Assembly: GCF_019061145.1 (NCBI RefSeq)
Contig: NZ_JAHQZS010000007.1
Span: forward strand, 1 to 64,000
Origin: Anianabacter salinae
Lineage (GTDB): Bacteria > Pseudomonadota > Alphaproteobacteria > Rhodobacterales > Rhodobacteraceae
Direction: 5' to 3'
DNA length: 64,000 bases
Shown: in pieces, positions 1-64,000 of the stretch
Position numbering within the stretch: position 1 is the stretch's first letter
How the letters are laid out: each line of letters begins with the position of its first letter
Position numbers and translations under genes: made by a program
The notes under the pieces: generated by a model
Told to the model about the DNA's origin: nothing
Database searches by the model: none
What the model saw: the letters and a program-made list of their open reading frames with translations, nothing else

Positions 1-77
1 CCGCAGGCGGCGCAATACCTCAGGCCGGACGCCGCAGGCGGCGCAATACCTCAGGCCGGACGCCGCAGGCGGCGCAA
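1..77. repeat. 31-bp tandem repeat, about 2.5 copies
   Basis: Copies begin at 1, 32 and 63. The first two are identical over 31 bp and the third matches for 15 bp before diverging into the 3' end of the next gene. Each unit contains the short hairpin GCCGC-AG-GCGGC. The array is cut by the window edge, so the true copy number is unknown. It lies directly downstream of the stop codon of the PEBP-like gene and could act as a transcript-end structure or be a variable-number repeat. Confidence 0.85.
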
Positions 78-82
78 CCCGC

Positions 83-577
83 TCAGTAGCGGCCGATGCT
101 TACGTTGGCGAGCGTCTCGATCACCTTGCCCTGCGCGTTGATCGCCTTGACGTCGACGGTGTACTGGTTGTTCCGCCCGCCCGAGCAGGGTGGCAGATAG
201 CCCGACGTGGCAAGGCTTCCGGTGCTGCGCGCGGCCTTCACGATGCGCGCACCGCGCGGCATCTGGTCGGTCATGCCGGGCAGCGCCGGGATGTCGGCCA
301 CGCCGGGGCGCACGCCGACGCCGACGATGCCGTGCCCGCCGTTGCGCGACAGCGGCTGATAGCTCTTGTCGTTGTATTCGAAGACCAGCATCACCGCGGC
401 GTCCGGAATGCCCGAAACACGCATCGGCGGCGTCGATCCATTGCCGCCATGGGCCGAACACTGCTGGCCCGAAGGCACGCGGTTGCCGTCCCAGGGGGAT
501 TTCAGTTGCACTTGCATCTCGGCCAGGACGGGCGAGGCAAGCAGGGTCAATGCGGCGGACAGGGCAATGAATTTCAT
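83..577 (-). CDS. Secreted PEBP-like (YbhB/YbcL family) protein
   Basis: This 164-residue protein starts with a clear signal peptide (MKFIALSAALTLLASPVLA), so it should act in the periplasm. The rest resembles the phosphatidylethanolamine-binding (Raf kinase inhibitor-like) fold: a GGNGSTPPMRVSGIPD stretch corresponds to the family's GGNxSPPLxWxGxP motif, and GYLPPCSGGRNNQYTVDVKA corresponds to the GYGGPCPP...Y ligand-site region. The match is partial, and the central DPDxP-type segment is reduced to EYNDKSY, so ligand binding is uncertain. An alternative ATG 12 bp upstream (589) would add MDAP. The ATG at 577 is chosen because it begins the signal peptide. It follows glmM by about 90 bp on the same strand and may be its last cotranscribed gene. 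Confidence 0.7.
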   Translation of the reverse strand: MKFIALSAALTLLASPVLAEMQVQLKSPWDGNRVPSGQQCSAHGGNGSTPPMRVSGIPDAAVMLVFEYNDKSYQPLSRNGGHGIVGVGVRPGVADIPALPGMTDQMPRGARIVKAARSTGSLATSGYLPPCSGGRNNQYTVDVKAINAQGKVIETLANVSIGRY

Positions 578-664
578 GGGGGCATCCATAGGGTTACGCG
601 GCGCCGGATGTGGCACGGCGCAAGGTTTACGCAGCTTCCCCGCGACCTCAACCCCTGAAGTGGC

Positions 665-2023
665 CTATTCCGCCGCCGTCAGCGTTACTGCCTCGACCTC
701 GGACACGATGTCCTGCACCACATCCGACAAAAGCCCCTCGTCCTCGCACTCCGCCATCACGCGGATCAGCGGCTCGGTGCCGGACTTGCGGATCAAAAGG
801 CGGCCCGATCCGTTCAACCGGATCTCGGCGGCGCTGATCGCCGATTGCACGGTGTCGCGCGCCAGCGGGTCTTGCCCCGCACGGTAGCGTACGTTCTTCA
901 ACAGCTGCGGCACCCTCTCGAAGCTTGCGCTGAGTTCGGACGCAGGCCGCCCCGTCTCGGCCATCGCCGCCAGGAATTGCAGGCCCGCGATCAGCCCGTC
1001 GCCGGTGGTCGCATAGTCGGTCATCACGATGTGGCCCGACTGCTCGCCGCCAAGGTTCCAGCCGCCCGAGCGCATCCGCTCTACGACATAGCGGTCGCCC
1101 ACGGGTGTGCGTTCCAGCCCGATGCCGCGCCCCGACAGCCAGCGCTCCAGCCCAAGGTTCGACATCACCGTGGCGACCAGCGTGTTGCCGCGCAGCTTTT
1201 CCTGTTCGGCCCAGCGGGACGCGAACAGCGCCATGATCTGATCGCCGTCCGCAACACGGCCCGTCTGGTCAAGGATCATCACCCGGTCGGCGTCGCCATC
1301 AAGGCAGATGCCAACGTCGGCGCCGGTCTCGACCACGGTGCGTGCGGCCAGCGCGGTGTTGGTCGACCCGCAGCCTTCGTTGATGTTGGTGCCGTCAGGA
1401 TCGACGCCGATGGCGATCACCTCGGCGCCGAGTTCCCACAGCACCTCGGGCGCGGCCTTGTAGGCGGCGCCGTTGGCGCAATCGACGACGACCTTCAGGC
1501 CCGACAGCATCCGGCGGCCCGGAAAGGTGGTCTTTGCGAATTCGGTGTAGCGCCCGCGCGCATCCTCGATCCGGCGCGCGCGGCCGATGGAGTCGGGCTT
1601 GCACGGCACGATCTCGCCCATGACCATGCGCTCGATCTCGGCCTCGGCCTCGTCCGACAGCTTGAAGCCGTCCGGGCCGAAGAACTTGATGCCGTTGTCA
1701 TGGTGCGGATTGTGGCTGGCCGAGATCATGATCCCGAAATCGGCGCGCATCGAATGGGTCAAAAGGCCCACCGCAGGCGTCGGCACCGGCCCAAGCAGAA
1801 GCACGTTCATTCCCGTCGAGGTCAGCCCCGCCGTCAGCGCATTTTCCAGCATGTAGCCCGACAGGCGGGTATCCTTACCGATCACGACGCGGTGGCCGTT
1901 CGACCCATCGCGGCGGAAATACCGCCCCGCTGCCGCGCCAAGGCGCAGCGCGATGTCCGCCGTCATGGGATAGGTATTGGCCGTGCCGCGCACCCCGTCG
2001 GTGCCGAATAGCTTTCGCGTCAT
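665..2023 (-). CDS. glmM: Phosphoglucosamine mutase GlmM
   Basis: Converts glucosamine-6-phosphate to glucosamine-1-phosphate, the step before UDP-GlcNAc for peptidoglycan and LPS. The 452 residues match the family length. The N-terminus carries the signature FGTDGVRG, the phosphoserine loop is [17 protein letters not shown] (about residues 100-116), the metal loop is [10 protein letters not shown] (about 240-250), and the C-terminal phosphate-binding loop is [12 protein letters not shown]. Its ATG overlaps the stop of folP by 4 bp (ATGA), so folB, folP and glmM form one transcription unit, an arrangement also common in other proteobacteria. Confidence 0.97.
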
Positions 2024-3039
2024 TGCGTCGATGCCCCCGCGTTTCGTATGGCCCGTTCTAGGTGCAGGGCCTGACGAGTTTGCTTCATATCATGCACGCG
2101 CACGATCTGAACACCCTGTGCGATCCCCGCAAGGGCCACGGCGATGCTTCCGGGGCCCCGCTGGGCGGGTTCCGGCTCATGCCCGAGGGTTCCGATGAAC
2201 CGTTTGCGTGATGCGCCCAGCAGGATCGGGCAGCCAAGGGCATGGAACAGCGACAGCCGCTGCAAGAGGGTCAGGTTATGCTCCAGCGTCTTGCCAAAGC
2301 CGATGCCGGGGTCGATCACGATGGCATCCCTTGCGAGGCCCGCCGCCTCTGCCGCCGCCACGCGGGCGGCGAGGAAATCGTAGACGTCGAGCAGCACGTC
2401 GTCATAGTCCGGCGCCTGCTGCATGGTCTTGGGATCGCCCTTCGCGTGCATCAGGCAGACGGGCACGCCAGTCTCGGCCACGACACCCGCAAGGTGCGGA
2501 TCATGGGTAAAGGCGGCCACGTCATTGACCATGTCCGCCCCTGCCGCCAGCGCCGCGCGCGCGACCGGCGCCTTGCGGGTATCGATCGAGATCGGCAGCG
2601 AAAGCTGGCTGCGGATGGCCAAGATCAAAGGCGCTGTCCGCTCTGTTTCTTCATCTATTTCAACGACATCCGCGCCCGGCCGGGTGGATTCTCCGCCGAC
2701 ATCCAGGATATCGGCGCCCTCCTCTGCCAGCACGCGCGCGCGGTTCAACGCGGCGTCCTTCGCATTGAACACACCGCCATCCGAAAAGCTGTCGGGCGTC
2801 ACGTTCAGGATCGCCATGATCCGGGGGGCGTCCATGCTCAACCCCACGAGCGGCGCGCGCGGGGCGGTCAGGTGCATGGCCACCTCGGGCGGCAGATCCG
2901 AGGCAGGGATCAGCACCGGCGCGCGGCCGCGTTCCAGCACCTCGGCGCGGTCGAACCAGCACCATCCGCCCGCGAGCGTCAGCGCGCCTTCGGGGCGCGC
3001 CGGGTCGGTCGAGGGGATCGGGCGATAGTAGGGGCTCAT
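2020..3039 (-). CDS. folP: Dihydropteroate synthase FolP
   Basis: Condenses 6-hydroxymethyl-dihydropterin pyrophosphate with p-aminobenzoate in folate synthesis; it is the sulfonamide target. The signature [13 protein letters not shown] lies around residue 77, followed by [11 protein letters not shown] and a C-terminal [11 protein letters not shown] pterin/pAB-binding loop. At 339 residues it has an N-terminal extension of about 65 residues compared with many FolP proteins (usually 270-290). The gene overlaps folB upstream and glmM downstream by 4 bp each, indicating translational coupling. Confidence 0.96.
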
Positions 3040-4004
3040 CCCGTCTTCCCGGCCCGGTCAGGACTGTCGTCGCCCACCGAAATCCGCGCGGCATCCGCCG
3101 CGATGACGCGCATCGGCACGCCCGGCAGCGTCGGCAGGTTCATGCCGATATCGAGCACTTCGCCCGCCTGCATCAGTCCAGCAAACCAGCCGATCAGCGC
3201 CGCGACGTCGCGCGGCTCGGCCGACGGGCCATCGATGGCATCCAGCACGATCTTGGACGGCGCCCAGACGCAATGCTGTCCGTGCTTCATCGCCCAGTCG
3301 AGTTCGGTGCGGCTGCCGACCACCACGCAGCGCTGGTCGCGCCCAGCCAGAACCCAGGCGTTCTGCTCGATCGCCAGAAGATCGATGCGGCGCTGCGCTG
3401 CGGGCTGCCCTGCCTGCGGCGCCGCAACCCCCGCCGGGCCGACGCAAAAGATCAGCGCCCGGTCCATCGCCGAAAGCTGGTCGATCCACGCGGCAAGGTG
3501 CGGCGAGGCGATAGCCGCGTTCGACAGCGCGACGATGGTGGGATGCGGAGACAGGCCGCTTTCGTCGGGCGCGCGCGGCAGGGCATCGGCACGGCTGCGG
3601 GCGATCTCGACCCCCAAGGCCCCCGGCCCCCGGTCCAGCTTTTCGATCCGCACGAAAACCCGGCGCGCCTGCGGTGCGTCAAGGATGCGCAGCGCCAGCC
3701 GTTCGGCCAGCGTTTCCAGCAGGTTCAGCCGTTCGGCAGACAGTTCCGCGTCGATGGCCTCGGTGATGGTGTCGTAGCTGAGGATGCGGTCGACATCGTC
3801 GTCCAGCGGCGTCTCGGGTGGTTGCACCTCGACCACCACGTTGAAGTTGAGCCGCTGGCTGCGCCCGCGTTCCGCCTGGAAGGCGCCGATGTCGGCCTCG
3901 CGCACATGATCGCGCAGCGAAATGCGGTCGTGCAGGTCGCGCGGGCGCGTCGCCTCGGCGCGCGCTTCGGGATGCTCGAAGGCCAGTGTCGTGTCGCTTG
4001 TCAT
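3036..4004 (-). CDS. folB: Dihydroneopterin aldolase FolB with long C-terminal extension
   Basis: The first roughly 130 residues are a FolB domain (LRDHVREADIGAFQAERGRSQ, then NFNVVVEV, the YDTITEAID region and the LNLLETLAERLA helix), which cleaves dihydroneopterin to hydroxymethyl-dihydropterin. The protein is 322 residues, whereas ordinary FolB is about 120, so about 190 C-terminal residues form an additional domain that I do not recognise. It is not FolK-like as far as I can see: no RxxDxDxL-type motif is present. The ATG at 4004 is preferred because AGGGGCGG precedes it; an upstream in-frame start at 4088 would add a non-conserved leader. First gene of folB-folP-glmM. Confidence 0.88.
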   Translation of the reverse strand: MTSDTTLAFEHPEARAEATRPRDLHDRISLRDHVREADIGAFQAERGRSQRLNFNVVVEVQPPETPLDDDVDRILSYDTITEAIDAELSAERLNLLETLAERLALRILDAPQARRVFVRIEKLDRGPGALGVEIARSRADALPRAPDESGLSPHPTIVALSNAAIASPHLAAWIDQLSAMDRALIFCVGPAGVAAPQAGQPAAQRRIDLLAIEQNAWVLAGRDQRCVVVGSRTELDWAMKHGQHCVWAPSKIVLDAIDGPSAEPRDVAALIGWFAGLMQAGEVLDIGMNLPTLPGVPMRVIAADAARISVGDDSPDRAGKTG

Positions 4005-4058
4005 TGCCGCCCCTGCTAGCCGTTTGGCAAGCACAAGGCCAGACGCACGGGCAAACGG

Positions 4059-4074
4059 GCCGCCCGAAGGCGGC
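4059..4074. terminator. Hairpin with CGAA loop downstream of the cell wall hydrolase
   Basis: GCCGCC-CGAA-GGCGGC is a perfect 6-bp stem with a tetraloop, flanked by a longer-range GCAAGC/GCTTGC pair (4027-4032 and 4075-4080). It sits between the stop of the cell wall hydrolase and the start of folB. There is no U-tract, so it is at best a weak or Rho-assisted terminator. Confidence 0.35.
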
Positions 4075-4101
4075 GCTTGCGGCGGCATCCGCGACCCCGC
4101 C

Positions 4102-4770
4102 CTAGCGGCTGGAGATGCGGGTGTCCTTGTAGAAGTAATGCACCCCGATCGACGCGGTGCGGGTGAACACCCGCGCCCAGGACGGATTGACGGCGGTGGT
4201 GTGGTAGTAGGTCGCGCCCTTGGTCAACTCGCGCGGCGCGCCGTCCAGCATGGCGCGGGCGACCTTGCCGACACGCTCCCAGGCGCGCGGCTCGGTGACG
4301 TCCTCGGCATGGCCGTCGCAGGTGTAGGTGAACTGGCACTGATACCGCGCGCCGGTGCCCTGATTCACGACCCCGCACACGGATGTCGGATAATAAGAAT
4401 CGTCGACCCGGTTCAGGATCACTTCGGCCACGGCGAACAGGCCCTTTGCCGTCTCGCCCCGCGCCTCGAAATACAGCGCTTCGGTCAGGCATTGCCATTC
4501 CGCGCCGCCCGACGCTGCGGGCTGCGCCGCAAGCCAGGCATCCGAATGCACCGGCACGGCGCCGGTCTCGCGGACTTCCTCGGTTGCGAGTGACGACAGG
4601 CGGTCCGCATCGAGGCGGCCAAGCGCGTCGCGTTCCGAGCCGAAAAGATCGGTCAGGTGCAGGGTCAGGTCCGCCTGCGGATCATTCGCTTGCGACAGCG
4701 TCTCGTCCGCCAAGGCGGCACCGGACAGCAGCGTTGTGGTGGCAGCCACACACGCCAGAAATCTCTTCAT
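4102..4770 (-). CDS. Cell wall hydrolase, SleB/CwlJ (Hydrolase_2) family
   Basis: A 222-residue exported protein. The signal peptide is about residues 1-22 (MKRFLACVAATTTLLSGAALA). The Hydrolase_2 domain fills the C-terminal half: LTEALYFEARGETAKGLFAV with its conserved Glu, then VILNRV, VCGVVNQG, CQFTYTCDG and TYYHTTAVNPSW. Relatives are peptidoglycan lytic enzymes related to spore-cortex hydrolase SleB, here in a non-sporulating Gram-negative, so the likely role is murein remodelling. It precedes folB on the same strand with a 97-bp gap containing a hairpin, so it is probably a separate unit. Confidence 0.88.
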   Translation of the reverse strand: MKRFLACVAATTTLLSGAALADETLSQANDPQADLTLHLTDLFGSERDALGRLDADRLSSLATEEVRETGAVPVHSDAWLAAQPAASGGAEWQCLTEALYFEARGETAKGLFAVAEVILNRVDDSYYPTSVCGVVNQGTGARYQCQFTYTCDGHAEDVTEPRAWERVGKVARAMLDGAPRELTKGATYYHTTAVNPSWARVFTRTASIGVHYFYKDTRISSR

Positions 4771-4857
4771 GACATCCCCCGTTTGGCAGCGTTTGAGGCT
4801 TCGGCCCCCGGGTAAAGCCGTTGTGTAATATCAATTCCGCACAAGAGTCCAGCAATC

Positions 4858-4921
4858 CGCGCGAGCGGTGCATTTTCGCAAGGCGACGCCGCAATTGCAG
4901 CACCGCGGGACCGCTCGCGCG
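4858..4921. repeat. 12-bp perfect inverted repeat in the ppdK / cell wall hydrolase gap
   Basis: CGCGCGAGCGGT (4858-4869) is mirrored exactly by ACCGCTCGCGCG (4910-4921), separated by 40 bp. The pair fills much of the 182-bp space between the ppdK stop and the hydrolase start. It could fold into a long stem at the end of the ppdK transcript or be a protein-binding site for the hydrolase promoter. Confidence 0.6.
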
Positions 4922-4952
4922 ATACCGTTAACAAAGGTTTGATTTCGGCAGT

Positions 4953-7520
4953 CTAGAGATTGGCGACAGGCGCGCCGCGGCGCGGCTGTGTCAACGCAAG
5001 CTGCGCTGCGGCAAGGCGCGCGACAGGCACCCGGAACGGCGAACACGAGACATAATCGAACCCTGCGTCACGGCAGAAGGCGATTGATTCGGCGTTGCCG
5101 CCATGCTCGCCGCACATCGACAGGACAATCTCGGGCCGGGTCTGGCGCGCCCGTGTCGCGCCGATGGTCAACAACTCTCCGACCCCGTCGAAATCGAGGA
5201 CGTGGAACGGGTCTTCGGCAAAGACGCCCTGCCGCACGTATTCCGACATGAACCGCCCCGCGTCGTCGCGCGACAGGCCATATGTCATCTGCGTCAAATC
5301 GTTCGTGCCGAAGGACAGGAACGCCGCGTGCTGTGCGATCTCGTCCGCCCGCAGCGCCGCGCGCGGTGTCTCGACCATCACGCCCAGCTTGTAGTCGAAG
5401 GACACGCCGCGCTCGGCCCGAACTGCGGCCGCCACAGCCTCGACGTTGGCGCGCACCATCTCGACCTCGCGCTTGGCCGACACCAGCGGGATCATGATCT
5501 CTGGCACCACCGGGTCGCCGTCGCGGCTGGCCTCGATGGTCGCCTCAAAGATCGCGCGGGCCTGCATGTCGTAGATCTCGGGAAAGGTGACGCCCAGCCG
5601 CACGCCGCGCATCCCCAACATCGGGTTCACCTCGGACAACAGCTCGACCCGGCGCGCGACATCGGCGAGCGGCAGGTCCATCGCCTCAGCCATCTCGCGC
5701 ATGCCCTCGCGGTCGCCGGGCAGGAATTCGTGCAGCGGCGGGTCGAACAGCCGGATGCAAACAGGCAATCCCTGCATGGTGCGGAACAGCGCGGTGAAAT
5801 CCGCCCGCTGCAACGGCAGCAGCCGCTCCAGCGCCGCCGCGCGGGCGGGCACACCGTTGGCAAAGATCACCTCGCGCATCAGCGTCAGGCGGTCTTCCTC
5901 AAAGAACATATGCTCGGTCCGGCACAGGCCGATGCCCTGCGCCATGAAGGTCCGCGCCATCAGCGCGTCGGCGGGCGTATCGGCGTTCGCCCGGATGCCG
6001 ATGTCGCGCAACTGGTCGGCCCAACCCATGAAGGTCTGGAAAGCGTCGCCAAGCGCAGGTTCCAGAAGGTCGGCAGCGCCCGCCAACACCTCGCCGGTTG
6101 CGCCGTCGACCGTCACGACATCGCCTTCCGAGAACCGCCGACCGTCCGCTACGATCAACTCCTTGCGGCGGGAAGACAGCGTAAGTCCCTGCACGCCGAC
6201 CACGCAAGGCAGGCCAAGCCCACGCGCGATTACGGCGGCATGGCTGGTCATCCCGCCGCGTTCGGTCACCACGCCGACCGACGCATGCATCCCGCGAATG
6301 TCCTCGGGCGAGGTTTCATGGCGCACGAGGATACAGTTCTCGTCGCGCGCCGCCGCCGCCTGCGCCGCGTTCGAGGTGAAGACGATGCGCCCGGTGGCCG
6401 CGCCGGGACTGGCAGCGATGCCGCGCAGGATGGCATCGCGCGGGCCGCGCGGGTCGACCTGCCGGTGCAGCAGTTCCGTGAGCGCGCGCGGCGCGATGCG
6501 CAGGATCGCCTCTTCCTTCGGGATCATCCCGTCCTCGGCCAGCGCCACGGCGATACGCAGCGCGGCCCGGCTGGAGCGTTGCACGCGCACCGCATCGAGG
6601 ATGTGCAAGGTGCCGGATTCTATGGTGAATTCGATCTGCATTTCCTCGCGCAGACGCTTGCGGCACAGCACGCCGTAGTCCAGCAGCGTCTCGAAGCACG
6701 CGGGCGCAAGATCTTCCAACGACGGGCCACGCGCGTCGCGCGTCAGATAGATCGCGCCCGCGCCCTGCCCCAGCGCATCGCGCCCCTGGCTCTGGCTCAG
6801 GTATCGCCCTGTTATCTGCGGCTCGCCGGTGGTCGAATCCACGAACTGGATCACGCCGGCCCCCGATTCCGCCGCGCCCAGCCCCAGCGCCATGTCCTGC
6901 ACCACAAGGCCAAGGCCCGCATCGGCAGGCGCGCCCTTTGCCTGACGCAAGAGCCGCGCAGTCGTGCCTTCCCAGGCGCGCGCCATGCTTTTCAGCACCT
7001 CGGCCAATTGCTTGGCGGGGGTTTGCGGGAAATCGGTGTCGGTTTCCTCGAGGTAGATTTCAAGCGCGCGGTCGATGGCGGCGCGGTCATAGCTTTCGGG
7101 CAGGTCGAACGCCTCGGGGTCGATCCGTTCGACATGTATGGCGTAAGCAAGGATGAAGCGCAGGTAGAGAGCATCCGCCGCCTCTTGCCCGATCCGCTCG
7201 GCCAGAAGCCCGTGCAGCGCGTCGTTCATGCCGACGTTGAGGATCGCACCCGGCCCGCCCCAGTCAGGGTCCTCACTTGAGGGTCGCACCGTAAGCAACG
7301 GATATTCGCCGAATTCCGCAAGGATCGCATCGACGTCCGGCAGGTTGCCCTGCGCGATCTGGTGCACCGTCGTGAACGGCAGCGCGACGGTCAGGGGCAC
7401 GGGCATATCGAGCCGGACAAGGCGTTGCAGACACTTCGCCCGGCCCCCGTGGGTGCCCGTCGACATGCGCGCGCTGGGGGTAATCAGGGTGAACTGGTCA
7501 AGATCGACATGTTTCTGCAA
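4953..7520 (-). CDS. ppdK: Pyruvate phosphate dikinase-like PEP-utilising enzyme
   Basis: The 855 residues span the whole PPDK layout. The central phosphohistidine domain has ERGGMTSHAAVIARGLGLPC (catalytic His). The C-terminal PEP/pyruvate barrel has GIGLCRTEHMFFEEDR, NPMLGMRGVRLG, GVMVETPRAAL, FLSFGTNDLTQMTYGLSRDD and the terminal catalytic-cysteine motif CGEHGG. The N-terminal nucleotide-binding domain departs from typical PPDK: where RSGARxSMPGMMDTxLNLG is expected, it reads RPSSEDPDWGGPGAILNVG. Interconversion of pyruvate and PEP is the likely role (gluconeogenesis from organic acids), but the diverged ATP-grasp part leaves room for a different phosphoryl donor or acceptor. Confidence 0.85.
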   Translation of the reverse strand: MQKHVDLDQFTLITPSARMSTGTHGGRAKCLQRLVRLDMPVPLTVALPFTTVHQIAQGNLPDVDAILAEFGEYPLLTVRPSSEDPDWGGPGAILNVGMNDALHGLLAERIGQEAADALYLRFILAYAIHVERIDPEAFDLPESYDRAAIDRALEIYLEETDTDFPQTPAKQLAEVLKSMARAWEGTTARLLRQAKGAPADAGLGLVVQDMALGLGAAESGAGVIQFVDSTTGEPQITGRYLSQSQGRDALGQGAGAIYLTRDARGPSLEDLAPACFETLLDYGVLCRKRLREEMQIEFTIESGTLHILDAVRVQRSSRAALRIAVALAEDGMIPKEEAILRIAPRALTELLHRQVDPRGPRDAILRGIAASPGAATGRIVFTSNAAQAAAARDENCILVRHETSPEDIRGMHASVGVVTERGGMTSHAAVIARGLGLPCVVGVQGLTLSSRRKELIVADGRRFSEGDVVTVDGATGEVLAGAADLLEPALGDAFQTFMGWADQLRDIGIRANADTPADALMARTFMAQGIGLCRTEHMFFEEDRLTLMREVIFANGVPARAAALERLLPLQRADFTALFRTMQGLPVCIRLFDPPLHEFLPGDREGMREMAEAMDLPLADVARRVELLSEVNPMLGMRGVRLGVTFPEIYDMQARAIFEATIEASRDGDPVVPEIMIPLVSAKREVEMVRANVEAVAAAVRAERGVSFDYKLGVMVETPRAALRADEIAQHAAFLSFGTNDLTQMTYGLSRDDAGRFMSEYVRQGVFAEDPFHVLDFDGVGELLTIGATRARQTRPEIVLSMCGEHGGNAESIAFCRDAGFDYVSCSPFRVPVARLAAAQLALTQPRRGAPVANL

Positions 7521-7590
7521 TGCAGCATCCTCCGTGGCCGGAGGATACGCTCTTGCCGATTCGATGCAAGGTGTCCTTGACAGTTCTGTG

Positions 7591-9684
7591 TCAGCCCTCG
7601 ATCCGTGTCAGATCGGCCACAGACAGGCAGATGGTGCGGATACGGCTCAGCAAATTCAAGCGGTTACGCCGCAATATCTCGTTCTCGGCGTTGATCTGGA
7701 CCGCGTCGAAGAAGGCGTCGATGGGTTGGCGCAAGGCCGCCATCGCCTGCATCGCGGCCGCGAAATCCTCGGACGCCATGGCGGGCGCGATCTTTGCATC
7801 CGCAGCATCGAGCGCGGCGAACAGCGCCTTTTCCTCCTCGGCCTCGGCGAATTTCGCATCCGCGCCAAAGGAGTATTCGACGCCGTCCTTCTCTTCGGCC
7901 TGGGACAGGATGTTGTTGGCGCGCTTGAAGCCCTGCAGCAGGTTCGCTCCGTCCTCGGTCTTGAGCGTTTCCGCCAGCGCCTTGGCCCGGTTGACCAGAA
8001 GTGTCAGGTCGTCCGCACCGGGCATCGCAAGGCAGGCGTCGATGACATCGTGCCGGATGCCCTCGTCGCGCAGGTGGACCTTGAGGCGGTCGTGGAAGAA
8101 GGAGAGTAGGTCAGCAATAGCGTCGGTCATTGCGCCCCTGTCAGACCACGCATGGACCTTGGCATGTTGACGCAGGAGCGCAGTAGTTCCGACCCTTACC
8201 CCATTGCCCAACACCAACCGGATCACCCCCAGCGCCGCGCGGCGCAGCGCGTAGGGGTCTTTCGACCCCGTGGGTTTCTCGTCGATGGCCCAGAACCCTG
8301 TCAGCGTGTCGATCTTGTCGGCCAGCGCCACGGCGACCGATGCCGGGTCGGTCGGAACCTCGTCAGATGGCCCGAGCGGCTTGTAATGCATCTCGCAAGC
8401 GGCGGCGATGTTGTCGCCAAGGCTTGCACTTTTCGCGTAATACCGGCCCATGATCCCCTGCAATTCCGGGAATTCGTAGACCATTTCCGACGAAAGGTCG
8501 GATTTGCACACCCGTGCCGACAATGCGGCGTCATCGGCGTCCGCCCCGACCAGCGGCGCGATCTCGCGGGCCAGCGCCTCGATGCGGGCGATCCGGTCGG
8601 CCTGCGACCCCAGCTTACGGTGGAAGGTCACGTCTTTCAGCGCCGCGCCCATGCCGTCCAGACCAACATCACGAATGGTGCGCAAGTCATTCTCCCAAAA
8701 GAACTTTGCGTCCGACAGCCGGGCCGCGAGAACCTTCTGGTTCCCCGCCAGGATCGCCGCGCCGCCGTCCTTGGGCTCGTTGTTGGCGACGGTCACGAAC
8801 TTCTCGATCCGGCCCGTCTTGGCGTTTCGCACCGAAAAGAACTTCTGATGCTCCTTCATCGAGGTCTGCAGCACCTCGGGCGGAAGGCCCATAAAGTCCG
8901 CGCCGATCTCGCCCATCAGCACCACGGGCCATTCAACCAGCCCCGCGACCTCGGCCAGAAGGCCGCGATCCTCGACCACCTCCAGCCCTTGCGCGAACGC
9001 CATCTGCGTCGCCTCGTTCCAGATGTGGTCTGCCCGCTCGGCGGGGTCCAGCACCACGAACGCGCGCTTCAATTTCGCCGCGTAATCCTCGAAAGAGGTT
9101 ACCGAAATCTCGCCCCTAGACAGGAACCTGTGGCCCTGCGTCCGGTCGCCCGCAACGATCCCGTCAATGTCCAGCGGCACCACCGACGCCCCGGCTTCGT
9201 CGTGCAGGATGCACAGGATCGACTGCAAGGGGCGCACCCAGCGCAAGGTGCCAGCACCCCAGCGCATCGACTTTGGCCAGGGGAAATTGCGCACGGCGTT
9301 TTCCAGAACCTCGGCCACGATCTCGGCAGCCGGACGTCCCGGGCGTTCGATCACGGCGTAATACACCTGCCCCTTCTTGTCGTCGCGTGCCTGCAACTGG
9401 TCCTGCGTGACGCCCGCAGAACGCAAGAACCCCTCGATCGCCTTGTCGGGCGCGTCGGTGCGGGGGCCCTTGCGTTCCTCGCGCACGGCGGGGCTGTGCT
9501 TGAGCAGGCCCTCGACCACCAGCGTCAGGCGGCGCGGCGTCGCAAAGCCGCCCGCATGGGCATAGCTCAGCCCCGCCTCGGCCAGCCCGTCCGTCACAAG
9601 GCGGCGCAGATCGTCCGTCGCCTTGGCCTGCATCCGCGCCGGAATTTCCTCGGAGAACAGCTCGATCAGAAGGTCGGGCATCAT
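7591..9684 (-). CDS. glyS: Glycyl-tRNA synthetase beta subunit
   Basis: Beta chain of the bacterial alpha2beta2 glycyl-tRNA synthetase, which binds tRNA and supports glycylation by the alpha chain. The 697-residue product begins MMPDLLIELFSEEIPARMQ, the standard GlyS N-terminus. Conserved segments such as FLSRGEISV, KEHQKFFSV and FPELQGIMGRYYA follow, and the anticodon-binding-like region is at the C-terminus. The ATG at 9684 overlaps the stop of the preceding small gene (ATGA), with GAAAGGA about 6 bp upstream; a second ATG follows immediately. Confidence 0.96.
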   Translation of the reverse strand: MMPDLLIELFSEEIPARMQAKATDDLRRLVTDGLAEAGLSYAHAGGFATPRRLTLVVEGLLKHSPAVREERKGPRTDAPDKAIEGFLRSAGVTQDQLQARDDKKGQVYYAVIERPGRPAAEIVAEVLENAVRNFPWPKSMRWGAGTLRWVRPLQSILCILHDEAGASVVPLDIDGIVAGDRTQGHRFLSRGEISVTSFEDYAAKLKRAFVVLDPAERADHIWNEATQMAFAQGLEVVEDRGLLAEVAGLVEWPVVLMGEIGADFMGLPPEVLQTSMKEHQKFFSVRNAKTGRIEKFVTVANNEPKDGGAAILAGNQKVLAARLSDAKFFWENDLRTIRDVGLDGMGAALKDVTFHRKLGSQADRIARIEALAREIAPLVGADADDAALSARVCKSDLSSEMVYEFPELQGIMGRYYAKSASLGDNIAAACEMHYKPLGPSDEVPTDPASVAVALADKIDTLTGFWAIDEKPTGSKDPYALRRAALGVIRLVLGNGVRVGTTALLRQHAKVHAWSDRGAMTDAIADLLSFFHDRLKVHLRDEGIRHDVIDACLAMPGADDLTLLVNRAKALAETLKTEDGANLLQGFKRANNILSQAEEKDGVEYSFGADAKFAEAEEEKALFAALDAADAKIAPAMASEDFAAAMQAMAALRQPIDAFFDAVQINAENEILRRNRLNLLSRIRTICLSVADLTRIEG

Positions 9685-10205
9685 TCGGTCCTTTCGGGGG
9701 GCATCGGGCAATCGAAGGGCAGCGGGTTTCCGTCGTAAAAGGCCGTGCCGCAGTCGTTGATCTGCTGCCACGCGAAGGCGCGGCCGTCGTCATAGGCGGC
9801 GATCACGCGGTCGATGCCGTATTCGACGTTCGGGATCGACAGGAACGCCACAGCCTCGCCCGCGTCCAGCGCATCGCCGATGGCTTCGGCGTCGAAGCAG
9901 TCGAACCAGCCGGGCGCGACCAGCGGCGTCGCGTCCTCGTAGACCGTGTAGGTCTCGGTCATGGTCGCAAGCGAATAGCCGGTCTCGAAACAGGCGCGGA
10001 ACCGGATCGGCGAGGATGTCGCGTCGATCGCCTCGACCGCGCTGACGGGCAAGGGTTCTGCCGCGCCATCGGCCACGCGCACCGCTGGCAGCGCCACATC
10101 CGCAGGATCGACGGTGTCGTAGTAGGCATAGACCTGCAGGTAATACATCGCCGCGCCGCCGATAAGGCCGCAGCCGACCAGAAGGATCGCCATGAGTTTT
10201 CCCAT
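9681..10205 (-). CDS. Small single-pass membrane protein between glyQ and glyS (DUF6446-like)
   Basis: A 174-residue protein with one N-terminal membrane segment (about residues 4-22, MAILLVGCGLIGGAAMYYLQ) and a periplasmic or soluble remainder containing RACFETGYSLATMTETYTVY and LPFDCPMPPE. Three dispersed Cys residues in the soluble part could form disulfides. It starts 8 bp after glyQ and overlaps glyS by 4 bp, so it is translated with both synthetase subunits. This placement is, to my knowledge, common in Rhodobacteraceae and corresponds to the uncharacterised DUF6446 family; the function is unknown. Confidence 0.75.
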   Translation of the reverse strand: MGKLMAILLVGCGLIGGAAMYYLQVYAYYDTVDPADVALPAVRVADGAAEPLPVSAVEAIDATSSPIRFRACFETGYSLATMTETYTVYEDATPLVAPGWFDCFDAEAIGDALDAGEAVAFLSIPNVEYGIDRVIAAYDDGRAFAWQQINDCGTAFYDGNPLPFDCPMPPERTE

Positions 10206-10213
10206 ATCCGCCC

Positions 10214-11152
10214 CTACGCCGCGCTGGCGTTGTGACCGCCCGCCTCGGTCTGCACGAACGCGTCCGCGCAGAGTTTCGCCAGCGTGCGCACCCGGCCGAT
10301 ATAGGCCTGCCGCTCGGTGACCGAGATCACGCCGCGCGCGTCCAGAAGGTTGAACAGGTGGCTGGCCTTGATGCACTGGTCATAGGCGGGATGCGCCATG
10401 ACGATGCGCTTGCCGGTCTTGGGGTCATCGTGAGGGGCACCCAGGATGCGCTGGCACGCCGCTTCTGCGTCCTCGAAATGGCGCAGAAGCGTCTCGGTGT
10501 CGGCGACGTCGAAGTTCCAGCGCGAGTATTCCTGTTCGGTCTGGCGAAAGATGTCGCCGTAGGTCAGCGCAATCGGCGTCTGCGGGTCGTTGAACGGCAT
10601 GTCCATGACATGGTCGATGCCAAGGACATACATCGCCAGACGTTCCAGCCCATAGGTCAATTCGCCCGACACCGGGCGGCAGTCGTGGCCGCCGACCTGC
10701 TGGAAATAGGTGAACTGCGACACTTCCATGCCGTCGCACCACACCTCCCAGCCAAGGCCCCAGGCGCCCAGGGTGGGGCTTTCCCAGTCATCCTCGACAA
10801 AGCGGATGTCGTGCACCGAGGCGTCGATGCCGATGGCCTGAAGCGAGCCGAGATAGAGATCCTGCATGTCGGGCGGCGACGGTTTGATGAGGACCTGGAA
10901 CTGGTAATAGTGCTGCAGCCGGTTCGGGTTCTCGCCGTAGCGTCCATCCGTCGGGCGGCGCGAGGGCTGGACATAGGCGGCCGCCCACGGCTTCGAGCCG
11001 AGCGCGCGCAGCGTCGTCGCCGGATGGAAGGTGCCCGCGCCGACCTCCATGTCGTAGGGTTGCAGGATCGCGCAGCCCTTGGACGCCCAGTAGGTCTGAA
11101 GCCGCAGGATGATCTCCTGAAAACTCCTTGGTCGCGCCTGATTATCCGACAT
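10214..11152 (-). CDS. glyQ: Glycyl-tRNA synthetase alpha subunit
   Basis: Catalytic alpha chain forming glycyl-adenylate and charging tRNA-Gly with the GlyS beta chain. The 312-residue product carries the diagnostic [27 protein letters not shown] near the N-terminus (given here by its key residues 18-45), then [20 protein letters not shown] and [10 protein letters not shown]. First gene of glyQ, small membrane protein, glyS. The 163 bp upstream, shared with the divergent secreted protein at 11316, must contain both promoters; no T-box or other riboswitch is visible there. Confidence 0.97.
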
Positions 11153-11315
11153 GCGGACGCCCCCGTTTCAAAGCCGTGTGAAAGCCGCGTTCTCTCTAGG
11201 CAACAGCCTCGGTAGGGTCAATCGACCTAGCGCGTAATTGACGTGCATCACCCGCCCCGGCTGATAGGATCACCTGCGATGTGACAGTTTGACTCGGGTG
11301 GAACGAGGAGTGGGA

Positions 11316-13175
11316 ATGCGACGGATTTTCTTGACTATCGTGGCGATGGTGCTGGCGACGATCGGTGCGCGCGCCGAGGCGCAACAAAGCTGGGTGCAGA
11401 TCGAGGCGTTCCCCAGCCTCGCCGAAGCCGAGCAATCAGCGCGCGGCTATGCAGAGATCCTGCGCGACGTGAACGGATTGCGGCTTGGCTCTGGCTGGTA
11501 TGCGGTGGCCATCGGGCCGCTCGATCCCGAGGCCGCGTCGCAACGCCTGCGGACCCTGCGGACAGACGGCGCGATCCCGCGCGACAGCTTTATCGTGACA
11601 AGTGACGTCTATTCCGAACAGTTCTACCCCGTGGGATCGACCGCGCTTGCGGAGACCGCAGGCGATGGCGCGATCTCGACCGAGGATCTGAGCGACGCGC
11701 TGGCCGAAGGCGACACGGACGGCACGATCCAGACCAGCGAACTGGATGCACCCGCGCAGCCAGACGCCGACCAGACCGCAGAGGCGCCCGCCCCCGAGCA
11801 GACCCAGCCCGAGCAGATCGTGATCGCCGAGCCGGAACCCGAGGAAACCCGGCAGGAGGCCCTGCAAAGCGAAGCGCAGCTTGGGCGCGACGAACGCGCC
11901 GAGTTGCAGGTCGCGCTGCGGTGGTTCGGCTTTTACAACGGCGCCATCGACGCCGCCTTTGGCCCCGGAACCCGCGGGTCGATGGCCGAGTATCAACGCA
12001 GCGAAGGGCTGGAGGCGACGGGCGTTCTGACCTCCCGCCAGCGCGCGCAACTGCTGTCCGACTACGACGCCGTCTTTTCCGAACTGGGCCTGCGCGTCGT
12101 TCGCGACACGCGTGCCGGTATCGAGATGCAATTGCCGATGGGGCTTGTGGATTTCGACCGCTACGATCCGCCCTTCGCGCATTACCCCAGCGAGGACGAC
12201 AACGGCGTCCGGGTGCTGCTGATAAGCCAGACCGGCAGCGAAAGCACGCTGCTGGGCCTCTATGACATCATGCAGACGCTGGAAATCGTGCCTGTCGAGG
12301 GCGAGCGCAACCGCACCCGCGACAGCTTTACCCTGACCGGGCAGAACGCGCGCATCTCGTCCCACACCTATGCGCAACTGGGCAATGGCCATGTGAAGGG
12401 CTTCACGCTGATCTGGCCGAACGGGTTCCGCGACGAACGTATCCGCGAATACGTGCTGAACGAGATGCAGGCGAGCTTTACCGCCCTGCCCGATGCCGTC
12501 CTGCCCGACGTCGTCGGCGACGGCCAGATGGAGCAGCGCATCGACCTTCTGTCCGGCCTGCGCATCCGCCGCCCCGAGCGCACGCGCTCTGGCTTCTACG
12601 TCGATGCGCGCGGGTCTGTGCTGACCACGACCGAGGCGGTCGATGGCTGCGAGCGCGTGACCATCGAAGAGGCGTATGACGCAACCGTTGCAGCGCGGGA
12701 CGATGCGCTGGGTCTGGCGCTTCTGCGGCCGAACACGCAGCTTTCGCCGATCGACTATGCCCGCTTTCAGGCCGCCGTGCCGCGGCTTCAGTCCGAGATC
12801 GCGGTGGCAGGCTATCCCTATGACGGGGTGCTGTCGGCGCCGACGCTGACCTTCGGCACGCTCGAGGACGTGCGCGGGCTGCAGGGGCAGGACAACGTCA
12901 AGCGTCTTGCGCTGATGGCGCGGCCCGGGAACGCGGGCGGCCCGGTGTTCGACACCACGGGCGCCGTCCTTGGGATGCTGTTGCCCGAACAGGACGGCAC
13001 CGGACAGGTGCTGCCCGAGGACGTGACCTTTGCCGCCGACGCCACCGCCATCGGCGGGTTCCTGTCGCAGGCGGGGTTCAGCCCCTCGGCATCGGACAAG
13101 AGCGCATCACTCGCGCCCGAGGACCTGACGCGCATCGCGGGCGACATGACCGTTCTGGTCAGCTGCTGGAACTGA
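11316..13175 (+). CDS. Secreted SPOR / peptidoglycan-binding protein with a degenerate trypsin-like domain
   Basis: A 619-residue exported protein with a signal peptide at about 1-24 (MRRIFLTIVAMVLATIGARA). A SPOR-like repeat follows (residues 25-100, WVQIEAFPSLAEAEQSARGY...GWYAVAIGPL), then an acidic Pro/Glu linker (about 125-200), a peptidoglycan-binding_1 domain (LQVALRWFGFYNGAIDAAFG) and a C-terminal trypsin-2-like fold. The protease fold has lost its triad: the His position reads TTTEAV, the Asp position LGLALL, and the Ser motif GNAGGPV instead of GNSGGP. It is therefore likely a cell-wall-associated structural or binding protein, not a protease. The ATG follows GAGGAG; an upstream in-frame TTG (11289) is less likely. 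Confidence 0.85.
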   Translation: MRRIFLTIVAMVLATIGARAEAQQSWVQIEAFPSLAEAEQSARGYAEILRDVNGLRLGSGWYAVAIGPLDPEAASQRLRTLRTDGAIPRDSFIVTSDVYSEQFYPVGSTALAETAGDGAISTEDLSDALAEGDTDGTIQTSELDAPAQPDADQTAEAPAPEQTQPEQIVIAEPEPEETRQEALQSEAQLGRDERAELQVALRWFGFYNGAIDAAFGPGTRGSMAEYQRSEGLEATGVLTSRQRAQLLSDYDAVFSELGLRVVRDTRAGIEMQLPMGLVDFDRYDPPFAHYPSEDDNGVRVLLISQTGSESTLLGLYDIMQTLEIVPVEGERNRTRDSFTLTGQNARISSHTYAQLGNGHVKGFTLIWPNGFRDERIREYVLNEMQASFTALPDAVLPDVVGDGQMEQRIDLLSGLRIRRPERTRSGFYVDARGSVLTTTEAVDGCERVTIEEAYDATVAARDDALGLALLRPNTQLSPIDYARFQAAVPRLQSEIAVAGYPYDGVLSAPTLTFGTLEDVRGLQGQDNVKRLALMARPGNAGGPVFDTTGAVLGMLLPEQDGTGQVLPEDVTFAADATAIGGFLSQAGFSPSASDKSASLAPEDLTRIAGDMTVLVSCWN

Positions 13176-13200
13176 GCGAAGACCGCCAGTCGACTGATCA

Positions 13201-13226
13201 AAGGCCCCGCTTCACGGCGGGGCCTT
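13201..13226. terminator. Bidirectional terminator hairpin
   Basis: AAGGCCCCGC - TTCACG - GCGGGGCCTT, a perfect 10-bp stem, sits between the convergent secreted protein (ends 13175) and trkH (ends 13240). The stem begins with A residues and ends with TTT on the plus strand, so it can serve transcripts from both sides. Confidence 0.85.
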
Positions 13227-13239
13227 TGTCTTGTGCCGA

Positions 13240-14697
13240 CTACTCGCGCCAGAACATCGGCGTGAGGATCACGAAGACCGACATGATCTCGAGCCGCCCC
13301 AAGAGCATGCAGAACGTCAGCAGCCATTTGGCAGTGTCGTTGATCGTTGCGAAGTTGCCTGCGGGTCCGATGGTATCGCCAAGGCCCGGTCCGATATTGG
13401 CCATGGCCGTTGCAGCGCCGGACAAGGCGGTGACGGTATCAAGCCCCGTCGCCGCCAGAAGCACCGCCATTACGCCCATCGTCACGAAGAACAGGACGAA
13501 AAAGGCCATGACCGAAGACAGCACGTCCTCGCCCACGGTCCGTCCGTCATAGCGCGGCGAAAACATCCCGTGCGGCGAGTGGATCTTGCGGATCTGCGCC
13601 GAGATCGAGGCAAAGAGAATCTGGTAGCGAAAGATCTTGACCGAACAACAGGTCGATCCCGCGCAGCCGCCGATCAGACCCACGAAAAAGAACAGTACCA
13701 CCGGGAAGGTGCCCCAAAGCTGGTAATCCACGCTGGCATAGCCGGTGCCGGTGATGATCGAGGTGATGTTGAACGTCGCCTCGCGCAGCGCATGCTCGAA
13801 ATGGTCCCCGTTCGCGAGGATGCGGTAAACGGTCATCAGGGCGACAAGCCCCAAGATCAGCACGATGAAAACTCGCACCTGGCTGTCGCGCCGCAATGGC
13901 ATAACCGACCCGGCCAAGAGTTGCACGTAGCGCACGAAGGGCAGGCTCGCCAAGATCATGAACACCGAGGCGACATACTCGGCAGGCCCCTGGAACTGGC
14001 CGAAACTGGCGTCGTATGTGGAAAAGCCGCCCGTCGACAACGTGGTCAGCGCATGGTTCGCCGCGTCGAAAGTGCCCATCCCTGTGGCAAGGTAGGACAG
14101 GAAGCAGCCGAAGGTCAGCGCCACGTAGGCGGCGCCGATCCGCGATGCGATCTGCGCGGCACGCGGCAGCACCTTGCCGTCGGTGTCGAACGCCTCGGAG
14201 CGGAAGATCTGCATGCCGCCGACCTTGAGTTCCGGCAGGAACACCATCGCCACGATGATGATCCCGATCCCGCCGAACCATTGCAGCATCGAGCGCCACA
14301 AGAGCAGCCCCTGTGGCAGCCGTTCCAGCCCGGTGAACACTGTCGAGCCGGTGGTGGTCAGGCCGGACATCGCCTCGAAAAAGGCGTCGACGACCCGCGC
14401 CTCGGTCGCGCCCAGAACAAAGGGCACCGCGCCGAACACCGGCAGCATGACCCAGACGGCGGTGGTCACCAGGAACGTCTGGCGGATCGTCAGGCGCCCG
14501 CCGGCAGAGTTGGCCGAAGCCAGCGCGACAAGCGCGCCCGCCGAGGTCACCACCACCGACGCTTCCAGCATCGCCAGCCAGTGATCGTTTCCGAAGTAGA
14601 GGTCGACGAACATCGGAAGGGTCATCGACAGTCCAAGAACCGCGACGAGAATGCCGATCAGGTAGGCGACGGGGCGCAGGTCGAACATGACCGCCAC
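13240..14697 (-). CDS. TrkH-family potassium uptake channel subunit
   Basis: A 485-residue integral membrane protein with the fourfold M1-P-M2 design of TrkH/KtrB. The four selectivity-filter loops are visible as TTTGSTVF (about residue 108), STGGFSTYDASF (about 225), TGTGYASVDYQ (about 320) and NIGPGLGDTIGP (about 440). It imports K+ with a cytosolic TrkA/KtrA-type RCK partner, which is not in this window. M1 or M4 could be the true start. It is encoded immediately after folE2 on the same strand (56 bp) and ends at a shared terminator. Confidence 0.93.
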   Translation of the reverse strand: MAVMFDLRPVAYLIGILVAVLGLSMTLPMFVDLYFGNDHWLAMLEASVVVTSAGALVALASANSAGGRLTIRQTFLVTTAVWVMLPVFGAVPFVLGATEARVVDAFFEAMSGLTTTGSTVFTGLERLPQGLLLWRSMLQWFGGIGIIIVAMVFLPELKVGGMQIFRSEAFDTDGKVLPRAAQIASRIGAAYVALTFGCFLSYLATGMGTFDAANHALTTLSTGGFSTYDASFGQFQGPAEYVASVFMILASLPFVRYVQLLAGSVMPLRRDSQVRVFIVLILGLVALMTVYRILANGDHFEHALREATFNITSIITGTGYASVDYQLWGTFPVVLFFFVGLIGGCAGSTCCSVKIFRYQILFASISAQIRKIHSPHGMFSPRYDGRTVGEDVLSSVMAFFVLFFVTMGVMAVLLAATGLDTVTALSGAATAMANIGPGLGDTIGPAGNFATINDTAKWLLTFCMLLGRLEIMSVFVILTPMFWRE

Positions 14698-14753
14698 GCT
14701 TGGCCGGGCGGTGCGAGGCTGTCAAGCACAGGCATCACCGCCGCGCCAAGGTC

Positions 14754-15857
14754 TTATCCCGGGTGATGCAGCGTGGCGAACAGGTGCGGATCGAGGCTTT
14801 GCGCCGCGAAGGTGTCGCCGTGGGTCAACACGGACACGGCATCGTGGCTGTGCAGGCTTTCCTGGTGGCTGGCCACGACGCGGAAATCGCCGATCCGGTC
14901 ATCCTTCAGGAATTCGGCGCAGAACAGGCGCGCGGCATCCTCGACGAAGATCGGGTTGGCGGCGTTCAGTTCCGCGAACGCCTGCTCGTCCTCGCGCTTG
15001 ACCATCACTTGTGTCTCGGTCGGCACCGCGTCGCGGCACATCTCGATAAGGTCCTCGAACCACAGGCAATCTGCCTCGGGATTGATCGCAACCGAAACCC
15101 GCGCCACGGAGCGCTGCGAATGCGGCGTGGCGAGTTGCCCGCGCACCTGCCGGGCATGTTCCGACAGTTCGAGCGAGCAGGGGCAGGTCGAGGAATAGAC
15201 ATAGTCCAGATGCACGATCTTGCGGCGCACCCCGCCGGTCTCGATCAGTTCGAGCGCGATGTCGTAATACTGGTAGCCTTGCAGCCCCGAGCGCAGCGAC
15301 GGCACCTTGAGCGGAAACCGCAGGCGCATCTGAATGCGCGCGTCGAAGCTTTCCAGATCGCGCATGTAGTCATCGAGCGCCGCCTCTATCACTTCGAACG
15401 AGAATGTCCGCTCGGCATGGCCGTAGAAGGTGCGCATGATGCGCGACATGTTGATGCCCTTCTTCTCGGCCTCGAGGCTGACCGTGCCGGTCACCGAGGT
15501 CTCAAGCGTCAGATCGCCATTGTCGCGGGTGTGATATTTGATCGGCAGGCGGAAATTCGAGATGCCGACATGCTGGATGTCCGCCTTCTCGCCCCGGATC
15601 AGGCTGGACGGGCCGTTCTGCAGGTCGGGCAGCGACGCCTTGTAGGCGGCATCGACGCCGAAATCTTCGGGGTATTCGCGGGCGAGCGCGGGATAGTTCG
15701 ACATCTCCTGCCCCGGGATCAGCCGCGCGATGGCCGGATCGAGCGTCGCGATCTCGGCATCGTCGGCTGTCCGTGCCCAGGCGCGCAGAAGCGCAAGCGC
15801 CCGGCGCGCCTCTTCACGGTCGGGAGCCTTGTCGATATCTGGGGTATGGAAGTTCAT
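14754..15857 (-). CDS. folE2: GTP cyclohydrolase FolE2 (type IB)
   Basis: Makes 7,8-dihydroneopterin triphosphate from GTP, the entry to folate (and in some bacteria queuosine). The 367-residue sequence matches the FolE2 type: a DIQHVGISNFRLPIKY segment, the TVSLEAEKKGINMSRIMRTF segment, and YVYSSTCPCSLELSEHAR with the catalytic Cys pair. FolE2 works without bound zinc and in many bacteria replaces zinc-dependent FolE under zinc shortage; I see no obvious Zur box here. The ATG at 15857 has GAGGAT upstream, and an earlier in-frame start at 15917 lacks similarity. It supplies the same pathway as folB and folP at 2-4 kb. Confidence 0.95.
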   Translation of the reverse strand: MNFHTPDIDKAPDREEARRALALLRAWARTADDAEIATLDPAIARLIPGQEMSNYPALAREYPEDFGVDAAYKASLPDLQNGPSSLIRGEKADIQHVGISNFRLPIKYHTRDNGDLTLETSVTGTVSLEAEKKGINMSRIMRTFYGHAERTFSFEVIEAALDDYMRDLESFDARIQMRLRFPLKVPSLRSGLQGYQYYDIALELIETGGVRRKIVHLDYVYSSTCPCSLELSEHARQVRGQLATPHSQRSVARVSVAINPEADCLWFEDLIEMCRDAVPTETQVMVKREDEQAFAELNAANPIFVEDAARLFCAEFLKDDRIGDFRVVASHQESLHSHDAVSVLTHGDTFAAQSLDPHLFATLHHPG

Positions 15858-15950
15858 GGCATCCTCATCCGCACCCTGCGGGGTCCATATGTAAGATGAA
15901 CCGCCGCGGATTTCCAAACATTTGACACCTGATACGGACGCCAGCCCCGG

Positions 15951-17132
15951 TCAGATGTGTTTGAGCGCGTCCAGAATGTCGCGGATCAGGTCACCCGTAT
16001 CCTCAAGACCGACCGAAAGCCGCACAAGACCGTCGGAAATGCCCAGCCGCGCCTTCTGCGCATCGCTCAGCCGCTGGTGCGTCGTGGTCGCGGGATGGGT
16101 CACGATCGACTTGGAATCCCCAAGATTGTTGGAAATCAGGATGATTTCGAGGGCGTTGAGGAAACGGAACGCCGCAGCTTGCCCGCCCCTGATCTCGAGC
16201 GCGAGGATGGTGCCCGGCCCGTCCATCTGGTCCGTCACGATGGCGTGATGCGGATGATCCGGCAGGCCAGGGAACACCACGCGGCTGAGACCTTCGTGCC
16301 CCGCCAGCGCCTCGGCGATGGCTTGGGCGCTGGAGGCCTGTGCGCGCACGCGCAGATCGAGAGTGTCCATCCCCTTGAGCATCACCCAGGCCGTGAACGG
16401 GCTCATCGCGCCCCCGGTATGCTTGAGGTACGGCTCCAGCGTCTTGCGGATATAGTCCTTCGTTCCCAGCACGATGCCGCCCAGACAGCGCCCCTGACCG
16501 TCGACGTGCTTGGTGGTGGAATAGACCACGACGTCGGCGCCATTTTCCAGCGCGCGGCTGAAGATCGGGGTCGCAAAGACGTTGTCCACGATCACCGTCG
16601 CGCCAACCGCGTGCGCCAGGTCCGATACGCCGCGCAGGTCGATCACGTCGAGCGTGGGGTTCGACATGGTTTCCATGAACACCGCCTTGGTGCCGGGGCG
16701 GATCGCCGCCCGCCAGGCGTCAAGATCGGTGCCGTCGACGAACGTCACCTCGACGCCGTAGCGCATCAGGATGTCCTCGAGGATATACAGGCACGAGCCA
16801 AACAGCGCCTCTGACGACACCACATGATCGCCCGCCCGCAGCATCGACATCAGTGCGGCGTTGACCGCTGCCATGCCCGATGCGGTGGCAAAGCCGTCCT
16901 CGGCGCCTTCAAGCGCGGCAAGACGTTCCTCGAACATCCGCACCGTCGGGTTGCCATAGCGGGCGTAGATGAATTCGTCGTCGCCGATCTTCTGGAACCG
17001 CTGCGCGGCCTGTTCGGCGGTGTCGTAGACGAACCCTTGGGTAAGAAAGATCGCCTCGGACACTTCGCCGTACTGGCTGCGGCGGATGCCGTCGTGGACG
17101 AGTTTCGTGCGGGTTTTCCAATCCGATGCCAT
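15951..17132 (-). CDS. metZ: O-succinylhomoserine sulfhydrylase MetZ
   Basis: A PLP enzyme of the Cys/Met metabolism family that makes homocysteine directly from O-succinylhomoserine and sulfide. The 393 residues include YARYGNPT, the SGMAAVNAAL region, VDNVFATPIFSRALENGADV and the PLP-lysine motif YSTTKHVDGQGRCLGG (about residue 206), then SNNLGDSKSIVTHPATTTHQ. AGGAGG lies 10 bp upstream of the ATG at 17132. The 5' leader carries a SAM-II riboswitch followed by a terminator, so expression should fall when S-adenosylmethionine is abundant. Confidence 0.96.
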   Translation of the reverse strand: MASDWKTRTKLVHDGIRRSQYGEVSEAIFLTQGFVYDTAEQAAQRFQKIGDDEFIYARYGNPTVRMFEERLAALEGAEDGFATASGMAAVNAALMSMLRAGDHVVSSEALFGSCLYILEDILMRYGVEVTFVDGTDLDAWRAAIRPGTKAVFMETMSNPTLDVIDLRGVSDLAHAVGATVIVDNVFATPIFSRALENGADVVVYSTTKHVDGQGRCLGGIVLGTKDYIRKTLEPYLKHTGGAMSPFTAWVMLKGMDTLDLRVRAQASSAQAIAEALAGHEGLSRVVFPGLPDHPHHAIVTDQMDGPGTILALEIRGGQAAAFRFLNALEIILISNNLGDSKSIVTHPATTTHQRLSDAQKARLGISDGLVRLSVGLEDTGDLIRDILDALKHI

Positions 17133-17157
17133 GTGCCTGCGCCTCCTATTGCGCAAC

Positions 17158-17189
17158 AAAAAGCCCCCAGAGCAGAAGCGCCGGGGGCC
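17158..17189 (-). terminator. Rho-independent attenuator between SAM-II riboswitch and metZ
   Basis: On the minus strand, GCCCCC and GGGGGC pair around a 14-nt interior and are followed by CTTTTTG. The hairpin lies downstream of the SAM-II aptamer and before the metZ ribosome-binding site. That placement fits transcription attenuation: ligand binding would favour termination. Confidence 0.75.
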
Positions 17190-17205
17190 ACCGTGGGCAT
17201 CCCAG

Positions 17206-17261
17206 ACCTCTTTAGCGGAATATTTAACGTGGCCCGCAAGCCGGAGCACAAATCGCCACGT
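17206..17261 (-). promoter_or_regulatory. SAM-II (metA-type) riboswitch
   Basis: Reading the minus strand, ACGTGGC and GCCACGT form a perfect 7-bp P1 stem. The conserved elements come in the right order: GATTT just inside P1, CTTGCGG in the loop, TTAAAT after P1, then CCGCTAAAGAGG. GCGG in the loop can pair with CCGC in the tail, giving the H-type pseudoknot typical of SAM-II. Established knowledge: this class binds S-adenosylmethionine and is found mainly in alphaproteobacteria upstream of metA, metX and metZ. The aptamer starts at the predicted transcription start. Confidence 0.92.
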
Positions 17262-17267
17262 CCTTCG

Positions 17268-17296
17268 CAGCTACCGCCAAATGCGTTGCACGTCAA
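17268..17296 (-). promoter_or_regulatory. Predicted sigma-70 promoter of metZ
   Basis: On the minus strand TTGACG (17291-17296) is followed after 17 bp by TAGCTG (17268-17273). A start site about 7 bp further on would fall at 17261, exactly the first base of the riboswitch P1 stem. That agreement supports both calls. Confidence 0.65.
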
Positions 17297-17383
17297 TCGC
17301 GTCACGGTCCTGTAACGCGGCTTTCACGGCTCTGTCGCATGTCTGGTCTACGCCGCGACACAAGATGTTGTGGAGGCACGCCC

Positions 17384-18331
17384 TTGCCCCTTCTACGCGT
17401 CAATGCCCAGTCGGATCGTCCCGCCCTGCACGGGGACGGCAATCTTGACGGCACCCTGGCGGCGGCGCTGGCCGCCTTGCCGCCCGGAGCGCCCGTCGTG
17501 GTGATGATCCACGGGTTCAAGTTCTCGCCCTTCCGGCACGAGACCTCGCCGCATCGCCACATCTTGTCGATGGCCCCTCGCCGGGCCTGCTGGAAGGCGC
17601 TGTCCTGGCCGCGCCACCTCGGCTTCGGGCGCGGCGACGGGCACGAGGGGCTGGCGATCGCACTGGGGTGGGACGGGTCAGGCGACATCTGGCAGGCCTG
17701 GCACCGCGCAGGCATCGCGGGTGCGGCGCTGGCGCGGCTGCTGCGGATGATCGCATGCCACCGCGCGGGCCCGGTGGACATCATGGCGCATTCGCTGGGC
17801 GCGCGTGTCGCGCTGACGGCGTTGTCGGCCAGCGGCGCGGGGGCGGTCGGGCGGGTCGTGCTGCTGTCGGCGGCCGCCTTTACGCACGAGGCGCAGGCGG
17901 CGCTCGACACCCCCGCCGGGCGCAGCGCCGAGGTCGTGAACGTCACCAGCCGCGAGAACGATGTGTTCGACGCGCTGTTCGAGGGGTTCGTGGGTGGCTT
18001 CCGGCTGGGGCGCACGATCGGCTCGGGCCTGCGCAACGCGCCGCGTAACTGGGTCGACCTGCAGATCGACAAGGACCGCACCCGCGAGGGGCTGGCCGCG
18101 CTGGGTTTCCGCATCCCGGCGCCGAAGACCCGCGTCTGCCACTGGTCATCCTACCTGCGCCCCGGGTTGTTCCCGCTCTACCGCGCACTGATCCGCGACC
18201 GGGCGGCCCTGCCCCTTGGCCTGCTGCGCCAGATCGCCCCCGCGCAAGACCCGCGCTGGTCGCGGCTGATCCCCGTGAGGCTGCCGCGCCTGCGCGGCCC
18301 CTGGGGCGGCGCTGGACTGGCGCGGTCCTAG
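17384..18331 (+). CDS. Alpha/beta-fold hydrolase
   Basis: A roughly 315-residue serine hydrolase of the lipase/esterase fold. VVVMIHGFKFSP carries the oxyanion-hole HG motif, and the nucleophile elbow is MAHSLGARVA (an A-H-S-L-G form of GxSxG). HWSSY near the C-terminus is a candidate site for the catalytic His. No signal peptide is evident and the substrate is unknown. TTG at 17384 is the preferred start because GGAGG sits 7 bp upstream; an in-frame ATG at 17339 would add 15 residues. It is divergent from metZ and its 3' end overlaps ispZ by 4 bp on the opposite strand. Confidence 0.82.
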   Translation: MPLLRVNAQSDRPALHGDGNLDGTLAAALAALPPGAPVVVMIHGFKFSPFRHETSPHRHILSMAPRRACWKALSWPRHLGFGRGDGHEGLAIALGWDGSGDIWQAWHRAGIAGAALARLLRMIACHRAGPVDIMAHSLGARVALTALSASGAGAVGRVVLLSAAAFTHEAQAALDTPAGRSAEVVNVTSRENDVFDALFEGFVGGFRLGRTIGSGLRNAPRNWVDLQIDKDRTREGLAALGFRIPAPKTRVCHWSSYLRPGLFPLYRALIRDRAALPLGLLRQIAPAQDPRWSRLIPVRLPRLRGPWGGAGLARS

Positions 18332-18927
18332 CTGTCCTTCTCCGTCCCGTGCCGGGCAAACAACCCCGACTGCGCGATGAAGAAGACGAAGATGCCGATG
18401 GTCAGGCCGAAGGTCTTGAAGTTCACCCAGGCGTCCGTCGACATGGTGCGCCAGATCACCTCGTTCAGGATCGCGAGGCCCGCGAAGAAGACGGCGACGC
18501 GGCGGGTGAGGATCATCCAGCCGGCATCGTCCAGCGGCACCACTTCGGACATCACGAAACGCAGATAGGACTGCCCGCGCAGCAGCCCGACGCCAAGGAT
18601 CACCGCGAACAGCGCGTAGATCAGAGTGGGCTTCATCTTGAAGAACCGCTCGTCGTTGAGCCACACCGTCAGCCCGCCGAACAGCCCCACGAGCACCAGC
18701 GTCACAAGCTGCATCTTGGACAGGGTGCCGGTCAGCCGCCACAAGAGGAACGTGGTGAAGGCCAGCACCGGGATGAACGCGGCGGTGATCAGGACGAAAC
18801 CGGAATAGTCCCGCCCGCCGATGGTATAGGTCGCATCCTTCAGCAGCATGTAGCCGATGAAGAACGCGGCCACCGGCCCCAGGTCCAGCGCCATCTTGAG
18901 GCCCTTGCCGATCTCTTTCTCTGCCAT
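18328..18927 (-). CDS. ispZ: Inner membrane-spanning protein YciB / septation protein IspZ
   Basis: A 199-residue polytopic membrane protein of the IspZ/YciB family (intracellular septation protein A), linked in other bacteria to envelope synthesis and cell division. It shows about five to six hydrophobic helices. Family features include DLGPVAAFFIGYM at the N-terminus, LTVWLNDERFFKMKPTLIY in the middle and NEVIWR...WVNFKTFG near the C-terminus. The ATG at 18927 is chosen for its AAGGAG; a start at 18945 would overlap the upstream exporter gene by 4 bp and add MRRSRS. Probably cotranscribed with that gene. Confidence 0.92.
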   Translation of the reverse strand: MAEKEIGKGLKMALDLGPVAAFFIGYMLLKDATYTIGGRDYSGFVLITAAFIPVLAFTTFLLWRLTGTLSKMQLVTLVLVGLFGGLTVWLNDERFFKMKPTLIYALFAVILGVGLLRGQSYLRFVMSEVVPLDDAGWMILTRRVAVFFAGLAILNEVIWRTMSTDAWVNFKTFGLTIGIFVFFIAQSGLFARHGTEKDS

Positions 18928-18941
18928 GCTCCGGCTCCTTC

Positions 18942-19844
18942 TCATCCGCCCGTTTCAACTATCACGGCGCCCGCCGCAATCAACGCCATCAGCGCGATGC
19001 GGCGCGGGCCGACGGTTTCGCCCAGCACCAGCCAGCCGATCAGCGCGGCGAACACCGTCGAGGTCTCGCGCAGGACCGCCGCCTCGCCCACCTTGTCGAG
19101 CCGTGTTGCCATCATCACCGAGCCGAAGCTGCCAAAGGCGATGACCCCGCCGATCAGCCCGCGCAAGCACAGCGGACCGGGCGCGGGGCGATCCGCCATG
19201 CGCGCGTAACGGACCGCCGCGATGGGCAGGACAGACAGCGAATCCAGCACGAAGAACCATGCAAGGAAAGTGAATGGGTTCAGCGGCGCGCGGATGCCGT
19301 AGGCGTCCCAGGTCGTGTAGATCGCGACGAAACAGCCGGTCATCACCGCCAGCGTCAGTGCGGCGGGCAGCGTGTCGCGGGCAATCTGCAGGAACACAAG
19401 GTTGTAGGCCGCCAGCCCGAAGATCCCCGCCAGCAGCACCGCGACGCCCATCCATTGCACCGGCGTGAACACCTCGCCAAAGACGATCCAGGCGCCGAAC
19501 ACGGCGAACAGCGGCCCGGTGCCGCGCACCACCGGGTAGACCACCGTATAGGCGCCCTTGGTGTAGGCGAAGGCCTGCAGATACTTGTAGATCGCGTGGA
19601 TCACGAAGGCGCCCGCCAGCAGCCACCAGACCTGCGGCGTGGGGCGCGGCACGAGGAACAGCGCGACCGGCAGCGCCATCAGACCGTAACTCGCGTCGAT
19701 CGCCCCGCGCGACAGCCAGGGATCATGCCGCCCCTTTTGCAGCGCCCCGAACACCGCGTGCAGGACCGCCGCCGTCAGCGCAAGGATCAGCGCCATGCGG
19801 TGGCCTGTCTCGGTGCCTTCGATGGACAAGAGCCATTCGGTCAC
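18942..19844 (-). CDS. DMT-superfamily (EamA) transporter
   Basis: A 300-residue membrane protein with ten predicted helices in two EamA repeats. The first runs from ALILALTAAVLHAVFGALQKG to about residue 145, and the second ends with VFAALIGWLVLGETVGPRR, a typical EamA end segment. Such proteins export or take up metabolites; the substrate cannot be read from the sequence. I use the GTG at 19844 (GAGAGG upstream, giving VTEWLLSIEGTETGH...); the alternative ATG at 19796 would remove 16 residues. It leads into ispZ with overlap or a 14-bp gap depending on the ispZ start. Confidence 0.87.
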   Translation of the reverse strand: MTEWLLSIEGTETGHRMALILALTAAVLHAVFGALQKGRHDPWLSRGAIDASYGLMALPVALFLVPRPTPQVWWLLAGAFVIHAIYKYLQAFAYTKGAYTVVYPVVRGTGPLFAVFGAWIVFGEVFTPVQWMGVAVLLAGIFGLAAYNLVFLQIARDTLPAALTLAVMTGCFVAIYTTWDAYGIRAPLNPFTFLAWFFVLDSLSVLPIAAVRYARMADRPAPGPLCLRGLIGGVIAFGSFGSVMMATRLDKVGEAAVLRETSTVFAALIGWLVLGETVGPRRIALMALIAAGAVIVETGG

Positions 19845-19913
19845 GGCAAGCCTCTCGGGAACCGGACCGGGGCGCAGCGGCGTTTGCCTGCAAGAGCTGC
19901 GCGAAGGACCACC

Positions 19914-20387
19914 ATGGCTGATCTGCTTGCCGATTTCTCGGCCCCGTTTCCGGGCCTCGCCTGGCAGACCGCGCTGGCGCGGCTGATCTGCGCGATCGTG
20001 CTCGGCGGTCTCGTCGGATGGGAGCGCGAGGTGCACGACAAGCCCGCCGGTATGCGCACCCACATGCTGATCGCACTGGCCTCCTGCCTGTTCACGCTGC
20101 TGGCGTTCGATCTGATCGCGATCGAGACCTCGCGCGACGACGCGCTGCGCGTTGATCCGCTGCGCCTGATCGAGGCGGTGACGGCAGGGGTCGCGTTCCT
20201 GGCCGCGGGGTCGATCCTGACGCGGCAGGGGTCGGTGCAGGGGCTGACCACCGGCGCGGGCATGTGGATGGCGGGCGCGCTGGGGCTGGCCTGCGGGCTG
20301 GGGCGGATCGTGCTGGCGCTGATCGCGGTCGGTCTGGCGCTGGTCGTCCTGTGGCTCTTGCGGCGCGTGTATCCGCACCAGGACTGA
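19914..20387 (+). CDS. MgtC/SapB family membrane protein
   Basis: A 157-residue protein with the MgtC N-terminal domain: RLICAIVLGGLVGWEREVHDKPAGMRTHML, followed by EAVTAGVAFLAAGSILTRQG and LTTGAGMWMAGALGLACG (key positions 23-52, 80-99, 104-121). About four to five membrane helices are present. It lacks the C-terminal ACT-like soluble domain of Salmonella MgtC, as many short homologues do. Family roles include membrane potential control and survival at low Mg2+, but this is not established for short forms. It has GAAGGA before the ATG and is convergent with ftsY, only 4 bp apart. Confidence 0.9.
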   Translation: MADLLADFSAPFPGLAWQTALARLICAIVLGGLVGWEREVHDKPAGMRTHMLIALASCLFTLLAFDLIAIETSRDDALRVDPLRLIEAVTAGVAFLAAGSILTRQGSVQGLTTGAGMWMAGALGLACGLGRIVLALIAVGLALVVLWLLRRVYPHQD

Positions 20388-20391
20388 GCGG

Positions 20392-21426
20392 TCAATCGCC
20401 CGTTCCGGTCAACGCCCGCGCGAATTCCTCGGGATCGAAGGCGGACAGATCGTCGATCTGCTCGCCCACGCCGATGGCATGGATCGGCAGGCCGAAACGG
20501 TCGGCCAGCGCCACCAGCACGCCGCCCTTGGCGGTGCCGTCCAGCTTGGTCATCACCAGCCCCGACACATCGGCCAGCTTCTGGAATATCTCGACCTGGC
20601 TGAGCGCGTTCTGGCCCGTCGTGGCATCCAGCACCAGAAGCGTGTTGTGCGGCGCCTCGGGGTCCTTCTTGCGGATCACCCGGACGATCTTGGCCAGTTC
20701 CTCCATCAGGTCCTGGCGGTTCTGCAGCCGCCCCGCCGTGTCGATCAGCAGAAGATCGGCGCCGTCGGCCTCGGCCTTGGTCATGGCATCATAGGCAAGG
20801 CTGGCAGGGTCGGACCCTTGCGGCGCGGTCAGCACCGGCACGCCCGCGCGCGTTCCCCAGACCTGAAGCTGCTCGACGGCAGCGGCGCGAAAGGTATCGC
20901 CCGCCGCGATCACCACCGACTTGCCCGCGGCGCGGAACTGGCTGGCCAGCTTGCCGATGGTGGTGGTCTTGCCCGACCCGTTCACGCCGACAACCAGCAC
21001 CACCTGCGGCCGTTTCTGGTAGATCGGCATCGGCTTGGCGACAGGTTCCATGATCCGGGTGATTTCCTGCGCCAGCGCGGCGCGGATCTCGCGCGAGGAC
21101 AGGCGCTTGCCGAAGCGTCCCTCGGCGAGGTTGGCAGAGACGCGCAGCGCGGTATCGACGCCCATGTCGGACTGGATCAGCAATTCTTCCAGCTGCTCCA
21201 GCATCGCGTCGTCCAGCACCCGGCGTGGCCCGTCGTCGGCGCGCCCGAGCATCCGGCCGACGATGCCGCCGGACGGCTCGGCGGCGGGCAACGGCGTCGA
21301 TGTATCAACAGACGCTTCGGGAGGCGCCGTGTCGTCACCGCCCTCTTCCACGATGGCGTCCAGCCCGTCCTCGAGCTTGGACGAGGACTTGAACAGGCGA
21401 TCCTTGAGCTTTCCGAAAAACGACAT
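20392..21426 (-). CDS. ftsY: Signal recognition particle receptor FtsY
   Basis: SRP receptor GTPase that brings ribosome-nascent chain-SRP complexes to the membrane. At 344 residues it has only a short acidic A-domain (about residues 1-65), as usual in alphaproteobacteria. The NG domain shows GVNGSGKTTTIGKLA (P-loop, about 150), DTFRAAAVEQL, LIDTAGRLQNR, TKLDGTAKGG and the C-terminal GEQIDDLSAFDPEEFARAL. RBS-like GGGAGA precedes the ATG. Confidence 0.97.
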   Translation of the reverse strand: MSFFGKLKDRLFKSSSKLEDGLDAIVEEGGDDTAPPEASVDTSTPLPAAEPSGGIVGRMLGRADDGPRRVLDDAMLEQLEELLIQSDMGVDTALRVSANLAEGRFGKRLSSREIRAALAQEITRIMEPVAKPMPIYQKRPQVVLVVGVNGSGKTTTIGKLASQFRAAGKSVVIAAGDTFRAAAVEQLQVWGTRAGVPVLTAPQGSDPASLAYDAMTKAEADGADLLLIDTAGRLQNRQDLMEELAKIVRVIRKKDPEAPHNTLLVLDATTGQNALSQVEIFQKLADVSGLVMTKLDGTAKGGVLVALADRFGLPIHAIGVGEQIDDLSAFDPEEFARALTGTGD

Positions 21427-21660
21427 GGGGTCTCCCGCGGGCGCGTTATCCTTGACCTAATCCGTCGAACCCGGGGATGGAAGGGCGAAGGCTGCGCGCC
21501 CGTCCGGCAATCACCGGGCTTGACGGGCCGGCGCCAAATGGCCGGCCCGCTTCCCCGGCCCTGTCAATTTGCGGCGAAATGCCCATTCTTTCCTGTCTTC
21601 GCCCCGTTTCCGCCGCATCCGTTCCGCAACCCTGCCCGCCCCGCGCGATAGCCTGTTCCA

Positions 21661-22725
21661 ATGTTGAAACCCGCCGCCCTGTTCACGATCGCCAGCCTTG
21701 CCCCCGCCCCGCTGATCGCGGCGGGCGCGCTGTGGGGCGGGTTCTGGGCCGTGGCCGCGATCGGCCTGATGGGCGTTCTGGTCTTCGTGATCGACGAGTT
21801 GATCGCCGAAGCCGCGCCAGAGGCGCTCCCGGGGGTCGAGTTCCCCGCCTCTGACCGCCTTGCCGCCACGCTCGCGCTGACCCACCTCGCGCTGCTGGCG
21901 GTCGTGGTCTTCGCGCTGTCTGGCGCCACCGCGCTGTCTTGGCCCGCCAGTGTCATGGTGTTCATGGCGGCTGGCCTCTACCTCGGTCAGATCGCCAATT
22001 CGAACGCGCACGAGTTGATCCATTCCACCCGCCGGGGGCTGCATGGCCTTGGCGTCGCCGTCTATGCCGCGCTGGGTTTCGGGCACCATGCCTCGGCGCA
22101 TGTGCTGGTGCATCACCGCAACGTCGGCACCGACAGCGACCCCAACTCCGCCCCGCTGGGCATGTCGTTCTATCGCTACGCGCCCCGCGCCTGGATCGGC
22201 TCGTTCCGGCGGGGCCTTCGGATCGAGGCAGAGCGGCGGCGCGGTCGCGGCGGTCTGCACCCTTACCTGCGCTACGGCGCCATCACGGCGCTTGCCGCCG
22301 CGCTGGCCTATGGTCTTGGCGGGATCACCGGCGTCGCGGTCTGGGCCGGGCTGTCGGCCTATGCACAGACCCAGCTTCTGCTGTCGGACTACGTGCAGCA
22401 CTACGGCCTGCGCCGCGCGCACCTGGCCGACGGCCGCTTGGCGCCGGTGTCGGACCGGATCAGCTGGAACGCGCCGCTGCCTGCCTCCAGCTACATGATG
22501 CTGAACGCGCCGCGCCACTCGCACCACCACGCGCACCCCGGCGATCGGTTCCCGGCGCTGACCGTGCCCGCCCCGGCCGAGGCGCCGACCCTGCCGCATT
22601 CCCTGCCCCTGATGGGCGCGATCGCGCTCATTCCGCCGCTTTGGCACCGCATGATGGACCACCGCGCCGCCAACTGGGCCGTCGACGCATGGGATGACGC
22701 GCACCCCGCGATGGCTGCCGAGTAA
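21661..22725 (+). CDS. AlkB-like membrane diiron hydroxylase (alkane 1-monooxygenase family)
   Basis: A 354-residue integral membrane enzyme with five to six helices and the histidine boxes of the AlkB family: HELIH, a second box in ASAHVLVHHRNVGT, the VQHYGL segment and RHSHHHAHP. These bind a diiron centre that hydroxylates terminal methyl groups using O2 and electrons from a rubredoxin or ferredoxin. No rubredoxin gene is next to it; the 2Fe-2S ferredoxin at 27 kb is not obviously linked. It is slightly shorter than Pseudomonas AlkB (about 400), and the substrate could be alkanes or another hydrophobic compound. Confidence 0.88.
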   Translation: MLKPAALFTIASLAPAPLIAAGALWGGFWAVAAIGLMGVLVFVIDELIAEAAPEALPGVEFPASDRLAATLALTHLALLAVVVFALSGATALSWPASVMVFMAAGLYLGQIANSNAHELIHSTRRGLHGLGVAVYAALGFGHHASAHVLVHHRNVGTDSDPNSAPLGMSFYRYAPRAWIGSFRRGLRIEAERRRGRGGLHPYLRYGAITALAAALAYGLGGITGVAVWAGLSAYAQTQLLLSDYVQHYGLRRAHLADGRLAPVSDRISWNAPLPASSYMMLNAPRHSHHHAHPGDRFPALTVPAPAEAPTLPHSLPLMGAIALIPPLWHRMMDHRAANWAVDAWDDAHPAMAAE

Positions 22726-22795
22726 CCGCCGAGACAAGGGCCGCTGGCCGCTTTGTGACTGGCCCGGTGCCGCAGCATCTGGCAGGCTCAGGCCC

Positions 22796-23188
22796 ATGAG
22801 ACATCTTGTTGCCGCCCTGCTGATCGCCCCGACCGCGCTGATGGCCGAAACCCCGATGACCGCGTCGGAATTCGAAGCCTATGTCACCGGAAAAACCCTG
22901 ACCTACGCCGAAGGCGGGATCGTCTACGGCATCGAGGAATACCTGCCGAACCGCCGCGTCCGCTGGGCCTTTACCGAAGACGAATGCAGGGAAGGCGAAT
23001 GGTTCGAGGCGGGCGAGGCGATCTGTTTCGTCTACGAGGATAACCTGGAACCGCAGTGCTGGACCTTCTACGACCGCCCCGGCGGGCTGGCCGCGAAGTT
23101 CGAGAACGTGGACGACGGGCGCGAGCTGTACGAGATCGGCCAAAGCCCCGAGCCACTGTTCTGCCCGGGCCCCGAGGTCGGCGTCTAG
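22796..23188 (+). CDS. Small secreted protein of unknown function
   Basis: A 130-residue product with a signal peptide (MRHLVAALLIAPTALMA) and a compact mature domain, TASEFEAYVTGKTLTYAEGG then FTEDECREGEW, ICFVYED and PQCWTFYDRPGG. Four mature Cys residues suggest two disulfides in the periplasm. The FVYED...CWTF pattern recurs, to my knowledge, in uncharacterised Rhodobacteraceae proteins; no function is known. It is 70 bp downstream of the AlkB-like gene on the same strand and converges with xseA (4-bp gap). Confidence 0.8.
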   Translation: MRHLVAALLIAPTALMAETPMTASEFEAYVTGKTLTYAEGGIVYGIEEYLPNRRVRWAFTEDECREGEWFEAGEAICFVYEDNLEPQCWTFYDRPGGLAAKFENVDDGRELYEIGQSPEPLFCPGPEVGV

Positions 23189-23192
23189 GCGC

Positions 23193-24770
23193 CTACAGCA
23201 AGCTGCCCTGCTCGGGCGGCGGGGCCTTGGGCTTCTTCGGTTTGCCGCCCGCAGCGCCGCCGCCGCCCGGAATGACCCCAAGGCGGCCGTCCGCGAACTC
23301 AATCTCGAGCGCTCCCTGCACCTCGGCATCGGCCTTGCGCGTCACCACGCCGTCGCCCGCACGCACCACGGCATAGCCGCGCTTCAGCGTCTCGGTATAG
23401 CCAAGCGTCTGGCGCAGACGCTCCAGCGCCTCCAGCCGGTCGCGCCATCCCCCCGTTTGTGCTCGGCCCGCCGTGGCCAGCCGTGCCGCCAGCCGGTCGA
23501 GATCGCCCCGCTTGCGCGCCGTGTCGCGCTCGATCACCGACAGGCGCAGCCCCCGCGCCCTGTCGTCCAGCCGCCGCTTGCCGTCGGCCAGCGTCCGAAC
23601 CAGCGCCGGGGCCAGCCGCGCCGACAGCCCGCCCACCGCCTGCCGGCGGTCCACCAGACCGCGCCGCAACGTCGCCGGGCGCAGCGCCGCCGCCGCGTCC
23701 GCCAAGGCCACACGCTTGTCCCGTGTCACCGCGATCAGGGCGCGCGGCAACCGCTCTCCCCATAGATCCAGCCGCTGCGCCGCCGTCGCGACCAGCGTCT
23801 CGGGACGTGGCAGCGCGCGCGCAAGATCCATCATCCGCTGCCGCCGCTGGCCGGTGGCTTGCGTCATCGCCCGCGTCAGCCGCGCGTCCTGCTGATCCAC
23901 CCAGGCCAGAAGGTCCAGCCGCACCGGCACCGCACGCTCTGCCGCCGCCGTGGGCGTCGGCGCGCGGTAGTCCGAGACGTAGTCGATCAGCGTCGTGTCC
24001 GTCTCGTGCCCTACCGCCGAGATCAGCGGAATGCCTGACGCTGCCGCCGCGCGCGCAACGCTTTCCTCGTTGAAGCCCCACAGATCCTCGATCGACCCGC
24101 CGCCGCGCGCCACGATGATCAGGTCGGGGCGCGGCAGGGGACCGCCCGGCGTCAGCGCGTTGAAGCCCTCGATCGCGCGCACCACCTCGGGGGCGCATTT
24201 CGCCCCCTGCACCGCCACCGGCCAGACCAGCACCTTGCGCGGGAACCGGTCGCGCAGCCGGTGAAGGATGTCGCGGATCACCGCGCCCGAAGGCGAGGTG
24301 ACGACGCCGATGATCTCTGGCAGGAACGGGATCGGCCGCTTGCGCGCGGGATCGAACAATCCTTCGGCGGCAAGCTTCTTCTTGCGCTCTTCCAGCATCG
24401 CCATCAGCGCGCCCGCGCCCGCCGGGCGGATGTCCTCGATCACCATCTGGTACTTCGACTGGCCCGGGAACGTCGTCAGCCGCCCGGTCGCGATCACCTC
24501 CAGCCCCTCCTCGGGCTGGGTCGGCAAGCGCCCCGCGACACCTTTCCAGATCACCCCCGAAAGGACCGAGCGATCATCCTTAAGGTCGAGATACACATGC
24601 CCGGACCGCGGCCGCGACACGCGTCCGACCTCGCCGCGCACCCGGACATGGGCGAACTCGCCCTCGACCACGCGCTTCACCGCGCCCGAAATCTCCGAGA
24701 CGGTGAATTCGTGGGTGTTGTCGCCGGGTCCGCTCTCGCCGTCCGGGCCGTCATCGTCGATCAGATCCAT
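23193..24770 (-). CDS. xseA: Exodeoxyribonuclease VII large subunit
   Basis: Large chain of exonuclease VII, which degrades single-stranded DNA from both ends together with XseB (not in this window). The N-terminal OB domain (TVSEISGAVKRVVEGEF...VRVRGEVGRV, about 24-60) precedes the catalytic domain with TSPSGAVIRDILHRL, DLIIVARGGGSIEDLWGFNE and SAVGHETDTTLIDYVSD. A long Arg/Ala-rich coiled-coil region follows, and YTETLKRGYAVVR lies near the end. The 525 residues include an N-terminal acidic tail and a basic, Pro/Lys-rich C-terminal tail. Confidence 0.96.
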   Translation of the reverse strand: MDLIDDDGPDGESGPGDNTHEFTVSEISGAVKRVVEGEFAHVRVRGEVGRVSRPRSGHVYLDLKDDRSVLSGVIWKGVAGRLPTQPEEGLEVIATGRLTTFPGQSKYQMVIEDIRPAGAGALMAMLEERKKKLAAEGLFDPARKRPIPFLPEIIGVVTSPSGAVIRDILHRLRDRFPRKVLVWPVAVQGAKCAPEVVRAIEGFNALTPGGPLPRPDLIIVARGGGSIEDLWGFNEESVARAAAASGIPLISAVGHETDTTLIDYVSDYRAPTPTAAAERAVPVRLDLLAWVDQQDARLTRAMTQATGQRRQRMMDLARALPRPETLVATAAQRLDLWGERLPRALIAVTRDKRVALADAAAALRPATLRRGLVDRRQAVGGLSARLAPALVRTLADGKRRLDDRARGLRLSVIERDTARKRGDLDRLAARLATAGRAQTGGWRDRLEALERLRQTLGYTETLKRGYAVVRAGDGVVTRKADAEVQGALEIEFADGRLGVIPGGGGAAGGKPKKPKAPPPEQGSLL

Positions 24771-24886
24771 GCCCCGACGCTATCCCCGCCCGCGCCGAAG
24801 GAAAAGCCCGCATGACCCGCCGCGTCTTGTGAAGCCTCCCGGAACCCCCTAGACGAACTCACGCCTCAGAACGGGACCCATCTGCC

Positions 24887-26152
24887 ATGAACATCCTGAT
24901 CCTCGGCGGCGGAGGCCGCGAACATGCCCTCGCCTGGGCAGTGATGCAGAACCCCAAGTGCGACCGGCTGATCGTCGCCCCCGGCAACGCCGGGATCGCC
25001 GCCATCGCCGACTGTGCCGCGCTCGACATCCTCGACGGCGCCGCGGTCGCGGTGTTCGCCGCCGACAACGCCATCGACCTCGTCATCGTCGGGCCAGAGG
25101 CGCCGCTGGCCGCCGGTGTCGCGGACAGGGTGCTTGCGGCCGGGATCGCCTGCTTCGGCCCCTCTGCCGCCGCCGCCCGGCTCGAGGCGTCCAAGGCCTT
25201 CACCAAGGAAATCTGCGACGCGGCGAACATCCCCACCGCCGCCTGGGCCCGCTTCACCGACGCCGCCGCCGCGCGCGCCCATGTGACCGCGCAAGGCGCC
25301 CCCATCGTCGTCAAGGCCGACGGGCTTGCGGCGGGCAAGGGCGTCGTCGTCGCCATGACCATCGCCGAGGCCCATGCCGCCATCGACGACATGCTGGACG
25401 GCGCCTTCGGCAGCGCGGGCGCCGAAGTGGTGATCGAGGAATTCATGTCAGGCGAGGAAGCCTCGTTCTTCGTGCTGTCGGACGGCACCGACGTGCTGGC
25501 CATCGGCACCGCGCAGGACCACAAGCGCATCGGCGAGGGCGACACCGGCCCGAACACCGGCGGCATGGGCGCCTATTCGCCCGCGCCGGTGCTTTCGCCC
25601 GAAATCGAGGCCCGCGCCATGGCCGAGATCATCCGCCCCACCATCGCCGAAATGGCCCGCCGCGGCACGCCCTACCAGGGGGTGCTCTATGCCGGACTGA
25701 TGATCGAGAACGGCGCCCCGCGCCTTGTCGAATACAACGTCCGCTTCGGCGATCCCGAGGCGCAGGTGCTGATGATGCGCCTCGGCGCACAGGTGCTCGA
25801 CCTGATCCAGGCCTGCGCCGAGGGCCGCCTGGCCGAAGCCCGCGTCTCCTGGGCTGACGATCACGCGCTGACCGTGGTGCTGGCCGCGCAAGGCTACCCC
25901 GGCGCCCATGCGAAAGGCGAGCCGATCGGCGGCCTCGCCGCCCTGCCCGAGACATCGCAGCAAATGGTGTTCCACGCAGGAACCGCCGAGACCGAAGGCC
26001 GGATCGTCTCGAACGGCGGCCGCGTCCTCGGCGTCACCGCGCGCGGCGCCACGCTGCGCGAGGCGCAAACCCGCGCCTATGCCATGGTGGACGGGATCGA
26101 CTGGCCCGGGGGCGTGCACCGCCGCGACATCGGCTGGCGCGCCCTCGACTGA
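24887..26152 (+). CDS. purD: Phosphoribosylamine-glycine ligase
   Basis: GAR synthetase, second step of de novo purine synthesis. The 421-residue ATP-grasp enzyme begins MNILILGGGGREHALAWA. It contains VIVGPEAPLAAGV, the IVVKADGLAAGKGVVVAMT ATP-binding region (about 140), DHKRIGEGDTGPNTGGMGAY and EYNVRFGDPEAQVLMMRL. It is monocistronic as far as visible, divergent from xseA, and followed by a strong bipartite hairpin. Confidence 0.97.
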   Translation: MNILILGGGGREHALAWAVMQNPKCDRLIVAPGNAGIAAIADCAALDILDGAAVAVFAADNAIDLVIVGPEAPLAAGVADRVLAAGIACFGPSAAAARLEASKAFTKEICDAANIPTAAWARFTDAAAARAHVTAQGAPIVVKADGLAAGKGVVVAMTIAEAHAAIDDMLDGAFGSAGAEVVIEEFMSGEEASFFVLSDGTDVLAIGTAQDHKRIGEGDTGPNTGGMGAYSPAPVLSPEIEARAMAEIIRPTIAEMARRGTPYQGVLYAGLMIENGAPRLVEYNVRFGDPEAQVLMMRLGAQVLDLIQACAEGRLAEARVSWADDHALTVVLAAQGYPGAHAKGEPIGGLAALPETSQQMVFHAGTAETEGRIVSNGGRVLGVTARGATLREAQTRAYAMVDGIDWPGGVHRRDIGWRALD

Positions 26153-26169
26153 CCCGCAGGCGCCCCTGT

Positions 26170-26200
26170 CCCATCTTTGGTCCCGAAATACTCGGGAGAG
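26170..26200. repeat. Rhodobacteraceae-type intergenic motif
   Basis: The stretch around CTTTGGTCCCGAAATACTC resembles a short intergenic motif (CTTTG-x-CC-x-AAATACxC followed by G-runs) that recurs between genes in roseobacters; a related copy lies at 36572-36590 between fdsA and fdsB. Its role is unknown. The recurrence in this lineage is from memory and was not searched. Confidence 0.4.
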
Positions 26201-26220
26201 CGCGAGAGGGAACATCTCGC

Positions 26221-26256
26221 ACGCCCCAAGCGGGCTAAATGCCCGCGCCGGGGCGT
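26221..26256. terminator. Bipartite hairpin between convergent purD and VCBS gene
   Basis: An outer 7-bp stem (ACGCCCC / GGGGCGT) encloses an inner 6-bp stem (GCGGGC-TAAAT-GCCCGC). It lies between the 3' ends of purD and the gene at 26267, so it can end both transcripts, although no U-tract follows. A weaker 6-bp hairpin (GCGAGA / TCTCGC, 26202-26220) sits just before it. Confidence 0.6.
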
Positions 26257-26266
26257 TCCACCGGGA

Positions 26267-27012
26267 TTACCGCTTGCAGTCCAGAACGTCCTGCAGCGCC
26301 GCGGCCTCTGCCACCTCCGCCGTCTCGATCGTCCCGCCAGCCAGGCGCGAGGCCATCACCCGGGCCCAGCCCGCATCCAGCGTGATCATCTCGGGCCCCG
26401 CGCCGCAATCGCGCAAGCCCCCCGCGATGGCGGGATCACCGATGCGGTGGTTGGTCAGGCCGTCGGCGGCCGCGATCTCGCGCAGCGCGCCGTCCTCGAA
26501 CCGCCAGACCCGCAGCACCCGCGCCAGATGCGGGCGGTCGACATAGGCGATCTCGACCCGCCCGTCGCCGTCGAGGTCCGCAGCGCCCACCGGCGCCAGC
26601 CAGCGATGGGTCTGGCCGATATGCGGTGTCGCGGCGACAAGTCCGGTCTCGTCATAGACCGACAGGCGCGCGCCGCGCGCGATGTCGGTCTCGACCGCGA
26701 TCACCTCGGGCGCACCGTCAAGGTCCAGATCGGCAAGGCGCGGCGCGACATCCTCGAACACCCGGCTCTCGGGCAGCACCAGCCGCCGCCGCGTGCCGTT
26801 CGACAGGGTCAGCACCAGCGTGCCCCATTCGACCGCATCGCCAAGGATGCCGTGGTCGTAGCGCGTCGTGGGGTCGGCATAGTCGGCGGCGGTGATGGTC
26901 TGGGCGTCCCCGGCCGAGGCCAGACCGCCCACCACAAGCGCCGCCAGCACCGCAGCGCCGCGGGCGCGCGGCCGCCAGAGGAGGCAACGCAGACGCGGCG
27001 CCCCCGCAGGCA

Positions 27013-27013
<1 letters not shown>
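26267..27013 (-). CDS. Exported FG-GAP/VCBS-repeat protein
   Basis: A 248-residue protein with an N-terminal hydrophobic export segment (about residues 12-30). Two FG-GAP-like repeats recur as calcium-binding DLDLDGAPEVIAVE and DLDGDGRVEIAYVD. A terminal Cys in LDCKR may pair with the Cys in LRDCG. Such folds form beta-propeller blades; function is unknown. The ATG shares one base with the stop of the upstream ferredoxin gene (TGATG), so the two are translationally coupled. Confidence 0.8.
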
Positions 27014-27951
<938 letters not shown>

Positions 27952-27960
27952 TCAGGCATT

Positions 27961-27982
27961 ATCCCCCCAAGATCGGGGGGAT
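27961..27982. terminator. 8-bp perfect hairpin downstream of the DnaE2 remnant
   Basis: ATCCCCCC-AAGATC-GGGGGGAT forms a perfect stem in the 204-bp space between the remnant and tRNA-Leu. There is no U-tract. The rest of this space shows nothing else I can support. Confidence 0.45.
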
Positions 27983-28116
27983 TACCGTGCACAGATCGGC
28001 CCATATGCGCCACACCGGGCGTCGCCACCGCAGGATCCATGCGGTCAGCACGACATCAGGCTTCGGACATGGCCAAGAGCCATATCCCGCATTCATTCGA
28101 CAAGGCAGGGGAGTTT

Positions 28117-28203
28117 TGGTGCGGTCGAGAAGACTCGAACTTCCACGGGAGTTACCCCACAGCGACCTCAACGCTGCGCGTCTACCAATTCCGCCACGAC
28201 CGC
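28117..28203 (-). tRNA. tRNA-Leu (GAG)
   Basis: The 87-nt minus-strand sequence folds as a class II tRNA. The acceptor stem is GCGGTCG / CGACCGC, the D-loop contains AATTGGTAGACGC, and the anticodon stem CAGCG/CGCTG holds loop TTGAGGT, giving anticodon GAG. A long variable arm (TGGGGTAACTCCCG) and T-loop GTTCGAGTC follow. The discriminator A and CCA are encoded. Confidence 0.96.
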
Positions 28204-28312
28204 ACGCCGTGAAGTGAGGGGTGTCTAGCGACTAGCCGCAGCGATGCCAAGGGGGATTTGCAGGAATTTCGCGGCAGATTGCCGGAGCCTGAATGCAGGC
28301 TCCGGCCTGACG

Positions 28313-29914
28313 CTATTGGCTGACCTTGAACGTCGGCAAGGCCGCAACCGGAGCCTTGCTTTCGGCAGGCGCCTGGACAATTGTTCCAGACCCGCCGGTC
28401 AGCGCCGCGCGGATCAGGTCGGGGCGTTCGGTGACCGTCGGGGCGAAGACGCGGGTGGCGCCGTTCTCGACCGCGTCGAGGCTGGCAAAGTACCAGTCCT
28501 GCGCAAGGTCCTGCCGTTTCGCAAGGCCGATGCCCTGGTGCAGGTGGTGCCCGACCAACTCGCCGTAGGCCCCTTCTCCCAGCACCACGAGCAGAAGCGC
28601 CGAGCCCAGCGCGATCCCTGTGTCATCGCTCTGGTAGCCATAGCCCAGGCAGATGCGCGAGGTCAGGGTCAGCTCGGACGGGTCCTTGCCGCTGGACAGG
28701 ATGAAGCTGCCGACCTGCTGGATCACCTCGGGGCGCGGCTTGAGCGACGTCGCCGCCACGCTGTCCTTCATCGCCGCGCCGTAGGCGCTGCAAAGTTGCG
28801 CCACCTGATCGCGGGTGACCTGCAGGCCGGCCGCCGTCTGGTTGCCTTCCTCGATGGAATAGGTCCGCGCAAGGCAGAACTGTTCGTTCAACACGAGGTT
28901 GGTGTCGTTGATGCGGTCGATGGTGGTGAAGCCGCCGTTGGCATTGGTGACCAGGCTGACGCGGCCGCAATGGCTGGACAGCGCGGTTTGCGCGGCGGCC
29001 GCCCCGAAGGTCGGCAGCCCTCCTGCCCCCGGCAGCGACGGCAAGCCGCCCGCCACGGAGAGCGTCGTGTCGCCGCTGTCCTGCTCGGGTGCGGGCGCCG
29101 GTGCCGCGACCATTACGGTGCAGCTGCCGCCCATGCAGTCGAAATCATCGGGTCCGGGGTCCGCCATCAGAAGATCGTTGCGGCGATAGCCATCGGGCGT
29201 CGAGGCAAAGACCAGCGACTTGCACTGGACCGCGCTGCACCAGAAGCTCGACCCGGCGAAGGACGTGTCGAGGATGTAGTCGTTGTTGCCGTCGCCGTTC
29301 AGGTCGGCAAGCTGGATGAACCCCGCGCGCTGAAGAAGCTGTTCCGCCGAGGGGTCCGAGCTGTCCGCGATCTCGTCGATGGCGTCCGAGACCTCGATCG
29401 GCAGACCGGCATAACCCACACCGCCGCGCGACGAACCGCCCCCGGCCATCACCTTGTACTGATCCTTGAGCAGCGCCTTGGCGCCCTGCGGATCGCGCGA
29501 GATCAGGCGCATCGCATCGGGCGCGCCTGACTGGCCGCGGGTGTAGGCGGTGACAAGCACGTTGCGTTCGAACTCGGTCAGTTGCCCGGTCGCGGGCAGC
29601 TCCATGAAGGCCTGGTATTGCGAGATCGCCGCGCGGCTGGTCGGGCCAAGCGCGCCGTCCGGGGTGCCCGCAGGGAAGCCGAAGTAGTTGAGCGAAGTCT
29701 GCACCTGGCGGTTCTGCTCTCGCGTCGCGCTGGCAACGCCGGTCGAGCGGTAGACGGTGCGCGTGCGCGGATTGTTGGCGTTCATCATGGCGCCGCCGAT
29801 AATTCCGCCGATGATGCCTCCCACGATTTCACCCTGGGCGAAGACGGGGGCGGCGGGCGCGGCGGAAAGCGCCGCAGCAAAAGAGGCGGACAACAGGTAT
29901 TTGCGAGCGAACAT
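28313..29914 (-). CDS. Secreted peptidoglycan-binding domain protein
   Basis: A 533-residue exported protein. Signal peptide about 1-27 (MFARKYLLSASFAAALSAAP...), then a glycine-zipper-like GGIIGGIIGGAMM and a peptidoglycan-binding_1 domain (NRQVQTSLNYFGFPAGTPDG...LGPTSRAAISQYQAFM, about 65-110). A long C-terminal part follows with LADLNGDGNNDYILD, a VCBS/EF-like segment, and several Cys residues. It probably associates with the murein layer; no enzymatic motif is seen. The ATG at 29914 is preferred over GTG 29962 because it begins the signal peptide. Confidence 0.82.
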   Translation of the reverse strand: MFARKYLLSASFAAALSAAPAAPVFAQGEIVGGIIGGIIGGAMMNANNPRTRTVYRSTGVASATREQNRQVQTSLNYFGFPAGTPDGALGPTSRAAISQYQAFMELPATGQLTEFERNVLVTAYTRGQSGAPDAMRLISRDPQGAKALLKDQYKVMAGGGSSRGGVGYAGLPIEVSDAIDEIADSSDPSAEQLLQRAGFIQLADLNGDGNNDYILDTSFAGSSFWCSAVQCKSLVFASTPDGYRRNDLLMADPGPDDFDCMGGSCTVMVAAPAPAPEQDSGDTTLSVAGGLPSLPGAGGLPTFGAAAAQTALSSHCGRVSLVTNANGGFTTIDRINDTNLVLNEQFCLARTYSIEEGNQTAAGLQVTRDQVAQLCSAYGAAMKDSVAATSLKPRPEVIQQVGSFILSSGKDPSELTLTSRICLGYGYQSDDTGIALGSALLLVVLGEGAYGELVGHHLHQGIGLAKRQDLAQDWYFASLDAVENGATRVFAPTVTERPDLIRAALTGGSGTIVQAPAESKAPVAALPTFKVSQ

Positions 29915-30051
29915 GGGAAATCTCCAGAAAGACGGGCCGAGCACTGGCGCGAAGCGTAGCACAATTCAGGGGTGTGTCTTCCGCGACGGCATCCTCAGGA
30001 AGCATTTTCCGCGGATTCCATCCTGTCGGCGCCGCAATGGCGTGCGCCCGA

Positions 30052-30591
30052 TCAGCGATCCGTGCTGCCCTCGGCGGCAATCGGCGCTGATCCGGACAAT
30101 CGGCGCAAAGGGCGGAACAAACCGATTCGGCGCAGCTCGGGCGCGAAGATCAGCGCCAGCCCGGCCCCGATCACCGCCCACCCGGCTTCTGGCGTGTCGG
30201 GCAGCAGCGCCCGGCTCAGCGTGCGGCCGGGCAGGAAGTTGAACAGCCCGGCGATTAGCAGCCCCTTCCAGTAGAGGTTCTGCATGATGACCCGGTGCAG
30301 CCGCACGTTCCCGGCAAGGATCGCGCGCATCGCACGCCACAGCGACCATAGCACCAGAACCGCAAGCAGGTGGATCGGCGACACCGGGCCGATGACGCCG
30401 AAATTGCCGATGGCGAAGGAACTGAGTGCCGTGAAGGCCATCGCCGCGACCCATACATAGCCGAGCGACTTGTGCAGCCTGTCCCTGCGCGGGCGCAGGA
30501 TCGCCATCGGACCCAGCACGAGGGCAAGCGTCGCGGCGGCGGTGTGAAGCTGGATGTGCAGCGGAGCGTCGAGAAGCGGATCGAAGGTCAT
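30052..30591 (-). CDS. DUF2306 membrane protein
   Basis: A 179-residue protein with about four to five helices and family features HIQLHTAAATLALVLGPMAI, RLHKSLGYVWVAAMAFTALSSF and RLHRVIMQNLYWKGLLIAGL (residues 12-31, 38-59, 96-116), with regularly placed His residues near the membrane. DUF2306 proteins are uncharacterised. It is transcribed divergently from a LytTR-domain membrane regulator 100 bp away, and LytTR regulators often work with an adjacent membrane partner, so it may be the regulated or signalling partner. Confidence 0.8.
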   Translation of the reverse strand: MTFDPLLDAPLHIQLHTAAATLALVLGPMAILRPRRDRLHKSLGYVWVAAMAFTALSSFAIGNFGVIGPVSPIHLLAVLVLWSLWRAMRAILAGNVRLHRVIMQNLYWKGLLIAGLFNFLPGRTLSRALLPDTPEAGWAVIGAGLALIFAPELRRIGLFRPLRRLSGSAPIAAEGSTDR

Positions 30592-30691
30592 GGGCGCGGT
30601 CCTTTCTTGGCAATGGCCGTGTCGATGCCTATCCATGGGGCGCGCGCCTCGATCCTTGCCAGCGCGCCTGCGTGAAAGGAGACGCCAAGTC

Positions 30692-31474
30692 GTGAGCCGC
30701 CGCCCCCCGCATCACGCGCTTCGCGAGATACGGTCCCATTTCGCCCATCCGGCGACCTGGGCCGTGATGCTGGCCATCGCGGCGCTTCTGGCGATTCTGG
30801 GCCCCTTCGGCACAGGAGACAGCCTGCGGGCGGTCCCGCGCCTTGCCTTCTGGTCGGCGCATGTCGCGGTCAACTATGTCATCGGCTACGCGGTGAACCG
30901 GCTGCTGCAGGGCGGTCCCTTGCAGGGCGTGCCACACTGGATGGCCCTTGCCGTGGCGAACCTGTGCACGGGCCTTGCGATCTGTGCCGGGGTCTTCGTC
31001 ATCAACTGGGCCGCGCTTGGCTATGTCCCGGGCCGCGCCGAGGCCGCCGGGTTCTTCGGCACCGTCCTTGTGATCGCGCTGATCGTGTCGGGGGTGATGG
31101 AGATGCTGGCGCGCACCCTGGTCGCGGCGGACCCGAGCGGGGAAGACCGGGACAGCACGCCGCCGATCCTCGACCGTCTTGCGTTCGACAAGCGCGGCGC
31201 GCTGGTGGCACTTTCGGCCGAGGATCATTACGTCCGGGTGACGACGACAGCGGGGGAAGATCTGGTGCTGATGCGCTTCGGAGACGCGGTGAAGGAAGTG
31301 GGCGCGACGAACGGGCTGCAGGTCCACCGCGCGCACTGGGTGGCGGTGGCCGAAATCCGCGCCGCCCGCCGCGAGGGAGAGCGTGCCGTCCTGACCCTGT
31401 CCACCGGCGCCGAGGTGCCGGTCAGCCGCGCCAATGTGCCCCGGATACGGGAGGCGGGGCTTCTGCCCCGCTGA
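30692..31474 (+). CDS. Membrane-anchored LytTR-family transcription regulator
   Basis: A 260-residue protein. The N-terminal part has about four membrane helices (from [17 protein letters not shown] to [15 protein letters not shown]). The C-terminal domain (about 165-258) is Lyt[41 protein letters not shown] and [13 protein letters not shown]. It binds DNA while tethered to the membrane. The start is GTG at 30692 with AAAGGAG upstream; longer in-frame starts give a low-complexity leader. lipB begins 6 bp after its stop. Confidence 0.87.
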
Positions 31475-31479
31475 CGGCC

Positions 31480-32124
31480 ATGACCGAATGGATCACGTCG
31501 CAGGCCCTAGTGCCCTACGAGGATGCCTTGCACCGGATGGAGGCGCGCGCCGCCGACATCGCCGAGGGCCGCGCGGATGAAGCGATCTGGCTGCTGGAAC
31601 ACCCGCCGCTCTATACCGCCGGAACCTCTGCCCGGCCCGAAGACCTGACCGACCCGGACCGCTTTCCGGTGCATCAGGCGCGGCGCGGCGGGCAATACAC
31701 CTATCACGGTCCCGGCCAGCGCGTGGCCTATGTCATGCTCGATGTCGGCAAGCGCGGCCGCGACGTGCGCCGCTTCGTGCAGGATCTCGAGGCCTGGGTG
31801 ATCGCCGCACTGGCCGAGTTCAACGTCGACGGCCATATCCGCGAGGGCCGCGTCGGGGTCTGGGTGGAACGCCCGGACAAGCCGCCAATGCCGGACGGCA
31901 GCCTGCGCGAGGACAAGATCGCCGCCATCGGCATCCGCCTGCGCAAATGGGTGTCGTTCCACGGCCTGTCGATCAACGTCGAGCCGGACCTGTCGCATTT
32001 CGACGGCATCGTGCCCTGCGGCATCCGCGAGCATGGCGTGACATCGCTGGTCGATCTTGGCCTTCCGGTCACGATGGAAGACCTCGACGTAGCCCTCAAG
32101 CGCAGCTTCGGGCAGGTGTTCTGA
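31480..32124 (+). CDS. lipB: Octanoyltransferase LipB
   Basis: Transfers octanoyl from acyl carrier protein to lipoyl domains, the first step of lipoate synthesis for the 2-oxoacid dehydrogenases and glycine cleavage. The 214-residue enzyme has [32 protein letters not shown] (the RGG-x-TYHGPGQ signature), [20 protein letters not shown] with its catalytic Lys, and VPCGI with the catalytic Cys. ATG at 31480 follows the LytTR stop by 5 bp. Confidence 0.97.
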
Positions 32125-32127
32125 GGG

Positions 32128-32580
32128 TCAGCCAAGGTCCTTGCGCATCGTCGCCATGCCGCCCCGGCGCGACAGTTCTTCATACCCGGCGCTGAGATAG
32201 GCACGGTGCGCGGGCGCGTTGTCCGTCTCGACCTTGAGCGTCACCGAAAGCGCGTCCAGCCCCCGCGCCGCGTCTTCCACAAGCGCGGTCATCTCGGCCC
32301 CTGCCCCGCCGCGCGCCTCTGGCGCGATGTAGACATAGGTCAGGTGCCGCACCTCGGGGCCGATCCCGACGCGCAGGGCGAAAAAGCCGACAGGATCGGT
32401 CCCGTCGAGGACATAAAACGACGCATCTCCCGGCTCGTTCAGCCACTTCTCCTGCCATTCGAGCGGGTCGAACGGGTGCTTTGCGTTGGGGTTCACGAGG
32501 GCAAGCTCGGCCGCGTCCGTCAGCATCTCGGACAGGGTGACCAACTCGAACGGGGCGTTCTGGCGCAGCGTCAGGGGCAT
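32128..32580 (-). CDS. GNAT-family N-acetyltransferase
   Basis: A 150-residue acetyltransferase. Motif A lies in HLTYVYIAPEARGGAGAEMTALVEDAA (about 80-105), and the C-terminal DNAPAHRAYLSAGYEELSRR matches the GNAT motif B pattern N-xx-A-xxx-Y-xx-x-GF. The acetyl acceptor is unknown. It lies 51 bp beyond fdsD on the same strand and could be read through from the formate dehydrogenase operon. It converges with lipB, 3 bp apart. Confidence 0.87.
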   Translation of the reverse strand: MPLTLRQNAPFELVTLSEMLTDAAELALVNPNAKHPFDPLEWQEKWLNEPGDASFYVLDGTDPVGFFALRVGIGPEVRHLTYVYIAPEARGGAGAEMTALVEDAARGLDALSVTLKVETDNAPAHRAYLSAGYEELSRRGGMATMRKDLG

Positions 32581-32631
32581 GGCGGGGAGGTGCCACAGCG
32601 CGGCCGCCCGGTGCAACCCCCGCAGGCGCGG

Positions 32632-32838
32632 TCAGGCGATCAGCTTCACCGCCCGGATCACCACACTGTCCAGCCCGTCGCCGCCTTGCGCGACATGCTC
32701 TGCAAGCTGCTGGCGCATCCGCGGTTCCCAGAAATCCCGGATGTGGTCGCCCACCTTCTCGGGCGCGTCCACGTTCGGCTGCGTCTTGAAGAACGTGGCG
32801 ATCTGGTTGGCCATGCGGACCATCTTGTCAGGCGACAT
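32632..32838 (-). CDS. fdsD: Formate dehydrogenase delta subunit FdsD
   Basis: A 68-residue protein, MSPDKMVRMANQIATFFKTQ at the start, then HIRDFWEPRMRQQLAEHV, matching the FdsD family. FdsD is needed for assembly or activity of the NAD-linked molybdenum formate dehydrogenase, although it is small and cofactor-free. It overlaps the fdhD gene by 11 bp and is the last operon gene. Confidence 0.93.
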   Translation of the reverse strand: MSPDKMVRMANQIATFFKTQPNVDAPEKVGDHIRDFWEPRMRQQLAEHVAQGGDGLDSVVIRAVKLIA

Positions 32839-33649
32839 CAAGGGCCTCGTCGGTGATGCGGTGGGGATGGGAATAGACATCGAAGCCGCCTTGGCGCGCG
32901 AAAGCCGCCAGCGTGATCCTTGATGTCTCGGCGACACGCACCGCCTGCGCCGTGGGCGCCGAAACGGCGATCAACGCGGGCACGCCCGCCACCGCGCATT
33001 TCTGCACCAGTTCCACCGACAGCCGAGAGGTCATCACCGCCGCGCCGTTGGCAGGGTCGATCCCCTGCGCGGCCAGCGCACCGATCAGCTTGTCGAGCGC
33101 GTTGTGGCGGCCGACATCCTCGCGCACCAGAACCATGCCCCGGCCCGGCATCAGGAATCCCGCCGCGTGGGTCGCATGGGTCACATCGTGCAGCGCCTGG
33201 TGCGGGCGCAAGGCATCCGTCGCCCCTGCCACCTCTCGCCGCGTCAGGCGCAAACCGTCGCCTGCGATGCGCGGCACCGGGCGCAAGGCCTGCTCGAGGC
33301 TGTCGATCCCGCACAGCCCGCAGCCCACCGGCCCGGCCATGCTGCGCCGCCGGTCCGCCAGCGCATCGGCGCGGTCCTCGGTCAGCCAGAACCGCGCCTC
33401 GATCCCCTGCGGATGGGTCACGATCTCGAACCCCTCGATCTGCGCGGGGTCGGTGATCGCCCCTTCGGTCAGCGCAAAGCCATGGGCGAAATCCGCGATG
33501 TCCGCCGGGGTCGCCATCATCACCGCCTGCGCGGTGCCGTTGAAGACGATCGCCACCGGCGTTTCCTCAAGCAGCGTGCGATGCACGGCAAGCGTGCCGT
33601 CCTTGCGGTGCGACCATCCGGGCGCGCTGAAGGTGGGCGCGGCGGACAT
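32828..33649 (-). CDS. fdsC: Formate dehydrogenase accessory sulfurtransferase FdhD (FdsC)
   Basis: The 273-residue protein is the FdhD/FdsC chaperone, which in Rhodobacter capsulatus binds and sulfurates bis-MGD cofactor before insertion into FdsA. The conserved CGLCG motif is present (GPVGCGLCGID, about residue 110), with RPHQALHDVTHATHAAGF and VREDVGRHNALDKLIG. It starts 4 bp after fdsA and overlaps fdsD. Confidence 0.95.
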   Translation of the reverse strand: MSAAPTFSAPGWSHRKDGTLAVHRTLLEETPVAIVFNGTAQAVMMATPADIADFAHGFALTEGAITDPAQIEGFEIVTHPQGIEARFWLTEDRADALADRRRSMAGPVGCGLCGIDSLEQALRPVPRIAGDGLRLTRREVAGATDALRPHQALHDVTHATHAAGFLMPGRGMVLVREDVGRHNALDKLIGALAAQGIDPANGAAVMTSRLSVELVQKCAVAGVPALIAVSAPTAQAVRVAETSRITLAAFARQGGFDVYSHPHRITDEALDVA

Positions 33650-33653
33650 GACG

Positions 33654-36551
33654 CTACTCCGCCGCAGGCAGGATGCGGCGGGCCATCTCTGCCTGCGCGG
33701 CATAGTCCTCCTGCCAGCCGGTCGGCCCGTTCGAAGGCGCGACCTGCACCGCCGTCACCTTGTATTCCGGGCAGTTCGTCGCCCAGTCCGAATAATCGGT
33801 GGTGATGACGTTCGCCTGCGTGTCGGGGTGGTGAAAGGTCGTATAGACCACGCCGGGGCTGACCTTGTCGGTCACTGTCGCCCGCAGCGTCGTCTCGCCC
33901 GAGCGCGAAGCCAGCCGCACCCAGTCACCATCGTTCACACCCCGGTTCTCGGCGTCATGGGGATGGATCTCCAGCAGATCCTCCTGGTGCCAGACGACGT
34001 TGTCGGTGCGACGTGTCTGCGCGCCGACGTTGTATTGCGACAGGATGCGCCCAGTGGTCAGCAGCAGCGGAAAGCGCGGGCCGGTGCGTTCGTCCGTGGC
34101 GACGTATTCCGTCACGATGAACCGCCCCTTGCCGCGCACGAAGCCGTCGACGTGCATCAGCGGCGTGCCCTCGGGGTGCGCCTCGTTGCAGGGCCACTGA
34201 ACGCTGCCCTTTTCTTCGAGCATGGCGTAGTTGACCCCGGCGAAGGATGGCGTGGTCGCGGCGATCTCGTCCATGATCTGGCTGGGGTGGGTATAGCTCC
34301 AGCCGCCGCCCATAGCGTTCGCCAGCGCTTGCGTCACTTCCCAGTCTTCATACCCGTTGCGCGGCGCCATCACCTTGCGCACGCGGTTGATGCGACGCTC
34401 GGCATTGGTGAAAGTCCCGTCCTTCTCGAGGAAGGTGGAACCCGGCAGGAACACATGCGCGTAGTTCGCGGTCTCGTTCAGGAACAGGTCATGGACGATA
34501 ACGCATTCCATCGCCGCAAGCCCGGCGGCGACATGCTTGGTGTCGGGGTCCGACTGCAGGATATCCTCGCCCTGACAATACAGGCCCTTGAAGGTGCCAT
34601 CGACAGCGGCATCGAGCATGTTGGGAATGCGCAGGCCCGGCTCTGGGTCGATCTCGACGCCCCAGGCCTGCTTGAAGATGTCGCGCACCTCGGCGCCCTT
34701 CACATGGCGGTAGCCCGGCAATTCATGCGGGAACGATCCCATGTCGCAGGAGCCCTGCACGTTGTTCTGGCCGCGCAGCGGGTTCACGCCGACGCCCTTG
34801 CGCCCGATGTTGCCGGTCAGCATGGCGAGGTTGGCGATGGCCATCACGGTGGTCGAACCCTGGCTGTGCTCGGTGACGCCAAGGCCGTAGTAGATCGCGC
34901 CATTGCCTCCCGTGGCGAACAGCCGCGCGGCGGCGCGCATCTCGGCCGCCGGCACGCCCGTCAGCATCTCGGTCGCCTCGGGGCTGTGGCGCGCGTCGCT
35001 GACGAACTCGGCATAGACCTGGAACTCGTCCCAGTCGCAGCGCTCGCGGATGAACGCCTCGTCCATCAGCCCCTCGGTCACGATGACATGCGCCAGCGCG
35101 GTCACGACGGCGACATTGGTGCCCGGGCGGAGCGGCAGGTGATGGGAAGCGGCGACATGCGCCGATTTCACCAGATCAATGCGGCGCGGGTCGATCACGA
35201 TCAGCCTGGCCCCGGCGCGCAGGCGCTTCTTCAGGCGCGAGGCAAAGACCGGGTGCCCGTCCGTCGGGTTCGCGCCGATCACGATCACGACGTCGGTGTG
35301 TTCCACGCTGTCGAAATCCTGCGTGCCCGCAGAGGTGCCAAAGGTCTGGCCCAGCCCGTACCCGGTGGGCGAATGGCAGACCCGCGCACAGGTGTCGGTG
35401 TTGTTGTTGCCGAAGACCGCCCGCGTCAGCTTCTGGACAAGATAGGTTTCCTCGTTCGTGCAGCGGCTTGAGGTTATGACGCCGATGGACTTCTTGCCGT
35501 ATTTGTCCTGAAGCCCGCGCAGTCGGTCGGCGGCAAAGCCAAGCGCCTCGTCCCAGGACACTTCGCGCCACGGCTCGTCAACGCGGTCACGGATCATCGG
35601 CGACAGGATGCGATCCTTGTGGCTGGCATAGCCATAGGCAAAGCGGCCCTTCACGCAGGAATGCCCGCGATTGGCCTTGCCGTGCTTGTAGGGCACCATC
35701 CGCACCAGTTGGTCGCCCTGCAACTCTGCCTTGAAGGAACAGCCCACGCCGCAATAGGCGCAGGTCGTCACGACCGAGCGGTCGGGCGTGCCCATCTCGA
35801 TCACCGATTTTTCCTGCAAGGTCGCGGTCGGGCAGGCCTGAACGCAAGCGCCGCAGGACACGCAATCGGAGCCGAGGAAGTTGTCCCCCGCCTCGCCCGC
35901 CGACACCCGGCTGTCGAAACCGCGCCCCGAGATCGTCAGCGCGAAGGTGCCTTGCACCTCTTCGCAGGCCCGCACGCAGCGGTTGCAGACGATGCACTTG
36001 GACGGATCATAGGTGAAATACGGGTTGCTGTCGTCCTTGGGCAGCCATTCGGGATTGGCCTGCCCCGAGGTGTCGCGCGGCGCGAAATGGTTCGACAGCG
36101 CGCCGCCCTCGGGGGCTGCATAGCGAACGTCGCGCAGGCCAACGGCCCCCGCCATGTCCTGCAATTCGCAATCGCCGTTGGCCGAGCAGGTCAGGCAATC
36201 CAGCGGATGGTCGGAGATATACAGCTCCATCACCCCGCGCCGGATCTTCTTGACCTTGGACGACTGGGTCCGGACCACCATCCCCTCGGCCACCGGCGTC
36301 GTGCAGGAGGCAGGCGTGCCGCGCCGCCCCTCGATCTCGACCACGCACAGACGGCACGACCCGAACGCCTCAAGATTGTCCGAGGCGCACAGTTTCGGAA
36401 CCCCGATCCCGGCCTCGGCGGCGGCGCGCATCACGCTGGTGCCTTCGGGCACCGTCACCGCGAACCCGTCGATGGTCAGCGTCACCGGCGCGCCTTCGCG
36501 CGCAGGCGTGCCCATATCGCGGTCGTCCCAAGGTATGATGAAGTCCTTCAT
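33654..36551 (-). CDS. fdsA: NAD-dependent formate dehydrogenase alpha subunit (Mo-bis-MGD)
   Basis: Catalytic subunit oxidising formate to CO2 in the cytoplasm; 965 residues, as in R. capsulatus FdsA. The N-terminal 2Fe-2S domain (LCASDNLEAFGSCRLCVVEI) is followed by HPLDCLTCSANGDCELQ, two 4Fe-4S motifs (CIVCNRCVRACEE and CVSCGACVQACP), and the 4Fe-4S site of the catalytic domain (TCAYCGVGCSFK). The active site is cysteine, not selenocysteine: ARVCHSPTGYGLGQ (about residue 385). ATG at 36551 is chosen (MKDFIIPWDD); GGAAG lies upstream. Electrons pass to FdsBG and NAD+. Confidence 0.97.
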   Translation of the reverse strand: MKDFIIPWDDRDMGTPAREGAPVTLTIDGFAVTVPEGTSVMRAAAEAGIGVPKLCASDNLEAFGSCRLCVVEIEGRRGTPASCTTPVAEGMVVRTQSSKVKKIRRGVMELYISDHPLDCLTCSANGDCELQDMAGAVGLRDVRYAAPEGGALSNHFAPRDTSGQANPEWLPKDDSNPYFTYDPSKCIVCNRCVRACEEVQGTFALTISGRGFDSRVSAGEAGDNFLGSDCVSCGACVQACPTATLQEKSVIEMGTPDRSVVTTCAYCGVGCSFKAELQGDQLVRMVPYKHGKANRGHSCVKGRFAYGYASHKDRILSPMIRDRVDEPWREVSWDEALGFAADRLRGLQDKYGKKSIGVITSSRCTNEETYLVQKLTRAVFGNNNTDTCARVCHSPTGYGLGQTFGTSAGTQDFDSVEHTDVVIVIGANPTDGHPVFASRLKKRLRAGARLIVIDPRRIDLVKSAHVAASHHLPLRPGTNVAVVTALAHVIVTEGLMDEAFIRERCDWDEFQVYAEFVSDARHSPEATEMLTGVPAAEMRAAARLFATGGNGAIYYGLGVTEHSQGSTTVMAIANLAMLTGNIGRKGVGVNPLRGQNNVQGSCDMGSFPHELPGYRHVKGAEVRDIFKQAWGVEIDPEPGLRIPNMLDAAVDGTFKGLYCQGEDILQSDPDTKHVAAGLAAMECVIVHDLFLNETANYAHVFLPGSTFLEKDGTFTNAERRINRVRKVMAPRNGYEDWEVTQALANAMGGGWSYTHPSQIMDEIAATTPSFAGVNYAMLEEKGSVQWPCNEAHPEGTPLMHVDGFVRGKGRFIVTEYVATDERTGPRFPLLLTTGRILSQYNVGAQTRRTDNVVWHQEDLLEIHPHDAENRGVNDGDWVRLASRSGETTLRATVTDKVSPGVVYTTFHHPDTQANVITTDYSDWATNCPEYKVTAVQVAPSNGPTGWQEDYAAQAEMARRILPAAE

Positions 36552-36595
36552 GCGTCCATCTTCCAATTCTTCTTTGCCCAAATACGCGCGGGGGT

Positions 36596-36616
36596 CCGGG
36601 GGGCGCAGCCCCCCGG
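36596..36616. repeat. 9-bp perfect GC hairpin between fdsB and fdsA
   Basis: CCGGGGGGC-GCA-GCCCCCCGG forms a very stable stem in the 103-bp fdsB-fdsA gap, preceded by TTTGCCCAAATACGCGCGGGGGT and followed by a smaller CGCCGCC/GGCGGCG repeat. It resembles the intergenic motif at 26170-26200. It may stabilise the upstream fdsGB message or be a mobile palindromic element. Confidence 0.6.
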
Positions 36617-36654
36617 CCGGTCGCCGCCGCAGGCGGCGAGACCTTGCACCCGCC

Positions 36655-38172
36655 TCATTCCGCAGCCTCCCGCACCCGCGCGAAATCGCCGGGGAAATGC
36701 GTCAGCGCCGACATCACCGGCAGCGGCGTGAAGCCCCCCAGCGCGCAGAGCGAGCCCTCCTTCATTGTCTCGCACAGGTCGGCCAGCAGCGGCGCCGCGT
36801 CGAGATCGCCTGCCGCGATCCGGTCGATCGTCTCGACCCCGCGCACCGCGCCGATGCGGCAAGGGGTGCACTTGCCGCAGGATTCAATCGCGCAGAATTC
36901 CATGGCGAATCGCGCCATGCCCAGCATGTCGGCGCTGTCGTCGAACACCACCAGCCCGGCATGCCCCAGAAGCCCGCCCTCGGCGTCCAGTTCCTCGTAG
37001 CCGAGGCGCGCGTCGAACTTCGACACCGGCAGATAGGCCCCCAGCGGCCCGCCGACCTGCACCGCCTTGACCGGGTGGCCCGAGGCGCTGCCGCCGCCCA
37101 GATCGTTCACCACCTCGTCCAGCGTGATGCCGAAGGCTGTCTCGAACAGCCCGCCGCGCGCGACATTGCCCGCGATCTGCAAGGTCACCGTGCCGCGCGA
37201 TCGGCCCAGCCCGAAATCGGCATAGGCCTGCGCGCCCTTCTCGAAGATCACCGGCACCGTCGCCAGCGAGATGACATTGTTCACCACCGTCGGACGGCCA
37301 AGAAAGCCTTCAAGCGCGGGCAGCGGCGGTTTCGCCCGCACCACGCCGCGCTGGCCCTCCAGCGAGTTCAGAAGCGAGGTTTCCTCGCCGCAGACATAGG
37401 CGCCCGCACCAACGCGGATCTCCATGTCGAACGCCCTGCCCGATCCCAGCACATCGCGCCCCAGAACTCCCGAGGCGCGGGCAATCTCGACCGCCCGGCG
37501 CATCACCTTGATCGCATCGGGGTATTCCGAGCGCAGATAGACATAGCCCTGCTCCGCCCCCACACCGAGACCCGCGATCACCATGCCCTCGATCAGGGTA
37601 AAGGGGTCGCCTTCCATCACCATGCGGTCGGCGAAGGTGCCGCTGTCGCCCTCGTCGGCGTTGCACACGACATATTTCCGCGCGCCGGGGTCACAGGGTG
37701 CGTCATGCACGGTCTGCCACTTGATGCCGGTCGGAAACCCCGCCCCGCCGCGCCCGCGCAGGCCAGAGGCCTTGACCTCGTCCACGATCTCTTGCCCGGT
37801 CATGCCCAGCGCGCGGCGCAGCCCGGCAAGCCCGCCATGTGCCTCGTAATCCTGAAGCGACAGCGGGTCGATGACGCCGACGCGGGCAAAGGTCAGCCGC
37901 GTCTGCCGCTTCATCCAGTCCAGGTCCTCGACCGGGCCAAGCGCCTTGGCGCTGGTGCCGTCCAGGATCGCCGCCGCGTCCTCAGGCGTCGCGGGGCCAT
38001 AGCCGTGGCGCACGCCGCTGATCTCGACCTCGACCAATGGCTCCAGCCAGACCATCCCGCGCGATCCGGTGCGCACGATCTCGGCGTCGGGCGCGGCGGC
38101 GCGCAGAGCGGCGACAACCTCGTCCGCGCCAACGGCCTTGGCGGCGCTGTCCATGGGAACAAAGATCTTCAT
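36655..38172 (-). CDS. fdsB: Formate dehydrogenase beta subunit FdsB (NuoF-like)
   Basis: The 505-residue FMN and 4Fe-4S diaphorase subunit that passes electrons from FdsA to NAD+. An N-terminal thioredoxin-like 2Fe-2S-type domain is followed by the NuoF core: SGLRGRGGAGFPTGIKW (FMN/NAD loop), YVVCNADEGDSGTFADR, VCGEETSLLNSLEG, and the cluster motif CGKCTPCRIG with a fourth Cys in LCALGG. The start (ATG 38172) overlaps fdsG by 4 bp. Confidence 0.97.
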   Translation of the reverse strand: MKIFVPMDSAAKAVGADEVVAALRAAAPDAEIVRTGSRGMVWLEPLVEVEISGVRHGYGPATPEDAAAILDGTSAKALGPVEDLDWMKRQTRLTFARVGVIDPLSLQDYEAHGGLAGLRRALGMTGQEIVDEVKASGLRGRGGAGFPTGIKWQTVHDAPCDPGARKYVVCNADEGDSGTFADRMVMEGDPFTLIEGMVIAGLGVGAEQGYVYLRSEYPDAIKVMRRAVEIARASGVLGRDVLGSGRAFDMEIRVGAGAYVCGEETSLLNSLEGQRGVVRAKPPLPALEGFLGRPTVVNNVISLATVPVIFEKGAQAYADFGLGRSRGTVTLQIAGNVARGGLFETAFGITLDEVVNDLGGGSASGHPVKAVQVGGPLGAYLPVSKFDARLGYEELDAEGGLLGHAGLVVFDDSADMLGMARFAMEFCAIESCGKCTPCRIGAVRGVETIDRIAAGDLDAAPLLADLCETMKEGSLCALGGFTPLPVMSALTHFPGDFARVREAAE

Positions 38173-38639
38173 GCGCCCGCCTCTGCCAGCAGGCTGTCCA
38201 TCCGCGCCGCGTCGACGCGCCCGACGACGCGGTCGCCCAGCATCACCGCGGGCGCGCAGGCACACAGGCCAAGGCAATACACCGGCTCGACCGTCACCGC
38301 GCCGTTTGTGGTGGTGCCGTGCCAGTCCAGCCCCAACCGCGCCAGCGTCGCCTCGGCCAGCGCGGTGCCGCCAACCGATTGGCACGCCTCGGCACGGCAG
38401 ATCTTCAGGACATGCCGTCCGGCGGGCGCTGCGCGGAAATCGTGGTAGAAGCTCAGCACACCGTGCAGCTCCGCCCGGGTGATGTTGAGCGCCTCGGCAA
38501 CGGGAACATGGGCCGCGGCGGGCACGCAGCCGAAAGCATCCTGCAGGGCGTGCAGGATCGGCAACAGCGGACCTTCGAGATGCAGGTGGGCTTGGATGAT
38601 CTCGTCGATCTCGGCCGTGTCGATGGCGGGGTCGGGCAT
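38169..38639 (-). CDS. fdsG: Formate dehydrogenase gamma subunit FdsG (NuoE-like)
   Basis: A 156-residue 2Fe-2S protein of the NuoE type, first gene of fdsGBACD. Cluster ligands lie in ICRAEACQSVGG and VYCLGLCACAPAV (C-x4-C and C-x3-C). ALQDAFGCVPAAAHVPVAEALN and VLSFYHDF are the usual helices. The ATG at 38639 follows GAGGAG; an ATG at 38699 would add 20 unrelated residues. Confidence 0.95.
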   Translation of the reverse strand: MPDPAIDTAEIDEIIQAHLHLEGPLLPILHALQDAFGCVPAAAHVPVAEALNITRAELHGVLSFYHDFRAAPAGRHVLKICRAEACQSVGGTALAEATLARLGLDWHGTTTNGAVTVEPVYCLGLCACAPAVMLGDRVVGRVDAARMDSLLAEAGA

Positions 38640-38733
38640 GGCCAGGGCGGTCTCCTCACATTTGGCATACCTTCGCACACGGTCCGGGCGCCCGATCAAT
38701 AACGGCGTTCAGTCGGTCGATTTGGTATTTCGA
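38640..38733 (-). promoter_or_regulatory. fdsG upstream region with repeated LysR-type half sites
   Basis: The 94-bp gap between the LysR gene and fdsG holds two copies of CGATCAAT (38693-38700 and 38731-38738) and two similar ATTTGG(C/T)AT segments (38659-38667 and 38720-38728). Both pairs are direct repeats. They are plausible binding sites for the adjacent LysR regulator but no T-N11-A site stands out uniquely. Confidence 0.4.
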
Positions 38734-39630
38734 TCAATCCTGACCGGACTGCCCGGCCAGCGCGCGCGCCTCGGCCAGAAGCGCGGCCAGAACCGGCGTG
38801 CGCGGGTCCCTGTGCGGCAGCACCAGGCCCACCTTGTGCTCTTGCCCGCCGCCGTCGAGAGGCACCAACGCAAGGTCCTTGCCGCCGGACAGGAACGCGG
38901 CGACATCGCGGGGAAGCACGGCCATGCAATTGCCCGACGCGACGCTGGCGACCAGCGCGATGATCGAGTTGGATTCGATCCAGACGCGCGGCACGGCACC
39001 GTTCCGCGCAAGGCACTGGTTGATGATCCGGCGGTTCTGCATGTCGGGCGTCAGCATCGCCAGCGGCGCATCGTCCAGCGCCGCCCAGGCCACCCGCTCG
39101 GCCCCCGCAAAGGACGAAGTGCGCGCGCAGACGAGGATATAGCTTTCCTCATACAACTCGGCGGTATCGACCCGGCCCAGCGGTTCGTTGTCGAGATAGG
39201 AAATCCCGGCATCCGCCTCGAAATCCTCGAGCATCTGGAGGATGTCGCGCGACGGGCGCGACAGGATCGTGAAGCGCACGTTGGGATGGCGCTGGCTGAA
39301 CGCCGTGCACAGCCGCGCCGCCCAGGTCTGCGCGGTGGGGATGACGGCAAGGCGCACCTCGCCCGAAAGGCCGTGTCGGCTGGTCCGCATCTCGTCGCGA
39401 AGCTGCCGGGCATCGCCGAGGATGCGCTTGGACCACACAAGCGCGGTCTGGCCCTCGGGGGTCAGCCCGCCGAACCGCGATCCGCGGTGCACAAGCTGCA
39501 CGCCAAGCTGTTCTTCAAGCTGCTTGATCCCGGCCGATAGCGTGGGCTGCGCGACGTTGAGGCTTTCGGCGGCGCGACCGAAATGCCGCTCACGGGCGAG
39601 CGCGACGAACATCTCCAGCTTGTCCAGCAT
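38734..39630 (-). CDS. LysR-family transcriptional regulator next to the formate dehydrogenase operon
   Basis: A 298-residue LysR regulator. The winged helix-turn-helix is at residues 1-60 (FVALARERHFGRAAESLNVA, QPTLSAGIKQLEEQLG), and the effector domain starts near 90 with GEVRLAVIPTAQTWAARL. It is encoded directly upstream of fdsG in the same orientation, so formate operon control is likely; R. capsulatus and Cupriavidus operons have comparable regulators. It may be cotranscribed with the operon if no promoter lies in the 94-bp gap. Confidence 0.9.
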   Translation of the reverse strand: MLDKLEMFVALARERHFGRAAESLNVAQPTLSAGIKQLEEQLGVQLVHRGSRFGGLTPEGQTALVWSKRILGDARQLRDEMRTSRHGLSGEVRLAVIPTAQTWAARLCTAFSQRHPNVRFTILSRPSRDILQMLEDFEADAGISYLDNEPLGRVDTAELYEESYILVCARTSSFAGAERVAWAALDDAPLAMLTPDMQNRRIINQCLARNGAVPRVWIESNSIIALVASVASGNCMAVLPRDVAAFLSGGKDLALVPLDGGGQEHKVGLVLPHRDPRTPVLAALLAEARALAGQSGQD

Positions 39631-39720
39631 GATCCGGCTTTCCTATCGCGGCCCCCTCAATCAATCGGCGATGCGGATCAAGTTGTCCAGACAGAGGGCG
39701 GGCGGCACCGCTGCGGGCGG

Positions 39721-40416
39721 TCAGGTTCTCGCGCGCTCGAACGCTTCCCAGCATCGCTCGAAGGCCTCGAAGGTCATCGGACCTTTCTTCGCTTCGCCAA
39801 GAACGATCTCTTCGCTGGCGATCAGCTTGTGGATCGCGCCCGCCAGCTCTGGCAGCACATCCGGGGGAATGACGACCGCGCCATGCCGGTCGGCGTGGAC
39901 AAGATCGCCCTCAGCCACGGTCAGCCCGAACACCGTGACTGGCCCGCCGATCTCGGTCACATGCACGAAGGCATGGCTTGGACCGATGGATCCCGCCACC
40001 ACCGGGAACCCCGGCGCGCAGTCGCCAAGGTCGCGCATCACGCCGTTGGTCAGCACGCCCGAGACGCCAAGCGACTTGTGGACCCATGTGTTGATCTCGC
40101 CCCAGAAGGCACCGACGCAATGGGGAGAATCGGTATCCTCGACCACCGCGATCGAGGGCGTCCGCGCCTCGGACATGTGGCGGTAGTAGGCCATCCGGCG
40201 CGCGCGGGTGTCGGCGACAGGTTCGGTCGGGGGTGCCAGCGCCGCGATCCGGGCGGTCACGGCATAGCCCACGACCGCAGGTGCGGCGGGATCGTTGCGC
40301 AGCACGGTGCCGCGCGTATAGGCGTCGAACCCGCGCTTGCCCTGCGCGACCTCGATGGCGTTGCAGACAGTGGGCGTGTCGCAGCGGCGCAGCAGGTTGA
40401 AAAGCTCGTCGTCCAT
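39721..40416 (-). CDS. RraA-family aldolase/decarboxylase
   Basis: A 231-residue protein of the RraA / 4-hydroxy-4-methyl-2-oxoglutarate aldolase family. The active-site signature is visible as GVLTNGVMRDLGDCAPGFPV (Arg-Asp pair) and the downstream GDLVHADRHGAVVIPP (metal Asp). CDTPTVCNAIEVAQ is the typical N-terminus. In catabolic clusters such enzymes cleave or decarboxylate 2-oxo-acids, and as the last gene of this run it may perform the final carbon-carbon cleavage to pyruvate or oxaloacetate. Its start overlaps the preceding hydrolase gene. Confidence 0.85.
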   Translation of the reverse strand: MDDELFNLLRRCDTPTVCNAIEVAQGKRGFDAYTRGTVLRNDPAAPAVVGYAVTARIAALAPPTEPVADTRARRMAYYRHMSEARTPSIAVVEDTDSPHCVGAFWGEINTWVHKSLGVSGVLTNGVMRDLGDCAPGFPVVAGSIGPSHAFVHVTEIGGPVTVFGLTVAEGDLVHADRHGAVVIPPDVLPELAGAIHKLIASEEIVLGEAKKGPMTFEAFERCWEAFERART

Positions 40417-41105
40417 CAGTCCTCCAGCCAGCGGAGCAGCGCCGCCGTCGTCGTTTCGGGTTGTTCCAGGGTCGGCAAGTGTCCCGAGCGGGGCACGATC
40501 ACCAGCCGGGAGTGCGGCATCAGCGCATGCATCAGGTCGTGCCGGTCGCGCGGGCAAAGCCGGTCGCCCTCGCCCATCAGCACCAGCGCGGGGCCAGTGT
40601 AGGCGCGCAAGGTGTCCTGCTGGTCGGGCCGCGAGGCAAGCGCGCGCGATTGCCGCTCGAAGACCTCTGGGCCAAGGGTCAGAGCCATGTCCATGCACAG
40701 ATCGAGGATCGCCTGTTTGCCCGGCCCGTCGGCAAGGTAGTTAGGCTTCATCTCGTCGCGCAGCACCTCGCGCAGTTGTCCGGCGTTCGCCTTCTGGATC
40801 TGGGCGTCACGCGCTGCCTGCACCTCCGGCGCCTCTGCGCGCGGGTTGGTGTCGAGCAGCGCCAGGCGCTCCACGCGCCCGGGAGCCTGCCGCACCATCT
40901 CCATCGCCACGATGCCGCCCATCGACAGCCCCGCGAGCGCAAAGCGCGCGGGCGCGTGGTCAAGGACGGCGGCGGCCAGATCCTCGACCCGGTCCGCCTC
41001 GGTGATCGCGGCATGGATCACGCAGCGCCGACCGAAGGCACCCATCTGCGGCCCCCAGAGTCGGGCGTCGCACATCATGCCGGGGATCAGGACAAGCGGC
41101 GTCAT
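40416..41105 (-). CDS. Alpha/beta hydrolase of the catabolic cluster
   Basis: A 229-residue alpha/beta hydrolase. LVLIPGMMCDARLWGPQM holds the oxyanion region, ALAGLSMGGIVAMEM is the nucleophile elbow (G-L-S-M-G), and PRSGHLPTLEQPE carries the catalytic His. It resembles enol-lactone hydrolases and related catabolic esterases; the exact ester or lactone is unknown. Both ends overlap neighbours by 1-4 bp, showing tight coupling with the MetE-like and RraA-like genes. Confidence 0.85.
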   Translation of the reverse strand: MTPLVLIPGMMCDARLWGPQMGAFGRRCVIHAAITEADRVEDLAAAVLDHAPARFALAGLSMGGIVAMEMVRQAPGRVERLALLDTNPRAEAPEVQAARDAQIQKANAGQLREVLRDEMKPNYLADGPGKQAILDLCMDMALTLGPEVFERQSRALASRPDQQDTLRAYTGPALVLMGEGDRLCPRDRHDLMHALMPHSRLVIVPRSGHLPTLEQPETTTAALLRWLED

Positions 41106-42223
41106 CCCGCCGCCCGCGCGCCCTCGGACAGGGCGGCCAGCTTGGCCCATGCGATTTCGGGATCGACGGCGCCGAAGCCCGCGAAGGTGCCGAAGCCGCA
41201 GTCGGACCCGGCGATCACGCGGTCGGCCCCGACGATATCGACGAAACGGCCAAGGCGCTGGCGCACAAGTTCGGGGTGCTCGACAAAGTTGGTCGTGGTG
41301 TCGACCACGCCGGGCACCAGCACCTTGTCGTCCGGGATGTTGGCGGCCCGGTCGCGGAACACCGCCCATTCATGGCCGTGGCGGGGATTGGACGTCTCGA
41401 ACAGGACATAGCGCGCCTTGACCGACATCAGCGTGTCGAACATCTGCGCCATCGGAATGTCGCAGACATGCGGGCCTTCGTAGTTGCCCCAGCAGATATG
41501 CACGCGGATCTTCTCGGCCGGGACATCCGACAGCGCGTGGTTCAGCGCCTCGACATGGGACGCAGCGACCTTGACGAACTCGGCATCCGACAACTCGGTG
41601 AACAGCATGTGCCGCGACAGCGCCAGATCGGGACAGTCGAGCTGCAGGTCCAGCCCTGCGGCAACGATGGTCTCGTATTCCGCCTTCATCGCATCGGCCA
41701 GCGCGGCGAGATACGCCTCGCGGCTGGGGTAATGCGCGTTCTGCAGGAACAGTGAGATCACCCCCGGCGAGGCCGCGTTCATGAAGCCGCGCGTGACACC
41801 CTGCGCCGCCATCGCGGCCTTGAGGTTGGCGATGTCCTTGTGCAACTCGTCCTGCCCGGCAGACCGCACGTCCCCAACGCACATGGGCCGCGCATAGCTG
41901 GGCGTGCCGCCGGAGTTCGCCAGCCGATCAAGGAAGCTGGGGAACAGCTTGAGGTCCGCAGGCGCGTTGCGCGGGCTGTCGCCGTCAAAGCCGGTGTACC
42001 GGTCCTTGACGTAGGTGGCATAGCTGATCTTCGAGGTCTCCCCGTCCGACACGATGTCGATCCCCGCCTCTTTCTGGCGGCGGACGACATCGTGGACCGC
42101 CTCGGTCATAACGCGGTCGAATTCGGCGGGGTCATGCGCCGCGCCGCGCTCGCGGGCGAACAGCTGGTCGACGACCGCCTGGCTGCGGGGAAGGCTGCCG
42201 ACATGGGTGGCGAGAACGGGCAT
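41102..42223 (-). CDS. MetE-like (cobalamin-independent methionine synthase C-terminal family) protein
   Basis: A 373-residue protein matching only the catalytic C-terminal domain of MetE. The zinc site is conserved: HICWGNYEG (His and Cys), and GSDCGFGTFAG (Cys); FETSNPRH is in the region of the Glu ligand. ATHVGSLPRS starts the domain. It lacks the N-terminal half of MetE. Stand-alone members include epoxyalkane:coenzyme M transferase and methyl transferases in catabolic clusters, so a thiol or methyl transfer step on the pathway substrate is possible. AAGGAG precedes the ATG at 42223. Confidence 0.82.
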   Translation of the reverse strand: MPVLATHVGSLPRSQAVVDQLFARERGAAHDPAEFDRVMTEAVHDVVRRQKEAGIDIVSDGETSKISYATYVKDRYTGFDGDSPRNAPADLKLFPSFLDRLANSGGTPSYARPMCVGDVRSAGQDELHKDIANLKAAMAAQGVTRGFMNAASPGVISLFLQNAHYPSREAYLAALADAMKAEYETIVAAGLDLQLDCPDLALSRHMLFTELSDAEFVKVAASHVEALNHALSDVPAEKIRVHICWGNYEGPHVCDIPMAQMFDTLMSVKARYVLFETSNPRHGHEWAVFRDRAANIPDDKVLVPGVVDTTTNFVEHPELVRQRLGRFVDIVGADRVIAGSDCGFGTFAGFGAVDPEIAWAKLAALSEGARAAG

Positions 42224-42254
42224 CCTGGTCTCCTTTCCGGGGGGGCGAGCGGGG

Positions 42255-43220
42255 TCAGGCGGCCTTTGGCGACCAGGTGGCGCCGGGCACATCCTCGGTG
42301 GCGACGACATGATACAGCGCCGCCTCGCCGCTCATCGACGGTACTGCGCCATGCGGCAGGCCCGCCGGAACCAGCGCGGTGTCGCCGGGCGCGAGGATCT
42401 CCTCGCCACCGTCCCAGAACAGCCGCCAGTGGCCGCGCACCGGCATCAGCACCGACGCGCGGTCGTGGCTGTGGGGTGCCTCGGTCGCGGTGGCTCGGGT
42501 CAGGAAATCGACCTCGAACCCCGGCTTGTCGCGGATGATCCCGGCCTCGCCGATGACCTTCACCGGGCTGCCCGCCCCGGCCAGCGCGACCATGTCCCAG
42601 TAGCGGCGCACGTAACCGCCGACGACCTGCATCGGCGAGGGTTCGGGGAACGTGCCAAGCGCGGCCTCGTCCAGAACCGGCATCGGCTTGACGCCTTCGG
42701 GCAGCGTCTCTCCCTTCTTGGTGTCGTACAGCTTGCCCTTATCGGACAGCACCAGACCATGATCGCGCGCATCCTCGATCACCTGCGGCGCCCAGATCAC
42801 GCCGCCGCCTGCGTCGTCGCCGCCAAGGATAGCCATGATCATCCCGTAGTCGGTGCCGATGTTCTCGAAGCCCCGAAAGATGCCGGTCGGGATGTTGAAG
42901 ATGTCGCCTTCCTCCAGCACAACCTCGCCCGCGTTGCCCCAACGGCCCCAGAAAAAGCGCCAGCGGCCCTTGAGGACAAAGAACACCTCGGCGGTGCGGT
43001 GCGAATGCAGCGAGTTGCGGCATTTCGGGGGCTGCCCGGCGGCGCCGATGTTGAAGCCGATGCTGTCGGTGATGTGAACGTGCTGGTCCGGGCTTTCCGA
43101 CACGCCGCCACCGATGATCGTGAAGTTCTCCTTCTGGTTCGACCCCGGCGTATGGGCGTCGATGAAGGCGGTCTTGCAGGGCTTGAGTTCGCCGTAGCGA
43201 ACGATCTTCGGGGTCGTCAT
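42255..43220 (-). CDS. Two-cupin protein
   Basis: A 321-residue protein with two cupin barrels. The first (about 70-125) has SLHSHRTAEVFFVLKGRWRF and GEVVLEEGDIFNIPTGIFRG but lacks the second-motif His. The second (about 235-290) has PHSHDRASVLMPVRGHWRLF and APGDTALVPAGLPHGAV, keeping the His residues for a metal. It could be a dioxygenase, isomerase or sensor; I cannot choose. It lies 2 bp after the SnoaL gene and 31 bp before the MetE-like gene. Confidence 0.8.
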   Translation of the reverse strand: MTTPKIVRYGELKPCKTAFIDAHTPGSNQKENFTIIGGGVSESPDQHVHITDSIGFNIGAAGQPPKCRNSLHSHRTAEVFFVLKGRWRFFWGRWGNAGEVVLEEGDIFNIPTGIFRGFENIGTDYGMIMAILGGDDAGGGVIWAPQVIEDARDHGLVLSDKGKLYDTKKGETLPEGVKPMPVLDEAALGTFPEPSPMQVVGGYVRRYWDMVALAGAGSPVKVIGEAGIIRDKPGFEVDFLTRATATEAPHSHDRASVLMPVRGHWRLFWDGGEEILAPGDTALVPAGLPHGAVPSMSGEAALYHVVATEDVPGATWSPKAA

Positions 43221-43222
43221 GT

Positions 43223-44191
43223 CTACCTCTGGTGAAGAAGGATCTGCTTCCAGATCGCGATTTCGTCGTACAGCGTGAATTCCCGGCGCAGGCCCCAGGG
43301 GCCGAACTCGGCGTGGCTCATCCCCATGATGTGGACGGGCGCGCCGGTGGGACGGCCAAAGGCGCCCCAGCCGTCATGGGTGCCGTCCAGCGACCAGCGG
43401 ATCGCCGCGCGCGGGCTGAGCATGTCGGCGTCCATCCCGATCCGGTGGTGGATGGTGAAGCGGGCAGAGGGAAAGGCAGACCGCAGAGCGATCCAGAAAT
43501 CGGCCATCGCCTCGCGCCCGATGGCGGTCACGGCGCCGGGATATTCGCCGATGGCGGCGCGGTCATGGCCGGTCAGGACATGGGCAAAGTCCCCGCCCAT
43601 GATGCGGGTCAGCGTCTCGGCATACTGCTCTCCCCAGGCGTTGTCGTTGCCCATGCCGTGATATTCGCCGTCGATGTCCGATGCAGGGCTAAAGGGGCGC
43701 GATGCCGCGTCCGGTCCGCCTTCCGAAGCGATCAGGCTGGCCGCATAGACGCGCGGGTCCATGCCCATTTGCCGGACGATGCCGCCATAGTCGCGCACCA
43801 GCCATTCATCATAGATCACGTCACCCCGCACCGCGCAGTCGGCAATCACGCGCGCGGTCCAGCGCCGTCCGGTGGCCGGGCCGAACGCACCGTCACGCGC
43901 CTGCGTCGCGGTCGAGATGATGCGGTGTGACGACAGGTAGCCGTGTTCGGGATCGTTCGACCAGATCACATCTTCGCCCAGAAGCTGGCGATCGGGAAAC
44001 TCGGCCAGCGTCGCCATGGTCGAGGCGATCACCGCCTCGTTGCCCCGGCTGACGCCCATCGGCGTGCGCACCGGAATATCGGGCGCGTAGTAGTCATGCA
44101 GCGTGGCGATCCCGCGATCTTCCCAAATCTCCTTCGTGATCGACAGGATGTAGTCGGGGAAATCCTTCCAGCGGTTCTGGTAGCCGGTCAC
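43223..44191 (-). CDS. Two-domain SnoaL/NTF2-like protein
   Basis: A 322-residue protein with two NTF2-like units, residues about 10-150 (DYYAPDIPVRTPMGVSRGNE, then a WTARVIADCAVRGDVIYDEW beta-hairpin) and 165-320 (DFAHVLTGHDRAAIGEYPGA, then FPSARFTIHHRIG and VHIMGMSHAEFGPWGLRREF). SnoaL-like cyclases and isomerases act on small polar carbon skeletons without metal. It overlaps the LacI gene by 4 bp. The divergent gene at 52334 has the same two-domain architecture. Confidence 0.78.
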   Translation of the reverse strand: MTGYQNRWKDFPDYILSITKEIWEDRGIATLHDYYAPDIPVRTPMGVSRGNEAVIASTMATLAEFPDRQLLGEDVIWSNDPEHGYLSSHRIISTATQARDGAFGPATGRRWTARVIADCAVRGDVIYDEWLVRDYGGIVRQMGMDPRVYAASLIASEGGPDAASRPFSPASDIDGEYHGMGNDNAWGEQYAETLTRIMGGDFAHVLTGHDRAAIGEYPGAVTAIGREAMADFWIALRSAFPSARFTIHHRIGMDADMLSPRAAIRWSLDGTHDGWGAFGRPTGAPVHIMGMSHAEFGPWGLRREFTLYDEIAIWKQILLHQR

Positions 44192-45207
44192 GGCGTGTCT
44201 CCTTGGGGATTCCGGGTCGATCCGCGCAGGATCAGAGGCCCAGGAATGCGGATCTTGCGCGGCGTCGCGACGTCTTCGATGCGGGACAACAGCGCCTCGA
44301 CCGTGGCCTCGACCATGCGGTTCACCGGCTGGCGCACGGTGGTCAGATCATAGGCCGGCCAGGCGGCGATGGGCACGTCGTCATAGCCGACGACTGCAAC
44401 GTCGTCCGGGATCGACAGCCCCAGCCCGGTGCGCAGGGCATCCATCACCGCGAACGCCATGTGGTCGTTGCCGACGAAGACGGCATCGGGGCGGCCGGGC
44501 GCCGAAAACATCTCTCGGGCCAGCGCGGCAGCGGTGTCGCGGTTGTACATCCCGTCCACCACGGCGACCGGGTCGCGCCCATGCGCGGCAAGCCCCTCGA
44601 TGAAGCCGAGCGCCCGGTCGCGCCCGGTCGAGGATCCCTGCCATCCCGAGATATGGGCGATCCGCTCATGCCCCGCCCGCACCAGATGATCGGCAACGGC
44701 GCGCGCTCCTGCCACGTTGTCCGACGTGACCTCGGCGAGCCTTGGGTCGTCCTGGCCGCGGTTGAACATCACGACCGGGATGCCCGCCGCCTCGCAGCGG
44801 TTGGTCAGGTCGTTCGTCATCGCCACCGAGGCGGTCACGATGCCCTCGACCTGGTAGTCGATCAGTTCCTGCATCACGGGGGCCACGCCCTCGGTCGAGT
44901 TCTCGGCCATGAAGACGAGGATGTGATAGCCCCGCGCCTGCAGCGCCCGCGACAGGCGTTCCAGCGCGATCGGGTAGAACTGGTTGTCGAGATAGGCGAC
45001 GACAAGCCCGATGATCCGGGTGCGCCCGGTGATCAGGCTGCGCGCCAGCACGTTCGGGCGGTAGCCAAGGCGCGTGGCGGCGTCGCGCACCTTTTCCATG
45101 GTCTTTTCCGACACGCTGGCACCGGGCGTGAACACCCGGCTGACCGCCGACTGGCTGACCCCCGCAAGGCGGGCCACGTCCTGCGATGTGACCTTTTCGC
45201 CCGCCAT
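44188..45207 (-). CDS. LacI-family transcriptional regulator of the catabolic cluster
   Basis: A 339-residue LacI/PurR regulator. The N-terminal helix-turn-helix is VTSQDVARLAGVSQSAVSRV, followed by the hinge helix RPNVLARSLITGRT. The ligand-binding core resembles periplasmic sugar-binding proteins (IIGLVVAYLDNQFYPIALER, then FNRGQDD, PDAVFVGNDHMAFAVMDAL and VVGYDDVPIAAWPAYDLTTV). It is embedded in the operon, overlapping the SDR and SnoaL genes. Its likely target is the perfect palindrome at 52252-52267 before the solute-binding protein gene, giving substrate-induced derepression. Confidence 0.9.
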   Translation of the reverse strand: MAGEKVTSQDVARLAGVSQSAVSRVFTPGASVSEKTMEKVRDAATRLGYRPNVLARSLITGRTRIIGLVVAYLDNQFYPIALERLSRALQARGYHILVFMAENSTEGVAPVMQELIDYQVEGIVTASVAMTNDLTNRCEAAGIPVVMFNRGQDDPRLAEVTSDNVAGARAVADHLVRAGHERIAHISGWQGSSTGRDRALGFIEGLAAHGRDPVAVVDGMYNRDTAAALAREMFSAPGRPDAVFVGNDHMAFAVMDALRTGLGLSIPDDVAVVGYDDVPIAAWPAYDLTTVRQPVNRMVEATVEALLSRIEDVATPRKIRIPGPLILRGSTRNPQGDTP

Positions 45208-45971
45208 CAGTCCGCCGTCCAACCGCCGTCGACCAGAAGTGCGGTGCCGGTGACAAGCGCCGACGCGTCCGACGCGAGGAACAGCACCGGCCCCATGATG
45301 TCCTCGACTGTGCCGGTGCGGCCCAGCTTGATCTTCCCCTCGATCCAGGCAAGCCGCTCGGGGTTGGCGAAGGTGGGTTCGGTTAGCGGCGTGCGGATGA
45401 AGGTCGGGCACAGCGTGTTCACGCGGATGCCGTGCGGCCCCCATTCGATGGCCATCGACTTCGTCATGCCTTCGGTGGCGTGTTTGGTGGCGGCATAGAC
45501 CGCACGGTCGATCCCGCCGACATGACCCATCTGGCTGGAAATCGTGATGATGCTGCCGGGGCGTCCCGCCGCGATCAGGCCCTTCGCCACCGCCTGCGCG
45601 AGGAAATAGGCGCCGCGGGTGTTGACGGCATAGACCGCGTCGTAATCGGCGGCGGTGGTCTCGGTCGCGGGGCTGTGGCGGGCAAGCCCCGCCGCGTTCA
45701 CCAGCACGTCGAAGGGACCGGCTGAGGCGACGAAGCCCGCCGCCGCCTCGATGTCGGCCACGTCGAGCGGGGCGGCGATGACCGCGCAGCCCTCGGCGGC
45801 GAGCGCATCGCGCAACTCCGTGAGCGGCGCGGCACGGCGGGCGGCAAGGGTCACTTCGGCCCCGGCCCGCGCCAGAGCGACGGCCGCTCCAAGCCCGATG
45901 CCAGAGGAGGCTCCGGCGACAAGCGCACGCTTGCCGTCAAGGCGGAACGAGGGGGTTTGGGGAAGATCCAT
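45207..45971 (-). CDS. Short-chain dehydrogenase/reductase of the catabolic cluster
   Basis: A 254-residue classical SDR. The nucleotide motif is VAGASSGIGLGAAVALARAG (TGxxxGxG form), with LNAAG-type VLVNAAG, catalytic Ser in ITISSQMGHVGG and YAATK (Tyr and Lys). The Arg-Arg after the second strand (LAARRAA) suggests NADP(H) use, though this is a weak rule. It oxidises or reduces a hydroxyl of the cluster substrate and starts 5 bp after the HisD-like gene. Confidence 0.9.
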   Translation of the reverse strand: MDLPQTPSFRLDGKRALVAGASSGIGLGAAVALARAGAEVTLAARRAAPLTELRDALAAEGCAVIAAPLDVADIEAAAGFVASAGPFDVLVNAAGLARHSPATETTAADYDAVYAVNTRGAYFLAQAVAKGLIAAGRPGSIITISSQMGHVGGIDRAVYAATKHATEGMTKSMAIEWGPHGIRVNTLCPTFIRTPLTEPTFANPERLAWIEGKIKLGRTGTVEDIMGPVLFLASDASALVTGTALLVDGGWTAD

Positions 45972-45975
45972 CGGT

Positions 45976-47304
45976 CTACTCGGCGGCCTCGCGGTAGGGC
46001 GCAGCCGCGCCGTAGGGGACATTGATGCCGCCATAGCGGCGCACGCGGATGTTGCACTGTTCGGCATGGCCGACGAAGCCCTCGAGCAGGCACAGCCGCG
46101 AGCCGTATTCGCCGACCAGCGTAGCCGCCGCATCGGTGGTGACGCGCTGGTAGGAGTGCGTCTTGAGGAACTTGCCGACCCACAAACCGCCCGTGTAGCG
46201 CCCGGCCTTCTTGGTTGGCAGGGTATGGTTGGTGCCGATTACCTTGTCGCCGTTCGCCACGTTGGTGCGCGGCCCGAGGAACAGCGCTCCGTAGCTGTGC
46301 ATGTGATCGAGATACCAGTCGTCGCGGTCGGTCATCACCTGCACATGCTCGTAGGCCATGTCGTTGGCGACCTGCAGCATCTCGTCATGGGTGTCGCAGA
46401 CGATCACGTCGCCGTAGTCGCGCCAACTGACGCTGGCGGTCTCGGCGGTGGGCAGGATTTCAAGGATACGGTCCACTTCGGCCAGCGTCGCCTCGGCCAG
46501 CTTGCGCGAGGTGGTCAGAAGGCAGGCGGGCGAGTTGTAGCCGTGTTCGGCCTGCCCCAGAAGGTCGGTCGCGCAAAGTTCGGCATCCACGGTGTCGTCG
46601 GCGATCACCATCGTTTCGGTCGGTCCGGCGAACAGATCGATCCCGACGCGGCCATACAGCTGGCGTTTGGCCTCGGCGACAAAGGCGTTGCCCGGGCCGA
46701 CGAGCATGTGCACAGGCTCGATCGTCTGGGTGCCGATGGCCATGGCGCCGACCGCCTGGATGCCGCCGAGGCACAGGATTTCATGCGCGCCGCCCAGATG
46801 CATCGCGGCGACGATGGCAGGATGCGGCGCGCCCTTGACCGGAGGCGCCGAGGCGACGATGCGCGGCACGCCCGCGACGGCGGCGGTCAGCACGGACATA
46901 TGCGCCGAGGCGACCATCGGGAACTTGCCGCCCGGAACGTAGCAGCCAACCGACTGCACCGGGATGTTCCTGTGACCCAGGAACACCCCCGGCAACGTCT
47001 CGACCTCGATGTCCGTCATGCTGGCGCGCTGCGCCTCGGCAAAGCTGCGGATCTGGTCCTGGGCAAAGCGGATGTCGGCCATGTCGCGGTCCGACACCTT
47101 CTGCATCGCCGCATCGATCTCGGACGCGGTCAGGCGAAAGCTGTCGGGCGCATAGCCGTCGAACGACTGGCTCAGATCGCGCACCGCCGCGTCGCCCCGC
47201 GCCTCGATGTCGGCCAGCGCGGTCTCGACCGTTGCGCGCACCTTGGCGTCGTCGTCGGCGCGCTCTGCCTCGGGCTTGCCGCGCTTGAGATGGGTGACGG
47301 TCAT
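45976..47304 (-). CDS. Histidinol dehydrogenase-family alcohol dehydrogenase (HpsN-like)
   Basis: A 442-residue zinc-dependent NAD enzyme of the HisD family but in a catabolic setting. HisD catalytic residues are kept: GQAEHG (Gln and His), the EH pair in [22 protein letters not shown] (Asp) and [10 protein letters not shown] (His). The overall sequence, with [17 protein letters not shown] and [20 protein letters not shown], looks like HpsN, which oxidises (R)-2,3-dihydroxypropane-1-sulfonate to sulfolactate by two successive steps. So the pathway may convert a primary alcohol to an acid; sulfonate use is possible but not shown. GAGGAG precedes the ATG. Confidence 0.88.
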
Positions 47305-47314
47305 GTCTTGCTCC

Positions 47315-47809
47315 TCATTCCGGGTGCGGGGGCGTCTTGGCCCCGCTGTCATAGGCTTCCCAACCTTCGCCTCCGAACACGTCCCGGCCAAGCTGGGCAA
47401 GGACCGCCGCGAAATCGACGAAGACCGGATTGTCGGCGATCCGTCCGTCTTCGACGCGCCAGAAGTCCATGTAAGGTATGCGCACGCGGGCCCCCGTTGG
47501 CGCAAGTCCCATGAAAGGGCCGGAATGCGTGGCCTCGATATGGCCAAAGCAGGCGGCCCAGTCGCCGTCGGCCAGGAATTTCTCGGTCAGGTAGGTGCGG
47601 TCGGTGAAGGCGGCGCGCAGCGGCAGCTGCCAGTTGGCGCGGAACTCTGCCAGCCCGCGCTTGATCCCGCAGCCCGCATTGCCGCGCCAGAGGAAATCCT
47701 CATGGAAATGCGCGGCCATGTCGTTCGATCCTGCGCCCAGCGCCGCCTCCATCCGGTGGATGACATCCAGCGTCTCGCGACTTTGCGCGCTGTGGTCCTT
47801 GGCGGTCAT
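47315..47809 (-). CDS. Single-domain SnoaL/NTF2-like protein
   Basis: A 164-residue NTF2-fold protein: [22 protein letters not shown], then [20 protein letters not shown] and [20 protein letters not shown] (residues 31-52, 79-98, 109-128), the latter a very typical SnoaL end (DFWRxEDGRIxxNWxxxD). It overlaps the ATPase gene by 4 bp. The third SnoaL-type gene of this locus; a related repeated transformation on the substrate is implied but its nature is not. Confidence 0.85.
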
Positions 47810-48864
47810 GCGGCACCTTTTGCGATGCGCAGGCCCGTCGCCGGGTCGAACAGGTGGCAGATCGCGGCCGGGACCGATGCCGCGACCGGCGCGCCGATCT
47901 CGGCCGAGAAATCCTTGGCGGCCTTGATCGCGACCAGCGTGCCGCCGGCCTGCACCGTCGCCATCGAGCTGTCGCCCAGCAGCTCCATCGAATAGACCGG
48001 CGCGGCAATTTCACCCGTCTCGGCCAGTGCCGCGTCTTCGGCCCGGAAGCCGACGATCACCGCGCCGTCGCGCACTCCGTCAAAGCCTGGGATACGCACG
48101 TTCCGGCCCTCGAAGACGCCGCCGGTCATGGTGCCTTCCATCAGGTTCATCGCGGGCGAGCCGATGAACCCGGCGACGAAGGTGTTGGCGGGGTTGTCGT
48201 AGATGTCGATCGGGGTGCCGACCTGCTGCACCTCGCCCTTGTTCATCACCACCACCCGGTCGGCGAGCGTCATCGCCTCGATCTGGTCATGGGTGACGTA
48301 GATCGTCGTCGTGCGCAGCTCGTGGTGCAGGTTCTTGATCTGCGCGCGTGTCGAGACCCGAAGCTTGGCGTCGAGGTTCGACAGCGGCTCGTCCATCAGG
48401 AACACCGTGGGCTTACGCACGATGGCCCGCGCGAGCGCGACGCGCTGCCGCTGCCCGCCCGACAAGGCGGCCGGTTTGCGGTGCAGGAAATCGGTCAGCT
48501 CCACCATCTCGGCGGCGCGCATCACCATCTCGTCGTGCTGCACTTGCGGCACCTTCCGCACCTTGAGCGGAAAGCGGATGTTCTCGTACACCGTCATCGT
48601 CGGGTAAAGACCGTAGCTCTGGAACACCATCGCCACGTCGCGGTCCTTGGGCGTCAGGTCATTCACCACCTTGTCGCCGATGCGGATCTCGCCTTCGGTC
48701 AGGTCCTCCAGCCCGGCGATCATGCGCATCGTCGTGGTCTTGCCGCAGCCAGACGGCCCGAGCAGTACGAGGAACTCGGCATCGGCGATTTCAAGGTCGA
48801 ACGACTTGACCCCGACAAAGCTGCCCCACCGCTTGGACACGTTGCGAAGATGGATCTCTGCCAT
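47806..48864 (-). CDS. ABC transporter ATPase, MalK/UgpC type
   Basis: A 352-residue nucleotide-binding subunit. Walker A GPSGCGKTTTMRMI (about 37), Q-loop MVFQSYGLYPTMTV, signature LSGGQRQRVALARA, Walker B VFLMDEPLSNLDAKLR, and a C-terminal TOBE/MalK-type regulatory domain (VIVGFRAEDAAL). It powers the sugar-type importer encoded by the next three upstream genes and starts 4 bp after the permease. Confidence 0.95.
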   Translation of the reverse strand: MAEIHLRNVSKRWGSFVGVKSFDLEIADAEFLVLLGPSGCGKTTTMRMIAGLEDLTEGEIRIGDKVVNDLTPKDRDVAMVFQSYGLYPTMTVYENIRFPLKVRKVPQVQHDEMVMRAAEMVELTDFLHRKPAALSGGQRQRVALARAIVRKPTVFLMDEPLSNLDAKLRVSTRAQIKNLHHELRTTTIYVTHDQIEAMTLADRVVVMNKGEVQQVGTPIDIYDNPANTFVAGFIGSPAMNLMEGTMTGGVFEGRNVRIPGFDGVRDGAVIVGFRAEDAALAETGEIAAPVYSMELLGDSSMATVQAGGTLVAIKAAKDFSAEIGAPVAASVPAAICHLFDPATGLRIAKGAA

Positions 48865-48868
48865 GGAA

Positions 48869-49750
48869 TTACCCTTTCACGGCGCCGGCGGTCAGGCCGC
48901 TGACGATCTGGCGCTGGAAGAACAGGACGAGGACGAACAAGGGGGCCGTGACCGACACGACCGAGGCGACCGCGAACATCACGTTGCCCTTGGTCTGCGT
49001 CGTCCCGAGAAAACTGGCGATCTTGGGCACCATCGTCTGGTTCTCTTTCGACAGCAGCATCGCGGTGACGGCAAAGTCGTTGTAGGCCAGAAGGAACGAG
49101 AACAGCCCCGTGGTAATCACCCCCGGCCACATCACCGGGATGATGACATGGCGGAACGCCTGGAACTGGCTGCACCCGTCCACCATCGCGCTTTCGTCCA
49201 GATCCTTGGGGATGTTGCGGAAGAATGCCGTCAGCATCCACAGGGTGAACGGCTGGTTGATTGCCACCAGCACGATGATCGTCGTCGGCAGGTGCCCCCA
49301 GAGGTTCCACTGGAAGAACGGCAAGAGATACCCCGACACAAGCGTTATCGGCGGCATCGCCCTGAACATCAGCGCGATGATGAGCAGCCAGAAGGCATAG
49401 CGATACGGCGAGCGCGACAGCGCATAGCCGCCCAGCGTGCCGAAGGTCAGCGAGATGACAACTACCGACACCACGACGATCAGCGTGTTGAGGGCCGCGC
49501 GCCAGAACTCTTCCTGCACCCATGCGCCGTAGTATCCGTCAAGGGTGAACGGCGCGCCGGTCTCGACCTCGGTCAGGGTGCCGAAAATCGCGTTGCTCCA
49601 GTCCGCCTTGGAGAAGAAATCCCCCTCGACCTTGAACGATCCCCAGAGCGTCCAGAGGAACGGGAAGGCCGCGACCATCAGCCAGAGGATTAGGAAAGCG
49701 CCCAGAAACGTCTGAAGCAGGGGCGAGCGGCGATTGGCTGCGATGGACAT
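48869..49750 (-). CDS. Carbohydrate-type ABC permease (MalG type)
   Basis: A 293-residue permease with six helices. The EAA loop, contacting the ATPase, is DLDESAMVDGCSQFQAFRHVIIP (about 185-207, key residues E-A-x3-D-G). The N-terminal helix is TFLGAFLILWLMVAAFPFLWTLW. It pairs with the adjacent larger permease. ATG 49750, 3 bp after its partner. Confidence 0.93.
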   Translation of the reverse strand: MSIAANRRSPLLQTFLGAFLILWLMVAAFPFLWTLWGSFKVEGDFFSKADWSNAIFGTLTEVETGAPFTLDGYYGAWVQEEFWRAALNTLIVVVSVVVISLTFGTLGGYALSRSPYRYAFWLLIIALMFRAMPPITLVSGYLLPFFQWNLWGHLPTTIIVLVAINQPFTLWMLTAFFRNIPKDLDESAMVDGCSQFQAFRHVIIPVMWPGVITTGLFSFLLAYNDFAVTAMLLSKENQTMVPKIASFLGTTQTKGNVMFAVASVVSVTAPLFVLVLFFQRQIVSGLTAGAVKG

Positions 49751-49753
49751 GGA

Positions 49754-50776
49754 TCAGGCCTTTCCAAAGCTTTTCCAGGTGCGCACCAGCACCGGAGACA
49801 ACAGGATCGCGACACCGAGGATCGTCAGCACCGACGTGGCAGCAGCCGAGGACAACAGTCGCGTCTCGCCGCCAAGGTCGGAATAGATGAAGTAACTGAG
49901 AGACTGGGCATGCGCGGCGGCGTTGAAACTGACGATCGGCTCGAAGACCCGGAAATTGTCCATGATCTTGATAAGCGCCATGAAGGTCGTCAGCGGCAGC
50001 AAATGCGGGAGCACGACGTAGCGGATACGCTCCCACCGGCTGGCGCCGTCGATCATCGCGCTTTCCAGCGTGTCCTGCGGCACGGTCTGAAGCCCGGCGT
50101 AGTAGACGACAAAGGCGAAGGGCGCGGAACTCCAGATGCCGTAAACCATCAGCATGATCCAGGTCAGCGGGGTGGACGCCTTGACCGACAGCGTGGGATC
50201 GCCCGCAATCGCCTGCAACGCGGTCCCAAGGATGCCGCGTGCGTCGATCATCCAGAACAGGATCAGCGCCCCGATCAGCGGCGTGACGATCATCGGCAAG
50301 AGCGAGAAGAAGATCGTCGGCCCCCGGAACACGCGGGGAATGGCATTGACCGACAGCGCGATCAGGAACCCAAGGATGATGGCGCCCGGCGTCACGACAA
50401 AGGTGTAGGTCAGCGTGAAGGCCAGCGCCCCGTAGAACGGCAGGTTCAGCAGCTGCGACCAGAACATGCCAAGGCTTTCGGCCCCGGCCCACAGGGTTGC
50501 GATCTCGGCAAAGGCAAGGTGGTTGCGATTGGTGTAGATGTCGTCGCCCACGAAGCGGCCGAGCGGCTCGGCCTCGCGCAGGGCGGCGGTGGCGGCCTGA
50601 TCGATGCTGGTCGCCTTGGTGCAGCCAAAGGGGCCGCAATTCTCGACCTCGATCACGACTTGTTCGTGAGGGGCATAAACCGACTGGATCAGCACGGACA
50701 CGATGGGCAGCGCGATGAAGAGGAACATCGCGACGCCCGAGGGCAGGACGAACCAGAGGAATGTCTTGTGCTTCAT
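49754..50776 (-). CDS. Carbohydrate-type ABC permease (MalF type)
   Basis: A 340-residue permease with six to seven helices. Its EAA loop is TLESAMIDGASRWERIRYVVLP (about 235-256). A periplasmic insert after the first helix (about residues 35-95) contains CGPFGCTKATSID with two Cys. This insert is longer than in the average sugar permease. It follows the solute-binding protein gene across a 160-bp gap with a strong hairpin. Confidence 0.92.
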   Translation of the reverse strand: MKHKTFLWFVLPSGVAMFLFIALPIVSVLIQSVYAPHEQVVIEVENCGPFGCTKATSIDQAATAALREAEPLGRFVGDDIYTNRNHLAFAEIATLWAGAESLGMFWSQLLNLPFYGALAFTLTYTFVVTPGAIILGFLIALSVNAIPRVFRGPTIFFSLLPMIVTPLIGALILFWMIDARGILGTALQAIAGDPTLSVKASTPLTWIMLMVYGIWSSAPFAFVVYYAGLQTVPQDTLESAMIDGASRWERIRYVVLPHLLPLTTFMALIKIMDNFRVFEPIVSFNAAAHAQSLSYFIYSDLGGETRLLSSAAATSVLTILGVAILLSPVLVRTWKSFGKA

Positions 50777-50876
50777 GGTCGGCCCCTGTGCCTGGTCGCT
50801 CGGGACGCGCGCCCCCGTCCGCGGCGGTCAGGCCGCCGACAGCTGGGGATGCGCCGGTATGCGGTGGAGGGTGGTG

Positions 50877-50907
50877 TCGGCGCGGGGGCAGCTCGGCCCC
50901 GCGCCGA
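50877..50907 (-). terminator. Intercistronic hairpin between solute-binding protein and permease genes
   Basis: TCGGCGCGGGG (50877-50887) and CCCCGCGCCGA (50897-50907) form a perfect 11-bp stem with a 9-base loop, without U-tract. Its place after the binding-protein gene matches the intercistronic hairpins of many ABC operons that protect the binding-protein message and give it higher expression than the permeases. Confidence 0.75.
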
Positions 50908-50936
50908 TGTGGTTTGCGGGCGCCAGCCTGCCAGGG

Positions 50937-52178
50937 TCAGTTCAAAAAGCCCTGTTCCTTGGCCGCCGCGGTATAGGCCGCCTCGACATCGGCAAGGCTT
51001 TGCTCTGCGGATTCGTTGCCTTGCAGGTAGTCGGCGATGTTGTTGCCCAGCGCCGTATGCAGAAGTCCCTGATAGGGCAGCATCGGATAGGGCTTTGCGC
51101 CGGACTGGATCGTGGCGAAGACACCGGCCGCAACCGGGGCAGGCTCGTAGCCGTCGATCATCCACACGGCCTGGCCCATGGTCTCGGCATTCAGGATGTC
51201 GGGGCTGATGCCGTTCACGAGCGCGCGGAAGGTCGCCGCCGCATCCTCGTCCGAGGCGTTCTTGGCGACGGTGAAGCCGTCCCACCAGAGCGTCGTTGCA
51301 GGCACGCCGCTGTCGCCGACCATCAGCGGGCCAGAGACCTTGGTGTTCTCGAAGACTTCGGGCGTCGAGCCCTCTGCATCCTGAAGAACCGCCGTGCGCG
51401 AGCCCCAGAAGTTCATGAGCGCGACGTTGCCCGCTTCCCATTCCGCTGCTGCGGCGTTCGAGTCGTGGGTCAGGTAGTCGGGGTTCATGTACTCGGACAG
51501 CGCCTTCATCGTCTCGAGCGCGGCAACGCCAGCTGCGTTGTTCACCGTGACCTCGGCCGATCCCGGCGCGAAGAACTCGCCGCCCTGACCGAGATACATG
51601 TTCACGAATTCCTGCGCGAGGTTCCAGCCCGCCATGTAGGCGCCGCTGAGAGGATGCTCCATGATGCCCTCGGCCCGGATCTTCTCGGCCGCCGCAAGCA
51701 CATCCTCATAGCTTTTCGGGACATCCATCCCGATCTGTTCCAGCACGTCCTCGCGGTAGATGAGGTGCTGCGCGTTGGCCATGAACGCCACCGCCATCAC
51801 CTTGCCGTCGATCGTGATGAGCTGGGTCGGGCTGAGATCCTGGCCGTATTCGGCCACGAGATCGTCAAGCGGGCGGATCACGTCCTCGTTCATCAAGGCG
51901 ACGATGGACGAGTTTGCGATGATCGCCGACGTGTATTCCGGCGGGGACGCGGACATGCCCGCCACGTTGATCTTCTGATGATCGGCGGTGAGGTTCGCCT
52001 TCACCTCGACCGCGTCCGTGGCGCATGCGGCGGCCCCGGAGGCGACTGTCTGGATCGCCGGAAACTCGTTGCCGACGATGCTGACCCGGCCCGCCTCGAT
52101 CCCGCAATCGGCCGATGCGGCAGTCGCGCCGGCCAGCAGAATCGCGGTCGAAAGTAGGGCTCTCGTTCTGACGTTCAT
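50937..52178 (-). CDS. Extracellular solute-binding protein, family 1
   Basis: A 413-residue periplasmic binding protein with a signal peptide (MNVRTRALLSTAILLAGATAASA). It has the family 1 (sugar, polyol, glycerol phosphate) layout, with IAGMSASPPEYTSAIIANSS-like N-terminal lobe (here VAGMSASPPEYTSAIIANSS), YREDVLEQIGMDVPKSYEDV, and WEAGNVALMNFWGSRTAVL. Mature Cys in DCGIEAG and AAACATDA may pair. It is first in the minus-strand run. GGGAG precedes the ATG, and the operator-promoter region lies just upstream. Confidence 0.93.
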   Translation of the reverse strand: MNVRTRALLSTAILLAGATAASADCGIEAGRVSIVGNEFPAIQTVASGAAACATDAVEVKANLTADHQKINVAGMSASPPEYTSAIIANSSIVALMNEDVIRPLDDLVAEYGQDLSPTQLITIDGKVMAVAFMANAQHLIYREDVLEQIGMDVPKSYEDVLAAAEKIRAEGIMEHPLSGAYMAGWNLAQEFVNMYLGQGGEFFAPGSAEVTVNNAAGVAALETMKALSEYMNPDYLTHDSNAAAAEWEAGNVALMNFWGSRTAVLQDAEGSTPEVFENTKVSGPLMVGDSGVPATTLWWDGFTVAKNASDEDAAATFRALVNGISPDILNAETMGQAVWMIDGYEPAPVAAGVFATIQSGAKPYPMLPYQGLLHTALGNNIADYLQGNESAEQSLADVEAAYTAAAKEQGFLN

Positions 52179-52229
52179 TCGGAAAACTCCCTGTTATCTG
52201 CAGGGCCTCATCCTGTCGCGCTTGGGCCC

Positions 52230-52257
52230 TTAGCGCGCAGCATGTGACTCTTTGCAT
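52230..52257 (-). promoter_or_regulatory. Predicted promoter of the catabolic cluster
   Basis: On the minus strand, TTGCAT within the right half of the palindrome is followed after 17 bp by CATGCT, a weak -10. This would put the operator over the -35 element, a standard place for repression. The -10 match is poor, so confidence is limited. Confidence 0.35.
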
Positions 52258-52267
52258 ACGTATGCAA
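52252..52267. promoter_or_regulatory. Perfect 16-bp palindrome, likely LacI-family operator
   Basis: TTGCATACGTATGCAA is a perfect inverted repeat with the central CG typical of LacI-family operators. It is the most AT-rich spot of the 155-bp divergent region between the solute-binding protein gene and the SnoaL gene at 52334. The LacI regulator encoded at 44188-45207 in the same cluster is the obvious candidate to bind it. Confidence 0.8.
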
Positions 52268-52333
52268 GATTTTTCTTGCGCGGCCTCCGGTTCCGGTGTC
52301 GGACTGTTCCGGACACCATCGCCAAGGCCTTCC

Positions 52334-53395
52334 ATGACGCACGCCCCTACCCTTCCAGCCTCTGTCCGCCGCGCCGTCCGGGACGGCCTGCTGCGCCTCG
52401 CCGACTGCCCGCCCGCGCAGGTGCCGGGCGTTCTAGAAGCGATCTCGACACCGGGCACCGACTGGCGGGTTTCTCACCCGATCAACGAGGTGCGTGGTCC
52501 CGAGGCAGCAGCCAGCGCCGCTTTTGTGCCGCTCAAGACAGCCTTCCCGGACCTTGAACGACGCGACACGATCCGCGTCGGCGGCGTCTACGAGGGCCGC
52601 AACTATGTCGCCGCCGTCGGAACCTATTGCGGCACGTTCCGGCACGACTGGCTGGGCATCCCCGCCACCGGGCTGACGGCCCACCTGCGTTATGGCGAGG
52701 TCTATGAGGTCGATACAGACGGCCGCATCCTTCAGGCGAACCTGCTGTGGGACGTGCTTGACCTGGTCCGCCAGGCCGGGCTGGCCCCGCTTGCGCCCAG
52801 TCTTGGAGCAGAGGGGATGTGGCCGGGTCCGATCACGGGCGACGGGCTGCGCCTTGATCCGTCGGACCCCGGCGAAGGCGCGGCCTCGATCGCGCAGACG
52901 CTTGCGATGCACGCCTCATTGGCCGAATTCGACGATGCGGGGCGCCTGAACCGCGAGAACCTGATCGCGATGCCGCAACGCGACCACTGGCACCCCAAGA
53001 TGATGTGGTACGGGCCTTCGGGGATCGGCACGACGCGCGGGCTGGACGGCTTCGTCGACGGGCACCAGTTGCCGTTCCGCATCGCCTTTCGCAGGCCGCA
53101 AGGGACATTCGAGGCCGTCACCGCCGAACGCCGCAGGCACGGCGCGGGGCACTACATCCGCATCGGCGACGGACCCTATTCGGTCACCGGCGGCTGGCCG
53201 TCGGTCTACGCCATCCACGACGGCGGCGGGTTCTGCGGGATGCCGCCCACAGGCCGCCCGGTCACGATGCGCGTGATGGACTTCTACCTGCACGACGAGG
53301 GCCTGATCCGCGAGAACTGGGTCCCGCTCGACATGCTGGACCTGTTCCGCCAGATGGGCGTCGACGTCCTCGCACGGGCGTTGGCCAAGGTCTGA
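52334..53395 (+). CDS. Divergent two-domain SnoaL-like protein
   Basis: A 353-residue protein with two NTF2/SnoaL units. The first (about 35-160) has WRVSHPINEVRGPEAAASAA and RYGEVYEVDTDGRILQANLL. The second (about 215-350) has HPKMMWYGPSGIGTTRGLDG, GHYIRIGDGPYSVTGGWPSV and TMRVMDFYLHDEGLIRENWV. The second half resembles ester-cyclase type SnoaL proteins. It is transcribed away from the ABC operon across the shared operator, so it is probably co-induced. The ATG at 52334 is preferred over an upstream ATG at 52244 that lacks similarity. Confidence 0.8.
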   Translation: MTHAPTLPASVRRAVRDGLLRLADCPPAQVPGVLEAISTPGTDWRVSHPINEVRGPEAAASAAFVPLKTAFPDLERRDTIRVGGVYEGRNYVAAVGTYCGTFRHDWLGIPATGLTAHLRYGEVYEVDTDGRILQANLLWDVLDLVRQAGLAPLAPSLGAEGMWPGPITGDGLRLDPSDPGEGAASIAQTLAMHASLAEFDDAGRLNRENLIAMPQRDHWHPKMMWYGPSGIGTTRGLDGFVDGHQLPFRIAFRRPQGTFEAVTAERRRHGAGHYIRIGDGPYSVTGGWPSVYAIHDGGGFCGMPPTGRPVTMRVMDFYLHDEGLIRENWVPLDMLDLFRQMGVDVLARALAKV

Positions 53396-53407
53396 GCCGA
53401 ACCGCAG

Positions 53408-53908
53408 TCATCCGCCCGGGCGCGCGGGGCCGACCTGTTCCCAGACGGCATCCGGCGTCAGGTCGGCTCGGGGGCTGCCGGTCTCGAACCCCAGCAGATG
53501 ATCCAGCGACAGACGGCCCGGCCCATGGGCAAGGATCGGCAGAAGCGCGGCGATCCACAGCCCATGGGTGATCCAGGCGCCGGGGTAGACGAAGATCTGG
53601 ATGACGGCGGTCATCACGATCAGCCCCAGCGCCGAGAGGCGCGAGAACAGCCCGGCGATCAGCAGGATGGGCAGCGCATGTTCAGCCACTGTCGCCAGCA
53701 CCGCCGCAACCTCGTGCGAGATCACGGGCAGCGCGTATTCATGCTCGAACAGGAAGAACGTGCTGTCCTTGATCGAGAACACCCCCTCAACCTTGGTGCG
53801 CCCGGACTGAAAGAAGACCATGGCCGGAAAGACGCGCAGGGCAAGCGCCACGACGTCGGCGGGAATGCGGTCGAACAGCGCATTCGCGCGCAGCAGGATG
53901 GATTTCAT
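53408..53908 (-). CDS. DoxX-family membrane protein of the bufferin operon (BufD-like)
   Basis: A 166-residue protein with four helices ([81 protein letters not shown]; approximate positions 20-41, 66-85, 92-111, 113-131), the DoxX design. DoxX proteins commonly accompany DUF692/DUF2063/DUF2282 genes, as in the Caulobacter buf operon. It may handle redox or membrane steps linked to the metallophore; the role is not established. It starts 3 bp after the DUF2063 gene. Confidence 0.87.
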
Positions 53909-53911
53909 CGG

Positions 53912-54664
53912 TCAACTCTCCGGTGGGTGAATGAACCCGCCCGCCTGCATCAGCAGGACAAGGACGGTCTGGGGCGCATGGCCGGGGTCGGCCCACTGCG
54001 CGAGTTCGGCGGCGGCGTGCAGGGTGGCGCCGGTCGCAAGATGCTCGACAAGGATCAGATCACCCTGGGAAATCTCGTGCACCTGGACGGCAAGGCTGCG
54101 GTCGCGCAGCACGAGCGCGAACTGGTCGCCGGAGGGGATGCGCTGCGCCGCGTCCGCGCCGGGCTGGTTCTGCCGCCAGATCGTCAGGGCGGCGGCCCCG
54201 AATTGCAGGACCTGCACCGACGGGTGCAGCGTCAGCACCAGCCGCGACGGATCGGCGCCCGCAACGGCAGCGGGGTCCAGCGGCGCGGCATCGGCAGCGT
54301 GATACGCCCTGCCCCGCGCCCATTCCAGCCGGGCCACATCGCGCATGTAGGGATAGCCCGCCAGCGGCGCGAACCCGGCCAGGAAGTCGGGAAAACTGTC
54401 GCCCCAGTCCAGCAGCACCGGAGTGCGGGGGCGATGGGTTTCGGAATACACCCGTCCCAGCGCGGCGAAGAATGGATCGCCCACCAGCCGCCGGATCACC
54501 GGGAACCGCTGGCCCAGCGCCTCGCTCAGGCTGTGCGAGACATTGTTGCGATAGACCGCAAAGCGCAGGTCCGCATCGCCGTCGCAAAAGACCGCGCCGG
54601 GCGGCAACGCGGCAGTGCGCAGCCCTTCGGCAAAGCTGCCTGCAAATTCAGGATGCGAGGGCAT
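53912..54664 (-). CDS. DUF2063 partner protein of the MNIO enzyme (BufC-like)
   Basis: A 250-residue protein of the DUF2063 family. The N-terminal helical domain is typical: [60 protein letters not shown] and [20 protein letters not shown] (given by their key stretches between residues 32 and 125). In RiPP systems with MNIO enzymes this partner recognises the precursor and presents it to the DUF692 enzyme. It overlaps that gene by 17 bp. Confidence 0.88.
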
Positions 54665-55499
54665 GGCGGTGTCCGGCAGCGTTCAGAACAGAGCGCGCGC
54701 GGGCGGCCTCTGCCTGCAGCACCGGCCATTCGGGCACGTCGTTGTCCCATTCCACCAGCACCGGGCAGGCGCCGATCCGGGCGATGACTTCGGCGAACAG
54801 CGTCCACACCGGCTCGGCCACAGGCGAGCCATGTGTGTCGATCAGCAAGGCGCCGCCGGGCAGGTGATCCTCGTCATGGCCGCCAAGATGGATCTCGCCC
54901 ACCGCCTCGACCGGGAAATCGGCCAGATAAGCGCGCGGGTCGCGCTGCTGGTTCGCGGCAGAGACGAAGACGTTGTTCACGTCCAGAAGCAACCCGCAGC
55001 CGGTGCGGCGCACGATCTCGCGCAGAAACGCGGTTTCCTCGATGCTCGATTGCTCGAACATCAGGTAGGTCGATGGGTTCTCCAGCAGCATCCGGCGGCC
55101 CAGCGCCTCTTGCACCTCGTCGATGTGATCGCACACCAGCGCCAGGGTTTCGGGCGTGTAGGGCAAGGGCAGCAGGTCGTTGAGGTATTCGGTCCCGTGG
55201 CTGGACCAGGCAAGATGCTCTGAAAAGCTTTCGGGCTGATAGCGCAGGCACAGGGCACGCAGGCGCTCCAGATGATCGCGGTCAAGCGGTCCCGGCCCGC
55301 CGATCGACAAGCCGACGCCGTGCAGCGAGATGGCATGATCCTCGCGCAGCGCCGTCAGTTGCGCGTGCGGCACGCCGCCCGCGCCCATGTAATTCTCGGC
55401 GTGGATCTCGAAGAAATCCATTTGGCGCGCACTGGCGCGGATCGCCTCGAAATGCGCGGACTTGAACCCCACGCCGACGCCGGAAGGCAGATGTGTCAT
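54648..55499 (-). CDS. MNIO (DUF692) RiPP-modifying enzyme (BufB-like)
   Basis: A 283-residue TIM-barrel enzyme of the DUF692 family, a multinuclear non-haem iron oxidase. Candidate iron ligands are visible in [71 protein letters not shown] and [12 protein letters not shown], in family order. Such enzymes oxidise Cys residues of small precursor peptides; in the bufferin system they make thiooxazole rings from cysteines. The ATG at 55499 ([12 protein letters not shown]) is chosen, with AGGACGAG upstream. It follows the precursor gene by 73 bp. Confidence 0.93.
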
Positions 55500-55572
55500 C
55501 GTCGTCTCGTCCTGCTTCGGGGGTCTGTAGTGCCGGACGGGATGAACCACCCGCCCGGCGTCGATTGTCCGC

Positions 55573-55878
55573 TTACGCGGGAATGTCGCGGTCCAGAGCT
55601 TCAAGCGCACCGGCGCGCATCGAGCCGTCTGCCGCCGCGGGCACTTCGATCTCGGCGCAAGTGCCTGCGGGAACGAGGGTCCAGGCGTTGCCCTGGAAAT
55701 CCACCTTGGAGGTTCCGGCGCAGGTCGTGCCGGGGCCTGCGGCGCAGTCGTTTTCGCCTGCAAGCGAGACGCCAAAGCACTTTTCCATCTCCTGTGCGTG
55801 CACGGGCGCGGCGGCCATCACGCTGAGGGCACAGGCGAGGGACGCACCAAGGCCGAGGCCCGATTTCATTGCGGTCAT
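55573..55878 (-). CDS. Bufferin-type RiPP precursor (DUF2282), secreted
   Basis: A 101-residue precursor. A Sec-type signal peptide (about 1-28, ending VHA) is followed by the conserved DUF2282 core: [35 protein letters not shown] and LVPAGTC, with Cys at 34, 45, 53 and 74. In described bufferins the two central Cys (here 45 and 53) are converted by the MNIO enzyme, and the product sequesters copper in the periplasm. An unusual C-terminal tail of about 25 residues (from EVPAAADGS) follows Cys74. GGAG lies 8 bp before the ATG. First gene of a four-gene operon. Confidence 0.92.
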
Positions 55879-55928
55879 GAGTAAGCTCCATGTCATTTTG
55901 AACGAGGGCGGTTCCTTGCCCACGCGTA

Positions 55929-55957
55929 AGGGTCTTTTCGCGCAGGCCAGTTGTTAC
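55929..55957 (-). promoter_or_regulatory. Predicted ECF-type promoter of the bufferin operon
   Basis: On the minus strand GTAACA (55952-55957), 17 bp, then GACCCT (55929-55934). The same spaced pair, GTAACA-N17-GTCTCT, precedes the divergent anti-sigma gene. A -35 with AAC is typical of ECF sigma factors. The leader to the precursor ATG would be about 44 nt. Confidence 0.55.
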
Positions 55958-56101
55958 GCGGCTCGCAATGCTGTGATGTCGGGGTCAGGCGGTCGGTGGT
56001 CCCCCACCGGCCAAAGCCGCACCAAGGGCCGAGAACGTCAGAGAAAGATGTGCTTCCAACTGACGCAGCCATGGATTTCGGAAGCATGCCGACATATTTC
56101 C

Positions 56102-56130
56102 GTAACAAGTCGCACGATGGCGGAGTCTCT
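56102..56130 (+). promoter_or_regulatory. Predicted ECF-type promoter of the anti-sigma gene
   Basis: GTAACA (56102-56107), 17 bp, then GTCTCT (56125-56130), identical in layout to the site in front of the bufferin operon 150 bp away on the other strand. The start point would fall about 26 bp before the ATG at 56163. Confidence 0.55.
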
Positions 56131-56162
56131 TGCTCGGTCATGTAGGCCCGGGAAACCCGACG

Positions 56163-56414
56163 ATGATGATGAGCTGCAAAGAGGTCGCCGAACGCGCGAG
56201 CAAACTGATCGACGGCGAATGCTCTCCGTGGGAGGCGTTGCGGATCCGGCTTCACCTCGCGATGTGCGACGGTTGCAGCGGTTTCGTCACGCAGCTTCGC
56301 ACGCTCGACAAACTTGCCAAGGATGCTGTGGGCACGGATCAGGCCGATGAAACCGTGCCTGCCACCGGCAAGTATTCCGACGCGCTGGCCGCACTCCGCG
56401 ACAAGAGCGGCTGA
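56163..56414 (+). CDS. Small zinc-finger anti-sigma factor
   Basis: An 83-residue cytoplasmic protein of the zf-HC2/ZAS type: SCKEVAERASKLIDGECSPW, then LRIRLHLAMCDGCSGFVTQL, giving the H-x3-C-x2-C zinc motif (HLAMCDGC) and an upstream Cys. Such short proteins bind and silence an ECF sigma factor and release it on oxidative or metal signals. No sigma gene is next to it; the nearest ECF gene is at 62490-63110. Three consecutive ATG codons (56163, 56166, 56169) could serve as start. Divergent from the bufferin operon. Confidence 0.85.
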   Translation: MMMSCKEVAERASKLIDGECSPWEALRIRLHLAMCDGCSGFVTQLRTLDKLAKDAVGTDQADETVPATGKYSDALAALRDKSG

Positions 56415-56473
56415 GCAGACCGCCAATCCGCATCAGCTGGCATGGTCCGAGGACAGCGTGCAGATCGTGCCGG

Positions 56474-57097
56474 TCAGTGGCGAGCGGCGCACAAGCTCGC
56501 CACGGCAAGCCCGGCGATCCGGTGCAGATCGGCCGCCGGTGTTCCCGACCGTGCCCGAAGCATGATCCCCCGTGCCACCGCAGCCAGCAGTCCCGCCATC
56601 GCGCGCGTGTCTGCCGCATCGCCCGGCGCCGTATCCCTTGAAAGGCGATCCTCGATCCGCGCCTCAAGCGCCGAGAAGCGGGCATCGAGTTCGCGGCGCA
56701 GTGCCGCGCTGGACCCGGCTGCATCGGCAAGAACGCAAGAGATCAGGCACCCCGGCGTCTCGCGGTCCCGCGTCGCAAGGGCGACGACCTCCTGGTAGAA
56801 CGCCTCGAGGTCTTCGCGCAGGCTTCCCCTAGGGCCAAGCGCCTCGGCCACCGGAACAAGCCGGGTCTCTGCGTAGCGGGCGATCGCGGCGCGAAACAGG
56901 TCTTCCTTGTTGCCGAACAGCTGGTACAGGCTTGCCCGCGGCATGTGCATCTCGCGGCACAGGGTATCGACAGAGGCCGCCGCATAGCCCGTTCTCCAGA
57001 ACACCCGGACCGCGGCATCGAGGGCGGCGCCGGGATCGAAGCCTCGGGGGCGCCCGCGACTGCGCTGGGGCGGTGAATTCGGCACGGCGTCACTCAT
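56474..57097 (-). CDS. TetR-family transcriptional regulator
   Basis: A 207-residue TetR regulator with the helix-turn-helix at about 20-65 (ALDAAVRVFWRTGYAAASVD, TLCREMHMPRASLYQLFGNK) and a C-terminal ligand domain of the TetR_C_16 / AcrR-like sort (CLISCVLADAAG). It is 64 bp downstream of the peptide-type ABC operon and in the same direction, so it may be cotranscribed and act on the palindromes at 62371-62402 or on its own upstream CGAAACGTTCG-like sequence. Confidence 0.85.
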   Translation of the reverse strand: MSDAVPNSPPQRSRGRPRGFDPGAALDAAVRVFWRTGYAAASVDTLCREMHMPRASLYQLFGNKEDLFRAAIARYAETRLVPVAEALGPRGSLREDLEAFYQEVVALATRDRETPGCLISCVLADAAGSSAALRRELDARFSALEARIEDRLSRDTAPGDAADTRAMAGLLAAVARGIMLRARSGTPAADLHRIAGLAVASLCAARH

Positions 57098-57161
57098 AAT
57101 CGAAACGTTCGGTCTGAAAATACGCGGCACGGCAAAGCATCGCAAGCGTACGGCATCGCCC

Positions 57162-58859
57162 CTAACGGAACCGGACAGTTGGCGTCTGGGCCAGCAAGTC
57201 CCTCGAATAGGCGTGGCGCGGGCCATCAAAGAACGCCTCTGACGGGCCGGTCTCGACCAGCTTGCCGTCCTTCAGAACGGTGATGTCGTCGGACATCTGC
57301 CGCACGACGGCAAGGTCGTGGCTGATGAACAGGGTCGTCAGCCCGAACTTCGTCTGAAGCTCTTTCAAAAGGTTGAGGATCTGCGCCTGGATCGACACAT
57401 CGAGCGCGCTTGTCGGCTCGTCGCAGATCAACAGGCCGGGCCGGGACAACAGCGCGCGCGCGACTGCGATCCGCTGGCGCTGCCCGCCAGAGAACTGGTG
57501 CGGATAGCGGTCGGCGACCTCGGCGGGAAGTCCGACGAGCGCCAGCATCGCCCGCGCAAGCCGGTCCTGACGAGCCTCATCGCGTTCCAGCCCATAGAGA
57601 CGCAACGGTTCGGTCAGGATGCTCAGCACCTTGTGGCGCGAGTTGAGGCTCGAATACGGGTCCTGGAACACCATCTGGATGACGCGCCGCGACGGGTCCT
57701 TGCGCGTGCGCCGCCGCATCGGTGCCAGCGCCGCGCCGTCGAGGCGCATCTCTCCTGCGGCAGGATGCACAAGCGCCGCGATCACCTTGGCCAGCGTGGA
57801 TTTGCCGGACCCGCTTTCGCCGACAAGGCCCATGACGGTTCCGGGCCTTACGGACATGGTCACATCATCCAGCGCAACGAAGGACTCGCGCGGGCCGAAC
57901 AGGCCGCGCCGTTCGCCCGTGAAGCGCACGGTGATGGCTTCGATGTCCAGCGCCGGACCCATGGAGGCGCCGCCCCCGGCCCCGGACATCAGCCAGTCTT
58001 CGGCCTCGCGCGCCGGAGCCGTCAGGTCGGTCGTCTCGGCCTCGCCCTCGACGCGCGGGACGGCAAAGCGGCGAAGCCTGCGGTCAAGCGGCGGTACCGC
58101 TGCCATTAACGCCTTGGTGTAGGGATGCTCGGGCGCGCCAAGAACGCGGGCGGTGTCGCCCTGTTCCACCACCTTGCCGTCGCGCAAGACCGTCACCCGG
58201 TCCGCAATCTGGGCGATCACCCCGATATCATGCGTGATCAGGATGAACCCGATGCCGCGCGTCTCGGCCAGCTTGCGGATCAGGTCGAGCACCTGCGCCT
58301 GAACGGCGACGTCCAGTGCGGTCGTCGGCTCGTCCGCGATGATGAGTTCGGGGTTGGTGCAAAGCGCCAGCGCGATAACCACGCGCTGCCGCATCCCGCC
58401 CGAGAACTGGTGCGGATAGGACCGGATGCGCGCGCGGGCGTTGGCGATTCCGATTTCTTCCAGCAGGTCGACGGCGCGGGTCAGGGCAGCCTCGGCCGGA
58501 ATATCCTCGTGCGCAAGGATCGTCTCGACCAACTGGTCGCCGATGGTCATCAGCGGATCGAGGCTGGTCTGCGGGTCCTGAAAGATCATCGAGATGCGTT
58601 TGCCGCGCAGATGGTGCGCCTGCGCCGCCGACAGCGTGCGCAGGTCGGTGTCTCCCAGCCGCATGTCCCCTGCGGCGATCTCTCCGGCAGGGGGCAGCAG
58701 GCCCATGATCGCCGCCCCGATGGTCGACTTGCCTGCGCCGGACTCGCCCACCAACCCGTGAATCTCGCCGCGCGCGACGGTCATCGTCACGTCTTCCACG
58801 GCGGTGGCGGCGCCCGTGCGGTGGCGAAAGCGCACCGTCAATCCAGCGACGGACAGCAT
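57162..58859 (-). CDS. Dipeptide/oligopeptide-type ABC ATPase with two nucleotide-binding domains
   Basis: A 565-residue fusion of DppD- and DppF-like halves. Half one: Walker [10 protein letters not shown], signature [12 protein letters not shown], Walker [13 protein letters not shown]. Half two (from about residue 300): [35 protein letters not shown]. The fused form resembles GsiA/YejF. It drives the importer made of the two upstream permeases and the family 5 binding protein. The ATG at 58859 overlaps the permease stop by 4 bp. Confidence 0.94.
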
Positions 58860-59767
58860 CAGCGCAGGCTCGGGTTGAAGAGGTCGCGCAGGAAATCCCC
58901 GAGCAGGTTGATCGACACGACAAGCACGACAAGAAACACCGTCGGCATCCACAGGATCCACCATTCGCCCGACAGCAGGTATTGCATGCCGATGCGGATC
59001 AGCGTGCCAAGCGACGGCGAGTCCGCCGGTAGCCCGACGCCAAGGAACGACAGCGTCGCCTCGAGCAGGATCGCCGAGGCAAGGTCCACGGTCGCGATCA
59101 CCAGCAGCGGCCCAACGATGTTCGGCAGGATATGGCGCAGCATGATCCGCAGCGGATGCTGGCCCATCATGATCGCCGCCTGAACATAATCCTTGTTGCG
59201 TTCGACGAATGTCGAGGCGCGGGCGGTGCGGGCGAAATTGACCCAAAGCGACAGGGCAATCGCCAGCGTGATGACCGCAAGGCGCAGGTCGTCATGCACC
59301 TCGCGCGGCAGGATCCCGCGCGATATGCCGTCGATCAGAAGCGCCGTCAGGATCGCCGGAAGCGCCAGCTGGACATCCGCCACCCGCATGACGATGGCAT
59401 CGAGGCGTCCGCCGAAGAACCCGGCGGCCAGCCCAAGGCTGACCCCGAGCACCAGCGCGATCCCCATCGCGACGCTCGCGATGATCAGCGACAGCCGCGC
59501 GCCGTAGAGGATCGACGACAGCATGTCCCGCCCCTGATCGTCGGTGCCGAGCAGGAAACGCGGATCGCCCCCCTGCTCCCACAGGGGCGGCAGAAGCCCG
59601 TCGATCAGCGAGAAGGACGACAGATCATAAGGATTGGTCGGCGCGATCCACGGTGCAAGCACCGCGCCCGCGACCACGACAATCGTGACGATGGCGGCAA
59701 GGATCGCGGCGGGGTTGCGGCTGAACAGCCAGACCCCTTCGGTCTGCATCAGGCGTGCGAGCATCAT
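58859..59767 (-). CDS. Peptide-type ABC permease (DppC type)
   Basis: A 302-residue permease. An N-terminal OppC_N helix (NPAAILAAIVTIVVVAGAVLAPW) precedes GTDDQGRDMLSSILYGARLS, the classical DppC signature, and the EAA loop QAAIMMGQHPLRIMLRHILP (about 205-224). Both ends overlap neighbours by 3-4 bp. Confidence 0.94.
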   Translation of the reverse strand: MMLARLMQTEGVWLFSRNPAAILAAIVTIVVVAGAVLAPWIAPTNPYDLSSFSLIDGLLPPLWEQGGDPRFLLGTDDQGRDMLSSILYGARLSLIIASVAMGIALVLGVSLGLAAGFFGGRLDAIVMRVADVQLALPAILTALLIDGISRGILPREVHDDLRLAVITLAIALSLWVNFARTARASTFVERNKDYVQAAIMMGQHPLRIMLRHILPNIVGPLLVIATVDLASAILLEATLSFLGVGLPADSPSLGTLIRIGMQYLLSGEWWILWMPTVFLVVLVVSINLLGDFLRDLFNPSLR

Positions 59768-60738
59768 GCGCTTTCTCGCACGCGCAGCCTTGGGTCGATG
59801 GCAAGATAGATCAGGTCGACCAGCAGGTTGATGAAGACGAAGAAGAACGCGATCACGACGAGGTAGACGCTCATCACCGGGATGTCGACGAAGCGGATCG
59901 ATTCAAGGAACAGCAGCCCCATGCCGGGCCATTGGAACACGCTTTCGGTGACAATGGAAAACGCGATCACCCCGCCGAACTGCAGGCCGATGATCGTGAC
60001 GACCGGGATCATCGTGTTTGGCAGCGCGTGGCGATACCTGATCCGCCGCCACGGCACGCCCCGCGCGATGGCAAAGCGGATGTGGTCGGTCCGCATGACC
60101 TCCATCATCTGGGCGCGCACCAGCCGCATGGTCAGCGTCAGCTGGAACAGGCCCAGCGTCAGCGCCGGAAGGACAAGTGACCGCAGCCCGTCGACGGACA
60201 GCAGCGACGTGCGCCACCAGCCGATCTCGACCGTATCGCCGCGCCCGTAGGTGGGCAGCCAGCCCAGTTGGACGCCGAACAGAAAGATCAGAAGGATACC
60301 GATCACGAAGGTGGGGATCGACACGCCGATGAGCGTTCCGATCAGGATGGACTGGCTGACCAGCCCCCGTGGCCGCAGCGCCGTGTAGATCCCCGCCGGG
60401 ATGCCCACCGCCAGCGAGATCAGAAGCGCGACGGTGCCCAGTTCCAGCGTAGCGGGCAGCCGCGTCAGAAGCATCTCGCCAATCGGCTCACGCGTGCGGA
60501 ACGAATAGCCGAAATCGCCCTGCACCAGATCGCCCGCAAAGCGGATGAATTGCAGGGCGAAGGGATCATTGAGGCCAAGCTCTTCGCGCAGTCGCGCCTG
60601 ATCCTCGAGAGAGGTCTCGACGCCGGTCATCTGGCTGACCGGATCACCGACGAACCTGAACAACGAGAATGCGAGAAAGGCGACGGCCAGCATCACGAAG
60701 ACGGACTGGACAAGCCGTTTCAGGATGAAGCCGACCAT
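59764..60738 (-). CDS. Peptide-type ABC permease (DppB type)
   Basis: A 324-residue permease with six helices. N-terminal FILKRLVQSVFVMLAVAFLAFSLF and the GDFGYSFRTREPI region are typical of DppB/OppB. The EAA loop contains TDHIRFAIARGVPWRRIRYR and HALPNTMIPVVTIIGLQFGG. It begins 15 bp after the binding-protein gene. Confidence 0.94.
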   Translation of the reverse strand: MVGFILKRLVQSVFVMLAVAFLAFSLFRFVGDPVSQMTGVETSLEDQARLREELGLNDPFALQFIRFAGDLVQGDFGYSFRTREPIGEMLLTRLPATLELGTVALLISLAVGIPAGIYTALRPRGLVSQSILIGTLIGVSIPTFVIGILLIFLFGVQLGWLPTYGRGDTVEIGWWRTSLLSVDGLRSLVLPALTLGLFQLTLTMRLVRAQMMEVMRTDHIRFAIARGVPWRRIRYRHALPNTMIPVVTIIGLQFGGVIAFSIVTESVFQWPGMGLLFLESIRFVDIPVMSVYLVVIAFFFVFINLLVDLIYLAIDPRLRVRESA

Positions 60739-60753
60739 CGCCTTTCCCTTCGA

Positions 60754-62328
60754 TCAGTTCACCGTCACCCAGCGCAGCATGAAGAAGTTGTCGGGGCGCT
60801 GGATCACCTCGACATTGTCCTTCATCGCCCAGATCAGCGGCTCGGTGTAGAGCGGAACGTAGGCCACATCATCCTGAAGGATACCGGCAACCTCGTCCAT
60901 CATGCCCTGGCGCGCGTCGGGGTCGATTTCCTGCAGGATCGGCGTCATCAGCTCGTCGATCCGCGCGCTGGAATAGCCGCCGAAGTTCCAGGTGCCCAGA
61001 CGCTCGGTCGGGGTGTGCGCAAGAAAGCGGAACGGGTGCTCTGCGTCGAAGGTGCCCGGCGACCAGCCCAGCAGATACATGTCGAAGTTGTCGGCGCGCA
61101 GTTCGTCCCAGTAGCCGCGCACAGGCATCGCGTTGACGTTGGCTTCGATCCCGACGCGCGCCAGCATCGACGCAACGGCGCGGCAGACGGCCTCGTCGTT
61201 GATGTAGCGGTCATTCGGGCACATCAGGCCGAACGAAAAGCCGTCGGGATACCCGGCCTCGGCCAGCAGGGCGGTGGCGGCGTCAGGGTCAAAGGCCGGA
61301 CGCTCGGCGTTCTCTTCCGAGTAGCCGGACAGGCCCGCAGGCAACAGCTGGCTGACCGGCTCCGCCGCGCCGCGCATGATGACGCGGTCGATGGTCTCGA
61401 CGTCGATGGCTTGCGCCACGGCAAGCCGGACGCGCGGATCGAGGAAGGGGTTGGCGTCGGTCGTCTCGTCCGAATACTTCAGCGTTTCGTGGTCATGGCC
61501 GAAGCCCAGCATGATGACGCGGGTCTCAAGCCCTGCCAGAACCTTGAACCCGTCGCGTTCCTCGACCTGTGTCACGTCCTGAAGCGGGATCGGAGAGATG
61601 AAGTCGATCTCGCCCGACAAAAGCGCCGCAAGGCCGGTCGCCGGGTTGCCGATCGGGGTGAACACGGCTTCGGTCAGGTTGTGCTCTGCGGTGTCCCACC
61701 AGCCCGAGAATGGCGTCAGGCGGGTCTCAATCCCCGGATCGCGCGAGGCCAGCACGAAGGGGCCGGTGCCGTTCGCATTCCGCGTCGCATGGTTCTCGGC
61801 GTCGCGGGCGGGCATCTCTGCGGCGTTCGCCTCGGCCCAGCCGGAATCCAGGATCATGAAATTCGCGATGGACCCCGGAAACAGCGGGTTCGGCGCCGAG
61901 GTCAGGAAATCGACGGTGTAATCGTCCACGCGTTCGACGCCGGTGATCGACGAGAACCACGATTTGACATCGGACGGCTCCGAGATCGCCCGCTCGTAGG
62001 AAAAGATCACGTCGTCTGCGTTGAACTCGGACCCGTCGTGATAGGTCACGCCCTGCCGCAAGGTGAACCGCCAGCCCGCGCCGTCCGGCAGCGCCTCCCA
62101 CGAGGTCGCGAGCGACGGCTGGATGTCCATGTCGGGACCGCGGCGCACCAGACCCTCGTAGACGTTGTTCAGAAACGACAGGACCGGCGCCGCGTTGACG
62201 GCGTGCGGGTCCATCGTCTGCGGATCGGTGGTGCCCGCCCAGCTGAACGTCTCCGATATTGCGGGGGACGCCGACAGCAGCAAGGCGCTCAAGGCCAGCA
62301 CGGTGGTGTGTGGTTGTGATCGATGCAT
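60754..62328 (-). CDS. ABC transporter solute-binding protein, family 5
   Basis: A 524-residue periplasmic binding protein with a signal peptide (MHRSQPHTTVLALSALLLSASPAIS); no lipobox Cys, so it is soluble. Family 5 features: the TMDPHAVNAAPVLSFLNNVYEGLV start of the mature protein, LRQGVTYHDGSEFNADDVIF, and DPRVRLAVAQAIDVETIDRV. Substrates of this family include oligopeptides, nickel, glutathione and opines; none can be assigned here. GAGGG precedes the ATG. Confidence 0.93.
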   Translation of the reverse strand: MHRSQPHTTVLALSALLLSASPAISETFSWAGTTDPQTMDPHAVNAAPVLSFLNNVYEGLVRRGPDMDIQPSLATSWEALPDGAGWRFTLRQGVTYHDGSEFNADDVIFSYERAISEPSDVKSWFSSITGVERVDDYTVDFLTSAPNPLFPGSIANFMILDSGWAEANAAEMPARDAENHATRNANGTGPFVLASRDPGIETRLTPFSGWWDTAEHNLTEAVFTPIGNPATGLAALLSGEIDFISPIPLQDVTQVEERDGFKVLAGLETRVIMLGFGHDHETLKYSDETTDANPFLDPRVRLAVAQAIDVETIDRVIMRGAAEPVSQLLPAGLSGYSEENAERPAFDPDAATALLAEAGYPDGFSFGLMCPNDRYINDEAVCRAVASMLARVGIEANVNAMPVRGYWDELRADNFDMYLLGWSPGTFDAEHPFRFLAHTPTERLGTWNFGGYSSARIDELMTPILQEIDPDARQGMMDEVAGILQDDVAYVPLYTEPLIWAMKDNVEVIQRPDNFFMLRWVTVN

Positions 62329-62370
62329 GTCTAACCCTCTGTTTCCGGTCGCGCCCGGCGACCCTCATCC

Positions 62371-62402
62371 TGTGACCATGTCACATTCAGAATGGTCATT
62401 CT
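62371..62402. promoter_or_regulatory. Two adjacent palindromes before the peptide-type ABC operon
   Basis: TGTGAC-CAT-GTCACA (62371-62385) and AGAATG-GT-CATTCT (62389-62402) are both perfect, only 3 bp apart, within 75 bp of the binding-protein ATG. The second is of the GAATG...CATTC kind bound by several TetR-family proteins. They are plausible operators for the TetR regulator at the other end of the operon. Confidence 0.55.
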
Positions 62403-62489
62403 AGATAATCGGCACCTTGCTTCAGCGCACAGGGCGCAGTGCACCGATGTGCAAACGCCGCAAGGCGCAAAGGTGGCGTGCGGGCGCGA

Positions 62490-63110
62490 TCATTCGCCAA
62501 GGTCCAGCATCCGGGCCCGGAGCGCAAGGCGGGCGCGGTGCAGCAGGACGCGCATGTTCCCTTCCGAAATTCCAAGCAACGCGCAGACCTCGGACGCCTC
62601 CAGTTCCTGCTGGACACGAAGGATGATAACGGCGCGCTGGGGCGGCGGCAGCGCGTCTATCGCGGCGTTCACAAGGGCAGCGCTGGACCGACCCGAGGCG
62701 ATCCGCTCTGGCGTGATATCCTCGCGCAACTCGGCCATGTCCTTCCACCGGCCCCGCCCGTCGAAAGCATCGGACAGATCGTCGCCGAAATCATCGTCGA
62801 ACGACACCACGCGGCCATCTCTGCGCGCCCGCGTCCGCGCCTTGTTCAGCAGGATCGAGAAGATCCACGCCGCAAGTGTGGACCGCAGCTCGAAGCTGGA
62901 GATGCCCTTGAGAACGGCCATCCAGGTGTCCTGCACCACATCCTCGGCTGTCGCCCTGCCCTTGACCACCGAGGACGCCACCCGGATCATCGACGGCGTG
63001 TGCCGCCCATACAGGTGCGCGAACACACGCTCGTCGCCCAGCCGGAGGCCTTCCACCAGTTCCGCGTCGCTCAGCTCGTCGTCGTCCATCAGGCTTCCCG
63101 CAAATGCCAT
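62490..63110 (-). CDS. ECF-family RNA polymerase sigma factor
   Basis: A 206-residue sigma-70 family ECF protein. Region 2 (about 30-95): FAHLYGRHTPSMIRVASSVV, KGRATAEDVVQDTWMAVLKG, SFELRSTLAAWIFSILLNKA. Region 4 (about 145-200): ALVNAAIDALPPPQRAVIIL, LEASEVCALLGISEGNMRVL, HRARLALR. The linker between them is unusually acidic (SFDDDFGDDLSDAFDG). No anti-sigma gene adjoins it. The small anti-sigma at 56163 is the nearest candidate partner. Start ATG 63110 (AAGGTG upstream) or 63089 (MDDDELSD, GGGAAG upstream). Confidence 0.92.
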   Translation of the reverse strand: MAFAGSLMDDDELSDAELVEGLRLGDERVFAHLYGRHTPSMIRVASSVVKGRATAEDVVQDTWMAVLKGISSFELRSTLAAWIFSILLNKARTRARRDGRVVSFDDDFGDDLSDAFDGRGRWKDMAELREDITPERIASGRSSAALVNAAIDALPPPQRAVIILRVQQELEASEVCALLGISEGNMRVLLHRARLALRARMLDLGE

Positions 63111-63339
63111 CACCTTCTGAGCGAGCGGCGCGGCAGCCGTCCAGCCGTCACATATTTTCCCGCACAAACGTGACCGGCCGTGAAGGGGAGCGCGGCACGA
63201 GACAGGCAGGAGCGCGAGGCACCCGGCCGAGCCATGGCAAAGCGGCCGCGCCCGGAGTATGGAACGCGCGGTCAGGATGCCGAACGCCGCGCTGGCGTCT
63301 GCCGATCCACATCAGGACGGCCGATTGGAGGTCAAGGCT
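63111..63339. other. Intergenic region between ECF sigma gene and MBL hydrolase
   Basis: This 229-bp divergent region must hold promoters for both genes. I find no copy of the GTAACA-N17 element here, so the sigma gene does not look autoregulated by the same promoter type. Nothing else is supportable. Confidence 0.5.
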
Positions 63340-64000
63340 TTGAACGCGACTATCCATGATCCCTACCCCGCCGGGCAGGCGGTGACGCTTGAACCCGGGC
63401 TGCGCGTGGTGCTTGCGCCGAACCCATCGCCGATGACGCATTGGGGCACAAATACCTACCTGCTCGGGACCGGCACGCTTGCCGTGATCGACCCCGGCCC
63501 CGAGGATGAAGCGCATTTCGGCGCGCTGGTACAGGCGATCGGCGATGCCCCGGTGTCGCATATCCTCGTCACGCATTCCCACGTCGATCATTCGCCCCTG
63601 GCGCGGCGGCTGGCGGCGGACACCGGCGCGCCCGTCCTTGGCTTCGGCGGCCCGGAGGCAGGCCGCAGCGCGGTCATGCAGCGGCTGGCCGCATCGGGGC
63701 TTGTGGGCGGCGGCGAGGGTCTGGACCACGCCTTTGCGCCGGACATCATGCTGGCCGACGGCGATACGGTGGCCGGTGAGGGCTGGGACCTCGAGGCGCT
63801 CTGGACGCCGGGCCATATCGGCAATCATCTGTGCTTCGATTGGGGCGGGCGCCTGTTCTGCGGCGATCATGTCATGGGCTGGGCCAGTTCGATGGTCTCG
63901 CCCCCCGACGGCGACCTGACGCAGTTCATGATCTCTTGCGCGCGGTTGCGGGCACGCGGCGCGGTGCGGCTCTATCCCGGCCACGGCGCCCCTGTCGATG
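63340..64000 (+). CDS. MBL-fold metallo-hydrolase, 3' end beyond the window
   Basis: At least 220 residues of a metallo-beta-lactamase fold enzyme. APNPSPMTHWGTNTYLLGTG and LAVIDPGPEDEAHFGALVQA start the domain. The metal motif is LVTHSHVDHSPLARRL (H-x-H-x-D-H), further ligands are in WTPGHIGNHLCF and LFCGDHVMGW, and LYPGHGAPVD is at the window edge. It resembles the LACTB2-like hydrolases of alphaproteobacteria. TTG at 63340 with GGAGG (63327-63331) gives the expected N-terminus; in-frame ATGs at 63259 and 63277 are alternatives. The C-terminal part is missing from the window. Confidence 0.88.
   Translation, partial: MNATIHDPYPAGQAVTLEPGLRVVLAPNPSPMTHWGTNTYLLGTGTLAVIDPGPEDEAHFGALVQAIGDAPVSHILVTHSHVDHSPLARRLAADTGAPVLGFGGPEAGRSAVMQRLAASGLVGGGEGLDHAFAPDIMLADGDTVAGEGWDLEALWTPGHIGNHLCFDWGGRLFCGDHVMGWASSMVSPPDGDLTQFMISCARLRARGAVRLYPGHGAPVD

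Follow-up and report, generated by a model that had tools for sequence, protein, structure and literature searches.

A conserved C-terminal precursor tail in a standard bufferin operon of a Rhodobacteraceae-type alphaproteobacterium

The four-gene operon described here lies in the window, the 64,000-nucleotide stretch of Anianabacter salinae DNA that was analysed, and the locus is ordinary: it holds the standard bufferin gene set of an already known family (Table 1). We estimate a probability of about 0.88 that these genes form a standard operon for Buf1 bufferin biosynthesis, of the kind expected in a Rhodobacteraceae-type alphaproteobacterium, with the corresponding thiooxazole/copper mechanism. 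The C-terminal tail of the precursor, which the preliminary description had regarded as unusual, is, judging from the alignments, a clade-typical and strongly conserved part of the precursor and no aberration.

A complete four-gene operon with overlaps or short gaps between its genes had been proposed at 53408-55878, and both points hold: the operon runs compactly from 55878 to 53408 with all four genes on the minus strand, with a 73-nt gap between bufA and bufB, a 17-nt overlap of bufB with bufC, and 3 nt between bufC and bufD. The ATG of bufA, at 55878, has a GGAG ribosome-binding site upstream, and bufA is located directly upstream of the MNIO and DUF2063 genes, in the bufABC order. Furthermore, the four Pfam matches (DUF2282, MNIO, DUF2063 and DoxX) are far above chance, each exceeding its curated cut-off. 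A SnoaL-like protein with two matched stretches and an uncertain start codon is encoded on the opposite strand at 52244-53395 (+); its gene and bufD end 12 nt apart.

Table 1. Features of the bufferin locus and of the neighbouring sigma/anti-sigma genes in the window
Feature	Position	Strand	Evidence or remark
bufD, DoxX family membrane protein, 166 aa	53408..53908	-	Pfam PF07681 57 bits, cut-off 23.6
bufC, DUF2063 partner protein (PME type 1), 250 aa	53912..54664	-	Pfam PF09836 79 bits, cut-off 27.2
bufB, MNIO bufferin maturase, 283 aa	54648..55499	-	NCBIfam NF050167 MNIO_BufB 384 bits, cut-off 310; Pfam PF05114 (MbnB_TglH_ChrH) 354 bits
bufA, Buf1 bufferin precursor, DUF2282, 101 aa	55573..55878	-	Pfam PF10048 85.1 bits, E 3e-24, cut-off 22.4
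Conserved bufA C-terminal tail, 27 codons past the last Cys	55576..55656	-	Length and motif shared by most family precursors
Intergenic region between bufA and the divergent zf-HC2 gene, presumed site of the bufA promoter	55879..56171	.	
Orphan zf-HC2 anti-sigma-like gene, divergent from bufA	56172-56411	+	PF13490 41.8 bits; NF052368 50.3 bits, cut-off 50
Likely cognate ECF sigma gene	62490-63101	-	62% identical to Pseudooceanicola sigma

The earlier assignment of the DUF692 protein to the MNIO family is borne out by the profile search, in which BufB matched both PF05114 (354 bits) and the curated NCBIfam equivalog 'MNIO family bufferin maturase' (NF050167, with 384 bits where the cut-off is 310). 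In an alignment of BufB with 236 relatives, ten of its residues (H60, H95, E140, D173, N175, H204, D221, H223, E250 and D252) show at least 97% conservation, and these we take, from what is known of the MNIO family, to be the metal ligands and the catalytic base. The BufB sequence can also be aligned with those of two MNIO proteins of solved structure, 3BWW and MbnB. No other MNIO gene was found in the 95% complete genome. BufB falls below the NCBIfam cut-offs for HvfB (241 bits versus 360), ApyH, MbnB and ChrH, and BufC and BufD fall below those of the HvfC and HvfX models, as expected for partners of a bufferin and not of an oxazolin. The oxazolin/captophorin systems (HvfABCX, fontiphorin) do resemble the window operon in combining an MNIO enzyme with a DUF2063 partner, and in those systems thiooxazoles and copper binding have been described (PMC12668002, PMC13097082). 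Their precursors, however, have EGKCG repeats, whereas the window precursor has a DUF2282 domain and no EGKCG, and the operon does not classify as HvfABCX.

As initially described, BufA is a precursor with four cysteines and a putative signal peptide. Cys34, Cys45, Cys53 and Cys74, in the contexts EKCFG, NDCAAG, TTCAG and AGTC, are invariant across 76 aligned sequences, and the N-terminus (approximately residues 1-29) looks signal-peptide-like by eye, with K5, a hydrophobic stretch and a cleavage-like site, AHA|QEMEKC, before the core. bufA is the only DUF2282 gene found in the 95% complete genome. No NCBIfam model matched the precursor, and a single-sequence search for solved structures related to the precursor or BufC found none; AlphaFold modelled the precursor with low confidence (mean pLDDT 61), which lends no structural support. 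Two related loci (L133 and L130) have two DUF2282 precursor genes each, and one of the L133 copies has NGC in place of NDC.

Buf1 bufferins are reported to be Sec-exported precursors (PMC12452194) in which the two central cysteines are converted to thiooxazoles and the first and last form a disulfide, the modified product chelating copper in the periplasm; related thiooxazole chemistry is described in PMC12668002 and PMC13097082. By analogy, the window cluster most likely makes a periplasmic thiooxazole peptide that buffers copper, and it is from such relatives that we infer modification, export, copper binding and protection in this organism. BufC (DUF2063) would present the cytoplasmic precursor to BufB (MNIO), which would oxidise the central Cys45 and Cys53 to thiooxazoles; Sec would export the precursor, Cys34 and Cys74 would join in a disulfide, and the modified peptide would bind excess periplasmic copper, with assistance from the DoxX protein. 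The proposal that this is a bufferin/MNIO RiPP operon agrees with the curated profiles, the operon order and the literature, and the accompanying suggestion of periplasmic copper buffering is likewise consistent with the profiles, the order and the literature on relatives (PMC12452194, PMC3511200). Homologous operons first became known as gold-induced (gig) or chromium-induced genes (PMC3511200), and roles beyond copper have been suggested (PMC12452194), so that the MNIO-modified peptide might mainly serve another metal or stress (gold, chromate, cadmium, oxidative or sulfur stress). We consider this unlikely, given that copper is the metal reported to be bound and buffered by the characterised Buf1 bufferin (PMC12452194), and that the window locus holds no pointer to another metal.

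The probable copper-buffering Buf1 operon has close counterparts. Its gene order equals that of the core cluster in PMC12452194 and is identical, over the same four families, to that of Caulobacter CC3254-CC3257, an operon of the SigF regulon encoding DUF2282, DUF692/MNIO, DUF2063 and DoxX proteins (PMC3511200). The two differ in that CC3254 is listed at 93 aa, compared with 101 aa for the window BufA, and in that the Caulobacter operon adjoins sigF and the gene for its negative regulator, nrsF, whereas no NrsF was found in the genome analysed here. Two long-tail Rhodobacterales Buf1 loci, from Rhodobacterales bacterium CG2_30_65_12 (L033) and Paracoccus zeaxanthinifaciens (L034), share the same operon and a 27-residue tail with the RD[IV]PA end, their precursors being 82% and 77% identical to that of the window, respectively. 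Unlike the window locus, L034 and two Paracoccus plasmid loci have SigF/NrsF downstream. Within the same bacterial family, DUF2282 is found in 212 out of 296 genera, or about seven in ten of those sampled; bufB and bufC adjoin bufA in all 128 family loci tested, and of 80 related loci, at least 50 also carry DoxX.

NrsF (DUF1109, PF06532) was not found anywhere in the 95% complete genome, no SigF/NrsF pair is linked to the window bufferin locus, and a loosely matched search for the SigF-type site GTAAC[CA]-N15-17-CG[AT] found none upstream of the window bufA. These absences could be read as signs that the operon, lacking a linked regulator, is a decayed or silent relic. This reading is very improbable in view of the four intact frames and the conserved catalytic residues; moreover, linked SigF/NrsF is also absent from 108 of 118 family loci with longer tails. 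Indeed, among family loci L002-L031, L112-L151 and L183-L242, linked SigF/NrsF accompanies 9 of 10 short-tail precursors (17-18 aa) but only 10 of 118 with a longer RD tail (Fisher p 4e-8, with common descent ignored). A SigF-type site, loosely matched, was found upstream of bufA in 15 of 27 short-tail versus 24 of 216 longer-tail regions.

The preliminary description correctly recognised a long tail after the last cysteine but put it at about 25 residues; 27 residues follow Cys74, ending in the near-invariant motif GSLE-x-L-x-RD-[LIV]-PA. The same bacterial family was sampled at 130 loci that rank towards the top by E-value, with one genome per genus. In the 133 precursors encoded there, 27-28 residues is the modal length (81 precursors), followed by 22-24 (33), 17-18 (10) and longer tails (9). 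The proposed alignment of the precursors showed that the tail is conserved, its end being among the best conserved parts of the protein: of the 81 tails of 27-28 residues, the arginine and the aspartate are each kept in 80, L18 in 79, G16 in 78 and P26 in 77. Across all loci of the first set, the loosely matched RD-x-[PA] end is present in 210 of 215 tails of at least 20 residues and in none of 29 shorter ones. Tails of 22, 27 and 43 residues retain the RD-x-P end, the preceding stretch varying in length. Of 109 precursors from outside the family (counted after removal of five loci of the same family), 12 have the motif, and these come from several other, mostly alphaproteobacterial, families. 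An origin of the tail by frameshift or readthrough was also considered and is ruled out, as many relatives have tails of identical length with the same motif.

The Pfam DUF2282 model spans 53 positions and stops just past the last cysteine, and the tail therefore seems extra, being invisible to Pfam. The same length and motif in most family precursors nevertheless indicate that such a tail is typical of the clade, and its conservation makes a function probable. A narrow literature search found no function described for the motif. The tail is thus a concrete, testable bufferin element that the Pfam model omits, and its role appears unstudied. Tentatively, and at somewhat less than even odds, we propose that many alphaproteobacterial bufferins have in GSLE-x-L-x-RD-[LIV]-PA a functional element not described so far, for example a docking or folding motif for a periplasmic partner or BufC, which would have been repeatedly gained or lost without a matching change of BufB clade. 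When 124 BufB proteins were placed in a quick maximum-likelihood tree, family members fell into two supported groups, one of 80 sequences without short tails and the other of 22 sequences, of which 11 are paired with short tails and 11 with longer ones. The window BufB belongs to the mixed group, beside that of L033. Related BufB enzymes hence pair with both kinds of tail, which argues mildly against the tail as the main handle for BufB. That the tail marks a strain-specific, functionally divergent bufferin with altered secretion or metal binding, as its length compared with the 8-23 residues of most bufferins outside the family might suggest, is scarcely credible, since the family-wide modal length and nearly invariant motif refute it as a strain-specific oddity and long and short tails share one well-supported BufB clade.

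The regions upstream of long-tail bufA genes are enriched in TGTAACA, found by k-mer enrichment within 250 nt in 94 of 207 regions compared with 2.4 in shuffles (e.g. L061, L079 and L102). Its distance from the gene is variable, it often lies beside an apparent upstream terminator and it has no fixed second element; for these reasons we do not call it a promoter. The window has two copies of GTAACA in this region, one approximately 70-80 nt upstream of bufA and the other on the opposite strand, oriented towards the zf-HC2 gene.

Relatives of this anti-sigma-like gene, in Pseudooceanicola algae and four more cases, directly follow an ECF sigma gene. In the window, about 6 kb of DNA containing TetR and peptide ABC transporter genes separates the zf-HC2 gene from its likely cognate ECF sigma gene, and the two lie on opposite strands. 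The split looks like the result of an inversion, as inverting the intervening segment would restore the usual order; no clear inverted repeats were found at the ends of that segment. On a plasmid of Pseudorhodobacter turbinis, the sigma/anti-sigma pair and a bufB are separated by about 8 kb.

Follow-up and report, generated by a model that had tools for sequence, protein, structure and literature searches.

A putative ECF sigma factor and soluble zinc-finger anti-sigma factor pair at a bufferin operon of Anianabacter salinae lacking detectable SigF and NrsF

The stretch of DNA analysed in this work, here called the window, covers positions 1 to 64,000 of contig NZ_JAHQZS010000007.1 of Anianabacter salinae (assembly GCF_019061145.1). 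It carries a bufferin operon, bufA-bufB-bufC-doxX, which is divergent from a gene for a soluble zinc-finger anti-sigma factor (ZAS); beyond the anti-sigma gene lie a TetR regulator gene, a transporter operon and a gene for an ECF sigma factor (Table 1). The features of a Buf1 cluster are all present by profile matches: the DUF2282 precursor, the BufB maturase and the DUF2063 partner. Bufferin operons have been described as being under SigF-type sigma factors with the membrane anti-sigma factor NrsF, and the bufferins themselves sequester copper (PMC12452194). A 383-aa protein with two SnoaL-like stretches is encoded at 52244-53395, near the end of the buf operon.

Table 1. Genes and predicted promoters of the bufferin region and its surroundings (window coordinates)
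Feature	Coordinates	Strand	Evidence or remark
DoxX/HvfX-like membrane protein	53408..53908	-	PF07681 3.2e-15
bufC, DUF2063 partner protein	53912..54664	-	PF09836 2.5e-22
bufB, MNIO bufferin maturase	54648..55499	-	NF050167 MNIO_BufB 384 bits (cut-off 310); PF05114
bufA, Buf1/DUF2282 bufferin precursor	55573..55878	-	PF10048 3.1e-24; signal-peptide-like N-terminus; ATG 55878 or 55869
Predicted bufA promoter, GTAACA-N17-GACCCT (= GTAAC-N18-GAC), GTAACAACTGGCCTGCGCGAAAAGACCCT	55929..55957	-	rank 9/255,820 in relatives' matrix
Predicted anti-sigma promoter, GTAACA-N17-GTCTCT (= GTAAC-N18-GTC), GTAACAAGTCGCACGATGGCGGAGTCTCT	56102..56130	+	rank 1/255,820
Soluble zinc-finger anti-sigma factor (ZAS, zf-HC2), 81-83 aa	56163..56414	+	PF13490 41 bits; NF052368 54.7 bits (cut-off 50)
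TetR regulator, convergent with anti-sigma gene	56474..57097	-	convergent pair also in Rhodovulum L012/L013
Peptide-type ABC transporter operon between TetR and ECF gene	57162..62328	-	neighbour, not claimed as regulon
ECF sigma factor, putative cognate of anti-sigma at 56163	62490..63089	-	PF04542, PF08281; 48-65% identical to ZAS-adjoining ECFs

The initial annotation proposed that the divergent region carries a GTAACA-N17-GnCnCT promoter on both strands, each at a sensible distance from its ATG. This region is 284 bp long, from the ATG at 55878 (minus strand) to the ATG at 56163 (plus strand), and both sites were found as claimed with 17 bp between the hexamers in each. The -10 hexamer begins about 56 nt 5' of the start codon at the bufA site and 38-41 nt 5' of it at the ZAS site, and the latter spacing agrees with that in relatives, where the -10-to-start distance before ZAS is 35-41 nt in 15 of 16 cases (56 in the other). 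An Rfam scan of 55500-56500 gave no match.

The pattern GTAACA-N16..18-GNCNCT matches the window twice, against a mean of 0.05 matches in shuffled sequences, and none of 100 shuffles reaches two. Across the genome (3,641,124 bases, 15 contigs) there are four matches including the window pair, fewer than the 15 of the reversed control pattern. One of the other two matches is inside a permease-like ORF, and one stands about 165 bp ahead of an amidohydrolase-like ORF (labels assigned by eye); we regard both sites (C8:149453 and C1:479885) as chance occurrences. Since the two sites themselves served to define the pattern, these window and genome counts are an after-the-fact description, and independent evidence was sought. 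A matrix was built from the anti-sigma promoters of 21 relatives with the window left out, and all 255,820 placements in the window were scored. The ZAS site ranks first with 16.8 bits (the next placement has 14.7 bits) and the bufA site ranks ninth with 10.9 bits. From these ranks the predicted ZAS promoter appears solid and the bufA promoter plausible; the bufA half is the weaker of the two, its -10 sequence GACCCT being a poor fit to the matrix. A regulon search with GTAACN17-18GTCYYT gave counts at or below control level (3 in the A. salinae genome vs 6 for the reversed pattern), and therefore no additional target is claimed.

The ECF gene at 62490, named in the initial annotation as the candidate sigma factor, proved to be the orthologue of an ECF gene that stands beside ZAS in relatives. 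Only a few genomes of the family have such an orthologue (48-65% identity), 15 of 394 at E 1e-20, a count that includes A. salinae itself and in which three match rows have only 35-38% identity; an order-level search at E 1e-40, on a set that overlaps the family search, gave 9 of 390 genomes. We compiled 22 loci, made up of 13 from the family search, G199, the Rhodovulum loci L012 and L013, three from the order search and three of 11 plasmid records; three ECF matches of 35-38% identity (G008, G415 and a second one in G009) and the other eight plasmid records were left out. The ZAS gene adjoins the ECF gene in 21 of the 22 loci, and in 21 of 21 ECF-ZAS loci the gap between sigma and anti-sigma genes contains GTAAC-N17-GTC directly before ZAS. 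When 16 of these gaps were compared with shuffled sequence, 16 of 16 had the motif vs 0.0165 gaps expected; these loci cannot count as independent samples, given that L012 and L013 are almost identical. The promoter is also kept in S. meliloti, whose representative (L209) has an ECF about 37% identical; in the ECF relative L212 neither a ZAS gene nor the motif was detected. Upstream of the ECF gene GTAAC-N15..18-G[AT]C was found in 0 of the same 16 loci, the search there running from the beginning of the open frame wherever the conserved residue could not be placed. With a promoter between sigma and anti-sigma genes and none before the ECF gene, the brake would have its own switch. Besides these ZAS genes, buf genes at three loci (L012, L013 and L210) have the same promoter type. 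DUF6789, the usual third gene after ECF-ZAS, was not found in the A. salinae genome and so provides no further target there.

At L154 4737-5452 (G383:C17) the DUF6789 gene and a divergent substrate-binding-protein gene each have GTAAC-N17-GTCC, a matched pair that hints at further members of this ECF regulon; the substrate-binding-protein gene adjoins a CDP-alcohol phosphatidyltransferase-like ORF. A neighbourhood of similar make-up is found at L207 8001-16528 on Pseudooceanicola algae plasmid p111, where ECF-ZAS stands beside an ABC transporter, a CDP-alcohol phosphatidyltransferase and a TVP38/TMEM64-oxidoreductase set. On a Pseudorhodobacter turbinis plasmid (L208) GTAAC-N18-GTCCCT occurs at 13504, about 4 kb downstream of DUF6789.

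We then compared the regulators of 80 buf loci. SigF and NrsF are found together at 70 loci, SigF only at two, NrsF only at one, ECF-ZAS at two (Rhodovulum) and neither system at five. NrsF (PF06532) had no match in the A. salinae genome, with a positive Caulobacter control; it was also not found in G197, G198, G199 and G244, and it is present in 11 of 12 other buf genomes, the twelfth (G205) having SigF beside buf. No SigF orthologue was found among the A. salinae ECFs, the best of which scores 30 bits vs 64-382 bits in SigF-bearing loci. The contrast with Caulobacter SigF/NrsF drawn in the initial annotation therefore holds for this assembly, in which neither protein was found; the genome is 95.3% complete, so SigF could be missing from the assembly. 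SigF-type loci have GTAAC-N18-G[AT][AC] before bufA in 59 of 73 cases and GTAAC-N17-G[AT]C in none of 73. At nine of the 73 the -10 matches GAC or GTC, with a GAA match besides at one of the nine. These SigF-type promoters agree with the SigF consensus GTAACC-N16-CGAA (PMC3511200) and with the S. meliloti RpoE7 promoters (PMC6180224). The window bufA site has the GTAAC -35 and the N18 spacing of the SigF type, and its -10 is AGACCCT, not CGAA.

The buf loci linked to ECF-ZAS have promoters of another form. In Rhodovulum, where bufABC-doxX, TetR, ZAS and ECF genes lie together, the bufA promoters of L012/L013 are GTAAC-N17-GAC / GTAAC-N17-GTC, with the same N17 as the ZAS genes of these genomes. 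In L210 (G638) bufA, ZAS and bufB are each preceded by GTAAC-N17-GTCAT, and in L155, from the same genus, ECF, promoter, ZAS, bufA, bufB, bufC and doxX follow one another in a row. L014, the nearest BufB to the window by tree path and one of the five loci with neither system, has GTAAC-N17-CTC instead of GTC before bufA, and ECF-ZAS about 20 kb off on the same contig. We had predicted GTAAC-N17-GTC before bufA in all buf operons of genomes that carry the ECF and lack NrsF. This prediction failed at seven of seven loci (L195-L201), which form one distant BufB clade; hence control of buf cannot be deduced from the presence of the ECF, and the claim was narrowed to buf loci linked to ECF-ZAS. That separate clade is well supported, with neither SigF/NrsF nor ECF-ZAS near buf.

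In the BufB tree the window falls in a supported clade of 11 (97/89) with L014, L012, L013 and seven loci that have SigF downstream of bufABC-doxX, and this clade is itself embedded among loci with SigF. L155 and L210 form a group distant from the window (100/94). The tree fits at least two take-overs of buf by ECF-ZAS. Either a single event or two could account for the window clade, since window and Rhodovulum are not joined in the ECF tree. The buf locus L047, from a 4.26-Mb record titled Exiguobacterium profundum (CP059262.1), falls among Gemmobacter and other Paracoccaceae in the same tree, and the record is probably a mislabelled assembly.

The window ECF and ZAS genes are about 6 kb apart; they are adjacent in 21 relatives. 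In Rhodovulum the order is bufABC-doxX, TetR, then convergent ZAS and ECF, and in G443 (L150) a single contig carries the transporter (permease and ATPases), a TetR remnant, then convergent ZAS and ECF. In the window, the minus-strand order of ECF, transporter and TetR is followed by convergent ZAS and then by bufA facing away. Thus ZAS keeps its place opposite TetR, the ECF gene lies beyond the transporter, and the buf operon stands where the ECF gene would. A rearrangement that separated the anti-sigma gene from its sigma gene in the window lineage is the best reading of these gene orders. Across the 21 loci the similarities of ECF and ZAS to those of the window rise together (Spearman 0.85), L147 being nearest for both, and in the ECF tree the window groups with L147 and L150 (100/99). 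From gene order and correlated similarity we infer a continuing partnership of ECF 62490 with ZAS 56163. The window transporter and its G443 counterpart (L150 3-1829) are 76-96% identical over the parts present, and identities for ECF (61%) and ZAS (49%) of the same pair are far below this.

Spacer length is matched within each genome. The two window promoters have N18 after GTAAC; N17 is found in all 21 ZAS relatives, at Rhodovulum bufA and before the L210 buf genes. The N18 of bufA may be inherited SigF spacing, and the N18 of ZAS is a 1-bp change from the N17 of its relatives. The shared N18, seen in one genome of the genus, hints at retuning.

The ZAS proteins of the window and 21 relatives all contain Cys-x25-H-x3-C-x2-C, and none of the 22 has a hydrophobic segment (the highest 19-residue hydropathy of the window protein is 0.81); MseR of Neisseria, in which the cysteines are important (PMC2893595), resembles them in this. 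The signal is thus probably sensed in the cytoplasm, in contrast to a system with six-helix NrsF (PMC3511200). The RsrA model gives 30.2 bits with the window ZAS, below the cut-off of 62.5, and a solved-structure search with the ZAS profile gave weak matches only, the best being RsiW at E 0.045.

A shared ECF for the bufferin operon and its own anti-sigma gene, the scheme put forward in the initial annotation, is the best-supported reading, given the ZAS promoters of the 21 relatives and the buf promoters of L012, L013 and L210. We consider it likely that ECF 62490 drives bufABC-DoxX together with its own anti-sigma gene, from which it has been separated by rearrangement. Both GTAACA-N17-GnCnCT sites would be read by this sigma factor as matched ECF-type promoters. 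The minus-strand site would drive bufA-bufB-bufC-doxX and thus production of a copper-sequestering bufferin, and the plus-strand site would drive the soluble ZAS, the presumed inhibitor of the same sigma factor. A thiol-reactive or metal signal, for which copper or thiol stress would be a candidate inducer, may disable the cytoplasmic ZAS, and the freed sigma factor would turn on the bufferin genes and fresh anti-sigma factor, with negative feedback as the consequence of this joint induction. The sigma gene itself lacks such a promoter. In the ancestor, sigma and anti-sigma genes would have been adjacent, and the gap separating them would have held the promoter. Today the sigma gene is found beyond the ABC transporter operon, and with the buf operon in place beside the anti-sigma gene the old gap promoter would face the bufA promoter. 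ECF-ZAS would here stand in for the SigF/NrsF control of most related buf operons.

Three other explanations were weighed. We think it unlikely that bufA has merely kept an old SigF-type (ECF16) promoter, served by an unseen SigF or another ECF, with only the ZAS promoter belonging to the 62490 ECF. The N18 spacing of SigF-type buf promoters and the occurrence of GAC or GTC among them mean that the bufA site, taken alone, could be such a relic, and the SigF loci within the window's BufB clade and the incomplete assembly point the same way. Against it stand the lack of NrsF and of a SigF orthologue among the ECFs found, the neighbouring ZAS promoter with the same spacer and an equivalent -10, and the ECF-ZAS type of the Rhodovulum and L210 buf promoters. 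A chance match at bufA is very improbable in our view. In its favour, several kinds of ECF promoter share GTAAC, the pair was chosen with hindsight, chance matches could reach a ninth rank in the window, and GTAACN17-18GTCYYT does not exceed its control genome-wide. Against it, the site lies on the right strand at the right distance from bufA with a spacer equal to its neighbour's, nearly all relatives have GTAAC before bufA, and L012, L013 and L210 have ECF-ZAS-type forms.

It is at least as improbable that the anti-sigma factor at 56163 serves another ECF, with ECF 62490 having lost or changed its partner. The two genes are not adjacent, and six further places in the A. salinae genome exceed the Sigma70_r4_2 cut-off; however, the other ECFs score no more than 34.5 bits against the window ECF, the ZAS genes next to orthologues of 62490 are closely related to this one, the similarity of ECF to its window counterpart increases along with that of ZAS and has its maximum at the same locus, and the two genes are still within about 6 kb of each other.

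The locus has partial counterparts among known systems. As with Caulobacter SigF and Sinorhizobium RpoE7/EcfR7 (ECF16), a bufABC-doxX Buf1 operon would be under an ECF with a GTAAC -35. The window ECF belongs to a different family from SigF (about 20 bits to the SigF query), its anti-sigma factor is soluble and of the zinc-finger kind, not a six-helix NrsF, and its promoters have GTC/GAC, not CGAA, at -10. A divergent arrangement with matched GTAACA promoters, like that of bufA and ZAS in the window, is found in S. meliloti for the SMb20530 operon and rpoE7-ecfR7 (PMC6180224), but the window sigma gene lies outside the divergent pair. The same organism provides a precedent for a separate anti-sigma promoter in rpoE6-ecfR6 (ECF26), where the anti-sigma gene may have its own sigma-dependent promoter inside the rpoE6 ORF (PMC6180224); that system differs in its GGAAT-type -35 and in a sigma gene that also appears autoregulated, and the accessible part of that paper reports no bufferin link. 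The zinc anti-sigmas RsrA and ChrR are cytoplasmic and have an H-x3-C-x2-C zinc motif plus an upstream Cys (PMC2893595), an arrangement shared by the window ZAS, although its similarity to the RsrA model is below cut-off.

Neisseria offers a further comparison. The genes NMB2140-2143 are presumably of DoxX/DUF2063/DUF692/DUF2282 type. The sigmaE/MseR system (NMB2140-NMB2145) is an ECF with a soluble ZAS anti-sigma factor, in which the ZAS cysteines and Cys4 are needed (PMC2893595), and the window likewise has an ECF plus a soluble ZAS. The Neisseria system differs in being one positively autoregulated operon that includes the sigma gene, with the anti-sigma gene not divergent from the target operon, and in its promoter, GTMAGBWTT-N12/13-CGTCTAAH. 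In the literature searched, with most subscription journals outside its coverage, we found no description of a ZAS-controlled bufferin operon in alphaproteobacteria; a 2025 survey (PMC12452194), in its available text, names only sigma factors and NrsF as regulators, the word 'zinc' being absent from it.

A broader proposal, which we hold tentatively and at somewhat less than even weight, is that ECF-ZAS is a portable brake-only module, with the promoter on the anti-sigma gene and targets and not on the sigma gene, which took over buf from SigF/NrsF at least twice (window/Rhodovulum and L155/L210) and moved sensing from membrane to cytoplasm; the window pair would have been split, and its shared 1-bp-longer spacers would point to retuning with the sigma factor. 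A promoter before the anti-sigma gene and not before the sigma gene departs from the positive autoregulation of usual ECF operons (PMC8103513), and such a brake-side promoter predicts fast, self-limiting induction. A clean ECF/anti-sigma swap at one operon that retains the -35 and alters the -10 would be a natural experiment in sigma-regulon rewiring. In a few related bacteria ECF-ZAS seems to replace the usual membrane-sensor control of buf operons.
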